Source: Candidatus Roizmanbacteria bacterium RIFCSPLOWO2_01_FULL_41_22 (lineage in GTDB: Bacteria > Patescibacteriota > Microgenomatia > UBA1406 > GWC2-37-13). From it: DNA of 42,439 nt. Below, one piece after another: positions 1 through 42,439 of the stretch (its first letter is position 1; each line of letters begins with the position of its first letter). Below the pieces are notes generated by a model. That model saw nothing but the letters and a program-made list of their open reading frames with translations. It ran no database searches and was not told the origin of the DNA. Made by a program: the position numbers and the translations under genes. The stretch spans positions 1 to 42,439 of the forward strand of contig MGAR01000037.1 in NCBI GenBank assembly GCA_001789805.1. The letters are read 5' to 3'.

Positions 1-151
1 ATATTAACAGTTTGCTGAAATCACAGTAGATTTAGCCTCAAAACCAATTTAGCCTCAATTCAGTCCGATTTTTCGATTGGTTAATACTGCTGTGTTTTTT
101 CCCTTTTCTGGTGTAAAATAGAAAGGTCATTTGCATATTTGATTGCAAACA
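1..151. promoter_or_regulatory. Leader region upstream of tldD
   Basis: This stretch has no gene. It holds two copies of a short motif, TTTAGCCTCAA (near 32 and 48), and an extended -10-like TGTAAAAT close to 111-118, about 35 bases before the tldD start. No convincing -35 box is visible. A promoter for the tldD-tldE pair is inferred. Confidence 0.3.
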
Positions 152-1612
152 ATGTTAAAAACCGCCCAGAAGATCCTTGCTAAAATCCCCAAAGTCACTT
201 ACGCTGACGTGCGGATTGTCGAGAAAGAGTCGGAAGATATTGCCACTAAAGATGGGGTAGTGGAGGCGCTGGCTTCGTCTACATCCATTGGTTACGGCAT
301 TCGTGTTTTAAAAAATGGCGCTTGGGGATTTGCTGCTTCCAATATTATTACTACAAAAGAGATCGACCGAACAATCAAAAAAGCGGTGGCGATTGCCGAA
401 TCATCAGCCCAGTACAAAGCAGAAAACGTTTTACTCGACCACTTAAAAGCGATTCAAGCTAAATATAAGACTAATGTTACAGAAGACCCGTTTACGGTAC
501 CGCTGACGGAAAAAATCGCCTTACTTTTAGCAGCTGATAAAGCCCAGCGCGTTAATTCAAAAATTGTTATTTCGCAAGCGTTTTTTCAAGCTAACAAAGA
601 GCGAAAGTATTTTGCTTCGACCATCGGTTCTTTGATTGATCAAGAAATTATCTGGACCGGCGCTGGTCTTGAGACTTCGGCGGCCAACAGTAATGATTTT
701 CAAAACCGCTCATATCCCAACTCTTTTCGCGGCCAAAACCAGACCCGCGGTTTTGAGCTGGTACGCGAGCTTCAACTTGCCAAACATGCACCACAAGTGG
801 GGAAAGAGGCGGTGGATCTTTTGACGGCGCCTATCTGCCCAAGCGGAGAGATGGATCTGATTTTGGACAGCAATCAGCTAGCTTTGCAGATTCACGAAAG
901 CTGTGGTCACGCTGTCGAACTTGATCGCGTGTTAGGTTACGAAGCTTCTTATGCCGGCACCAGTTTTTTGACTCCGGAAAAATTAGGATCATTTAAATAT
1001 GGCTCTGATATTGTTAATCTGACTGCGGATGCGACGATTCCCGGGGGATTAGGAACTTTCGCTTATGATGACGAAGGAGTACCGGCAAAGCGGACATATC
1101 TTGTAAAAAACGGAGTGTTTGTTGATTACATCACCTCTCGGGAAACGGTCGCCCAGTTAAAAAAAGCGGTCAGTTCTTATAATAAACCAAGTAACGGAAC
1201 CATGAGAGCTTCTTCCTGGAACCGGCTGCCACTTATCCGGATGACCAACATCAATCTGGAACCCGGAACGTGGAGACTTGAAGATTTAATCGCTGACACT
1301 AAGAAAGGCATTTTTATGTCCACTAACCGCTCCTGGAGCATTGACGACAAACGGCTGAATTTTCAGTTTGGCACGGAAATTGCCTGGGAAATTAAAAACG
1401 GTAAAAAAGGCCGGATGTTTAAAAATCCCACTTATCAGGGAATGACACCTCAGTTTTGGGGAAGTTGTGACGCGATATGCAACCGTGATCACTGGGTAGT
1501 CTGGGGTACGCCCAATTGTGGTAAGGGCCAGCCAAGCCAGGTGATGTATACTGGCCATGGGACCTCGCCTGCCAGATTCAGAAAAGTGAAAGTGGGAGTG
1601 GTGAAATGGTAA
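152..1612 (+). CDS. tldD: TldD family zinc metalloprotease
   Basis: This is the catalytic subunit of the TldD/TldE heterodimeric peptidase, which in characterised bacteria degrades unfolded peptides and removes leader peptides from some modified peptides such as microcin B17. The zinc site HESCGH (HExxxH) is visible at about residues 248-253, and the C-terminal NCGKGQP segment matches the cysteine-containing end of the family. The length of about 486 residues is normal. I chose ATG 152 (MLKTAQK) over the in-frame TTG at 143 because it gives the usual family start. tldE follows after 10 bases, so the two form an operon and the protein pair is complete. No target peptide gene is recognisable nearby. 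The soluble cytoplasmic location is inferred from the lack of membrane segments. Confidence 0.93.
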   Translation: MLKTAQKILAKIPKVTYADVRIVEKESEDIATKDGVVEALASSTSIGYGIRVLKNGAWGFAASNIITTKEIDRTIKKAVAIAESSAQYKAENVLLDHLKAIQAKYKTNVTEDPFTVPLTEKIALLLAADKAQRVNSKIVISQAFFQANKERKYFASTIGSLIDQEIIWTGAGLETSAANSNDFQNRSYPNSFRGQNQTRGFELVRELQLAKHAPQVGKEAVDLLTAPICPSGEMDLILDSNQLALQIHESCGHAVELDRVLGYEASYAGTSFLTPEKLGSFKYGSDIVNLTADATIPGGLGTFAYDDEGVPAKRTYLVKNGVFVDYITSRETVAQLKKAVSSYNKPSNGTMRASSWNRLPLIRMTNINLEPGTWRLEDLIADTKKGIFMSTNRSWSIDDKRLNFQFGTEIAWEIKNGKKGRMFKNPTYQGMTPQFWGSCDAICNRDHWVVWGTPNCGKGQPSQVMYTGHGTSPARFRKVKVGVVKW

Positions 1613-1622
1613 AAAATTAATT

Positions 1623-2960
1623 ATGTTAGGCGAAAAGAAATTAAAACAAATTGCTCAAAAAGTTCTGACTTTTTCTGAAGCTAATCAGACGGAAGTTGTT
1701 ATGGTTGTGAGTCAAAATGGTTTAACCAGATTCGCCAACTCCCAGATTCATCAAAATGTAGCGTGGAATGATCTGGGGATATCTGTTCGCGCTGTCATTG
1801 GTAAAAAAATCGGAGTAGCCTCAACTAATAGTTTTGAGGATAAAGCCTTAAAAGTGCTGGTTCAACGGGCGATTAATTTAGCCAAGCTGCAAAAAGACGA
1901 TCCCTATTTTGAGTCGCTGCCCAAACCGCAAGCTTATCAACCGGCAAGTCAAGACGTATATCGGATAAGTGAAAAAGAGCGAGCCTCTGCGGTAGCCGTC
2001 ATCATTAAAAAAGCCAAAGCAAAAGCAATCGTTGCCTCTGGCGCTTATCAGTCGGCAGTCAGCGAACTGGCGGTGGCCAATTCTTTGGGAGTGTGGGCCT
2101 ATCACACGAGCAGTTCTGTTGATTTATCCACCATATTACTTGGTGCAAATTCGACTGGTTTTGCCGCCCAGGTAGGCAAGAAAGCCCAGGATATTGACGC
2201 CTCAGCAGTTGCCGAATTGGCCATTGACAAAGTAGTGACTAGCGCCAATCCGATTGACGTTGAGCCGGGTGAGTGGGATGTCGTTCTTGAGCCGCAGGCA
2301 GTATCGGAGATGATGGCCTTTTTTAACTGGCTTGGACCAAACGCCCGCATCTACCACGAAAAGGCTAGTTATTTTTCCGGTAAACTGGAAAAAAAAGTAC
2401 TGGGGGAAAACGTTACTATCATCGATGATCCCACCCATAAAGACGCCTTCCCCATGCCTTTTGATTTTGAGGGTTATCCCAAGGCCAAACTGGAGATTAT
2501 CAAAAACGGAGTTTTAACTAATATTTGTTACGACTCCTACAACGCTCGTCGTTATAAAGCCAAAAATACCGGTCATGCTTTGCCGGCGCCCAATACGGCC
2601 GGACCGATACCTTTGCACGTCTATATCGCGCCTGGGACTAAAAGCAGAAACCAGATGATTAAATCGGTAAAAAAAGGCCTACTGGTAACGCGGCTATGGT
2701 ATGTACGGGTATTAAATCCCCGCAGTTTAGCCATTACCGGCATGACACGAGACGGGACGTTTCTTATCAAAAACGGTAAAATCGTGGCAGCGGTGAAAAA
2801 TTTGCGTTTTAACCAGAGTATCCCGCAGGCTTTACAAAATGTGGTGGCCGTGGAAAACAAACTTACTCCGATTGCCAGCTTTGAAAGTGAGATGGGTATC
2901 AACCGTCTGCCGGCCTTACTTATCAGAAACTGGCAGTTTTCCAGCGGGACACTGTTCTAA
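1623..2960 (+). CDS. tldE: TldE/PmbA family protein, partner of TldD
   Basis: This 445-residue protein is the non-catalytic partner in the TldD/TldE complex; it shapes the chamber into which an extended peptide is threaded. It has the family fold landmarks, including the central LEPQAVSEMM and ADNI-like region and a C-terminal GINRLPALLI segment, but lacks the HExxxH motif, as expected for TldE. It starts at ATG 1623, ten bases after the tldD stop, so co-translation is likely. The next gene begins 78 bases later and is unrelated in function, so the operon probably ends near here. Function is assigned from the family and the adjacent tldD; whether this organism uses the pair for protein quality control or peptide maturation cannot be told from sequence. 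Confidence 0.9.
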   Translation: MLGEKKLKQIAQKVLTFSEANQTEVVMVVSQNGLTRFANSQIHQNVAWNDLGISVRAVIGKKIGVASTNSFEDKALKVLVQRAINLAKLQKDDPYFESLPKPQAYQPASQDVYRISEKERASAVAVIIKKAKAKAIVASGAYQSAVSELAVANSLGVWAYHTSSSVDLSTILLGANSTGFAAQVGKKAQDIDASAVAELAIDKVVTSANPIDVEPGEWDVVLEPQAVSEMMAFFNWLGPNARIYHEKASYFSGKLEKKVLGENVTIIDDPTHKDAFPMPFDFEGYPKAKLEIIKNGVLTNICYDSYNARRYKAKNTGHALPAPNTAGPIPLHVYIAPGTKSRNQMIKSVKKGLLVTRLWYVRVLNPRSLAITGMTRDGTFLIKNGKIVAAVKNLRFNQSIPQALQNVVAVENKLTPIASFESEMGINRLPALLIRNWQFSSGTLF

Positions 2961-3038
2961 AGGCTTTATTCTTTGCTTGTTTTTTTCTAATTTATATAGT
3001 AAATATGTAATAACGCATTAATTTATTTTTATATCTTT

Positions 3039-4136
3039 ATGAAACTTAGCGAAATTATTAAAACCGAGGACATTATCAAGATATCTCCTTCTGAATCTTT
3101 ATCTACCACCTTGTCGCGTTTGATGAGCTCTCATGATGCGGCGTTTATTTTTGACGGAGATAATTTTAAAGGTCTGGTCAATCCTTATCATTGCATTATC
3201 AAAACTTCATATCCTGGTAACGCAAAAACACAGAACTGTCTTTCTCATCCACCAAAAGTGCACATCACCGATTCGATCTCGGCAGTTGCTGACAAGATGA
3301 GTTCAACCAGACTTCATTATCTACCGGTGTTTAACCAAGATGACGGATTTGCCGGTATTATTTCAGCAAGGAGGTTGTTGCGTGTTTTTGAGAACTCAGC
3401 AATTTTTAATATTCCAATTAGCGAGGTGTTAAAAATTAAAAACCGTCCGATTATTACTATTTTTGAAGATGATATTTTATCTCACGCGCTGGCTCTTTTT
3501 AAACTAGAAAAAGTTTCCAAACTGGTGGTCGTTAACCGTAATGGTCGTCTTAAAGGCCTACTTAGTTATTATGATCTGATTTCATATTTAGTTGCTCCTA
3601 AAGTTAAAGAGGGCAGGGGAGATAAGGTTGGCGTCAAGACCAATCTGCGCAATCTCAAAGTGAGAAATTTTGCCAAAAATTTTGTGATGACTCTCAATTT
3701 GAAAAACAATTTATTTGACGCTTTAAAAATGATTTTAGATCGAAAAATTGGCAGCGTGGTCATAATGGACGATAATAAATTCCCGGTGGGCATTATTACT
3801 ACCCGCGATTTTTTAAACTTGATCCGCAAAAACGAATCTGAGAAGCCGATCATCATTTCCAGCAAAAATTTGTCTACCCGAAGTCGTACACTGGTGGGTA
3901 ATTTTTTTCATTATCTTCGTAGTTGGATAAAAAAAACTCCGGAGGTTGCGCGCGCGAAGTTGTTTGTCAAAGAGGAAAAGGGCGGTAGTTTATTTAAGGT
4001 GGTGCTATCCTTATTTCCTTTTAAAGGCCATCCCAAAGTCTACGAACAAGAGGGGAAAAACCTGCCCCAGATGCTACAGAAAGTAAAAAATTCTAAAAAA
4101 CGCTTGCCTCAAAAAGATGCAAGAGCTATGATATAA
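3039..4136 (+). CDS. Four-CBS protein with C-terminal HPF/S30AE-like domain
   Basis: The 365-residue product contains four CBS-type repeats, at roughly residues 1-55, 66-118, 127-185 and 208-264, each with the hydrophobic-strand then GLV/GII-xxxDL ending typical of CBS motifs (for example GIITTRDFL at 251-259). CBS pairs usually bind adenine nucleotides. The last 95 residues (about 269-358) follow the strand-helix-strand-strand-strand-helix order of hibernation promoting factor: IIISSKNLS, a helix ending in KK, ARAKLFVKEEKGG, a strand pair and a final helix QMLQKVKNSKKRL. That suggests ribosome binding under low-energy conditions. The CBS call is firm; the HPF call is by eye. It lies 5 bases before a glycosyltransferase gene but its role appears unrelated. 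Cytoplasmic, no membrane segment. Confidence 0.75.
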   Translation: MKLSEIIKTEDIIKISPSESLSTTLSRLMSSHDAAFIFDGDNFKGLVNPYHCIIKTSYPGNAKTQNCLSHPPKVHITDSISAVADKMSSTRLHYLPVFNQDDGFAGIISARRLLRVFENSAIFNIPISEVLKIKNRPIITIFEDDILSHALALFKLEKVSKLVVVNRNGRLKGLLSYYDLISYLVAPKVKEGRGDKVGVKTNLRNLKVRNFAKNFVMTLNLKNNLFDALKMILDRKIGSVVIMDDNKFPVGIITTRDFLNLIRKNESEKPIIISSKNLSTRSRTLVGNFFHYLRSWIKKTPEVARAKLFVKEEKGGSLFKVVLSLFPFKGHPKVYEQEGKNLPQMLQKVKNSKKRLPQKDARAMI

Positions 4137-4140
4137 AGAT

Positions 4141-5931
4141 ATGTCAAAGCTCCTTCGTGAAAGAATTTTGCTAGTTATTATCATCGCAATTGCTTTTTTA
4201 TTTCGTTTCAACAACCTCAACTGGGACGCTAATTATCATCTGCATCCTGATGAAAGATTTTTAACAATGGTCGGAGGGGCGGTTAAAATACCAAATTCAA
4301 TTGAAGAGTATCTTGATCCGAAAGTTTCGCCACTCAATCCGGCCAATGCCGGTTTTCAATTTTTTGTTTATGGTGTTTTGCCAATCACGATCAATAAAAT
4401 TATCGCCGTGGAGCTTTATAATGATACATATAATACTTTAACTTTACAGGGAAGGGCGTTATCGGCCATATTGGATATCCTGACACTATTTTTGGTCTAC
4501 CAGATTGTCAAACTGCTGGAGGATAAATATTCACTGCCCAGGAATCTAAAATATTGGGCGGCCTTTTTTTACGGTATCGCTGTTTTACCGATCCAACTTG
4601 CCCATTTTTTTACTACCGATACTTTTTTAAGTTTTTTTATGATTGCTTCTTTGTACTGCGCCATCCGTTATTATCTCCTGGGGCGTTTTCGGTGGCTAAT
4701 CTGCTGTGGCATATTATTTGGGATGGCGGTAGCCTGTAAAATCAGCGCTTTTTATATGCTGCCTTTACAGTTGTATTTTCTGCTTTTGCGGCCAATTTAT
4801 AATATGAGTAAAGATCGGCTGATTCGGTTAAAAAGACTGATTGTATCAATCGGTGCCAATATGGCGACATTTCTTTTATCATTTTATCTTTCGGTTCGCC
4901 TGACTGATCCCTATCTTTTTGAAACCGGCAACATCTTCGATTTACAATTAAATAAGCTTTTTATCGCTAACATCAAGTCGCTAAAGGCATTTGAACTGCC
5001 GGACATCTGGTATCCGCCGGCCGTGCAGTGGTTTCATTTACCGCCTTTATTTGCTCTTCGTAATATGGTGTTTTTTGGACTGGGCATTCCTTTGGCAGTA
5101 TTGGTTGTTTTAGGGATAACGAAGATTGTTATCTCTACATTTAGTAAACAGCCAATCAAATCAGCAATTGAGCGGTTATTTTTTCATCCTTTAATTATCA
5201 CGCTAGGTTGGTCTGTGGTTTTTTTTATCTATCAGTCCACTAGAAGATTCCCTTCGATGCGTTATTTTATTTTTTTATATCCAATCCTTGCGATAATGGC
5301 CGCTTGTGGTTGGAGCTGGCTAATACAGGCGCTGCAGTCATATTTATATAAGAAAAAAATCGTTTTTATTTACTTTCCGGTAATTTTAACTGTTTTGTTG
5401 GTGATACTGGTTTGGCCGTTGGCCTTTTCCTCAATTTATTCTCAACCACATTCACGCGTGCAGGCTAGTCAATGGATCTACCAACATGTGCCCCCAGGAA
5501 GCGTGATTCTCACCGAGCACTGGGACGACGGATTACCCCTGCCTTCAGCCCAGTTGGAAGAAAAGAGCTATCAGTTCCAGTCGTTACCGGTATTTGATCC
5601 TGATACGGAAGCTAAATGGCAAATCATGAGTAAGTTTTTTATTGAAGGCAATTATTATATACTTTCCTCCAATCGCGGCTGGGGAAGTATTCCCATTGTT
5701 CCGGAAAGGTATCCGCTGATGTCAAGGTTTTATGCGGACTTATTTGCCGATAAAACGGACTACAAAAAAGCGGTCGAGTTTACTTCTTATCCGTCAATCA
5801 CTCTATTTGACGGTTTAAAATTTTTCCCGCGAAGCGGGATCACGCTCCGCGTAACAATTCCTGACGATTGGGCGGAAGAGGCGTTTACCGTTTATGACCA
5901 TCCGCAGGTATTTATCTTTAAAAAAACATGA
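4141..5931 (+). CDS. GT-C membrane glycosyltransferase, PMT/ArnT-like
   Basis: A 596-residue protein with about ten to twelve hydrophobic segments and the N-terminal loop motif HPDERF (residues 35-40), typical of family 39-like GT-C glycosyltransferases that take sugars from polyprenyl-phosphate carriers and act outside the membrane. The soluble C-terminal part (from about residue 440) would face the cell exterior. It follows the CBS gene by 4 bases and its TGA overlaps the ATG of the next methyltransferase gene, so it sits in one operon with 5928-8375. The exact acceptor (protein, lipid or polymer) cannot be read from the sequence. The many GT genes around point to decoration of the envelope. 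Confidence 0.82.
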   Translation: MSKLLRERILLVIIIAIAFLFRFNNLNWDANYHLHPDERFLTMVGGAVKIPNSIEEYLDPKVSPLNPANAGFQFFVYGVLPITINKIIAVELYNDTYNTLTLQGRALSAILDILTLFLVYQIVKLLEDKYSLPRNLKYWAAFFYGIAVLPIQLAHFFTTDTFLSFFMIASLYCAIRYYLLGRFRWLICCGILFGMAVACKISAFYMLPLQLYFLLLRPIYNMSKDRLIRLKRLIVSIGANMATFLLSFYLSVRLTDPYLFETGNIFDLQLNKLFIANIKSLKAFELPDIWYPPAVQWFHLPPLFALRNMVFFGLGIPLAVLVVLGITKIVISTFSKQPIKSAIERLFFHPLIITLGWSVVFFIYQSTRRFPSMRYFIFLYPILAIMAACGWSWLIQALQSYLYKKKIVFIYFPVILTVLLVILVWPLAFSSIYSQPHSRVQASQWIYQHVPPGSVILTEHWDDGLPLPSAQLEEKSYQFQSLPVFDPDTEAKWQIMSKFFIEGNYYILSSNRGWGSIPIVPERYPLMSRFYADLFADKTDYKKAVEFTSYPSITLFDGLKFFPRSGITLRVTIPDDWAEEAFTVYDHPQVFIFKKT

Positions 5932-6638
5932 CAGCCAATGGGCAAGAAAAAGCGCAGCGCCAGTATTTTGATAAGGTGAAAAATCAGTACCCAAGTAATT
6001 TAGTCATCAAGCCTCCGGGACACGTGTTGGCGGAGTTTCGGAAAATCCACTACTATCTACAACTCCATAATCTTTCCTCGGTTGTGGATTTCGGCGCTGG
6101 TACAGGCAGATTAACGATTTTTTTGCTAAAACACCGGTATAAAGTCTTTGCCGTTGACTTAAGTGAAAAATCCCTTCGCGTATTGAAAAACGCAGCAAAT
6201 AACTTGGGATACCGGCAGCTTAAGACGGCTACATCATTGCCCGAAAATCAATGTCAGGCGATTGTTGGCGCGGATATTCTTCATCATGTGGACATGGATG
6301 TTTATCTGCCGCTTTTGAATCGCAGTTTAATTAAAAATGGTCGAGTAATTTTTTCTGAACCCGGAGCCTGGAATCCAAGCTGGTATATTTATCTCTCTGT
6401 TACACATTCCTGGCGCATTGAGAAGGGTTTGCTTTCCTGTAATATTATTAACTTAAAAAAAAAGTTAGAACACTATGGTTTTTCAGACATTAAAATCGAA
6501 GGATTGGGGTTTCTGCCAAGAGTATTTTTTCAGTTTTCCGATAAGCTTTGCGCGATCAATGACGTCATGGGGGATTGGCCGATATTCAAACTGTTTGCTT
6601 ATCGTTATATAATTTGTGCCCAAAAAAATGATCAATAG
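5928..6638 (+). CDS. Class I SAM-dependent methyltransferase
   Basis: A 236-residue protein with a clear SAM-binding motif I, VVDFGAGTGRL (about 52-62), an acidic end of strand two (VFAVDLS) and motif ADILHHVD in place of the usual post-motif region. This is the UbiE/Methyltransf_11-like fold. The ATG overlaps the stop of the preceding glycosyltransferase (ATGA), and the gene overlaps the next small gene by 11 bases, so all are translationally coupled. A role in methylating a sugar or lipid intermediate of the neighbouring glycan pathway is inferred from context. No membrane segment is seen. Confidence 0.82.
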   Translation: MTANGQEKAQRQYFDKVKNQYPSNLVIKPPGHVLAEFRKIHYYLQLHNLSSVVDFGAGTGRLTIFLLKHRYKVFAVDLSEKSLRVLKNAANNLGYRQLKTATSLPENQCQAIVGADILHHVDMDVYLPLLNRSLIKNGRVIFSEPGAWNPSWYIYLSVTHSWRIEKGLLSCNIINLKKKLEHYGFSDIKIEGLGFLPRVFFQFSDKLCAINDVMGDWPIFKLFAYRYIICAQKNDQ

Positions 6639-6885
6639 CCAGTTTGAACCCAATGATACTTTTGATCTGATATTTTTTAGTTTAATTTTTCTGGTGATTT
6701 TGTTTCTATTTTTGCCGGGACTGATTGACAATTTCCCACGCCCCTATAACTGTAGTCGGCATAATAGCGCATCCGATGGTTGCGTAGCCGCACAACAGGC
6801 CGGAAAGGGTTGTGCGTGGCACGCCGGTTGTCAGTTATGTTTTCAGGAAGGCGCAAAAATTTTAGACAGCTGTCAACTACAATGA
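6628..6885 (+). CDS. Small membrane protein with six cysteines
   Basis: An 85-residue protein of unknown function. Residues 13-34 form one strong membrane segment (LIFFSLIFLVILFLFLPG), followed by a short tail with six cysteines at 42, 52, 62, 68, 71 and 82. If the N terminus is inside, the cysteine tail would lie outside the membrane and could form three disulfides or bind metal. I chose ATG 6628; an in-frame GTG lies at 6616. It overlaps the upstream methyltransferase end and its TGA overlaps the ATG of the next GT-C gene (ATGA at 6882-6885), which argues that it is a real, coupled gene. I do not recognise the family. Confidence 0.6.
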   Translation: MINSQFEPNDTFDLIFFSLIFLVILFLFLPGLIDNFPRPYNCSRHNSASDGCVAAQQAGKGCAWHAGCQLCFQEGAKILDSCQLQ

Positions 6886-8375
6886 AAAAAATAAATTGGC
6901 TGCTTTTGATTATAGTTATGGCGGGTTTATTAGTCAGGCTGTATCAGCTTGATTCTCTGCCGGGCGAACTGTGGGGTGATACCATCACGCATTATCGCTT
7001 GGCAGAGGCGATTCTGAAAGGCGACTTTTTTTTGGAGTACCGTTTTTTAGCAGATGGCCCTCTTTTTTCCTATTTTGCCGCTTTTGTCGCCAAGTTAATT
7101 GGTCTGTCTTTTTATTCTTTGAAATTAACGACGACATTGATTGGTACAGCCTGCATTGTCACGATTTATTACTTTACTCTTGAGTTAATAAAGAAAAAAT
7201 CAGTAGCTTATGTAGCCAGTTTTTTTATGGCATTTAGTTTCTGGGGCTTGTCTTTTTCCCGTCAGGGTAAGCCGCATATGCTGATACCGTTATTGGTGAC
7301 ACTAAGCTTATTCTTTGCTTTACGCCAGAAGGTAATTTTAGCCGGTATTCTATTGGGGCTGGGATTGTGCATTCAGTCAGCTTCCTGGGGAATGCTGTTT
7401 GTGTTTCTTCCTCATTTAATGATTCTTCTTATTGGCCTGTTGACTGCGAGTCCAACCATTTTATCAATTATTGAAGACAAGCAGTCCTATTTTTCCACCA
7501 GCGGCTATTATGGAGAAAAATTGGGGGCAGGCCGGCATCTGGAGCTGGGAGATTATGTCAGCCGGTTAAGCGAAAATATTGTAAAAAATATCACCTCGTT
7601 TAATCTGAAAGGGGATGTGGCGTTTAGGCAGAATATTCCCGGGCACCCTAGTCTGGATATGTTAAGCGGGATACTGTTTGTCTTGGGTATGATCCTGCTT
7701 TTGCGAGAGCTTTTTTTCAGACGAAAAACCAAGCTGTTCTGGTATTTCTTTTTTCCATTTTGGGTGATCCAAATACCCTCACTTTCCGATGTCTCCAACC
7801 CACAGTCAGTGCCTAATATCGGCCGGATGATAGGGGTGCTGCCTTTTGTCTGTATTGCTGTGGCTTACGGACTGGTTTTTCTGGTGACAAAAATATCGCA
7901 GCTAACGGCGTTTATAGGCGCAGAAAGAATTAGACAGCCACTGATACTTGCGGTTTTGCTCGGCGCAATTTTTATTGTGAATTTTTATAATTTTTTTATC
8001 ATCTATCCCCGGACTTTGCCAAACGGCAACACCCCATTTGGCAAGATCATCGCTCGTCATTTGGACACTTATCCGCAAGACAGCAGAGTTTTTGTTGCCG
8101 GCTGTTGCTGGGGGGAGTGGGGTCAGCCGGAGCCAGGGGCAATTGAATTTAGCCTCCGGCAAAAAAGGACGTTAAATTTTGTGTCGCCGATAACTAGCCT
8201 TGAAAGTTTACTCTGTGAGAATGACCGGATAAAATCGCAGACAAAGATTGTGGTCGTAGCCCAACCGAAACCGATAGCTGATTTCAATGCGAGTTGTTTA
8301 ACAAAAGTCAAGCAGTATCAGTTGATTTCAGGTCAATGGTCGGTGGCGACGGTATTTGAGGGAGAGCGTCGGTAA
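6882..8375 (+). CDS. GT-C membrane glycosyltransferase
   Basis: A protein of 497 residues starting at ATG 6882, where the start overlaps the preceding stop; the same frame is open further upstream to 6780, but the segment before MKKINWLLL is the shadow of the cysteine-rich gene. It has about ten hydrophobic segments and the first-loop motif GELWGDTITHYRLAEAI, where the Asp after Gly is the position of the catalytic acid in family 39-like enzymes. A soluble C-terminal segment has several cysteines (AGCCWGEWG), which pairs well with the cysteine-rich small protein next door. It probably transfers a sugar from a lipid carrier outside the membrane. Its stop meets the stop of the convergent methyltransferase gene at 8376. 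Confidence 0.78.
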   Translation: MKKINWLLLIIVMAGLLVRLYQLDSLPGELWGDTITHYRLAEAILKGDFFLEYRFLADGPLFSYFAAFVAKLIGLSFYSLKLTTTLIGTACIVTIYYFTLELIKKKSVAYVASFFMAFSFWGLSFSRQGKPHMLIPLLVTLSLFFALRQKVILAGILLGLGLCIQSASWGMLFVFLPHLMILLIGLLTASPTILSIIEDKQSYFSTSGYYGEKLGAGRHLELGDYVSRLSENIVKNITSFNLKGDVAFRQNIPGHPSLDMLSGILFVLGMILLLRELFFRRKTKLFWYFFFPFWVIQIPSLSDVSNPQSVPNIGRMIGVLPFVCIAVAYGLVFLVTKISQLTAFIGAERIRQPLILAVLLGAIFIVNFYNFFIIYPRTLPNGNTPFGKIIARHLDTYPQDSRVFVAGCCWGEWGQPEPGAIEFSLRQKRTLNFVSPITSLESLLCENDRIKSQTKIVVVAQPKPIADFNASCLTKVKQYQLISGQWSVATVFEGERR

Positions 8376-9152
8376 TTATGGTTTTTTGAAGATAAAAGAT
8401 AAAGCAGCGGATTGACGGCTGTCGGCCGGTGGTTTGGTCAGATGTACTAGCAAGCGATTTAGAACCTTGTTTTGAGAAAAAAAGTCCCACATTACCCATT
8501 TTCCAAACAGAACATTAGTAATAAGCGAAGGCAGGGACAGATAATGAAAAAGATCAAGATACCGGGCGTTTTGACGGGAAATATAACCCTGATGGTTTTT
8601 AATTTTAAATCCGGTTTTGGCAAATTTGGATGACCAGTTTTTGGCAGAAAGTAAACTGTAATGGTCCTGTTTCCGGCGCATGGTCCGGCGATAATAGTTG
8701 CCAAATATTTTAGCTCCCAGCAGATATTCTTCCCATCGGTCAGTCATTACCGTTGCCAGAAAATAGCCGCCGGGTTTGAGGACGCGATAAATTTCTTTTA
8801 AGGCGCCGTCAATCTGCGGAATGTGTTCCAGCACACAGTTGGAGATGATGCTTCCAAAATGATTACTCGGAAAAGGAATTTCCCCGCCGTCATAGTAGTG
8901 GATTTTTTTATAAATCCCTTGTTTTTCCGCTTGTTTTGCTCGGCTTCCAACAATATCCAGGCCGACATCAATCTGTTTTTTACCAAAAACCATCTCGGTA
9001 AAAAAGCCGTCGCCGCAGCCATAGTCAAGAATTGGTTGTTGCAGGAGAGTCCGGTTGGTATCAAAAAAAACCGCCTCCTGTGGCCTAATCAGTGCAAAAA
9101 ATAGCGGCCGATGGGCAAGGTAATGAGAGATATATTGTTGGTGTTTAGTCAT
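8376..9152 (-). CDS. SAM-dependent methyltransferase, Methyltransf_11 type
   Basis: A 258-residue protein with SAM motif I LDYGCGDGFFTEM, the acidic GLDIVG, and the post-motif segment NCVLEHIPQIDGALKEIYRV followed by LKPGGYFLATV, which is the classical Methyltransf_11 pattern. It is the last gene of a minus-strand operon; its ATG overlaps the stop of the GT4 gene by 4 bases (9149-9152). The likely substrate is a sugar or lipid intermediate handled by the upstream epimerase and glycosyltransferase, which is inference from context. No membrane segments, so cytoplasmic. Confidence 0.87.
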   Translation of the reverse strand: MTKHQQYISHYLAHRPLFFALIRPQEAVFFDTNRTLLQQPILDYGCGDGFFTEMVFGKKQIDVGLDIVGSRAKQAEKQGIYKKIHYYDGGEIPFPSNHFGSIISNCVLEHIPQIDGALKEIYRVLKPGGYFLATVMTDRWEEYLLGAKIFGNYYRRTMRRKQDHYSLLSAKNWSSKFAKTGFKIKNHQGYISRQNARYLDLFHYLSLPSLITNVLFGKWVMWDFFSQNKVLNRLLVHLTKPPADSRQSAALSFIFKKP

Positions 9153-10291
9153 AAAATAAAATTCAACAACTTTGTATAAAAATTTACTGTTTTTTCCAGT
9201 TGAAAAATTTGTTTAGCCGAATCAACTAGTTGTTGAGAAGCATATTGCTGTTTGTTTTTTAGAATAACAATCATAGCCTCAGCGGTCTGTTTAACGTCTT
9301 TGGGTTTGACGATTAATCCCATTTTGGTTAGTCCTATTGGTACTCGTACACCCGGCAGGTCGGTGGCTATTACCGGTGTGCCAAGCAGCATACTTTCGGC
9401 CTGTACCATTCCAAACGCCTCGGTGCTATTGACGGAAAGTAACGCCAGTACGTCTATTGCCCGGTAGAATGCGCCTAGATCTTTTTTAGCCAGATTACCC
9501 AGGAATTGAAACCGGAGAGATGTCTTTTGTAAAAGAGACAAGATATGTAGATAGTATTTTTCCTCACCAGACACTTCTTTCCCATAAGGTCCGGCAAACA
9601 TCAAGCTCAGATTCGGGATCTTTTTTTTCAACTCTTGTGCCGCTTGAATCAGGTATTCTAGACCCTTTTCTGTTGCCACTCGTCCGGAAAAACCAATCCA
9701 GACTGCAGATTTTTTTTCCTTTTTCAGGCGCGATAGGAAAGAGTCGCTAATAGGTAGTTTTTGAATGGGTGGTAAAACAAACAGCATTTTTTTCATATAG
9801 AGTTTCCCCACGAAGGTATGACTTGCATAGTCTTTGGTATAGCCGATGATTTTGCTACTTGTGGCCAGCTGAATTGCAATTGATAAGTTCAGAAAAAATC
9901 CGATCAGGTTATTAATAAGACTATTTGGCAGATGCACTAAGCAATGGAAAATTGAGATTACTGGTTTATGTCTTAGATAAGCTAAGATGGCAAGCGGCGC
10001 GCCTTCGAAATTAGGAATATTAAGAAAAATAAGATCAGCACGTCGTGCCTGTTGCCAGAAGACCGGCAATGAATGGGGTGACAAAAATCCTTTGGAAATC
10101 TTAAATAAATATGGCAGACGGATTATCTTTAACCCGGATAGGTTTTCGTTTGCAGGCAAAGTCGGCTGGTGGCGGAAGGTAAGTACAGTGACGTCATGCT
10201 TTTTGGCCAGTTGTGTAAGTATCGCCAATGGGTAAGTGGTCAGGCCGGAGGTGTAGGGGTAAAAGTATGGCGAAAAGAAGATGATTCTCAT
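9149..10291 (-). CDS. Glycosyltransferase family 4 (GT-B)
   Basis: A 380-residue GT4-type enzyme starting at MRIIFFSPYFYP, whose ATG at 10291 overlaps the epimerase stop; an upstream in-frame start at 10366 would overlap that gene by 79 bases and is less likely. The N-terminal half has the usual YFYPYTSGLTTY loop, and the C-terminal half shows GFSGRVATEKGLEYL, where the nucleotide-sugar phosphates bind, and the E-x7-E motif EAFGMVQAE followed by PVIATDLPGV. It would add a sugar from an NDP-sugar to a lipid or polysaccharide at the inner face of the membrane. The operon partners suggest the NDP-sugar comes from the adjacent epimerase. Confidence 0.9.
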   Translation of the reverse strand: MRIIFFSPYFYPYTSGLTTYPLAILTQLAKKHDVTVLTFRHQPTLPANENLSGLKIIRLPYLFKISKGFLSPHSLPVFWQQARRADLIFLNIPNFEGAPLAILAYLRHKPVISIFHCLVHLPNSLINNLIGFFLNLSIAIQLATSSKIIGYTKDYASHTFVGKLYMKKMLFVLPPIQKLPISDSFLSRLKKEKKSAVWIGFSGRVATEKGLEYLIQAAQELKKKIPNLSLMFAGPYGKEVSGEEKYYLHILSLLQKTSLRFQFLGNLAKKDLGAFYRAIDVLALLSVNSTEAFGMVQAESMLLGTPVIATDLPGVRVPIGLTKMGLIVKPKDVKQTAEAMIVILKNKQQYASQQLVDSAKQIFQLEKTVNFYTKLLNFIL

Positions 10292-11304
10292 AATATTGTC
10301 CGCTGATTTTTTTGCCAGAGTAATAACCGATCCATACCTGTTGAATAAGGAGTGCGAGTTTGCCATCCAAGAGTCGAGGAAAGTAGGCGATTGTCGGAGA
10401 CAAAATACTTCTGATCACCAAGCCGCGATTTCTGAAAGTCCACCGGTATTGATTTACCAATTTTTTTTTCCAGAGTCTCAATCACCTGAAGCAAAGAATA
10501 ACTGTTTTCTTTTCCGCCGCCGATATTAAAAGCGTGACCAGCTGTTTTATCGATCTGTTTTATCGCCAGGTCGTAAGCTTGCAAAAGATCGTCAACAAAT
10601 AAGAGATCGCGTACTTGGTAGCCATTGCCGTAAACTGTCAGCAGCCTGCCAAGCAGAAACTGCTTAGCAAAATGAGCAACCCAGCCCTGATCTTCTACAC
10701 CCATCTGAAATGGGCCGTAAATACAGGACTGGCGAAATACTACCGTTCTCAGATTATAGGTGCGTGCATAATCTTGCATATACTGGTCTACCGCTCCTTT
10801 TGAGCAGCCGTAAGGCGAGATAAAATTTAACTGCTCTTTTTCGCCGATGCCATCAGGGTGGCAAGTATCCTCATAACGTTTGTTTTTTTCATCCTTTTTC
10901 AGCTGATGTTGGGACAGATTGCCGTAAACTTTATTGGTTGAAGCATAGATGACAATCGCCTGCGGGTTATGTTGCCTTACGGCCTCAAGAAGGCGGAATG
11001 AGCCCTGTAAGTTGGCGGTAAAATCTTTCTGTGGCTGAGCAATCGACGTGGTGACCGCAGTTTGTCCGGCCAGATGCAAAATAACACTTGCTTTTTTTAG
11101 TTGCGCCAGATATTTATCGGTTGCGCCAACGTCCTGGTGGGTAATTTGCACATCTGGCGTCAGATTTTTCAGAAGCCTGGCGTTGTGCTTGACGCCATAT
11201 CTTGAGAAATTATCCACCAGATGCACGGTCCAACCTTTTTTTTGAAAATAGAGGGTGGCATTGGTACCAATAAAGCCGACTCCGCCAGTAATGAGCATTC
11301 TCAT
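10288..11304 (-). CDS. NAD-dependent nucleotide-sugar epimerase, CDP-paratose 2-epimerase-like
   Basis: A 338-residue extended SDR enzyme. It has the Rossmann motif TGGVGFIGTN at residues 6-15, the catalytic pair seen as YASTNKVYG and SPYGCSKGAVDQY (YxxxK), and segments NFSRYGVKHN and FRQSCIYGPFQMGVEDQGW that are characteristic of the CDP-paratose/CDP-tyvelose 2-epimerase branch. The product would be a rare sugar nucleotide for the following GT4 enzyme. The sugar specificity is not certain, since the full CDP-dideoxyhexose pathway is not visible in this window. It overlaps neighbours on both sides by 4 bases, so it is the second gene of a tight four-gene operon. Confidence 0.85.
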   Translation of the reverse strand: MRMLITGGVGFIGTNATLYFQKKGWTVHLVDNFSRYGVKHNARLLKNLTPDVQITHQDVGATDKYLAQLKKASVILHLAGQTAVTTSIAQPQKDFTANLQGSFRLLEAVRQHNPQAIVIYASTNKVYGNLSQHQLKKDEKNKRYEDTCHPDGIGEKEQLNFISPYGCSKGAVDQYMQDYARTYNLRTVVFRQSCIYGPFQMGVEDQGWVAHFAKQFLLGRLLTVYGNGYQVRDLLFVDDLLQAYDLAIKQIDKTAGHAFNIGGGKENSYSLLQVIETLEKKIGKSIPVDFQKSRLGDQKYFVSDNRLLSSTLGWQTRTPYSTGMDRLLLWQKNQRTIL

Positions 11305-11879
11305 AGAGTGGTTTCGATAAATTCAACCGCCGCTTTAAGGGTGGGAAATTTGTAAGGGTAATCAATGTGCCTATCTAGGATATTGTAGATCCAGACGATC
11401 TTTACTTTCTTAAGTTTTGCTGACTGTGACAAATAGCGAACAATATCGTAATTATCTTCAACATAAATATCAAGATTCAGCTTCTCGATCATTTTTTGCT
11501 TAAATAAATGAGGCTGTTTGTCACCTGCATTGTAATAGCAGCCAGATAGAGAAGAATCGGCTTTGATTTTTTTTATCCAGCGTCGAAAATCCACGCCCAG
11601 CATACTGTAACGGGCCGAAACCACATACGACCTGATTTTTTTATTACGGGTCAATTTAATTATGTCGCGAAAACCATCAGCGACAAACAGACTGGAAAGA
11701 TAATGAATGAGTTTCCAGATCTGCTTTTCCCAAAAGGTTTTGGGGTAGTAGAATTTCATCCGTCTTTTATAGGCGACGATATTTTTAAAGCTGGCAATCA
11801 GCGGGCGAGCAACGCGTAGAGGATTATAAAGAATCACGCCATCTAGATCCAAACCTATTGATAGAACTTTTTTAGACAT
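11301..11879 (-). CDS. HAD-like phosphatase/hydrolase
   Basis: A 192-residue protein with HAD motif I LDLDGVIL (Asp11 and Asp13), a motif II candidate Ser in YVVSARYS, a Lys in the middle region and a motif IV-like VEDNYDIV. The cap region is unusual and basic (KRRMKFYYPKTFWEKQIWK). It resembles the 5'-nucleotidase-type HAD protein at 27964-28572 in overall layout, though the two are clearly different. It is the first gene of the minus operon and overlaps the epimerase by 4 bases; a role in dephosphorylating a sugar or nucleotide intermediate is possible. The exact substrate is unknown. Confidence 0.68.
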   Translation of the reverse strand: MSKKVLSIGLDLDGVILYNPLRVARPLIASFKNIVAYKRRMKFYYPKTFWEKQIWKLIHYLSSLFVADGFRDIIKLTRNKKIRSYVVSARYSMLGVDFRRWIKKIKADSSLSGCYYNAGDKQPHLFKQKMIEKLNLDIYVEDNYDIVRYLSQSAKLKKVKIVWIYNILDRHIDYPYKFPTLKAAVEFIETTL

Positions 11880-12086
11880 GATTTCTACATTTTATCATAG
11901 GAAATGGCGGGATTTTGCTATACTAAGGGAAGTTAGTAAATACTTTTTAATTAAAAAAGCGATTTAAGCTAAAATCTTAAAACTAATAACTTAAATCCAC
12001 ATCTTAAATCTCAAAACTTTAGAATAGATTTTAGTTTTGAGTTGTGGTTTTGCGTTTTGAATTTTAATATTTGAGTTGTTTATATT
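11880..12086. promoter_or_regulatory. Divergent intergenic region with extended -10 and hairpin
   Basis: This 207-base AT-rich gap separates the minus operon from the Lgt-like gene. An extended -10 box TGCTATACT is at 11916-11924 on the plus strand. A perfect 9-base inverted repeat, CTCAAAACT at 12010-12018 and AGTTTTGAG at 12033-12041, could form a hairpin in the long 5' leader of the Lgt-like mRNA. No minus-strand promoter is clear. Nothing else is recognised here. Confidence 0.4.
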
Positions 12087-12932
12087 ATGCTGCCAATCTT
12101 ATTAGATCTGAAATTGTTAAAGATTTACACTTTTGGTTTGTTTGCCTTGTTGGCGTTTTTTTGGGGGAGTTATTTTGTCTGGAAAAACATTCAGCTGACC
12201 TCTTACAAAGAGGAAGATGTGTTTGATTGTCTGTTTTTAGGCTTATTTGGCGGTTTGTTTTTCGGCCGGTTGATTTATGTCATTTTAAATTTTAGCGCCT
12301 TTGGATTTGATATTCTGAAATTTATTCTGATTAACGGTTATCCCGGAATCAATATTTTCGGTGTGCTTATTGGTGCATTTGTCACGGTTTATCTTTTTAC
12401 AAAAATCAAAAAGATCGGGTTTTGGGAGCTAATGGATTATCTGAGTTCACCTCTACTTTTAGCCATGGGGATAATAAAGATAGGTGCTTTTTTTTCCGGA
12501 GTGGAAGTAGGAACAAAGACAGCGTTTTTTTTAAGTGTCAAATATGTGGGTTACGATGGTTATCGACATCTGACGCCCTTATATCAAGGTGTTTTATTTC
12601 TCATCGGCAGTTATTTGGTCTTTAGATTGGTTTTTGAAATACGAAAACAGAAATATTTCCACGGCTTTGCTTATATCATCTTTTGGTGGCTGACCAGCCT
12701 AATCTTAGTTACATTGGAAAATCTGCGCATCAATAAAGCAATATTTTGGGGGAACAGTTTTGATTTTATTGTCTCATTTCTTATCCTCTTGACACTGAGT
12801 ATTTATTTAGTCTATTATTTGAGGAATAATATTTTTAGAGGGCTCGCTTCAGTTATTCATTTATTTAAAATCCATGGCCGTAAAAAAGATAGCAAAAACA
12901 TTCCTGGAGAAACAAAAAAAACGACTTCTTAA
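12087..12932 (+). CDS. lgt: Lgt-like prolipoprotein diacylglyceryl transferase, divergent
   Basis: A 281-residue membrane protein with about seven hydrophobic segments and the overall Lgt layout: LLDLKLLKIYTFGLF near the N terminus, GGLFFGRLIYVI (55-66), a segment matching the HGG loop (INIFGVLIGA, 88-97), the signature-like GIIKIGAFFSGVEVG (128-142), HLTPLYQ (161-167, compare HPxQLYE) and ENLRINKA (211-218). Typical Lgt attaches diacylglycerol from phosphatidylglycerol to the lipobox cysteine outside the membrane. Here key residues differ: the usual Arg and Asn of GRxxNFxNxE are Lys131 and Ala134, and the His of HGG is Phe91. Activity is therefore uncertain. It overlaps the next gene by 59 bases. 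Confidence 0.7.
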   Translation: MLPILLDLKLLKIYTFGLFALLAFFWGSYFVWKNIQLTSYKEEDVFDCLFLGLFGGLFFGRLIYVILNFSAFGFDILKFILINGYPGINIFGVLIGAFVTVYLFTKIKKIGFWELMDYLSSPLLLAMGIIKIGAFFSGVEVGTKTAFFLSVKYVGYDGYRHLTPLYQGVLFLIGSYLVFRLVFEIRKQKYFHGFAYIIFWWLTSLILVTLENLRINKAIFWGNSFDFIVSFLILLTLSIYLVYYLRNNIFRGLASVIHLFKIHGRKKDSKNIPGETKKTTS

Positions 12933-13242
12933 AGAAAAAGATAGCATTATGGAGCATATTATTGATCTGAAGGCAGATGATCCATTTTCCGATCCTGAAT
13001 ATGTCAACGATAACGCTGCTGTTGACACCGAAGTACGGGAACAAAATTTACACCAGGTTATTGAAGCGGAGATTCTCTCTTTGCAAAAGCGAGCGACTGA
13101 TATCGACAGCACTTTGGAAAAGATCCAAAAAAATAGATACGGTTATTGTGCGAAATGCAATATACCGATTAAGCGGGCGCGACTGGAACTTATTCCTGAG
13201 GCTCAATACTGTGTCGATTGCGAGATGCAGCTGAAAAAATAA
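12874..13242 (+). CDS. DksA/TraR-type zinc-finger protein
   Basis: A 122-residue protein with an N-terminal coiled coil (residues 8-85 are rich in Lys, Glu and Leu) and a C4 zinc finger with cysteines 92, 95, 113 and 116 (YCAKC ... YCVDC). This is the DksA/TraR layout; such proteins enter the secondary channel of RNA polymerase and change promoter response, often together with ppGpp. The coil tip carries DDPFSDPEYVNDNA, with acidic residues as in DksA. The start at ATG 12874 lies inside the end of the Lgt-like gene; an internal Met at 12949 would remove half of the coil, so the longer form is preferred. Confidence 0.85.
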   Translation: MAVKKIAKTFLEKQKKRLLKEKDSIMEHIIDLKADDPFSDPEYVNDNAAVDTEVREQNLHQVIEAEILSLQKRATDIDSTLEKIQKNRYGYCAKCNIPIKRARLELIPEAQYCVDCEMQLKK

Positions 13243-13345
13243 TAAGTTAAACTTCGATATTCTTTCATAAACTTAAGTTGAGTTAATAGCCAAAGGTGTG
13301 TTACAGTAATTTATTCCGATAATGATTTTGTAATTATTACGAATA

Positions 13346-14257
13346 ATGGCTTTTATGCATCAACTGGAAGCAGGAAACAGATGGCGTAACCGGGCGATCT
13401 ACATCATTTTTATGGTATTTTTTGTGGCCTACTTTCTGTATCATCTATTAAAAAACTTTTCTCACTCATTATTTTTCAGTAAAAAAGACCGCCTGAATTT
13501 TGTCATTTATGGCCCTTACACGGCAATATATTCTTTGGGACTGCAAGATGACCAAAACTACGTGATTCCTTTTTCACCGGATTTTCATATCGATGTGCCC
13601 GGCAATTACGGCGACTACCGGATCGGCTCGCTTGGAAAATTAGCCAAACTGGACAACAAACCTGAGCTTTTGCAAAAAGCTTTTTCATATGCCGCCTCAA
13701 CTTTGGTGGATTATTACTTTTATGATAATACTGATAATCTATACTATGATCTGCCCAAGTTTGCTAAAGGGGATATTAAACTGGATGTTTTTAAGGTGTT
13801 GTTTTTTCGCTCAAATACCAGCATATTTGATCGCCTCTACCTGACTTTAATTATCAGCCAAAAGGACAAAGACAAATTTAGGATATTTAATAGTATGACC
13901 TATAAAAATCAGGAAGAGTTTTCCAAAAACGTGCTTGGTCTTTTTTATCAGAAAGTTTTTAGAACCGAGAAAAAGAATCTGCAAATTATTTACGGCCAGA
14001 ATTATCATACCGCCAATATGATCAACAACCTTTTAGAGGGGAGTGGTGTGCGGGTGAGTGACATCAACTTGAGCACCAGTCAGATTAAACCCGATGAGGC
14101 GTGTGTAATCGTGGAGGAAGGGAAAGCATTTTCCTTAACCGCCCAGTCGCTGGCGGCTTTTTTTGGTTGCCAGCTAAAAAGGAGTAATCCGGAGGTTTAT
14201 GATATACTATTTATTCTTAACAATACTGAGAATGAGTGGAATATTCAAAATTTATGA
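13346..14257 (+). CDS. Membrane-anchored protein with LytR_C-like domain
   Basis: A 303-residue protein with one N-terminal membrane segment (about 17-37, AIYIIFMVFFVAYFLYHLL) and a large outside part. The middle (45-190) is a divergent region that recalls a worn LCP/LytR-type domain without its usual arginines. The end (about 213-297), from LQIIYGQNYHTANMINNLL to EVYDILFILNN, follows the LytR_C pattern of a strand, a helix with loss of the usual NGS, and a final DIxxIL strand. LytR_C domains accompany enzymes that attach polymers to peptidoglycan. The call is by pattern and not certain. A small membrane protein gene overlaps the stop by 4 bases. Confidence 0.5.
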   Translation: MAFMHQLEAGNRWRNRAIYIIFMVFFVAYFLYHLLKNFSHSLFFSKKDRLNFVIYGPYTAIYSLGLQDDQNYVIPFSPDFHIDVPGNYGDYRIGSLGKLAKLDNKPELLQKAFSYAASTLVDYYFYDNTDNLYYDLPKFAKGDIKLDVFKVLFFRSNTSIFDRLYLTLIISQKDKDKFRIFNSMTYKNQEEFSKNVLGLFYQKVFRTEKKNLQIIYGQNYHTANMINNLLEGSGVRVSDINLSTSQIKPDEACVIVEEGKAFSLTAQSLAAFFGCQLKRSNPEVYDILFILNNTENEWNIQNL

Positions 14258-14430
14258 TATTAATTTTATTGGCAATTTTTGTTATTTCGTTGATCATGGC
14301 CGCTGCCTCAATGAAAGATTTGGCTGTACCTGAAGAAATTAAAAAATTGATTCCAGTCAGAAGAATTCAAGGCAGGATAGTATTTTTTAGCAATCAGATC
14401 AAACATTATTCTTCTTCCGATTCATCATAA
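14254..14430 (+). CDS. Small membrane protein, unknown function
   Basis: A 58-residue protein starting at ATG 14254, where ATGA overlaps the preceding stop; an in-frame ATG at 14236 would add six residues. One membrane segment covers about residues 2-20 (LILLAIFVISLIMAAAS), followed by a basic tail. The overlap suggests coupling to the LytR_C-like gene and hence an envelope role. Its end overlaps the end of the convergent TPR gene by 25 bases. No family recognised. Confidence 0.5.
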   Translation: MILILLAIFVISLIMAAASMKDLAVPEEIKKLIPVRRIQGRIVFFSNQIKHYSSSDSS

Positions 14431-15188
14431 TTATCCTGTTTAATGTGCTCTAAATCCTCATCTTTTTCCACTACCTCTACTTCTTCACCAACACCGATCC
14501 ATTCTTCCTCGTCCTCATGTTCGCTAGTCTCTTCCTGCTTGATATCAGACATGACAGTGTGTGGATTTTGCGCGAAAGATAGGTAGCGCTGCACCTTTCT
14601 GCCTTTTGTTTCTTCTTTGATAAAAACCACCACTTCCGTAAGGCTGGTTTCTTTTATAAAACAAGTATAGGTGCTTTTTTCCTTGATAAAATATTTCAAA
14701 CGCTGAGAAACATCATCGGGTAAAGAGCCGATATAGTCATTTTGCTGGGTCCTTATTTCAATTTTACGTTTTTTTTGTTTTAGCTGTACTTCTTGGCCGA
14801 TGATTAGCCCGGCCAGTTCTTCTTTTTGTCCTAATTTAACCAATTTGACGGTTTTGGTCTTACCCGGAATCTCTAGAAACACATTAGGGTTGAGGTTGGA
14901 GTTGGTAGTGTTTAAGATAGTTTTTTTTCTTTTTTCAAGAATCTTAATTTTTTCCAGATTCTCCAAAGCGATACGGTTTACCGGTTGCATCTTGAGGATT
15001 TTTCGGTAAAATGTTTTTGCTTTTGCAAGTTCGTGTTTTTGCATGTAGGCAAAACCCAGACGCAGGTAAGTACCAAAATTGACTTGGTCCAGCGATATAA
15101 TTTGTTTGTTTAAAAGAATCGCTTCATCCCATTGATGTTTGAGAGCCGCGTTGATGGCTTGTTCTTCGAGCTGTTCCAAAGATTCCAT
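14406..15188 (-). CDS. TPR protein with acidic C-terminal tail
   Basis: A 260-residue soluble protein. The first 90 residues hold two to three tetratricopeptide repeats (for example WDEAILLNKQIISLD and ELAKAKTFYRKILKMQP). The middle (about 100-205) is a beta-rich region with KLGQKEELAGLIIGQEVQL and YIGSLPDDVSQRL, which looks like a small nucleic-acid or ligand-binding fold but is not firmly recognised. The last 45 residues are very acidic (EHEDEEEWIGVGEEVEVVEKDE). It is a single gene, convergent with the small membrane gene. Function unknown; TPRs suggest a scaffold role. Confidence 0.62.
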   Translation of the reverse strand: MESLEQLEEQAINAALKHQWDEAILLNKQIISLDQVNFGTYLRLGFAYMQKHELAKAKTFYRKILKMQPVNRIALENLEKIKILEKRKKTILNTTNSNLNPNVFLEIPGKTKTVKLVKLGQKEELAGLIIGQEVQLKQKKRKIEIRTQQNDYIGSLPDDVSQRLKYFIKEKSTYTCFIKETSLTEVVVFIKEETKGRKVQRYLSFAQNPHTVMSDIKQEETSEHEDEEEWIGVGEEVEVVEKDEDLEHIKQDNYDESEEE

Positions 15189-15339
15189 AAATCTAAAAAA
15201 GTATAGGTAATATATCTACAATGTCAAGAGATATGATGGAGAAATATTGATCCATAGACCAGGATACCCAGTTTGTTTACGTAGGTAGCAAATAGCATTG
15301 CAAGTAGAAATTTATTTTTGTTATGATTAGTAACATCTT
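15189..15339. promoter_or_regulatory. Divergent intergenic region
   Basis: This 151-base AT-rich gap lies between the minus-strand TPR gene and the plus-strand secreted protein gene, so it should hold promoters in both directions. A TATGAT-like box near 15320 precedes the plus gene by about 20 bases. No strong consensus pair or repeat is visible. Confidence 0.25.
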
Positions 15340-16872
15340 ATGGATAAAAAGAAAGGCGAAATCGCCACTTTTCTGACCGTGGCGACGCTTGTTTTTATCG
15401 GTGCGGCGAGTATTTTGACTTCTTCATTGGTACGCCAGACTAAAACTACTCAAACCAAAGCGGCCGGAAATAATATCTGGTGCTGTCAGGCCGATGCTAT
15501 CTGCGCTGATGCGGGAGTGCAGGCTTCGTTTATCGGCAGCGCTGGGGGCAATATTGATACGGCTGCTGCCAATTGGCGAAGAGAACATGGAACGGCAGTT
15601 GGCAAAAACTGCGGTGATGGTGGAGGGTCTTCAAGTCAGCCGACACCAGGTAATGCCGGTGCGGGTGCAAATACTTGTGCTAATAAACCCATTTGTATCT
15701 ATTCTCAACAGGACGCTAACGGCGTTAATTGTTATGAAGGTAATCGCCTAAATGATACCTATGATTCCGGTTTCAATGTCAACTGCGGCTGGATAGCCGG
15801 TTGTTCGTCGGGTAGAAAAGTAGACTGTCCTGGCAGTGGAGGAGGAACAAGTGGAGGCTCTACTACTGCTGGCTCGTCAGGCGTTGCCGGTTGCTTTCAC
15901 ATGGAGGGCGATGCAAAATATTTAGGAAGTAATAAATTTGACATTACCATCAGATTTGTCAGCGATGGGGGAGACGGTGACGTCAAACTGGACAAAGACG
16001 GAGCGCATGTGGCAGGCTGGAACGGCTGGAATAAAGCAGCCACCAACGGTGTCTGGACTTGGGTACCCAGATGGACAGGTTCACCGATTACCGTTGATAC
16101 CAATATCACCAAAACCGTCACTTACCGTGGGATGGTAGCCAACTCGGCCGCCTGTCCGGGAGTTACCGCCACTCTGCCGTGTTATTTATCGGTGACTGCG
16201 AGTGGTGTTGACTCCGGTAACTGTGGTGGCTCGTCGCCATCGTCATCAACCACGACTTCCACAACAACCACAACTACCACCGGCGGACAGCAAACACCTG
16301 GTAACTCCACTGCACAACCACCACCGGTGGTCAACCCACCTCAAGAGCAATCAAAAGTGACAGATACCAAAAGCGAAGCGCCTTATAACCCACCTTCGCT
16401 CCAGCTTTTTCCGGAAAATTTCAATTTTAGCAACTCGACTTTGTATGTATCAGCGATAAATTGCCGCAAGGAAAAGATACATCGATTATTATTTGATAAT
16501 AAAACATCACAAATTAAAGAAGAAAAAACCTGTACCGGTAGTTCGCTGACCTGGCAGATCGATGCTGCTTTTTTAAAAAATTACCATATCGGTCAACATA
16601 CGATAGAACTGCAGTATAAAAATAGCCCGCTATCAGGTTATGTACCGATTGATAAAAAAAACTTTATTATCAGTTATCCAAGTTCGCAGACACAAAAAAA
16701 CAATAATCAACCCGTCAAGTCAGTATGGGTAGGAGAAAGTGCTGGGCAAGTAATGAAAGAAGAAACAGTGACGGTGCCAAATCAGATTAACATTCCGCAC
16801 TGTGGTAGCTTAATCAAACAGAATAAAGACACCAATACTAGATTAGCAACGATTTGTTATGAGGATACCTAA
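15340..16872 (+). CDS. Secreted Ser/Thr-rich protein with cysteine-rich segments
   Basis: A 510-residue protein of unknown function. It starts MDKKKGEIATFLTVATLVF, where a basic stretch and Gly-Glu precede a 20-residue hydrophobic segment, either a membrane anchor or a prepilin-like signal. Cysteine-rich segments follow (WCCQADAICADAG at 47-59 and CNxx-type pairs to about 165), then Gly/Ser linkers, a beta-type domain (about 183-295), a mucin-like run of Thr and Ser (303-320), a Pro-rich stretch and a C-terminal beta domain (355-460). The low-complexity Thr run is a likely O-glycosylation site for the GT-C enzymes of this window, which is inference. The next anchored protein begins 4 bases downstream, so the two are co-transcribed. 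Confidence 0.65.
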   Translation: MDKKKGEIATFLTVATLVFIGAASILTSSLVRQTKTTQTKAAGNNIWCCQADAICADAGVQASFIGSAGGNIDTAAANWRREHGTAVGKNCGDGGGSSSQPTPGNAGAGANTCANKPICIYSQQDANGVNCYEGNRLNDTYDSGFNVNCGWIAGCSSGRKVDCPGSGGGTSGGSTTAGSSGVAGCFHMEGDAKYLGSNKFDITIRFVSDGGDGDVKLDKDGAHVAGWNGWNKAATNGVWTWVPRWTGSPITVDTNITKTVTYRGMVANSAACPGVTATLPCYLSVTASGVDSGNCGGSSPSSSTTTSTTTTTTTGGQQTPGNSTAQPPPVVNPPQEQSKVTDTKSEAPYNPPSLQLFPENFNFSNSTLYVSAINCRKEKIHRLLFDNKTSQIKEEKTCTGSSLTWQIDAAFLKNYHIGQHTIELQYKNSPLSGYVPIDKKNFIISYPSSQTQKNNNQPVKSVWVGESAGQVMKEETVTVPNQINIPHCGSLIKQNKDTNTRLATICYEDT

Positions 16873-16875
16873 GTT

Positions 16876-17289
16876 ATGAAAAATCGCTTATCAGCTTGGT
16901 TAAATTTAGGCACGATTTTTGCCGGTTTATTACTGGCTTTTGGTTTGATGAAAATACTTTCGGCCAATGTCTTTTTGGCCGATACTCCCAGGATTGACCC
17001 TTATTTCAGCTTTAGAATCGGCACCTTACCGGCCGTGGTGATGGCGTTTATACGTTATCCGCTTGATTCCCAAAAAAGAGCCGGGGAGATCGTCTATCGA
17101 ACTACTAACCAGATGACTTCTTCAGACAAGACAATGTATAGCCCGATTGTCCAGGGGATTTATGCGGCAGAAAATCCGGAAACCGGTGAAAAATATATTC
17201 AGATTAGAAAAGGGACAGTAGTGAAAGTACAGACCGTACGTCTTTCAGATGGCAGGGTGGTTCAGGTGATCGTTCCGGCTTCCAATTAA
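16876..17289 (+). CDS. Membrane-anchored protein, unknown function
   Basis: A 137-residue protein with one N-terminal membrane segment (about 10-32, GTIFAGLLLAFGLMKILSANV) and a small outside domain rich in beta strands (IVYRTTNQM ... VVKVQTVRLSDGRVVQVIVP). It follows the large Ser/Thr-rich secreted protein after only 3 bases and is probably its partner in the envelope. No family is recognised. It faces the next gene, which is on the other strand, with 19 bases between the stops. Confidence 0.55.
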   Translation: MKNRLSAWLNLGTIFAGLLLAFGLMKILSANVFLADTPRIDPYFSFRIGTLPAVVMAFIRYPLDSQKRAGEIVYRTTNQMTSSDKTMYSPIVQGIYAAENPETGEKYIQIRKGTVVKVQTVRLSDGRVVQVIVPASN

Positions 17290-17308
17290 CTACGGTGGTC
17301 CTGCTTTT

Positions 17309-18268
17309 TTATCTAGCCCACCAGTCTTTTCGCGATCGGGGATCCATGAAATTTCCGGAGTCGCGGATCGCTACTTTTACTTCTGCACTTTTGGCTTTTC
17401 CGATTGTCTCACCGCCTTTTAAAGCCGGCAAGCTGTTTCGTCCTTGGTTATCGAGCCGTTGATAATAAACAAGTAAATTTGGATCAACGCAGATCTCATC
17501 AAGATGAATCGTGTAACCGGAAACGACGTTATCTTCTCTGGTGTATTTCAAAGTTAAAGTGTTGTATTCAGCAAAGAGCACCAGGGCCTGACCGCCGCCA
17601 ATATCATAGCCTGAATTGGGAAGTTTTATAGTTTGTCCGGGGCTACTAGACAATCCAACCATGGTTACATCCCAGGTACGGATCAGTCCACCCTTAGAGT
17701 TATTTGACCAGTGCCAGTCATACACCTGATAAGTATTGCTGATGGTAGGCGAACGGTTGCCTTCAAGAAGCGTGGTCAGTTGCGGAGCTTTGGTGTCTGT
17801 GGCACCCGTAAGCTCAATTAGCGATTTGGCGGCATTGGCTATTTGATAACCGCGGATATGTAAGTTAATATCCGGATGCGCCTGAGGATTGGCAGTTTTT
17901 GGCGGGTTGACGGATAATGCTTGATAAGTATTGTTAGACGTATTTGGACATTGATAACTGGCTGTTGGAGCAATTGGTGTTTGCGTGGGTGGATTAGTCG
18001 GTACTATTATTGTTTTTTTTGTAGGTAAAATCGAGGGAAGAAAAGCCAAGGTGGGTGGGGATGAGGGAATAATTATCGGTGAAGGCATAACACTGATTAA
18101 GGGAGGAGTAGACTTGGAAAGTTTTTGGGGAAATAATTGGTTTATTAAAGAAAGTAATGGTTGGAGGGTAGGGGAGGCAGGATTACTAAATACGGTATTA
18201 CTAAGCAATACTGTAAGAATAAAAGATAAAGTAAGGGCTGCGGCTATTTTCCACCTGATCTTATTCAT
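17309..18268 (-). CDS. Secreted protein with Pro/Thr linker and conserved C-terminal module
   Basis: A 319-residue protein with an N-terminal signal or anchor (residues 6-27), a Pro/Ser/Thr-rich linker (about 50-105) with repeated PTNPPTQTP-like segments, and a beta-rich module (about 110-319). The module ends in a striking run, VAIRDSGNFMDPRSRKDWW, and contains TLKYTREDNVVSGYTIHL. I believe similar endings occur in secreted proteins of other candidate-phyla bacteria and Chloroflexi, but I cannot verify this here. Function is unknown; an extracellular binding role is likely. It is transcribed alone from a perfect -10 at 18282-18287, which leaves almost no 5' leader. Confidence 0.6.
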   Translation of the reverse strand: MNKIRWKIAAALTLSFILTVLLSNTVFSNPASPTLQPLLSLINQLFPQKLSKSTPPLISVMPSPIIIPSSPPTLAFLPSILPTKKTIIVPTNPPTQTPIAPTASYQCPNTSNNTYQALSVNPPKTANPQAHPDINLHIRGYQIANAAKSLIELTGATDTKAPQLTTLLEGNRSPTISNTYQVYDWHWSNNSKGGLIRTWDVTMVGLSSSPGQTIKLPNSGYDIGGGQALVLFAEYNTLTLKYTREDNVVSGYTIHLDEICVDPNLLVYYQRLDNQGRNSLPALKGGETIGKAKSAEVKVAIRDSGNFMDPRSRKDWWAR

Positions 18269-18281
18269 AATATGTTAAATT

Positions 18282-18287
18282 ATTATA
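18282..18287 (-). promoter_or_regulatory. -10 box for 17309-18268
   Basis: On the minus strand this reads TATAAT, fourteen bases before the ATG at 18268. The start of transcription would fall only a few bases before the start codon, so the mRNA would be nearly leaderless. No good -35 is visible at the usual spacing. Confidence 0.45.
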
Positions 18288-18306
18288 CTGAAAAATAACT
18301 TGCGAA

Positions 18307-18335
18307 TTGACATTTGGATGAAATTTCTTTAGTAT
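18307..18335 (+). promoter_or_regulatory. Sigma70-type promoter for 18355-19410
   Basis: A consensus -35 box TTGACA is at 18307-18312 and a -10-like TAGTAT at 18330-18335, with a 17-base spacer. Transcription would start near 18342, about 13 bases before the ATG at 18355, so the mRNA leader is very short. This is the best-matching promoter pair that I see in the window. Confidence 0.6.
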
Positions 18336-18354
18336 ATTTCTATTATCAAACCAT

Positions 18355-18651
18355 ATGTATATTGGGCCGTTTTTTTTCGATACTAAAGAGATTTTTCTGA
18401 TTCTTGGCGCTTTACTACTAGGATTGGCGATGTTTTTTGGCTGGCCGATCTGGTGGTTTGACCGGCAAACTCTCCTCACTCTTGTCGTCTTAATATTATT
18501 CACCAAAGGCTTACTACCAGCCATTCATAACGAAGCCTTTTTTATTTTAGCGATTGTCACCATCTTTATGACCTTATATCTGCCGCCTTTTCAGATTATC
18601 TTGTTTTATCTGCTTTCTTTTTTGTTTTTCCGTCTGCTGAAGGTGATATAA
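18355..18651 (+). CDS. Small polytopic membrane protein
   Basis: A 98-residue protein with three to four hydrophobic segments (about 10-30, 40-55, 62-78 and 80-96) and almost no charged loops. No family is recognised. It has its own well-formed promoter directly upstream and ends 36 bases before yebC, so the two may be co-transcribed. The start at ATG 18355 follows the promoter at a short distance without a Shine-Dalgarno sequence. Confidence 0.55.
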   Translation: MYIGPFFFDTKEIFLILGALLLGLAMFFGWPIWWFDRQTLLTLVVLILFTKGLLPAIHNEAFFILAIVTIFMTLYLPPFQIILFYLLSFLFFRLLKVI

Positions 18652-18687
18652 TAGAGACAGGTCGTTTTATCCATTTATATTCAATTA

Positions 18688-19410
18688 ATGTCCGGACATT
18701 CTAAATGGTCAAATATTAAGCGGCAAAAAGAATCGACAGATAAAGCTAAAAGTAAAATATTCGGTAAGCTGGCCAGTTTGATTACCTTGGCTGTTATTGG
18801 CGGTGGCGGGGTGACTAACCCGGATCATAATGTCAAGCTTCGGTTGGCTTTGGAAAAAGCCAAACAAGACAATATGCCCAAAGATAACATTGACCGAGCT
18901 CTTCAAAAGGGGAGTGGGCCACAAAAAATCAATCTCACCGAAATCAGATACGAAGGATACAGCCACGACGGTGTGGCTCTTTACATGATCGCTACCACCG
19001 ATAATTCCAACAGAACCGCCGCTGAGGTTAAAAATGTTCTCGAACGTCACGGAGCAAAAATGGCCTCACCTGGGGCAGTCAGTTATTTATTTGAACATCG
19101 TGGTGTAGTTTGTCTTGCAAAGTCGGAAAATAAAGAAGCTGATGTGCTGGCCATGGCCGAAAAAATTCAAGCCAGCGATATCGAGGTCACAGATGAGCAA
19201 TATATCGTTTATTTTCCATTTTCTATGCTGGGAAAGTTAACGGGTGAAGATTTTAAACTCACCTTTAAAAGCAGTCCGGAATCCACATATAAGCCCGTTT
19301 CTACTATTGCAATTTCTGAGGGGAGGATGAGGGAAAAGTTAGACCAACTTATCACTGCCTTGGTAGATCTGGATGATGTGCATGAGGTATATGTCAATGC
19401 CCAAGGTTAA
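18688..19410 (+). CDS. yebC: YebC/PmpR family protein
   Basis: A 240-residue protein with the signature start MSGHSKWSNIKRQKESTDK, the following helix with KIFGKL, and the middle TNPDHNVKLRLALEKAKQ and MPKDNIDRALQKGSG. The length matches the family (about 240). YebC-type proteins act as transcription regulators and, as recently shown, help ribosomes through proline-rich stretches. Several secreted proteins here have Pro-rich linkers, which fits but is only suggestive. In many bacteria yebC lies beside ruvC, but that gene is absent here. Soluble and cytoplasmic. Confidence 0.95.
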   Translation: MSGHSKWSNIKRQKESTDKAKSKIFGKLASLITLAVIGGGGVTNPDHNVKLRLALEKAKQDNMPKDNIDRALQKGSGPQKINLTEIRYEGYSHDGVALYMIATTDNSNRTAAEVKNVLERHGAKMASPGAVSYLFEHRGVVCLAKSENKEADVLAMAEKIQASDIEVTDEQYIVYFPFSMLGKLTGEDFKLTFKSSPESTYKPVSTIAISEGRMREKLDQLITALVDLDDVHEVYVNAQG

Positions 19411-19440
19411 ATAATAAAATTAGGGGACGATATTTTGACT

Positions 19441-20259
19441 ATGAAACCATTTCAATTAATTAACACACTCGGCCTTAAGTATTTTTCTCCTGTACCAAAG
19501 CGGATTCGCATTTTTGCAAGTACGTTGACAATGACCTTTTTACTGCTTCTCTCCACATTTTTTCAGTTTTCTGACTGGTGGTGGTTGTGGGTACCGGTCT
19601 TTCTGTTTACTGCATACTTTCTAACTTTTTTCTCGGTTTTGGAGGGAGTGGACGGTATTGAATGGCTGATGTTGTTTTTGATGCCAGTGATTTTTACCAT
19701 TTCCATTTACTTTTTTTATTCCATTTTTCCGGTTCGCTGGCTGACTCGCTTGCCTTTGATGGGGCTTTATGCTTTTGGGTTTTATGCACTGCTTTTGACA
19801 TCAAACATTTTTAATGTGGGAGTAGAGAAGAGTATCCAGCTTTATCGGGCTGCATTTTCTGTCAACTATCTTTTTCAGACTTTTATGGTGTTTTTACTGA
19901 TGTTGGTGTTATTTTTTTTCAAGCAAAGTTTTTTGGTAAACGGACTCATTGCAAGTATATTGACTATTCCCTTTATTACTCAGCTTTCCTGGACTGTCAA
20001 TCCCAATGCAGCGTATGATAAAGATTTACTGAAATATACGTGGGTGGTTGGTATATTCACATTTGAAGTAGCGGTGTTGGCTTCTTTTATTCCCTTAAAA
20101 TCTTCAATAAGCGCGCTTCTTATGACAGCGATATATTATTCTTTGACCGGTTTGATTTACCATTTCCTGGATCATAAACTTTACCAACAGGTGGTACGGG
20201 AATATGTTTTTGTTCTGTTGTTTGTGGTGGCGATTGCATTTCTTACGTTACGATGGTAA
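19441..20259 (+). CDS. Polytopic membrane protein, unknown function
   Basis: A 272-residue protein with about seven to eight hydrophobic segments spread from residue 22 to the end. I chose ATG 19441 (MKPFQLINTLGLKYF); an in-frame TTG at 19435 sits at a good distance from an AGGGGA sequence and could be the true start. No catalytic motif is visible. Conserved-looking short loops are FFSVLEGVDGIEWL and YSIFPVRWLTRL. It lies 24 to 30 bases downstream of yebC and may be in the same transcript. The family is not recognised. Confidence 0.6.
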   Translation: MKPFQLINTLGLKYFSPVPKRIRIFASTLTMTFLLLLSTFFQFSDWWWLWVPVFLFTAYFLTFFSVLEGVDGIEWLMLFLMPVIFTISIYFFYSIFPVRWLTRLPLMGLYAFGFYALLLTSNIFNVGVEKSIQLYRAAFSVNYLFQTFMVFLLMLVLFFFKQSFLVNGLIASILTIPFITQLSWTVNPNAAYDKDLLKYTWVVGIFTFEVAVLASFIPLKSSISALLMTAIYYSLTGLIYHFLDHKLYQQVVREYVFVLLFVVAIAFLTLRW

Positions 20260-20278
20260 AACTCCAGAAAAAAAGACT

Positions 20279-20329
20279 ATACCGCTGAAAGATTGGATAT
20301 TTTATTGTAATTTCATCTGAAAGCGGTAT
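20279..20329. repeat. Copy 3 of the GIY-YIG-associated repeat
   Basis: The segment 20284-20329 is a diverged copy (about 85 percent by eye) of the last part of the 59-base repeat at 34669-34727 and 34942-35000. It ends in the shared AATTTCATCTGAAAGCGG. Here it is framed by a perfect 8-base inverted repeat, ATACCGCT (20279-20286) and AGCGGTAT (20322-20329), absent from the other copies. Confidence 0.6.
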
Positions 20330-20519
20330 GAAATTAATTCATTATGAGTAAGTCATAAAAATGACACGGCCACATAAGACAGAGGAGAGGGGAGATGGGG
20401 AAGTTGATATAGTTTATTGATATTTGTTATACGGACGTGAATATTATATATATCCTATAATAATTATATTTACCAGATTTATATTCAATATATAATTGCT
20501 TATGAAAGTGAGGTCAAAA

Positions 20520-20560
20520 ATCGATATTTAGATTGTTATTATGCTCTAAAATATCGATAT
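20520..20560. repeat. Hairpin around quasi-repeat copy A
   Basis: ATCGATATTT at 20520-20529 and AAATATCGAT at 20549-20558 pair over ten bases with one bulge and three further pairs (AGA/TCT) toward the loop. Within it, 20527-20552 is copy A of a short quasi-repeat found also at 20611-20642, 27734-27763, 27812-27835 and 27843-27879. Possibly a small RNA or protein-binding element; no function assigned. Confidence 0.4.
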
Positions 20561-20610
20561 TTGTCTTGTGGATAAGTGATCTACTTTCTTTTAGGTATGA
20601 GCTTAAAAAT

Positions 20611-20642
20611 AGAAATCTAGACTGTTATGACAATCTAAATAA
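20611..20642. repeat. Quasi-repeat copy B
   Basis: This copy reads, on the minus strand, TAACAGTCTAGATTTC after an AT-rich half, and shares TAACAGTCTA with copy D at 27812-27835. It has an internal dyad, AGAC-TGT and ACA-ATCT. See the findings for the comparison of the five copies. Confidence 0.35.
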
Positions 20643-20710
20643 TGAGATATCCAGTAGTGCAAAAGAGAAGGGACCCTTTTCCTAAAAAACGGTTATTATT
20701 TCGTTGATAA

Positions 20711-20848
20711 ATGAGTAAAGTAAAAGAAATATTATGGCGCATCTTAAAGAGTGAGGTTGTATGGTGGCATCTTATTCTCTTATTATTATTGGATATAGGG
20801 GTGGTTGGCAAGTTAGAAAAATGGGGATATCCAAAGCTGGAGGAATAA
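20711..20848 (+). CDS. Small single-span membrane protein (45 residues)
   Basis: An open frame of 46 codons starting at ATG 20711 (MSKVKEILWRILK) and ending at TAA 20848. It encodes a basic amphipathic start, one strong hydrophobic segment (WWHLILLLLLDIGVVG, about 18-33) and a charged tail ending GYPKLEE. The composition is that of a real small membrane protein and not of random AT-rich DNA. No clear ribosome-binding site is visible. It is followed after 7 bases by a long perfect hairpin. I do not recognise the family; a small toxin or membrane regulator is possible. Confidence 0.45.
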   Translation: MSKVKEILWRILKSEVVWWHLILLLLLDIGVVGKLEKWGYPKLEE

Positions 20849-20855
20849 GGATCCA

Positions 20856-20887
20856 TGACGTCGTAAAATGAATCTTTTACGACGTCA
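20856..20887. terminator. Perfect 13-base hairpin
   Basis: TGACGTCGTAAAA (20856-20868) and TTTTACGACGTCA (20875-20887) form a perfect 13-base stem with a 6-base loop. It follows the 45-codon gene by 7 bases. There is no T-run right after it, so a normal Rho-independent terminator is uncertain; an RNA-stability hairpin or a protein-binding palindrome is equally possible. Confidence 0.45.
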
Positions 20888-21171
20888 GGCCAACTCTCGG
20901 AGAGAGGAGAAGTAAAATTATTTTTTGCAAAAACTTTTTTATTTTTTATTTATTTTCAGTTTATTTTTAGTTCTCCTTCGACAGAATATGTTCACTAATC
21001 CTTCGATCTGTCAGGCGGGTCAAATTTCCTAATACAAAATATAGCTATCCCCTTGTGACAATCTAATCATCTAATTTAACCTCATCCCTTTCCCCTGTCC
21101 TCTTTTTCCTATGGGTGAGCGTCTGATTTTAACTTACAATGAAGCTTCGAAAGCTGAAAGCATATGGAATT
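20888..21171. other. AT-rich gap without recognised gene
   Basis: This 284-base stretch has a second small inverted repeat (CTCTC-GGA-GAGAG near 20894), a long T/A-rich run (20918-20965) and two CCTTCGA segments near 20986 and 21001. I see no gene or RNA in it. Confidence 0.4.
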
Positions 21172-22218
21172 TTAAACTTGCCTTTTTATATTGAGGAAAC
21201 GCTCATAGAGATAACTAAGATAGTATTTTGGGGAGAGGATATAATCCTGTGTTGGTACATAGTCGATTTGATAACCGCCAAAACCTTTTTTGAATAAAGA
21301 CAGACCTTCCCAAGTTTTGGGAGTGCGGCCGGGTTTATGAATGCCGTAGAAGTTATATGTTTGGCAGCCGCGTTTTTTTGCCAAGCGTATAGCTTCCCAT
21401 TGTAAAAGATAAGGGGCGGAAAACTTGGTGTGGATCGATGCTCCTTGGTGGTAAAAAGCAGTGGACTTGGTAAAGATGACTAAAGATCCAGCTAAATATT
21501 TTAACTGCCCTTCCTGGGCAAATTTTTGCGGTGGTGTAGCAAATAGAAAGCTGGAACAATCCGATTTCTTAAAAGCATGAAACTCACCGCTGATAAACCG
21601 GCGGGAAAACGGTGTAAAGTTTTCCCTGGTAAAAGTGGTCTGGTAAATTTCCCAAAAATCGGTAACACTTTGCTCGTCATTTTTCTCAATAACTTTAATT
21701 TCGTCCTTAATGGCTTTGCGGATTAGATAACGGGTGGTTTTTCGCATATCAGCTAAAAGTTCATCTTCGGCTTTAGTAATATCAAGTGCCCACATTGTCT
21801 CGGCATGCATATAAATCGGGCTTTGGCGAAACCTAAGTGTTTGAAACAAAGCCAGATGCTCCGGAGTTGCCGGGAGGCTGGGTGCCAGTCTGATAAACCA
21901 GAAGCCTTCAGCGTGCGCTATTTTTTTTAGATGTTTAGTTAGCAAACCATAAACATTAAGAAGTAATTGCGGGTTTTGGGCTTTGGAGACCGGGCCATGC
22001 GGAACAAATAAAAAGCGGCCACGTTTAGCCCTAATCTTAACAACTAAGGCAATAGCTTGAAGCCCTTTATCCTCATATAAACCCAGGCGTTCAATCTCGT
22101 AGCCCTGATTTTGCTGAAACTCTCCCCAAGCCCAGGCTTGATGAAAAGAAGGCGAGCCGCACTGGTTAAAAAACGTGGTCCATTCTTCTTGTGTTTCCAC
22201 AGGTAGAATTTGTAACAT
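21172..22218 (-). CDS. FemAB/FemX-family peptidyltransferase (GNAT-like)
   Basis: A 348-residue protein of the FemABX family, which transfers amino acids from aminoacyl-tRNA to the peptide of lipid II to build the cross-bridge of peptidoglycan. The start SPSFHQAWAWGEFQQNQGYE is the family entry motif; the second GNAT half ends NFYGIHKPGRTPKTWEGLSLFKKGFGG, which is also characteristic. The length is normal (family about 330-420). It is the last gene of a minus-strand cluster with a DegT aminotransferase 12 bases upstream and a membrane Mur ligase beyond that, which supports a cell-wall role. Cytoplasmic, at the inner membrane face. The amino acid added is unknown. Confidence 0.88.
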   Translation of the reverse strand: MLQILPVETQEEWTTFFNQCGSPSFHQAWAWGEFQQNQGYEIERLGLYEDKGLQAIALVVKIRAKRGRFLFVPHGPVSKAQNPQLLLNVYGLLTKHLKKIAHAEGFWFIRLAPSLPATPEHLALFQTLRFRQSPIYMHAETMWALDITKAEDELLADMRKTTRYLIRKAIKDEIKVIEKNDEQSVTDFWEIYQTTFTRENFTPFSRRFISGEFHAFKKSDCSSFLFATPPQKFAQEGQLKYLAGSLVIFTKSTAFYHQGASIHTKFSAPYLLQWEAIRLAKKRGCQTYNFYGIHKPGRTPKTWEGLSLFKKGFGGYQIDYVPTQDYILSPKYYLSYLYERFLNIKRQV

Positions 22219-22230
22219 AAAGTCAAATGT

Positions 22231-23442
22231 TTATTTAAAATTTAATTTAACTTGCTTAATTATTTTATTTATTTGTTGAGTAGTGATATTAGTTGGTAAA
22301 TTGACGATTTTTTTACACAGGTTTTCTGCTTTAGGGCAAGATCCAGCTACATACCGCATAGTGATTAAAGAAACGTTTTTAGGCGCCACTACCTGATCGT
22401 ACCACGTCCCGGCGATTATTTTTTCTTTTTTTAAGCTGGCAAGCAAATGCTCGCGGTGGTCAACCAATATGGGAAAACGGATCAGATGCAGATTAACCGG
22501 CCTAAAGTTAACAGGCAATATAGATTTGGGCAGATGTTTGAGATAAGATGAAACCGCTTTTTTCCGGCGGTTATTAATTTTGTTAACCTTCTTTAATTGG
22601 TGAATGATCAGAGCAGCCAGCCCATTGGGATAGGCCTTTATTATTGAAAAGTCTGGTTTACCCTGTTTTTCTTTGAGACTGACTTCAGGAAGCCAAAGAT
22701 TCAAGCTTTTTGAGACAGCATGAATCAATCGCCCAAGATGCAGATCATAAGTAGCTTTGACAAGCGGCGTTAAAATTTTATAAAGATACTGGCGGAAAAT
22801 AAAAAGCCGCGAAGGCAGGTTGAGAGGCATTTTTTTCAGTTTTTGATTAAGAGCAACGTCACTCACGGCAAGAGCTCCGCCAAACACGGAGGAGAAAGCT
22901 TTGGAACGGCCAAAAGACAGGAGTTTAATAGTTTTATATTTATCGTGTCTGAGAGTATGAGCATCAAAGCCGTGGGCTAGGTCTTCAATTACTAAGATCT
23001 TGTTATTGCGGGCAATTTCCAAAATTTTATCTCTCTGGGGCATGATGCCAAAAGTATGCTGCAGAATCATCACTTTTGAGTTGGAGTTAATTTTTTGTTG
23101 CAGATCCTTGGGGTCCATGGAAAAAGTACTTTCTTCAATATCAACATAAGCGACATGCAGATTATTGGCCAGAATCGGCAAAACCACGGCTTCGCAGGTA
23201 AAGGCCTGAACCAGAATCTCGCTGTCGGCCGGTAATCGTAGGGCTTTCAGAACATAATAAAGTGCCGCTCGTCCGGAGAGAAAAAAGTGAAAGCAATGAT
23301 ACGGGAAAAATTTTCGCTCCAATAGCTTTTTTGTCAGTTCGGTCGCTTTCCCTTTTTTCCATTTCCAGGGTTGAAAAATGAGCTTAATGGCAAGCAAGCT
23401 ATCGTCTAGTTCTTCGTTTGGCGCAAAGTCGGTAAAGATCAT
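22231..23442 (-). CDS. DegT/DnrJ/EryC1-type PLP-dependent aminotransferase
   Basis: A 403-residue fold-type I PLP enzyme of the DegT family, which usually aminates keto groups of sugar nucleotides. Visible features are FLSGRAALYYVLKAL (phosphate-binding loop), VIEDLAHGFDAH (the Asp that contacts the PLP nitrogen) and LSFGRSKAFSSVFGGAL, where the Lys is the Schiff-base residue. I prefer ATG 23442 (MIFTDFAP); an upstream ATG at 23469 adds nine residues. The gene lies between a membrane Mur ligase and a FemAB ligase, so the product could be an amino-sugar or an unusual amino donor for the wall; this is inference. Confidence 0.8.
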   Translation of the reverse strand: MIFTDFAPNEELDDSLLAIKLIFQPWKWKKGKATELTKKLLERKFFPYHCFHFFLSGRAALYYVLKALRLPADSEILVQAFTCEAVVLPILANNLHVAYVDIEESTFSMDPKDLQQKINSNSKVMILQHTFGIMPQRDKILEIARNNKILVIEDLAHGFDAHTLRHDKYKTIKLLSFGRSKAFSSVFGGALAVSDVALNQKLKKMPLNLPSRLFIFRQYLYKILTPLVKATYDLHLGRLIHAVSKSLNLWLPEVSLKEKQGKPDFSIIKAYPNGLAALIIHQLKKVNKINNRRKKAVSSYLKHLPKSILPVNFRPVNLHLIRFPILVDHREHLLASLKKEKIIAGTWYDQVVAPKNVSLITMRYVAGSCPKAENLCKKIVNLPTNITTQQINKIIKQVKLNFK

Positions 23443-23517
23443 AGAAATAAAATAATTTACAAATCTCAATTATCAATTTTCAATTAAATCCCAATTTAAC
23501 AATATTTAAATAATAAT

Positions 23518-24945
23518 TTAACTGTTGTGCTTTAGTTTTTTTATCGTTGACTCTGGAAAACGTCCTTCAATAAGTAAAACTGTATCTTGATTGATTGTTT
23601 CCTTTAGATATATTATTAAATCCGAGACGTCGTTAAATGTTGTTATCTTACCTGCTTGGTCAAGCTCCTTAAATAACCGATCGGTGGTAAAAAGCGCAAT
23701 CCCGGTTTTGGCCAAAGCCTGAAGGATGGTTTTATACGACGAGCTCTTCTCTACTCCCAGTTCGATGATGCCTCGGGTAGCGATGATTTTTTTGGACTTA
23801 TCAAAAGTATTTAATACCTCAATCGCCGCTAAAAAACCATTGACATTGGTATTATACGAATCGTCAACCACCACTGCGCCTTTGATTCCTGCCAAAACTG
23901 ATAGTTTACCAGAGATTGGCTGAATTTTGGATATGGCGTGGGTTATCTCTTGGGTAGTCATATTCAAATCAATAGCCAGGGCAAGGCAAGGCAAAAGGTT
24001 GAGAATATTATGCTTACCCAGCAGCGCTGTTTGCAGGTGTATTTTATGGCGATGGTAATAGACATCAGCCGACGTCCCTTGAGGGGTGGTTTTGATGTTG
24101 GCAGCGTAGATGTCGGTTTTCTGGCGTATTGAATAATAAATTTTTCTGGCCGGTGATTTTTGTGTCAGTACCCGACTTTGTGGAAAATCCAGGTTGATGT
24201 AGGCAAAAGATTGTAAGTCAAGGAGCGTTAAGATATGGGTTTCTGCCTTTTGCAGATTTTTCCGGCTACCGTATAAATCCAAGTGCTGGTTACCCAGGCC
24301 GGTGAGAATGCTCTGATTTGGCCTGATGATTTTGGCTGTCCTCTCAATCTCTCCAGTGCGATAACCGCCATACTCGGCGATAAAATAACGGGTGTCTGAT
24401 TTCAGATTTCCAATTATCGATAATGCGATACCAACGTCGGTGTTCATGTTTTTTTCGGTTTTGGCGATTTTAAATTTTTGGGAAAGGATTTCATACAAAA
24501 ACTCCTTCACCGAGGTTTTACCGTAGCTGCCGGTGATTCCAATGCAGATAGCGCTAGATCTCTTTACCAGACTTTTGGCGCGGGTAATGAGCCATTGACG
24601 ATAAATATAGACCGGAATGGCTGTTAAGAAAACCGCGACTGAAGTTAACAAAAAAGCTATCAGCGGGACGATGAAAAAATCCAAAATTAAAAGCGGCAAA
24701 GACTGTTTAAGTAAAAGTTGAAAAATTAAGTAGTCGGCAACGAAAAGCAAGCCCATGATCAGCAAGTTGCGTGTTTTTTTAGCCGGTAACCGAAAGCTTG
24801 AGAAATAGAGCGCCTGGTACCAACCTTCTTCTTTGATAAATGAAAAAAAGCGGTCAAAACGGTACTCTTTGATCTGAAAAAAATAGATCAGCTGGAAGGC
24901 CTTGGCGAGGATAAACAAACTGATAAAAAGCGAGATTGTGAGCAT
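23518..24945 (-). CDS. Membrane-anchored Mur ligase (MurF-like)
   Basis: A 475-residue protein. The first 125 residues hold three to four membrane segments instead of the usual substrate-binding domain of MurF. The ligase part has the P-loop GITGSYGKTSVKE (about 136-148), NMNTDVGIALS, the GNQHLDLYGS segment with its His, and the C-terminal VVDDSYNTNVNG that matches MurF and related ligases. It would join an amino acid or dipeptide to a carboxylate using ATP. I chose ATG 24945 (MLTISLFISL); an upstream start at 24978 would overlap the hydrolase gene by 29 bases. Clustered with DegT and FemAB genes, it probably acts on a lipid-linked wall precursor at the membrane. Confidence 0.8.
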   Translation of the reverse strand: MLTISLFISLFILAKAFQLIYFFQIKEYRFDRFFSFIKEEGWYQALYFSSFRLPAKKTRNLLIMGLLFVADYLIFQLLLKQSLPLLILDFFIVPLIAFLLTSVAVFLTAIPVYIYRQWLITRAKSLVKRSSAICIGITGSYGKTSVKEFLYEILSQKFKIAKTEKNMNTDVGIALSIIGNLKSDTRYFIAEYGGYRTGEIERTAKIIRPNQSILTGLGNQHLDLYGSRKNLQKAETHILTLLDLQSFAYINLDFPQSRVLTQKSPARKIYYSIRQKTDIYAANIKTTPQGTSADVYYHRHKIHLQTALLGKHNILNLLPCLALAIDLNMTTQEITHAISKIQPISGKLSVLAGIKGAVVVDDSYNTNVNGFLAAIEVLNTFDKSKKIIATRGIIELGVEKSSSYKTILQALAKTGIALFTTDRLFKELDQAGKITTFNDVSDLIIYLKETINQDTVLLIEGRFPESTIKKLKHNS

Positions 24946-24949
24946 ATAT

Positions 24950-25702
24950 TTATTTATTGGACTTAATAAAATCGGCAATCTCTCGATAGACTAGATCAGG
25001 CTTAACAAGTGGTAGGTTGTGTCCGCAATCGGCAAATATTTTAAGGCGCGCGCCTTTAATCAGTTTTTTTGCTTCATGGGCATCTTCTTGCGGCGTATAA
25101 ATGTCTTTTTTACCCCAAAGAATTAAAGTCGGCTGCTTAATCCGGGGTAAGTAGGCGCTAAGGTCAAAAGAGACGATCTGACGGAAATTGGCTTCCAGTT
25201 TGGGGAATTTGCTGATATCCGACTGGAGAAAGAACAGCCGGTAAAAAGTCATCAGAAATGTGCGGCGAAGCAATGTATAAAAAGGAACTTTAGTTAGTAT
25301 TTTTTTTACGGTTAAAAAAGCCGGTGAGGTGGTTTTACGGCGCTTAAAAGAGGCGCCGGCCACGATTAGTTTATCCACGGTTACCGGTGAATGGGCGGCT
25401 AAATAAAGCCCGAGACTACCGCCAAAAGAGTGGCCAAAAAAAATTACTTTTTCCACGCCGCAAGCGGTGAGAAATTGTTTTAGAAAATGGGCGTATTCCG
25501 GTATGCCCCAGTGAGGGCCGGGCTGTCCGCTTTGACCAAAACCAGGCAGATCAAGAATGATTGAGTCAAACTGCCGGCTCACTTGTTGGTAAAGAGCTTC
25601 AAAACTGTCCATGGAGCCTCCCCAGCCGTGCACCAGTAAAAAAGGCGCACCTTTACCCTGGCGTTGATAGTGGGTACTCACCCCTTCAATTTCAAGATAC
25701 AT
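24950..25702 (-). CDS. Alpha/beta hydrolase
   Basis: A 250-residue alpha/beta-hydrolase with a complete triad: Ser92 in GHSFGGS, Asp200 in LWGKKDIYTP and His228 in DCGHNLP, plus the oxyanion segment VHGWGGSMDS and DLPGFGQSG. It has no signal peptide, so it acts in the cytoplasm. Its stop is 4 bases from the start of the membrane Mur ligase, which means that they are very likely co-transcribed. The substrate is unknown; family members are esterases, peptidases and dehalogenases, and proline iminopeptidase-like activity would fit the wall context. Confidence 0.88.
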   Translation of the reverse strand: MYLEIEGVSTHYQRQGKGAPFLLVHGWGGSMDSFEALYQQVSRQFDSIILDLPGFGQSGQPGPHWGIPEYAHFLKQFLTACGVEKVIFFGHSFGGSLGLYLAAHSPVTVDKLIVAGASFKRRKTTSPAFLTVKKILTKVPFYTLLRRTFLMTFYRLFFLQSDISKFPKLEANFRQIVSFDLSAYLPRIKQPTLILWGKKDIYTPQEDAHEAKKLIKGARLKIFADCGHNLPLVKPDLVYREIADFIKSNK

Positions 25703-25733
25703 GCTCCAATTGTATCAAAATACACGAGTTCAC

Positions 25734-26402
25734 TTAGGGCGACTTAGCGAGAGTATCCAAAAGTAGCTGTTTGAACTCAGCAAAAGAGGTGACGCTGACC
25801 TTGTTGCCCTGAAGATAAAAAGTAGGCGTAGCAGTAAGCTGAGCTTTTTCCCCAGACCGGATGTCTGACTGAATTTTTGTCTGGATGCTGGAAGAGGAAA
25901 GATCTTTTTGGAACTGGTCCGCGTCTAATTTTAATTCCTTGGCATAGGCCAAAAATAAGCCCTGTGGTTGATCGGACTGCGCCCATTGATCTTGATTGGC
26001 AAAAAGCAGATCAGCCATCTGATAAAACTTGTTCTGCCGGCCTGCTGCTTCTGCAGCTTTAGCCGCTTTAAGCGAATGGGGATGAATGTTAGTCAAAGGA
26101 AAACTTCGGAAAACAAAGGTGATTTTTTTTACAATCTCCTGAATTTTTGGGTCTTTGGTTGTCTCCAGTTCCTGGCGAATATAATCATGAAAAAGTTTGC
26201 AGGCCGGACATTGAAAATCGCTATACTCAACCAAAATGATCTTTTTAGCGGGTGACCATTTTATATGATCAGAAGAGCTTACTTTATTTACTTCCGGATA
26301 ATAGGTAACTTGCGGTTTGTTAATAAGGAGGTAAGTACCGTAAAGAAAGGCGACAATAACCAGTAACGCCACAAACCCCAAAACTAATTGTTTTTTTGTC
26401 AT
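25734..26402 (-). CDS. DsbA-like thioredoxin-fold protein, membrane-anchored
   Basis: A 222-residue protein with an N-terminal anchor (residues 6-27) and a thioredoxin_4-type domain. The active site CPAC is at 65-68 (SDFQCPACKLF), and the cis-proline loop is TATPTFYL near the end. Such proteins oxidise or isomerise disulfides outside the membrane. That is relevant here since several secreted proteins in the window are rich in cysteines. It is separated from the hydrolase gene by 31 bases and may head the minus-strand cluster. A perfect 14-base palindrome lies just before its start codon. Confidence 0.9.
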   Translation of the reverse strand: MTKKQLVLGFVALLVIVAFLYGTYLLINKPQVTYYPEVNKVSSSDHIKWSPAKKIILVEYSDFQCPACKLFHDYIRQELETTKDPKIQEIVKKITFVFRSFPLTNIHPHSLKAAKAAEAAGRQNKFYQMADLLFANQDQWAQSDQPQGLFLAYAKELKLDADQFQKDLSSSSIQTKIQSDIRSGEKAQLTATPTFYLQGNKVSVTSFAEFKQLLLDTLAKSP

Positions 26403-26416
26403 AGTAAAATTTTACT
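26403..26416. promoter_or_regulatory. Perfect palindrome at the DsbA-like start
   Basis: AGTAAAATTTTACT is a perfect 14-base palindrome located directly before the start codon of the DsbA-like gene. Read on the minus strand, it contains a -10-like TAAAAT, so it could be part of a promoter or an operator. AT-rich palindromes can arise by chance. Confidence 0.35.
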
Positions 26417-26525
26417 AATTTTTTCCCTTTTTGCAAGACAAAATAATCCTTACTCATTTTTTACATAGATATCGTATTATGGCTTCATAATCGGCCATTG
26501 TTAAGCGCAAGATCTATTTGTTTAT
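26417..26525. promoter_or_regulatory. Divergent promoter region, DsbA-like and kinase genes
   Basis: This AT-rich gap separates two divergent genes. A TATTAT box near 26475 faces the kinase gene and would give a leader of about 45 bases. On the minus strand, TTGCAA lies about 16 bases before the TAAAAT inside the palindrome. Both promoters are inferred. Confidence 0.3.
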
Positions 26526-27611
26526 ATGAAAGACCAGCTGAGAGATAGACGATTGCAAACAACCTTAAAGGAGCTGCAAAATATTAAATTTGCTTTGGAC
26601 CAAGCCTCAATTGTAGCCGTAACCGATAAAGACGGTGTAATTCAGTCGGTAAATGACAAGTTTATCGAGATTTCCCAGTATTCAAGAAAAGAGCTCATCG
26701 GGAAGACTCATAGGCTGATCAACTCACACCACCACTCAAGGGAATTTTTTAATGATATGTGGGAGACGATCAAATCGGGAAAAGTCTGGCGTGGAGAGAT
26801 TCGCAACCAAAAAAAAGACGGTTCTTTTTATTGGGTCTCAACCGTCATTGCGCCGGTTTTGGACAAATACGGTAAACCCGAACAGTTTATTGCCGTAAGA
26901 CACGATATAACAAAAAGAAAAGAGCTGGAACAGATAAAGGACGAATTTTTAAGTGTCGCCTCACATGAGCTCAAAACGCCAATTACTTCGATCAAGGCGT
27001 ATACTCAACTTTTGAAAAAGCAAGCCGAAGGCTTGGCCGATAATCGTTTTTGTGTCAACCTGCAGAAAATGGATAAACAGATTGATCGGATGACCAAGCT
27101 AATTCTCGATCTTCTTGATGTGTCCAAGATCCAGGCCGGCAAATTGGAATACAAATTGATAAGCTTTGATCTCAACCAACTGTTAGTGGAGATAATTGGA
27201 GATTTCCCGTTGATTGACGGCAAGCATAAAATTGTGTTAAAAGGAAGGTCAAAACGGCAAGTGATAGCTGACCCTTATCGAGTAGCCCAGGTTGTCGTCA
27301 ACCTACTGTCTAATGCCTGCAAATACTCGGCTGCCGACTGTAAGATCATTGTCAGGGTGACTCCGAATGATGAATTAGTAACTGTTTCGGTCAAAGACTA
27401 TGGTATCGGTATTCCTAAAGACAGCTTGGAATCTATTTTTTACCGGTTTTGTCAGGTCAATGGTCAAAAGAGAAACAGTTATCCAGGTATGCGGTTGGGA
27501 CTGTATATTTCCTCTGAGATTATTAAAAGGTTTGGAGGCAGATTGTGGGCTAAAAGCCAGGAAGGGCAGGGCGCGGTTTTTCATTTTACTCTCCCCTACC
27601 GGCTTAATTAA
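26526..27611 (+). CDS. PAS-domain sensor histidine kinase
   Basis: A 361-residue cytoplasmic kinase. A PAS domain covers about residues 20-130 (AVTDKDGVIQSVNDKFIEIS and the PAC end RHDITKRKELEQ), HisKA about 134-200 with the phospho-acceptor His147 in SVASHELKTPITS, and HATPase_c about 245-360 with the N box NLLSNACKYS, G1 DYGIGIPKDS and a G2 form GMRLGLYISSEI. The G2 box has Met-Arg in place of the usual GxG, which may weaken ATP binding slightly. There is no membrane segment, so it senses an internal signal, perhaps redox or a bound cofactor. No response regulator is next to it, so it is an orphan kinase. Confidence 0.92.
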   Translation: MKDQLRDRRLQTTLKELQNIKFALDQASIVAVTDKDGVIQSVNDKFIEISQYSRKELIGKTHRLINSHHHSREFFNDMWETIKSGKVWRGEIRNQKKDGSFYWVSTVIAPVLDKYGKPEQFIAVRHDITKRKELEQIKDEFLSVASHELKTPITSIKAYTQLLKKQAEGLADNRFCVNLQKMDKQIDRMTKLILDLLDVSKIQAGKLEYKLISFDLNQLLVEIIGDFPLIDGKHKIVLKGRSKRQVIADPYRVAQVVVNLLSNACKYSAADCKIIVRVTPNDELVTVSVKDYGIGIPKDSLESIFYRFCQVNGQKRNSYPGMRLGLYISSEIIKRFGGRLWAKSQEGQGAVFHFTLPYRLN

Positions 27612-27622
27612 AAGATATATAT

Positions 27623-27660
27623 TTATTATAGGTTACGATGTATATCGAGTCCTATAATAA
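27623..27660 (+). terminator. Hairpin after the histidine kinase gene
   Basis: TTATTATAGG (27623-27632) and CCTATAATAA (27651-27660) form a perfect 10-base stem, with a second small stem CGAT/ATCG inside. It starts 11 bases after the kinase stop and is followed by an AT-rich run. The stem is weak in GC, so it may be a terminator or the bidirectional -10 region (TATAAT on the right arm). Confidence 0.35.
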
Positions 27661-27733
27661 TTCATTTTAAAGTTAATCATACTTATAATATTATATTTTT
27701 TACTTTTATAGGGTAATTTTTAGAGAAAGATAT

Positions 27734-27879
27734 GACTTTGGATTGTTATAAAGCTCTAAAAAATGAAATGTATCAATTTAGCAAATAATAGGTTTATCTG
27801 CTAATCATTTTTGGCTTTTCTAACAGTCTAAACAATCCTTATAGGAAATTAGAGCTATAGGATAGTCTAAATTTCATAG
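27734..27879. repeat. Quasi-repeat copies C, D and E
   Basis: Three related segments lie at 27734-27763 (copy C, minus sense), 27812-27835 (copy D) and 27843-27879 (copy E, plus sense). Shared words are TTAGAGC, ATAACA or GGATA, then GTCTAAA. C and E face each other and could pair into a long imperfect hairpin. Two related copies are at 20527-20552 and 20611-20642. No gene is visible in the whole gap 27612-27963. Confidence 0.4.
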
Positions 27880-27963
27880 AATATGATTCGCGGCTTGATA
27901 GAATAATCTAACTAACCCTCAATGCCCACTCCAAACTGGGCGCTTTTAATATATAATACAGGA

Positions 27964-28572
27964 ATGAAAATTGCTTTTGATCTGGATGAGGTTTTAGCCG
28001 GTTTCACCGTGAAGGTGCTTGAGTTCCATAATGCCATATATGGTACCAGTGTCGTATTTTCAGAGGTAAAGGATTTTTATCTGGATGATATTTGGGGAGG
28101 GACCCGCGACGAGGCAGTACGCAAAGTATATGATTTTTTTAAAACCGATTACTTCCGAGACATTCCCCCCCTACCAGGCAGCCAGTTAATGATAAAAAAG
28201 TTAAAGCAGGAGGGGCATGAGCTGATAGTCATCACCGGACGCCAGGCGGTAATTCGCCGGCAGACTGAAGATTGGTTGGCTCGTCATTTCCCTGGAATAT
28301 TCTCCGAAATTTATTTAACAAATCATCACTCGTATGAAGGCAAAACCTATCGCAAGTCCGATTTTCTGCGTCAAAGCCAAGCTAAAGTATATATTGACGA
28401 TCATCTGGATTATGTTTTGGATTGTGCTAAAACCAACGTCCCGATCCTGCTTTATGACTATCCTTGGAATCAAACGACTCATAAACTGCCCGAGAACGTC
28501 AAACGGGTCTATTCCTGGCCGCAGATTTACCGGGCAATAAAACAGGTGGAGAAAATCGAGGTGCTATTATGA
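27964..28572 (+). CDS. HAD-type 5'-nucleotidase (NT5C-like)
   Basis: A 202-residue HAD protein of the deoxyribonucleotidase-like family: motif I FDLDEVLAG (Asp6, Asp8), motif II Thr in VITGRQ and motif IV YIDDHLDYV. The start ATG 27964 (MKIAFDLDEV) is chosen over an upstream in-frame start at 27922, because motif I normally sits at the N terminus. Its TGA overlaps the ATG of nadD (28569-28572). It may remove phosphate from nucleotides, perhaps from NMN or NaMN as part of NAD salvage; that is inferred from the neighbouring nadD and nadE. Confidence 0.8.
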   Translation: MKIAFDLDEVLAGFTVKVLEFHNAIYGTSVVFSEVKDFYLDDIWGGTRDEAVRKVYDFFKTDYFRDIPPLPGSQLMIKKLKQEGHELIVITGRQAVIRRQTEDWLARHFPGIFSEIYLTNHHSYEGKTYRKSDFLRQSQAKVYIDDHLDYVLDCAKTNVPILLYDYPWNQTTHKLPENVKRVYSWPQIYRAIKQVEKIEVLL

Positions 28573-29168
28573 AAATTGGTATATTGGGTGGGGCTTTTGA
28601 TCCGCCGCACCTTGGACATCTAATAATCTCAAGACAGGTCAAAGACAGACTGAAGTTAGATGAAGTCTGGCTAATGCCTTGCCACTGGCATCCGTTTGGT
28701 AAAAAGCTCTCCCCTACTTCACATCGGCTGGCGATGTGCCGGCTAGTGGAAACCGATTGGCTTAAGGTGTCAGATTTTGAGATCAAAAAAGACTCAATCA
28801 GTTACACCATCGATACTTTGCCGGGGCTTTATCAACGGCATCCGGAGCACAAATTTTATTGGCTGGTTGGTTCAGATCAGCTGCCGTTTTTTTGCAAATG
28901 GAAAGACTGGCAAAAATTGGTGCGCGATTATTGCTTTATCTTCTTTCCACGGGGAACGGGTATCATCAATCTGCGCCTGCATGTTTCCGAGACGCTTCAA
29001 CTGCCAAAATTGCCGGGTAATATCAGCGTGGTTAACCAACTAGATACTGTAATTACCAATATTTCGTCAACCATTATCCGTAAACGGATTGATAATAAAG
29101 AGTCAATCCAGTATCTGGTGCCTGATATAATTGCCAAATATTTCAATAAACATCAACTTTATGAATGA
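28569..29168 (+). CDS. nadD: Nicotinate-nucleotide adenylyltransferase
   Basis: A 199-residue NadD: the motif GGAFDPPHLGHL at 7-18 binds ATP phosphates and the C-terminal SSTIIRKRI is the second signature of the family. It makes nicotinate adenine dinucleotide from nicotinate mononucleotide and ATP. The gene overlaps the nucleotidase stop by 4 bases and nadE by 8 bases, so the three are one operon. The length matches the family (about 190-220). Cytoplasmic. No nadC or pncB is seen in the window, so the source of nicotinate mononucleotide is unknown. Confidence 0.93.
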   Translation: MKIGILGGAFDPPHLGHLIISRQVKDRLKLDEVWLMPCHWHPFGKKLSPTSHRLAMCRLVETDWLKVSDFEIKKDSISYTIDTLPGLYQRHPEHKFYWLVGSDQLPFFCKWKDWQKLVRDYCFIFFPRGTGIINLRLHVSETLQLPKLPGNISVVNQLDTVITNISSTIIRKRIDNKESIQYLVPDIIAKYFNKHQLYE

Positions 29169-29940
29169 TCTACCTCGGATTAACCCCCAAAAAGAGAAGG
29201 TAAAAATTAGCCGTTTTTTACGTTCGGTTTTTACCGGTGCCAAGATTAAACGGGCGATAATTGGAGTTTCGGGTGGTATTGATTCGACCACGTCGCTTTA
29301 CCTTTTAAAAGAAGTTTTGCCTTTAAAAAACATAGTTGTTGCCCACCTTTATTACCGTAACATTTCCGCCGTCCAGTATCAAACTGTGGTTGAGGCAGCC
29401 GGTTTGCCGCAAGCCAATATTATGGCCGTTTCCATAAGACCGGTGGTAGAGGCTTTTCAGAAAAGCCTGAAGATCGACCCGACAAAAGCAGAAGAGCGCC
29501 TACGCCTGGGTAATGTGATGTCACGGGTAAGGATGATAATTCTTTTTGATCTGGCCAAAAAGCACCGGGCCTTAGTCTGCGGTACGGAAAACAAATCCGA
29601 GCGGCAGCTTGGTTATTTTACCCGTTTTGGCGATGCAGCCTCAGATATTGAGCCGATAAGCCATCTTTACAAGCTGCAGGTGCAAGAACTGGCAAAACAT
29701 CTTGGCGTGCCTAAAGAGATCATTGACGCTATCCCCACCGCCGGGCTGTGGCCCGGGCAGACTGATGAAGGCGAACTGGGTTTTTCCTATCAAGAGGCCG
29801 ACCCGGTTCTGCAGCTATATTTTGACAAAAAAATAACCGTTGAAGAAATTAAGAAAAAAGGTTATCGAAAGGTCGACATCATTCTCAGACAGGCGTTCAA
29901 TAATAAGTTTAAACACCAGGTTCCCTACTCTCTTGGTTAG
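29161..29940 (+). CDS. nadE: NAD synthetase, ammonia-dependent type
   Basis: A 259-residue NadE without a glutaminase domain. The PP-loop SGGIDS is at 37-42, and the region CGTENKSERQLGYFTRFGDAASDIEP followed by GLWPGQTDEGELG matches the NaAD- and ATP-binding parts of the family (written here in pieces). It turns nicotinate adenine dinucleotide into NAD with ammonia and ATP. I chose ATG 29161 (MNDLPRINPQ), which overlaps the nadD stop; the ATG at 29131 lies well inside nadD. It completes the last two steps of NAD synthesis together with nadD. Confidence 0.93.
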   Translation: MNDLPRINPQKEKVKISRFLRSVFTGAKIKRAIIGVSGGIDSTTSLYLLKEVLPLKNIVVAHLYYRNISAVQYQTVVEAAGLPQANIMAVSIRPVVEAFQKSLKIDPTKAEERLRLGNVMSRVRMIILFDLAKKHRALVCGTENKSERQLGYFTRFGDAASDIEPISHLYKLQVQELAKHLGVPKEIIDAIPTAGLWPGQTDEGELGFSYQEADPVLQLYFDKKITVEEIKKKGYRKVDIILRQAFNNKFKHQVPYSLG

Positions 29941-30021
29941 GATAGTCACTACTTTTTTCACCCTTTCCAAATCGAGCGGACCTAGATATACTGAAATAAT
30001 CATTAGTATTTCTTTAAATAT

Positions 30022-30738
30022 ATGGATTTACAAGATAAGGTGTTAATTATCACTGGGGCAAGCGATGGTTTGGGAAAGGGATTAGCTTTGCGGTTGGCGA
30101 AAGATAAAGCGCGAGTGGTACTTTTAGCTAGAAATCAGGATAAACTGAAAGCGGTCAAAGAGGAGATTATAAAATTTAGTGGAAAGGCTGAGTATTTTGT
30201 CTGCGATGTCGGTAAACCAGAACAGGTGCAAAGCGTGGTTAAAAGCATCAAATCAGCTTACGGTAAAATCGACGTCCTTATTAACAATGCCGGTATTTGG
30301 ACGACCGGCCCACTTGAGGCGCACCCAATTGATAAGATCAAGGATCTTTTTGCTACCAATACTCTGGGCACGATTTTTATGACCCGTGAAGTGTTACCGA
30401 TGATGAAAGCGGTTAAATCTGGTCAGATTTTAAATGTAATGTCAATTGCCGGTGTTGAGGAGGTAGATGCTTATGGCATTGTGTATGTAGCCACCAAACA
30501 CGCCCTCCAGGGGTTTACCGACACTCTCAAACAAGAACTCCAAGGAACGGGTATTAAGGTAATGGGTTTTTATCCGGGCGGTATGGCGACTAATATTTTA
30601 GCCGCTTCCGGCGTAAAGATGGAAGTGGATATGAAACAGATGATGAGAGTGGAAGATATCGCCGAGATTATTGCTTTTGTTTTAAAACAGCCGGCTGATG
30701 TGGTGATTGATCATTTCGAGGTACGGAAGTTTACCTAA
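30022..30738 (+). CDS. Short-chain dehydrogenase/reductase
   Basis: A 238-residue classical SDR with TGASDGLGKG (11-20) for the cofactor, LINNAGIW, a catalytic Ser in NVMSIAG and the YVATK active-site motif. The basic residue after the second strand (LLARNQDKL) points to NADP(H). It follows nadE by 81 bases and may or may not be in the same transcript. The substrate cannot be read from the sequence; C-terminal residues such as FYPGGMATNI are common in the family. Soluble. Confidence 0.88.
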   Translation: MDLQDKVLIITGASDGLGKGLALRLAKDKARVVLLARNQDKLKAVKEEIIKFSGKAEYFVCDVGKPEQVQSVVKSIKSAYGKIDVLINNAGIWTTGPLEAHPIDKIKDLFATNTLGTIFMTREVLPMMKAVKSGQILNVMSIAGVEEVDAYGIVYVATKHALQGFTDTLKQELQGTGIKVMGFYPGGMATNILAASGVKMEVDMKQMMRVEDIAEIIAFVLKQPADVVIDHFEVRKFT

Positions 30739-30874
30739 TAAAAGATCTTTGTGACGGCTTAATTTTTCAATCAAAGCATGGTTGTTTGAGGACTTCTCTT
30801 GATTTATCTTTCAATATTTTTTATGATTCAGTAAATCGGCTTAGGGGATTTATAAATTTTATTTAATTATCATA

Positions 30875-31996
30875 ATGGATAAAAACGACAGCTACACTCC
30901 ACCACCCGCTCCCAGCTCCACCGGTGTTCCCCCAGATAGTGTAAAAAAAGAAACGCCAGAACCGGTTTCAAGAGAAAAAGTGATTTTTGAGACTGATAAA
31001 GAAGCTTTAAAAAAATATAAATTGGTAGCAGTAGCTTATTCTCATGTCGAGCGTGATTGGTTCCCAACCGACGACGCCTACTACGCCGAACTTGAGGTGG
31101 AAGACCGGGCAGAGGAAGTGGTCAAGGAAATTGCCAAGTTTGGGATCAATGTTAAAAAATATCCCGGTAATGAGTATTTTCTGACTAACTTATTGGTTGA
31201 TCAGCCGGATCTGGTGGTGAATTTAGTTGATACCTTAAAAGGGAAAGATGCTTTGCAGACCTCGGTTCCGGCAGCTTTGGAATTATCCAATATCCCCTAC
31301 ACCGGAGCCGGAATTGAAGGATTAGTCATCGGCAATAGCCGTAATCTGATGAAGCACCTGCTGCTTTCCTATCAGATTCCGACCCCGCCTTTTCAGTTTA
31401 TACGACGCGCCGGTACTTTAATTGATGAAACGCTAGAGCTACCTCTCATTGTCAAGCTAAATGAAAGCGGCGGCAGTGTGGGTATCGATGATCGAGCGGT
31501 TAAAGAAACCGTTAAGGACGCACAAAAAAAGGTCGAAAAAATGCTGGAGACCTACCGGGTACCAATGGTGGTGGAACGCTTTATTGACGGGCCGGAGATT
31601 ACCGCCGTGGTCTACGACGACGGTCAGAAAAACCAGGTTTTTTTAGGTGAAAAAGTGTTTCGCAAAAAGCCCGACGGCAGGCATTATTTCACCAGTATTG
31701 AGAGTTATGACGACGCCCGGGCCTATAAGTACAAGTTTGTGGACGAACCAATGGCTTCAAAAATTGCCGCAATGGCAGTACGCGCTTTTAACGGTCTGAG
31801 TTTTGTTGATTATGCTAAATTCGATATCCGGATTGATGAAAGTACTGGGACGCCCTATTTTACCGACTCAAACCCAAATACTGCCTTTGGTCCAGATTTG
31901 GGCTTACCTTTCACTGAAGTTTTGGCACTTCATGGTGTACAATTTCAGGATGTGTTGGGCAATTTACTGACCAAATATGCCAAGAACCTCGAGTAA
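30875..31996 (+). CDS. ATP-grasp ligase, D-Ala-D-Ala ligase-like
   Basis: A 373-residue protein with a disordered Pro-rich start (1-35) and an ATP-grasp fold. Visible parts are NLVDTLKGKDALQTSVPAAL, the hinge Lys194 in LIVKLNESGGSVGID, the ERFIDGPEITAVV segment with its acidic residue, and Asp317 plus DSNPN (331-335) for magnesium. This pattern is closest to D-alanine-D-alanine ligase, but the family EVN is DSN here and the substrate loops differ, so the acceptor may be another amino acid or a peptide. Its stop overlaps the start of the C39-like peptidase gene by 20 bases. With the SET gene they form a possible modification cassette. Confidence 0.82.
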   Translation: MDKNDSYTPPPAPSSTGVPPDSVKKETPEPVSREKVIFETDKEALKKYKLVAVAYSHVERDWFPTDDAYYAELEVEDRAEEVVKEIAKFGINVKKYPGNEYFLTNLLVDQPDLVVNLVDTLKGKDALQTSVPAALELSNIPYTGAGIEGLVIGNSRNLMKHLLLSYQIPTPPFQFIRRAGTLIDETLELPLIVKLNESGGSVGIDDRAVKETVKDAQKKVEKMLETYRVPMVVERFIDGPEITAVVYDDGQKNQVFLGEKVFRKKPDGRHYFTSIESYDDARAYKYKFVDEPMASKIAAMAVRAFNGLSFVDYAKFDIRIDESTGTPYFTDSNPNTAFGPDLGLPFTEVLALHGVQFQDVLGNLLTKYAKNLE

Positions 31997-32588
31997 GGTC
32001 CATAGCCCACCTTTTAAGCGTTATGGCCAGATTTCCGACTCTCACTGCGGTCCAGCCGTGGTGCAGATGTTGCTGTCCAAATGGCGCATCAAAGTGACGC
32101 AGGAGGCGATCACTGAGGCCGTACACGTAAAAAGGTTTATCAAAGTGCACGGTACGCGTATCGACCAGCTGGCGCTGGCGGTAAAAAAACTAGCTCCGCA
32201 GGTGCAGTTTTGGTATAAAGACTTTGCATCAATTGACGACATTCGCCTGCTTCTCCGAGAACATCAACTGCCGGTGGCAGTGGAATGGCAAGGTATGTTT
32301 TTTGTCCACCGACATCGCGGAAAATATACTGAGGATGGTCATTACAGCATCATCATCCAGATTAAAGATGATAAACGGGAAATCACCTTGGTTGATCCGT
32401 ACAAAGATTTTGCCAAAAAACATCGGACCATCTCAATCCCCCGTTTTGTTCACCGCTGGTGGGATCATAATGATTTTATGAGTCCCAAAACTAAAAAAAT
32501 AAAAGTAAAAAAAGATATCCGGGCGCTTTTTGTGATTACCAAAAAAGACTATGTCTTTCCTCCCCAGCTGGAATTGATAAAAAGTTGA
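31977..32588 (+). CDS. C39-like papain-fold cysteine peptidase
   Basis: A 203-residue protein with the C39_2-type triad: Gln18 and Cys24 in YGQISDSHCGPAVVQMLL, His122 in EDGHYSII, and Asp140 in LVDPYKDF. No signal peptide or membrane segment is present, unlike the exporters that carry C39 domains, so it acts inside the cell. C39 peptidases cut after double-Gly-type leader ends or other peptide bonds. The gene overlaps the ATP-grasp gene by 20 bases, which implies tight co-expression. Its target is unknown; a substrate joined by the ligase next to it is a reasonable guess. Confidence 0.8.
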   Translation: MPRTSSKVHSPPFKRYGQISDSHCGPAVVQMLLSKWRIKVTQEAITEAVHVKRFIKVHGTRIDQLALAVKKLAPQVQFWYKDFASIDDIRLLLREHQLPVAVEWQGMFFVHRHRGKYTEDGHYSIIIQIKDDKREITLVDPYKDFAKKHRTISIPRFVHRWWDHNDFMSPKTKKIKVKKDIRALFVITKKDYVFPPQLELIKS

Positions 32589-32604
32589 AAGTTGTAGGTT
32601 GCTT

Positions 32605-32645
32605 GCCCTGAGCGAAGCCAAGTCTGACTTGGCGAAGTCGAAGGG
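32605..32645. repeat. Palindromic repeat GCCCTGAGCGAAG ... TCGAAGGG
   Basis: An interrupted palindrome lies between the C39-like and SET genes. It begins CCCTGAGCGAAG and ends GAAGTCGAAGGG, with an inner hairpin CCAAGTC/GACTTGG. The outer words match the 24-base palindrome inside copA at 37730-37753 (CCCTTCGACTGCGCTCAGGG). I know such words as a dispersed repeat type in several bacterial lineages. Confidence 0.5.
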
Positions 32646-32674
32646 TAGGTTATCAGTAAACAAGGTGAAATAAA

Positions 32675-33073
32675 ATGCTATATCAAATTGAAGTCAGGAA
32701 AACTAAGAAAATGGGGCGGGGCGTATACGCCCTTAAGAATTTTAAAAGATTGGAAATTATCGAAAAGTGTCCGGTGGTTCATCTGAAGCCCGGTGAGCGC
32801 CGGCATTGCGAAAAAACCATTCTCAATACCTATATCTACCCTTGGCGATCTTTACAGGATGCGGTTATCGTACTGGGATATGGTTCAATCTACAATCACA
32901 GCGTCAGTCCCAATACCAAATGGGTGCGAAGCTTTAAAACAGACCAGATGTTCTACAAGGCAATTCGTCCTATTAAGAAAGGTGAGGAAATCAGTGTTGA
33001 TTACAACGGCCCCTATGAGCCAGATTCGGACATGGATTGGCTGAAGGAACCTTCCCGCTATTCAAAAAAGTAA
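32675..33073 (+). CDS. SET-domain protein (lysine methyltransferase-like)
   Basis: A 132-residue stand-alone SET domain: GRGVYALKNF (15-24) for SAM, the SIYNHSVSPN motif (NHS at 74-76) and the end GEEISVDYNG (103-112) with the catalytic Tyr. There is no pre-SET or post-SET part; the short C-terminal tail has no cysteines. SET proteins methylate lysines in proteins. A well placed AAGGTG lies before ATG 32675. The gene follows the ATP-grasp and C39-like genes on the same strand with a repeat in between, so a shared job in modifying a protein or peptide is possible. Confidence 0.85.
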   Translation: MLYQIEVRKTKKMGRGVYALKNFKRLEIIEKCPVVHLKPGERRHCEKTILNTYIYPWRSLQDAVIVLGYGSIYNHSVSPNTKWVRSFKTDQMFYKAIRPIKKGEEISVDYNGPYEPDSDMDWLKEPSRYSKK

Positions 33074-33085
33074 CAATAAGCCCAT

Positions 33086-34615
33086 TTACTTACCAACTAC
33101 TTCATACAGGACAATCTCTTTGCTGCTAAAGACTTGATGTAGAAACGGATACTTAAGCTTACCCCATTGTTTTTCCTCATGACCATAGACGACAAAGTTT
33201 ATTTTATTATATCTCAAAAACTGTAAAGCTTCCTTTTTTTGCAACTTTCCCTGGTAGAAAATTTCTAAATTGTATAGTTTTTCTGTGGCTTGCGGAGTCT
33301 GGATTAGGTGACCAAAATAAACGCTTTTTCCGGTATGGGCCGGTAAATAATTACCAAGCGTATAGCCGGCCAGTACGCCGTCTTTGTTGGTCATTTGCAG
33401 ATAGTCAAACATCTCATCCGCTGCCCGGGGTTGATAGTACCATGGGTTTATTGTCCGAGTTTCCTTTACCCGCCGGTAAAAAATATACAAAGAAGAAGGC
33501 AAGCTAAGAAATAAAATCACAACTATCGCTAGTGAAAGCTTGACCGGTGAATTAATTTTTAGTTCCTTTAAGGCAAAAACCACTAAAATCGACAATGGTA
33601 AAAACAACCCACGAAGATAAAATCTGGTAATGCCAATCGGCAGAAACGATAAAGATAGGGAAACAAAAACCCAGATTAATAGAAACCGCCTATCGGGCAG
33701 AATTGTTTTCCATCGTGTTAATTGGTAAATAACTATCGGCATAAACAGTCCGTATCCTAAAAACAGGGAAACCAACGGGGGTCGAGACAGTGTTTGTCCT
33801 GCTACCCCGGCAAATCCGCCTGAGACCAAATAATCAAAATAGAAGACGGTAATAAACAACGTCAAAATTATATTCAGTCCCAACAGGCTAAAGTCGTAAA
33901 TATTTTTGGCGGTGTCTTTATGCAAATATAGAAAGCTTCCGAGAATCAGTCCATAAGTCGCTAGATAGTATGGATAGAACACCACCAAAACCAGCAAACA
34001 CGCCAAAGACAGGAAAGAATAGATGATTTTTTTGGTTGAAAAGTAATAGTAAAAAAGGTAGAGAGAGCAAAAATACCACATCATTCCGATGGCTTCATGC
34101 GGTCGTTGCCAAGCGCTTTGGAAGGTAAAACTGGTGATCAGTAAGTCAGCCGACGGGATATTGGGAAAAAAAAGCCAGCCCAATCCCCCACCCAAAGCTG
34201 TTAATACGGTCGCCAAAAGAGCGAGCCAGCGGTCTTTGATAAAAATCCAGGCAAATAGATAGATTCCCACAAATAACAGCACACCACAAACCGCACTTAA
34301 CACCTGAAACAACAAAAACGGGTTAACCGACGCGAAAGCCAAGCCAACGACAGTATAAACAGGATAAAATAGGATGTTACTATAAGTTTGGGTAGTATAT
34401 AGATTTTTTAGCAGTAATTGACCAGTCTGGCCCCATTTGATAGCCGCCACATAAACATTCACATCCCAAGGATCAAACCAGGAAGCTTGGCCGGAATAAA
34501 AGTAGTTAGCAGGTTTATTTTGCCAGGCATAGTAGTTGGGACACTGTGCAAGAAAGACGGTAAAGAGCAAACTGCCAAAAAAAGTTGTAAAAAAAAGATA
34601 TTTTTTAAACTGCAT
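33086..34615 (-). CDS. GT-C-type polytopic membrane protein
   Basis: A 509-residue protein with about eleven hydrophobic segments. The first outside loop carries SWFDPWDVNVYVAAIKWG, where the Asp residues stand at the place of the catalytic acid of GT-C glycosyltransferases, and the C-terminal soluble part begins near residue 390. It belongs with the GT39-like families by layout but not by a firm motif. It is alone on the minus strand and converges with the SET gene with 12 bases between them. A role in envelope glycosylation is inferred. Confidence 0.62.
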   Translation of the reverse strand: MQFKKYLFFTTFFGSLLFTVFLAQCPNYYAWQNKPANYFYSGQASWFDPWDVNVYVAAIKWGQTGQLLLKNLYTTQTYSNILFYPVYTVVGLAFASVNPFLLFQVLSAVCGVLLFVGIYLFAWIFIKDRWLALLATVLTALGGGLGWLFFPNIPSADLLITSFTFQSAWQRPHEAIGMMWYFCSLYLFYYYFSTKKIIYSFLSLACLLVLVVFYPYYLATYGLILGSFLYLHKDTAKNIYDFSLLGLNIILTLFITVFYFDYLVSGGFAGVAGQTLSRPPLVSLFLGYGLFMPIVIYQLTRWKTILPDRRFLLIWVFVSLSLSFLPIGITRFYLRGLFLPLSILVVFALKELKINSPVKLSLAIVVILFLSLPSSLYIFYRRVKETRTINPWYYQPRAADEMFDYLQMTNKDGVLAGYTLGNYLPAHTGKSVYFGHLIQTPQATEKLYNLEIFYQGKLQKKEALQFLRYNKINFVVYGHEEKQWGKLKYPFLHQVFSSKEIVLYEVVGK

Positions 34616-34668
34616 AATTTACTTATTATATACCCACCGTAGTTCAATTTGCGAAAGCGGAGTGGACA

Positions 34669-34727
34669 TACGGAGGGTGATGCTGCTGAAAGATGGTATA
34701 TTTTTTGGCAATTTCATCTGAAAGCGG
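34669..34727. repeat. 59-base repeat, copy 1
   Basis: This segment is identical over 59 bases to 34942-35000. It starts TACGGAGGGTGATGCTGCTG and ends CATCTGAAAGCGG. The ten bases TATACCCACCGTA-like upstream (34629-34641) are also shared, but the inner part of that upstream hairpin differs. Copy 2 is the leader of the GIY-YIG gene; copy 1 has no such gene after it. The gap 34728-34838 shows no gene. Confidence 0.8.
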
Positions 34728-34838
34728 TATACGTGAGTTTTTGAGAGTGTTTTTATGGCTTAAAGCGGATTGATTGACCGGTTTTTCAAACCGAAAGCCA
34801 GTTTATTTGTTAAAATAGGTAACTTAACCAAAGATAAA

Positions 34839-34908
34839 GGAAGGGTCGCATAGTTGGTCTAGCCACCGCCTTTGGCGGGGTCCCGCAAATTGCGGTGATG
34901 CGTACGCC
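34839..34908 (+). pseudogene. Broken 5' half of tRNA-Ser with hairpin insertion
   Basis: Bases 34839-34862 equal the first 24 bases of the intact tRNA-Ser at 35240, and 34899-34908 equal the next ten (TGCGTACGCC). Between them is a 36-base GC-rich hairpin (34863-34898) inserted in the D-arm region. The match ends after tRNA base 34, at the start of the anticodon loop. The fragment cannot form a tRNA and is a remnant of duplication. Confidence 0.8.
34863..34898. repeat. Hairpin insertion in the tRNA fragment
   Basis: CACCGC (34864-34869) pairs with GCGGTG (34892-34897), and inside it TTTG-GCGGG pairs with CCCGC-AAA. The core CCGCCTTTGGCGGG also occurs at 34926-34939 in the hairpin before the GIY-YIG leader. 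This looks like a small REP-type palindromic element. Confidence 0.65.
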
Positions 34909-34913
34909 ACTAT

Positions 34914-34951
34914 ACCCACCGTATCCCGCCTTTGGCGGGAGTACGGAGGGT
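34914..34951. repeat. Long interrupted hairpin before the GIY-YIG leader
   Basis: ACCC (34914-34917), CCGTA (34919-34923) and CCCGCC (34925-34930) pair in order with GGCGGG (34934-34939), TACGG (34942-34946) and GGGT (34948-34951), with a TTT loop. At copy 1 the outer words are kept but the inner stem is replaced by another sequence. Confidence 0.6.
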
Positions 34952-35000
34952 GATGCTGCTGAAAGATGGTATATTTTTTGGCAATTTCATCTGAAAGCGG
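34942..35000. repeat. 59-base repeat, copy 2 (GIY-YIG leader)
   Basis: This copy is identical to 34669-34727 and ends 5 bases before the GIY-YIG start codon. The GIY-YIG frame is open through it from 34895, so translation from an upstream start would read the repeat as protein, but the family start is at 35006. Confidence 0.8.
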
Positions 35001-35005
35001 GATAT

Positions 35006-35254
35006 ATGTATACAGTTTATGTCATATGCAGCAAGAAAACCAAGAAGTATTATACCGGTTATACAGCAGATATAGAAAAGCGATTAAAGGCGCATAACAG
35101 TGGAAAGAATCGGTCAACTAGAGTCGGTAAGCCATGGATTTTAAGCTATTGTGAGTATTATGAGTTAAAAGAAGATGCTTGGAACAGAGAACGCCAGTTA
35201 AAAAAATACAAAACTGGCGAAGCGTTTAAGAAACTGATTGGAAGGGTCGCATAG
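35006..35254 (+). CDS. GIY-YIG nuclease-family protein ending inside tRNA-Ser
   Basis: An 82-residue stand-alone GIY-YIG protein: MYTVYVICSKKTKKYYTGYT at the start carries the two strands with the YVI and YTGYT motifs (GIY-YIG equivalents), then KRLKAHNSG with the Arg, and ELKEDAWNRERQLKKYK with the Glu of the active site. Such proteins are found as mobile or homing-type nucleases and in the UPF0213 group. I chose ATG 35006, the usual family start. The last five codons and the TAG stop (35252-35254) lie in the first 15 bases of the tRNA-Ser gene. The gene is preceded by a 59-base repeat and a broken tRNA 5' half, as expected for an insertion at the tRNA. Confidence 0.88.
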   Translation: MYTVYVICSKKTKKYYTGYTADIEKRLKAHNSGKNRSTRVGKPWILSYCEYYELKEDAWNRERQLKKYKTGEAFKKLIGRVA

Positions 35255-35327
35255 TTGGTCTAGTGCGTACGCCTGGAAAGCGTATGTGGCAGCAATGCTA
35301 CCGCGGGTTCGAATCCCGCCCCTTCCG
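35240..35327 (+). tRNA. tRNA-Ser (anticodon GGA)
   Basis: An 88-base class II tRNA. The acceptor stem GGAAGGG (35240-35246) pairs with CCCTTCC (35320-35326), discriminator G35327. The anticodon stem TACGC (35268-35272) pairs with GCGTA (35280-35284), loop CTGGAAA with anticodon GGA at 35275-35277. A long variable arm (35285-35302) with stem GTGGCA/TGCTAC identifies serine. The T arm is GCGGG-TTCGAAT-CCCGC (35303-35319). The CCA end is not encoded. Its first 15 bases also encode the end of the GIY-YIG gene. Confidence 0.95.
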
Positions 35328-35329
35328 CT

Positions 35330-35455
35330 ACCATTCCAGAAGAAAGAAAAGAGAATATTAAGAAAACCGTATACACAGGAAGATTTGCAAAACCAGAAGA
35401 AATAACTGAAGTAATTTACTTTTTGGGCTTGACAAAAGCAGTATTGACGGTTTAG
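35330..35455 (+). pseudogene. 3' remnant of an SDR (FabG-like) gene
   Basis: The frame from 35330 to the TAG at 35453-35455 reads TIPEERKENIKKTVYTGRFA and KPEEITEVIYFLGL, which matches the end of classical SDR reductases (the GRFGKPEEIAEAVxFL motif). There is no start and the rest of the gene is missing. It begins two bases after the tRNA, so the tRNA end marks the breakpoint of an insertion or deletion. Confidence 0.7.
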
Positions 35456-35496
35456 ATTGTATTTATTAAGTCATCAATATCAATAACTTGCGCTAT

Positions 35497-35631
35497 ATGA
35501 AACAAACTATTCTTTCGGCTAAACAAAGTGAGCTTTTAGAGGACTTGATCGTAAAATACAGTCAAATTGTCACCTTCGATCAGATTATTAGTGAAGCTAA
35601 AAATAACTGGAAGATTGTGGTGACATAAAAA
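35497..35631 (+). pseudogene. Truncated N-terminal part of an AbiEi-like antitoxin
   Basis: A frame of 44 codons from ATG 35497 encodes MKQTILSAKQSELLEDLIVK and SQIVTFDQIISEAKNNWKIV before a TAA. The pattern resembles the winged-helix start of AbiEi-type (type IV) antitoxins, where a longer protein would follow. A second small frame at 35641-35727 (MNQIFYSRIVADKQLEIMID) may be another remnant. I take both as broken pieces of a toxin-antitoxin module; the match is by eye only. Confidence 0.4.
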
Positions 35632-35732
35632 GAATTAGAAATGAATCAGATTTTTTACTCAAGAATTGTTGCGGACAAACAGCTGGAAATCATGATTGAC
35701 AATTTACCCTTTACTGAAATTAAATAGACGAC

Positions 35733-35771
35733 AAACCGCAAGCGAAAGGGTTTAGCTTCCGCCTGCGGTTT
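35733..35771. repeat. Palindromic element AAACCGCA/TGCGGTTT
   Basis: AAACCGCA (35733-35740) and TGCGGTTT (35764-35771) form a perfect 8-base stem, with GCG/CGC pairs continuing inside after one mismatch. It lies between the broken antitoxin-like and DUF2958-like genes and is another REP-like hairpin. Confidence 0.5.
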
Positions 35772-35776
35772 ATAGT

Positions 35777-35990
35777 TTACGCCTTCTTAACTTCCGATAA
35801 CCGGCGCGGGGTAAAGGATCTATCCCGTTCAATTGATAACCCTAGCTTACCCTTGTTTGACATCAGTTCTGACAGGGTAAAGTACCCTCAACTCTTCTTC
35901 AAAACCATCAACTAGCCCGAAGAAGGTATCTTTACCGTCAAACTCTATCGCATACCAACAGACTTACAAGTAGTTACCCGAAAACTGTAT
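35777..35990 (-). pseudogene. Frameshifted DUF2958 family gene
   Basis: On the minus strand, the frame starting at 35963 reads VCWYAIEFDGKDTFFGLVDG then FEEEL; after a one-base shift, the next frame continues GYFTLSELMSNKGKLGLSIE and RDRSFTPRRLSEVKKA to TAA 35777-35779. Both halves in order match DUF2958, a small protein family common on plasmids and conjugative elements. The 5' part is also damaged, with a stop (35964-35966) just before VCWY. This is a broken gene from a mobile element. Confidence 0.7.
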
Positions 35991-36023
35991 AATTACAATA
36001 AGTTTTTACAAAAAAATACAGAT

Positions 36024-36689
36024 ATGCTTATAAAATCGGCAATAAAGTACTATTTAAAGTCAGTCCCGACTTTAATTAACAATTTTAATTGGTGGATTTT
36101 TCCACTTCTTATTTTTAAGAAGCCTATTCTTATACGAATAAAAAATAATCCTAATTTTTATGTTAGTAATCTGATGGATATATGGACACTTAAAGAAGTG
36201 GTCGTGGACAAACAGTACGAAAGGATAGAAAAAATCGCAAATGACGATGTGGTGATAGATGTAGGTGCGGCTATTGGCGATTTCAGCATATATGCCGCGA
36301 AGAAAGCAAAAAAAGTCATTGCTTATGAATGTAATGATGAAAGAGTTTTTTTGATGAAGAAAAATTTATCCTTAAACGCAAAAACAAATATTATTCTAAA
36401 ACACAAAAAAGCAGCATCTCTAAAACAGATAATGGTCGGTATTAATAAGTGCGATTTTTTGAAAATAGATTGTGAGGGGGGGGAATACGAGATATTTAGA
36501 AACGCTGAGAGATCAATCTTAAGTAAAATTCGCTACATTGCAATGGAGGCTCATAAATTTAATACGGAAATGGAAAACAGATATTCAAATTTGTTAAATG
36601 TTCTGCAAAAGAATAATTTTGAAGTTAATGTGATACCTAACGCAGTTCACAAAAATATATGTTTCGTTTTTGCACTTAAAAAGAATTAA
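36024..36689 (+). CDS. FkbM-family methyltransferase
   Basis: A 221-residue protein of the FkbM family: SAM motif VVIDVGAAIGDFSIYAA, the acidic VIAYECNDER, and the signature FLKIDCEGGEYEIF. Such enzymes often methylate sugars or other small molecules at a hydroxyl group. The coding DNA is clearly more AT-rich than that of genes before 34000, with frequent AAA and ATA codons, and it sits between broken mobile-element genes and the copper block. Transfer from elsewhere is likely. There is no close partner gene, so it is probably a single cargo gene. Confidence 0.88.
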   Translation: MLIKSAIKYYLKSVPTLINNFNWWIFPLLIFKKPILIRIKNNPNFYVSNLMDIWTLKEVVVDKQYERIEKIANDDVVIDVGAAIGDFSIYAAKKAKKVIAYECNDERVFLMKKNLSLNAKTNIILKHKKAASLKQIMVGINKCDFLKIDCEGGEYEIFRNAERSILSKIRYIAMEAHKFNTEMENRYSNLLNVLQKNNFEVNVIPNAVHKNICFVFALKKN

Positions 36690-36724
36690 AATGCGCGCCA
36701 AAGGCGAGCAAAAATCGCGCGCGC
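36678..36724 (-). terminator. Possible terminator of the copper operon
   Basis: GCGCGC-type arms at 36693-36698 and 36719-36724 pair, with an inner CGCC-AAA-GGCG hairpin. Read on the minus strand, the stem is followed by ATTTTAATTCTTTTT. It lies about 140 bases past the copA stop and could end the copper transcript. The intervening 36725-36865 shows no gene. Confidence 0.35.
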
Positions 36725-36865
36725 AAAAAAATAAGCGAGACCGTAGGCCCCTCCAGAGGCGGGCTACCTTTGAAAAATAGTTCGAATTTTTTCGTAAAGA
36801 GACCGCACTATCGAAGAAGCATCCACAAGACCCGTCTATCCTCTTTGATTGGCTTAATATAGAGT

Positions 36866-39790
36866 TTATTTTTTAACAGTCATCATTCCTGAGCTAAACT
36901 TTGCAAACGCAAAGAACATAAATGAGAAAAGCAGCATCATGACAAAGGGTGCGACTGCTGAAAGATAATTTTTCTTGCCTGGTTTATATCCACGAAGCAG
37001 TAACGAATTGGTTACAACTGAGATGGATGATAAAGCCATTGCAAGCCCGGCAAGTTCAGGCTTAAGAACCAATCCTAGCCCCGCAAACACACGAGCCGCA
37101 ATGGGAATACCCATGACGTTATAAAAGAGCGCGAAGAACATATTCTGTTTTATCTTGTTCATCGTAGTTTTTGACAGATCAATGGCATTTGCTACGTCTC
37201 TCAAATCATTTTTGATGATAACGATTCCTCCTGCTTCCATAGCCACATCAGTACCAGACCCCATTGCAATACCAAGATCCGCTTGAGCGAGTGCTGGAGC
37301 ATCATTTATGCCGTCTCCCACCATAGCCACCTTCTTACCTTCATCCTGCAGTTTTTTTACATTTTTAGCTTTATCTTCTGGAAGCACTTCAGCCAATATA
37401 TTCGTAATCCCTACCTGCATAGCGATTGCTTTTGCGGTCCGCTCATTATCTCCCGTTATCATGTATACTTGAATCCCAAGTTTCTTGAGTTTTTCTACTG
37501 CTTCTTTTGAAGTCTCTTTTACGGTATCAGCAACACCAATCAGCCCTAGTATATTGGTTTTATTTGCAAGGATCATCACTGTTTTACCTTGTTCCTCAAG
37601 TCGACTCATCTTGCGATCAATTTTTTCTATTGGCAGACCCACTACGTCTTTAATTAATTTTCTATTGCCGAAATAATACGTTGTATTATCAAGACTTCCT
37701 TGCACGCCATGTCCTGGAATGGCTTTGAACCCTTCGACTGCGCTCAGGGCAAGTCCTTCGTCTCCCGCATAGGTATAGATAGCTTCGGCAAGCGGATGTT
37801 CTGACTGCTTTTCAAGCGAGGCGGCAATGGTAAGTACTTCATCCTCATCAAGATCTTTGAAGCTCAGCGTATCTGTTACTTCCGGCTTTCCTTTTGTTAA
37901 AGTACCCGTCTTATCAAAGACGATTGTATTTATCTTACAAGCCGCCTCAAGTGGCTCTCCACCTTTAATTAACATGCCGTGTTCTGCTCCTTTACCAGTG
38001 CCTACCATAATGGCAGTAGGAGTGGCAAGACCTAAGGCGCATGGACATGCAATTACAATTACTGCGGTAAAGGCCATGAGAGCAAAACTCAATGGGGCAC
38101 CAAGTAAAAAGTACCAAACACCGAATGTAAGAATAGCTATTATAATAACTATAGGAACGAAATAAGCCGAAATCTTATCAGCAAAGGCTTGAATTGGCGC
38201 CTTTGATCCTTGTGCTTCCTCCACAAGACGAATGATTTGAGCTAATGTTGTTTCGGACCCGACTCGAGTTGCCTGAAACTCAAAACTTCCCATCTTATTT
38301 ATTGTTCCTCCCACAACAGTATCTTTAATATGTTTTTCAACCGGCAAACTTTCTCCCGTAATCATTGATTCGTCTACTGCCGATGATCCTTTGACGATTA
38401 CGCCATCGACAGGGACTTTTTCACCTGGTCGGACCATTATTATGTCGTTGTGAACAACTTTATCAATAGGGATATCAAGAATTTGGCCATTGCGTATTAC
38501 GCGAGCTGTTTTTGCCTGCAAACCCATGAGCTTTTTAATAGCATCTGACGTTCTTCCTTTTGCTTGTGCTTCAAGCCATTTTCCTAAAATAACAAAGGTG
38601 ATAAGAAAGGCTGCGGTTTCAAAATACAGTTCTGGGATCTTCTCTACTCCGATACCGATAAGGGATTTGGTACCGAGATAATAAAATATATAGTTCACTA
38701 GGCTATAAAAGTAGGCAACAGAGGTACCAATCGCAATAAGACTATCCATATTAAATGTCTTCATGCGAAGTGCGGACCAAGCGCCCTTATAGAAACCGCG
38801 ACCAATAATAAATTGGACAGGGGTTGTGAGAATGAGAGAAATAATGCCAACAAGTGGTAAGAAAAATGCCCTTCCCGGGATCCATGAAAAGAAATCAAAG
38901 AGCATAAAGTAAATCATGGGAACGCTCAGAACCAAACTCACCATAAACTTACTAAAGAGTGATTTTATTTCTTTTTTTTGATTTTTTGCTTCAAACTGCG
39001 GATCTTTTTCATCAATAAATCTGGCAGAATAACCTGTTTGTTTTACTGCGTCTATGAATGACTCTTTTTTCACAGCTGATTCATCATAGGTAATAAGCGC
39101 CTTTTCTGCAGAGAAATTTACATTTGCTTCTTTTACTCCTGGGACTTTTTTAAGAGATTTTTCGATAATGAGTGCGCAAGAAGTGCAGTGCATTCCTGAG
39201 AGCGATAAGCTTACTCGTTTAGAAGTGTTTACCTCTTTTATTTCTGAGGAGGTTTTCATGGGCGATGTCATTAGCTTTGTCTCAACGGCCGTCTCATGAG
39301 ATCCATTAACTCCATCAAGAAGGTGAATGAAGCTCTGTGATTTTACAAATCTTTGAATGTAGTCTTCTGCTTCAACCTCTTTTCCTTTTGGAATAACCAC
39401 TTCTACAGATTTTTTATTATCTACTTTTCCTTGATAAGAAAGCTTGCCATTATCATTTTCAATTACTTGTCCATCTGCAGTTATATGTGATTGAAATACA
39501 ACTCGCATTGGATCTTTAGACTTTGTTCCTTTTTTTATAAGTTCAACTGCGTCCTTTTCCGTTTGGGTATCGTCTCCACCCTCTATCACTCCTGTGTACC
39601 CTGCTTTTGTGATTGCACCAAGAATATCATTTTGGGTAACTTTCTTCTCTTCGATTGTTACTGTTCCTTTTCCCGTTTTATGATCAATCACTGCATTAGT
39701 TGCTCCAGGAAGGGACGCAAGCTCATCTTTAATTAATAATTCACATGACGCACAGTGCATTCCAATCACAGAAAAAGATATTTTTTTCAT
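36866..39790 (-). CDS. copA: Copper-exporting P-type ATPase with two HMA domains
   Basis: A 974-residue P1B-type ATPase. HMA domains at about 1-70 (MHCASC, Cys13 and Cys16) and 190-260 (MHCTSC, Cys202 and Cys205) bind copper. They are separated by an unusual 120-residue insert with a beta-rich unknown part (about 92-165). Transport and catalytic motifs are [10 protein letters not shown] (CPC 582-584), DKTGTLTKG (phosphorylated Asp626), SEHPLAEAI in the nucleotide domain and [23 protein letters not shown] is in ITGES (about 478-482). It pumps Cu(I) out of the cytoplasm. It lies 25 bases after the HMA-SafE-cupredoxin gene and is co-transcribed. An embedded palindromic repeat encodes ALSAVEGF in the nucleotide-binding domain. 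Confidence 0.96.
37730..37753. repeat. Palindromic repeat inside copA
   Basis: CCCTTCGACTGCGCTCAGGG lies within copA and encodes part of [10 protein letters not shown]. The outer words recur in the intergenic repeat at 32605-32645. The reading frame stays open, and the length of this part of the nucleotide domain looks normal, so the repeat has not added residues. Confidence 0.5.
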
Positions 39791-39815
39791 GGTGAAATTT
39801 TTTATAAATTTTTAA

Positions 39816-41243
39816 TTATTTTGTAATCGGTTCCCTCAAGCGCTTAGTGTTGGTGACATTTGTTGCAGAAGGAGCACTCTCATCATCCACAATATTAAAT
39901 ACTCCACTATACATTCCCATGCTACACGTATATCGGACTTGGCCAGCTTCAGTTGGAGTAAATTCAATAATATTTTCTCCTGCTTCAAGATTTTTTCGTA
40001 TTCCCAATTTTGGAGATACAATACTCGCCGCGCATGTAAATACATCTTCTGATGTGACAATCCATTTAACAGGTATGCCTTTTTTTATGGTGAATGAATT
40101 TGGCGAATATCCTGATGAAGTTTGGGTCATTTTAACGACTTGTACACCATCTTTTAAAGTGACATTTGGATCATTTACAGTTGCTGCAGTTGTTTGGGGA
40201 CTAATAAATGCATTTACATCAATCCCGCTTAAATTGAGTCCGTTTGAAATGTTAAAGAGAGCCATGAATATAACTACGAGTCCTGCAAATTTGAAAAATG
40301 GTTTTGCAAAAGCGCCTTTAACCATAGAGGTAAGCCCCCCAATTCCTAAAAGTCCTGGTGCAGTGCCAAGTGCAAACACACCCATGGTGAGAGCTCCTTT
40401 TATGGGGCTGCCACTACTGATTGCAAAAAGTTGCATGGCTTGCGTAAATCCACAGGGTAAAAAGAATGTAGATGCTCCCATAATAAATGAATTTTTATGG
40501 CTATATTCTTTTTCTGACTGCGCTTTGATTCCCAGAGCTCTACTTATCCCATTTGGAAGAGTAAATTTAAGTCCTGTTAGCCGTGGGAAAATTTCAGTTA
40601 ATTGTAATCCCATAAGGATCATCACAGCCCCCACCGCAATAATGAGAAGACCCAGAGTGGTAGTTGAAAGTTGGAAAAATGAGCCAGCATATCCAATGAT
40701 CCCTCCGAGGACAAAGAAGGAGATAATGCGCCCGGCATTAAAAAATAAATGAGGTTTAAATTTTTGCAGAAGCGTCGCTTGGGGATGCTTTTCAACAAAC
40801 CGTGCTGATGCTGCAAGCACAAGTCCTCCTACCAGAGCCATGCAGGTTGATACACCAGCGGTAAGTCCAACGAGAAATACAATTGGTAAACTTCCATAAT
40901 TGTTGCCTACCCCTTTGAGTGAGAAATTGAATATTCCTAGAGTACTTCCGATTAAATAGAGGAGAACAAGGATTAAGAAAGCATATCCTAGGTCAACATA
41001 ATCTTGCATGCGTTTTGAAAAAAAAGATTTTTGTTCGTTTACTCCTATCGTATAGCCAGCAGCACATACTGCTTTTTCTATTTTTTTCTGTTCGAGATGT
41101 CCTTGGTAGTATATTTCAGCCACTCCTCTTTTTTCGCTTACAATTGCTTTTTTAACAACTTGTATTTTCATTAACTCATCTTCAATTAAGATCTCACACG
41201 ACCGACAATGCATGTCTTTTATGGGAATAGTTTTTGTGAACAT
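39816..41243 (-). CDS. HMA-SafE/TauE-like membrane-cupredoxin fusion
   Basis: A 475-residue three-part protein. Residues 1-75 are an HMA domain with MHCRSC (Cys13, Cys16). About 80-335 form a polytopic membrane domain of the TauE/SafE, DsbD-like kind (LVGLTAGVSTCMALVGGLVL and STFFLPCGFTQAMQLFA, each with a conserved Cys). About 360-455 are a cupredoxin-like domain with VFTCAAS and TCSMGMYSG, as in cupredoxin_1 proteins. Fusions of these parts are known beside copper ATPases. It probably hands copper across or reduces it at the membrane. The sequence ends in a short charged tail. It heads a minus-strand operon with copA. Confidence 0.85.
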   Translation of the reverse strand: MFTKTIPIKDMHCRSCEILIEDELMKIQVVKKAIVSEKRGVAEIYYQGHLEQKKIEKAVCAAGYTIGVNEQKSFFSKRMQDYVDLGYAFLILVLLYLIGSTLGIFNFSLKGVGNNYGSLPIVFLVGLTAGVSTCMALVGGLVLAASARFVEKHPQATLLQKFKPHLFFNAGRIISFFVLGGIIGYAGSFFQLSTTTLGLLIIAVGAVMILMGLQLTEIFPRLTGLKFTLPNGISRALGIKAQSEKEYSHKNSFIMGASTFFLPCGFTQAMQLFAISSGSPIKGALTMGVFALGTAPGLLGIGGLTSMVKGAFAKPFFKFAGLVVIFMALFNISNGLNLSGIDVNAFISPQTTAATVNDPNVTLKDGVQVVKMTQTSSGYSPNSFTIKKGIPVKWIVTSEDVFTCAASIVSPKLGIRKNLEAGENIIEFTPTEAGQVRYTCSMGMYSGVFNIVDDESAPSATNVTNTKRLREPITK

Positions 41244-41380
41244 AGGGCTTTCTATATAGTCAACTGTTAATAACGGCTCTCAGGATACAAAATGAGATAT
41301 GAAGAAAGTATGAAGATTGCCCATTTTTATATCCTTCTAAAGAACTTCACATTATGTAAATCTATATAATATTATTAAGT
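41244..41380. promoter_or_regulatory. Divergent promoter region of the copper block
   Basis: The plus side has a perfect -10 TATAAT at 41365-41370, ten bases before the ATG of the ferric-reductase-like gene, so that mRNA would be nearly leaderless. The minus side shows TATATA about 13 bases upstream of the fusion-protein start. No known copper operator (CsoR or CueR type) is recognisable by eye. Confidence 0.4.
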
Positions 41381-42163
41381 ATGTCAAAATATACGAAGGA
41401 TTTTCATTCAGTAGTTAAAGATAGGACACCATTAAAATGGAGCGAAGCTCCGTATGCATATACCGTAGCCTTCTTTTTTGCATTAGTATTATTCGTAATA
41501 TTTTCAATATATCTTTTTAATAGACGGGGATTTTATGATCTCTACATAATTAATAAAGTTTTTGCTGGTGTGGCCATTTTTCAGCTTGGAATAGTCCTTC
41601 TTATGGGCCCTTTATGTAGAATGTTTTATATATTTGACCACTTGCTAAGATTCAGAAAAGAGTTTGGAATTATTGCTTTCTTTTTTGCAGTTCTTCATAG
41701 CACATCATCTCTATTTTTACTAAAAAGCTATTTCCCTATAGAAAAATATTTTACAACTGAAAGAATTCCTTTTACGTTTGGACTGATGGGAATATTGATT
41801 CTTATTTTTATTTTTCTAATATCAAATAAAAAGTCGATGGATATCATCGGTTTTAAAAGATGGTGGATTATTCAATATTGGGGAGTAAGAGCAGCTTTTC
41901 TTGTTGTGGCACTGCATGTATTTGTTATGAAAACTCCAGGATGGATTGATTGGTACAAAAAAGGTGGGGCTAACGCGCTTGTCCATCCCGAATGGCCTGG
42001 CCTTGGTCTTTTGGAAGGTTGGTTTATATTTTTTGTAATTTTGATCCGCATAGCTGAGACGATTAATATTAATTTAGGAAGATTGATTTGGTACATATCT
42101 GTCCCCGCTCTTCCACTAATTTATTTTTTAACATTCTCCTGGGGCAGAAAATTTTTACCATAA
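41381..42163 (+). CDS. Ferric reductase-like transmembrane protein
   Basis: A 260-residue membrane protein with six to seven hydrophobic segments and the ferric-reductase/MsrQ layout: GPLCRMFYIFDHLLRFRKEFGIIAFFFAVLHS gives Arg-rich then His (haem ligand), and VRAAFLVVALHVFVM gives the second His. The C-terminal half, including WIDWYKKGG, differs from FRE proteins, and there is no FAD or NAD domain. It may pass electrons across the membrane to metals. It lies divergent to the copper operon and shares its intergenic region, so joint regulation is likely. Confidence 0.72.
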   Translation: MSKYTKDFHSVVKDRTPLKWSEAPYAYTVAFFFALVLFVIFSIYLFNRRGFYDLYIINKVFAGVAIFQLGIVLLMGPLCRMFYIFDHLLRFRKEFGIIAFFFAVLHSTSSLFLLKSYFPIEKYFTTERIPFTFGLMGILILIFIFLISNKKSMDIIGFKRWWIIQYWGVRAAFLVVALHVFVMKTPGWIDWYKKGGANALVHPEWPGLGLLEGWFIFFVILIRIAETININLGRLIWYISVPALPLIYFLTFSWGRKFLP

Positions 42164-42179
42164 AATGCAGAATCGTCGT

Positions 42180-42439
42180 TTATTGTTTCAAAAAATAATT
42201 ATAAAGTTTGGCAAAAAGGTACCCAACTAACCAGGCCGTGATTGTTGCCGAAACAATTCCTAAAATAAATGATTCTGTACTTAAATTCCAAGCGCTAATT
42301 TTACTTATATCTATGCCATGGAACCACGATCTCGCTACATTCATTAGAAAGTCTGGAAATAAACCCACTAATAATCTACATACGACATAAACAATCGCTG
42401 TTGTTGCTGCCGCTGCATTGGCGGTTCCAATTAGATTAT
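42180..42439 (-). CDS. DUF5676-like membrane protein, partial
   Basis: The frame is open from the right window edge to the TAA at 42180-42182, so at least 85 codons are present and the start is missing. It contains a hydrophobic segment near the edge (AAAATTAIVYVVCRLLVGLF), then the loop ARSWFHGIDISKI and a second membrane segment (FILGIVSATITAWLVGYLFA) ending in KLYNYFLKQ. This matches, from memory, the C-terminal part of DUF5676 proteins, often near copper genes. An internal GTG at 42368 would give a 62-residue protein but is not needed. Its stop is 16 bases from the end of the ferric reductase-like gene. Confidence 0.6.
   Translation of the reverse strand, partial: NLIGTANAAAATTAIVYVVCRLLVGLFPDFLMNVARSWFHGIDISKISAWNLSTESFILGIVSATITAWLVGYLFAKLYNYFLKQ

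Follow-up and report, generated by a model that had tools for sequence, protein, structure and literature searches.

The window analyzed here, a 42,439-nucleotide contig of a Candidatus Roizmanbacteria genome, carries a D-Ala-D-Ala ligase (Ddl)-like ATP-grasp ligase gene and a C39-like cysteine peptidase gene that form a tightly conserved pair and are co-inherited exclusively. The two proteins each match a known fold and have intact catalytic residues, and their genes are adjacent. No paper on this ligase-C39 pair was found in the literature searched and, as far as that literature shows, it was previously unremarked. On balance, we favor a two-gene unit in which the ligase would form an amide bond and the C39-like enzyme would cut or transfer, with a GNAT acetyltransferase as an occasional third member and the SET-domain gene downstream as a bystander. 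The relevant features of the window are as follows:

30875-31996, + strand: Ddl-like ATP-grasp ligase of the LIG-A1 clade, 373 aa (PF07478, 55.7 bits against a Pfam cut-off of 24)
31977-32588, + strand: C39-like papain-fold cysteine peptidase, 203 aa (PF03412, 33.1 bits against 22; PF13529, 28.3 against 24)
32589-32674, unstranded: spacer separating the SET gene from the pair, containing a strong palindromic hairpin (fold z = -4.15, no shuffle equally stable)
32675-33073, + strand: lone SET-domain protein, 132 aa (PF00856, 54.2 bits against 22.4)

The ORF coordinates agree with the first-pass annotation, which described three neighboring + strand genes, the first two sharing exactly 20 bases. 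The families it named (ATP-grasp ligase, C39-like peptidase, and SET domain) all scored above their Pfam cut-offs, and the residues it gave, D331-S-N333 in the ligase and C24/H122/D140 in the peptidase, were recovered. Its grouping of all three genes into one cassette survived only in part, as the local order and the ligase-peptidase pairing stood, whereas the SET gene is set apart by an 86-base gap with the hairpin inside and by an adjacency unique to the window. Viral contigs held no relative, PADLOC matched none of the three window proteins up to E 1, and the matches listed from phage and plasmid records were only distant Ddl-like ones (about 23-29% identity).

Conservation of the ligase-peptidase pair

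Of 373 genomes of the class, 31 encoded LIG-A1 ligases (ligase clade, E < 1e-100) and 27 encoded the C39 family (E < 1e-50). Every one of the 27 C39 genomes fell within the 31 ligase genomes (hypergeometric P about 3e-37), rejecting chance in the co-occurrence count that the first-pass annotation had proposed. A C39 copy was located immediately downstream of the ligase in 27 of 27 genomes, the only wide spacing being that of one genome (G321, locus L057) in which a GNAT domain is fused ahead of C39. Four of the 31 class genomes carried a ligase with no neighboring C39.

Independently of this count, a ligase-profile scan of bacterial and archaeal genomes returned 33 LIG-A1 loci (best-segment identity 54-77%) and, at 35-40%, a further 47 loci that belong to a sister clade. 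LIG-A1 hosts comprised Roizman-, Woese-, Gottesman-, and Collierbacteria, Paceibacterota, WWE3, Amesbacteria, and Chloroflexota/Anaerolineae. At 26 of the 32 informative loci (the window included, two contigs ending within the ligase excluded), Anaerolineae among them, C39 was directly downstream on the same strand; no C39 neighbored the ligase at the other six. The first ATG of C39 lay inside the ligase reading frame in 15 of the 26, with the exact 20-base overlap in six. The gene-distance correlation was weak (Mantel r 0.28, a value reached by 40 of 9999 permutations). In one Collierbacteria genome (L080:9797-10970), the ligase is split over two frames next to an intact C39 gene, reflecting a frameshift or an assembly error.

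Other neighbors differed between loci and the pair was mostly found alone, no common biosynthetic or export genes adjoining it across loci. A conserved small gene beside these genes, for which a search had been suggested, was not found in general: the largest small-ORF group covered 5 of 34 loci, restricted to Collier- and Woesebacteria, and lay on the strand opposite a conserved GNAT gene.

Peptidase, acetyltransferase, and SET gene

Residues Q18, C24, H122, and D140 of the peptidase were invariant in 22 homologues. Its AlphaFold2 model (pLDDT 91) matched the ComA peptidase (Z 16.7), PeiR (16.1), and Alr0975 (15.7), with CtaG also among the fold matches, and the closest solved structures to the peptidase profile by sequence included Alr0975 (2.4e-7) and PeiR (2.7e-7). 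PeiR is a pseudomurein endoisopeptidase and Alr0975 a primitive phytochelatin synthase. Given the resemblance to ComA, PeiR, and Alr0975, the protein may either cut or transfer an acyl group; that it cuts is not secured, because the C39 fold includes acyltransferases too. The protein is a 203-aa single domain with no ABC transporter fused. By inspection, no signal or transmembrane segment was evident in its sequence, so both it and the ligase are expected in the cytoplasm.

A biosynthetic role for the pair is a possibility that we hold to be doubtful. Here, the ligase would build a small peptide and a C39-like acyltransferase or transpeptidase would finish it, comparable to phytochelatin synthase, BtrH, and CtaG, giving a thiol peptide, osmolyte, or signal. 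This is consistent with the proximity of the C39 profile to Alr0975 and PeiR, with the CtaG fold match, and with BtrH being an acyltransferase (PMC10318531). The sister clade LIG-A2, found in multi-ATP-grasp islands, and similar islands nearby with radical SAM or PLP-decarboxylase genes also point this way. However, the usual isolation of the pair from any common biosynthetic or export neighbors argues against it.

C39 adjoined the more distant LIG-A2 clade at 7 loci. At L036-L052 (e.g., L040:5701-10590), LIG-A2 was often found by an AAA/ClpC-like gene, in islands encoding a second Ddl-like ATP-grasp protein and a protein of 450-490 aa that weakly matches PreAtp-grasp; C39, SET, radical SAM, or PLP-decarboxylase genes are sometimes present as well. 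These islands are a probable hot spot of peptide biosynthesis. Proteins of ~460 aa encoded next to these ATP-grasp genes, at L037:5276-6655, L047:8584-9960, L051:5237-6646, and L052:7642-9033, matched nothing in Pfam up to E 0.01. LIG-A2 was also present in the Aenigmatarchaeota bins L086, L087, and L088, with LIG-B on the same contig in two of the three. ORFs of 800-830 aa with a Ddl-like domain in relatives were considered as MurC-Ddl, but the one checked was a fusion of an L-amino-acid-ligase-like ATP-grasp and a Ddl-like ATP-grasp.

A GNAT profile (E < 1e-40) matched 11 of the 373 genomes, 10 of them ligase-bearing (P 4e-11) and all 10 among the 31 LIG-A1 genomes, a count that is indicative and not independent, since GNAT loci of the kinds described below went into the profile itself. 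Natural GNAT-C39 fusions were encoded at three loci:

L240:62-1438: GNAT-C39 fusion
L241:4864-6207: GNAT-C39 fusion, the GNAT half by alignment only
L057:11092-12312: GNAT-C39 fusion

In L240 and L241, the fused gene is a second C39 copy in the genome, while in L238 and L239 a second copy closely follows a GNAT gene. Seven Collier- and Woesebacteria loci had a GNAT-family gene upstream of the ligase; two such genes were scanned, one scoring above the Pfam cut-off and one matching below it. Matches to DUF3335 were never above cut-off, and the window genome encoded no such GNAT at E <= 1e-8. In some relatives, and not in the window genome, GNAT is a better third partner than SET.

The SET protein has the expected motif set, NHS (N74-H75-S76) and GEE..Y (G103-E104-E105, Y110). 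It adjoins the pair at one of the 32 informative loci, the window itself, and no SET gene was found beside the other 31 ligases. SET genes were not significantly more frequent in ligase genomes (12 of 34) than in relatives (24 of 96; Fisher P = 0.27), and the nearest relatives of this SET protein, up to 58% identical, neighbor glutamyl-tRNA-synthetase-like and NUDIX-like genes, named by eye. These data speak against SET as a cassette member, and the gene is probably a neighbor outside the conserved unit. The earlier proposal of a system that adds, removes, and methylates hence retains its ligase-peptidase functional pair and loses the methylation. The spacer (32589-32674) folds into a palindromic GAAGTCGAAGGG-type hairpin with one looser match in the window, at 37730, and looks like a dispersed repeat.

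A three-gene cassette, in which the SET protein would methylate what the pair acts on or makes, is accordingly rated improbable. The SET gene lies on the same strand only 86 bases downstream, and of the 28 other SET genes in 96 relatives, 3 had a non-Ddl ATP-grasp gene no more than 1 kb away (0.05 expected, P 1.6e-5), two of these three being known before the count was defined; L126 is a further SET/ATP-grasp case. However, none of the three adjoins the ligase-peptidase pair, SETs near ATP-grasp genes are of separate origin, their 6 rows requiring 6 changes on the SET tree, 31 of the 32 LIG-A1 ligases have no SET by them, and the hairpin spacer intervenes. A looser SET association retains a small probability.

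The ligase in relation to Ddl

The AlphaFold2 model of the ligase (pLDDT 92) superimposed on DdlB over 305 residues (VIA Z 32.9, rmsd 2.3), the likeness spanning the length of the ligase. In an alignment of 74 sequences, the ATP/Mg residues K160, K194, E234, E241, D331, and N333 were invariant and D317 nearly so. The Pro-rich start reported previously is present, as part of a variable N-terminal tail that is rich in Pro, Lys, and Glu and spans about residues 1-44, but it is not conserved; as its length varies and it is short or missing in some relatives, it was rejected as a functional feature.

Pfam, NCBIfam, and fold all identify the ligase as Ddl-like, which argues against a graspetide-like RiPP system in which the ligase would cyclize a ribosomal peptide and C39 would remove the leader. 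Although C39 proteases cleave double-glycine leaders and ATP-grasp graspetides include those of CPR bacteria (PMC8939145), the pair has no conserved small ORF beside it to serve as precursor and its C39 is a lone, apparently cytoplasmic domain with no ABC-transporter fusion, making this very unlikely.

The ligase scored 81.0 bits against TIGR01205, the NCBIfam Ddl model, far below the curated cut-off of 245.65, and NCBIfam Ddl models matched it only far under cut-off. D331 of its DSN motif occupies the place of Glu in the Ddl ExN. The D-Ala site of Ddl, with Arg255 (the oxyanion Arg), Gly276, and Ser281-Leu282 in E. coli DdlB numbering, corresponds to K315, A337, and a gap in the profile alignment, a comparison that leaves unaligned the N-terminal domain with Glu15, the contact to the first D-Ala. 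In the tree of ligase and true Ddl that had been proposed, Ddl (support 100/99) and LIG-A (100/100) formed separate groups, placing the ligase outside the Ddl clade with full support. True Ddl was encoded alongside the LIG-A1 ligase in 15 of 33 pair-bearing genomes. The suspicion that this might not be an ordinary Ddl was thus borne out by clade, score, D-Ala-site residues, and coexistence with Ddl; sequence and model together indicate a protein that folds like Ddl and keeps its ATP/Mg site intact, yet is not an ordinary Ddl. The result corrects the automatic Ddl label on the ligase.

No Ddl above cut-off was found in the window genome, compatible with an incomplete assembly (93% complete), and only 23 of 96 relatives had one. 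The other PF07478 match in this genome, tried as a Ddl, is CarB, as named from its sequence. Four Mur ligase domains are encoded, one at 23974-24537 of the window and three elsewhere, and with Ddl missing they would suit a diverged Ddl serving peptidoglycan synthesis where the ordinary enzyme was lost; this is barely credible, given the score, the separate clade, true Ddl in 15 of 33 relatives, and the changed or missing equivalents of R255, G276, and S281. The first-pass annotation had held that a ligase grouping inside Ddl with all D-Ala-binding residues, in a genome missing a second Ddl, would undo its view. The second Ddl is indeed missing from this 93%-complete assembly, but the ligase is not inside Ddl and its D-Ala-site residues are changed. 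The absence does not refute a separate role, since the ligase lacks those residues and both genes coexist in 15 of 33 relatives.

Proposed mechanism and comparison with known systems

Activation through an acyl-phosphate is the standard route of ATP-grasp ligases, and by analogy the LIG-A1 ligase would form its amide bond in this way. ATP would activate a carboxylate as the acyl-phosphate, which the ligase would then join to an amine. The resulting amide or peptide bond would be part of a small peptide, an amino-acid conjugate, or a protein. The co-translated, putatively cytoplasmic C39-like enzyme would cut the same bond or product or pass the acyl group on, and in some relatives the GNAT acetyltransferase would perform a third step. 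We infer that the two enzymes share a substrate, with the peptidase counteracting or processing what the ligase makes. More speculatively, and with low confidence, Patescibacteria and Anaerolineae may share a self-contained conjugation/deconjugation system in which the ligase tags a cellular protein or carrier with an amino acid or peptide, a dedicated C39 enzyme removes the tag, and GNAT performs capping in some lineages. As Patescibacteria, with their few genes, retain the pair across many lineages and Chloroflexota share it, the pair should do something useful, and, with only two proteins to express in a heterologous host, it opens a testable path to an amide-bond product.

Compared with Ddl (TIGR01205), the ligase shares the whole fold and the ATP and Mg residues but differs in its clade, in DSN for ExN, in Lys for the oxyanion Arg, in lacking equivalents of G276 and S281, in a score far below the curated cut-off, and in coexisting with true Ddl in relatives. 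Similarly, the peptidase has the fold and the catalytic Gln, Cys, His, and Asp of C39/C39_2 domains such as those of ComA and PCAT1; unlike these ABC-transporter fusions, it is soluble, stands alone, and has a ligase as its partner.

Iyer et al. (2009), cited in PMC10318531, reportedly predicted RLAN/RimK-like ATP-grasp loci with GNAT-papain (DUF3335) proteins. Among predicted systems these come closest to the pair in logic, and they resemble it in combining an ATP-grasp with a papain-fold peptidase, and in the GNAT-peptidase fusion of some pair relatives. In contrast, the ligase of the pair is Ddl-like with no RLAN domain (no RimK or RLAN match in Pfam up to E 0.1), DUF3335 remains below cut-off, and the window genome has no such GNAT. 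DUF3335-GNAT fusions have been noted previously (PMC10318531). Experimental precedent is provided by RimK/RimB (PMC11957791), in which an ATP-grasp glutamate ligase has a protease of its own. The two are encoded together, as the pair is, and act on one product, as proposed for the pair, although RimK belongs to another ATP-grasp family and RimB is an aspartic protease rather than a cysteine peptidase. The best reading is a soluble unit whose way of working follows that of RimK/RimB or that of the predicted RLAN/GNAT-papain systems, while it belongs to neither.
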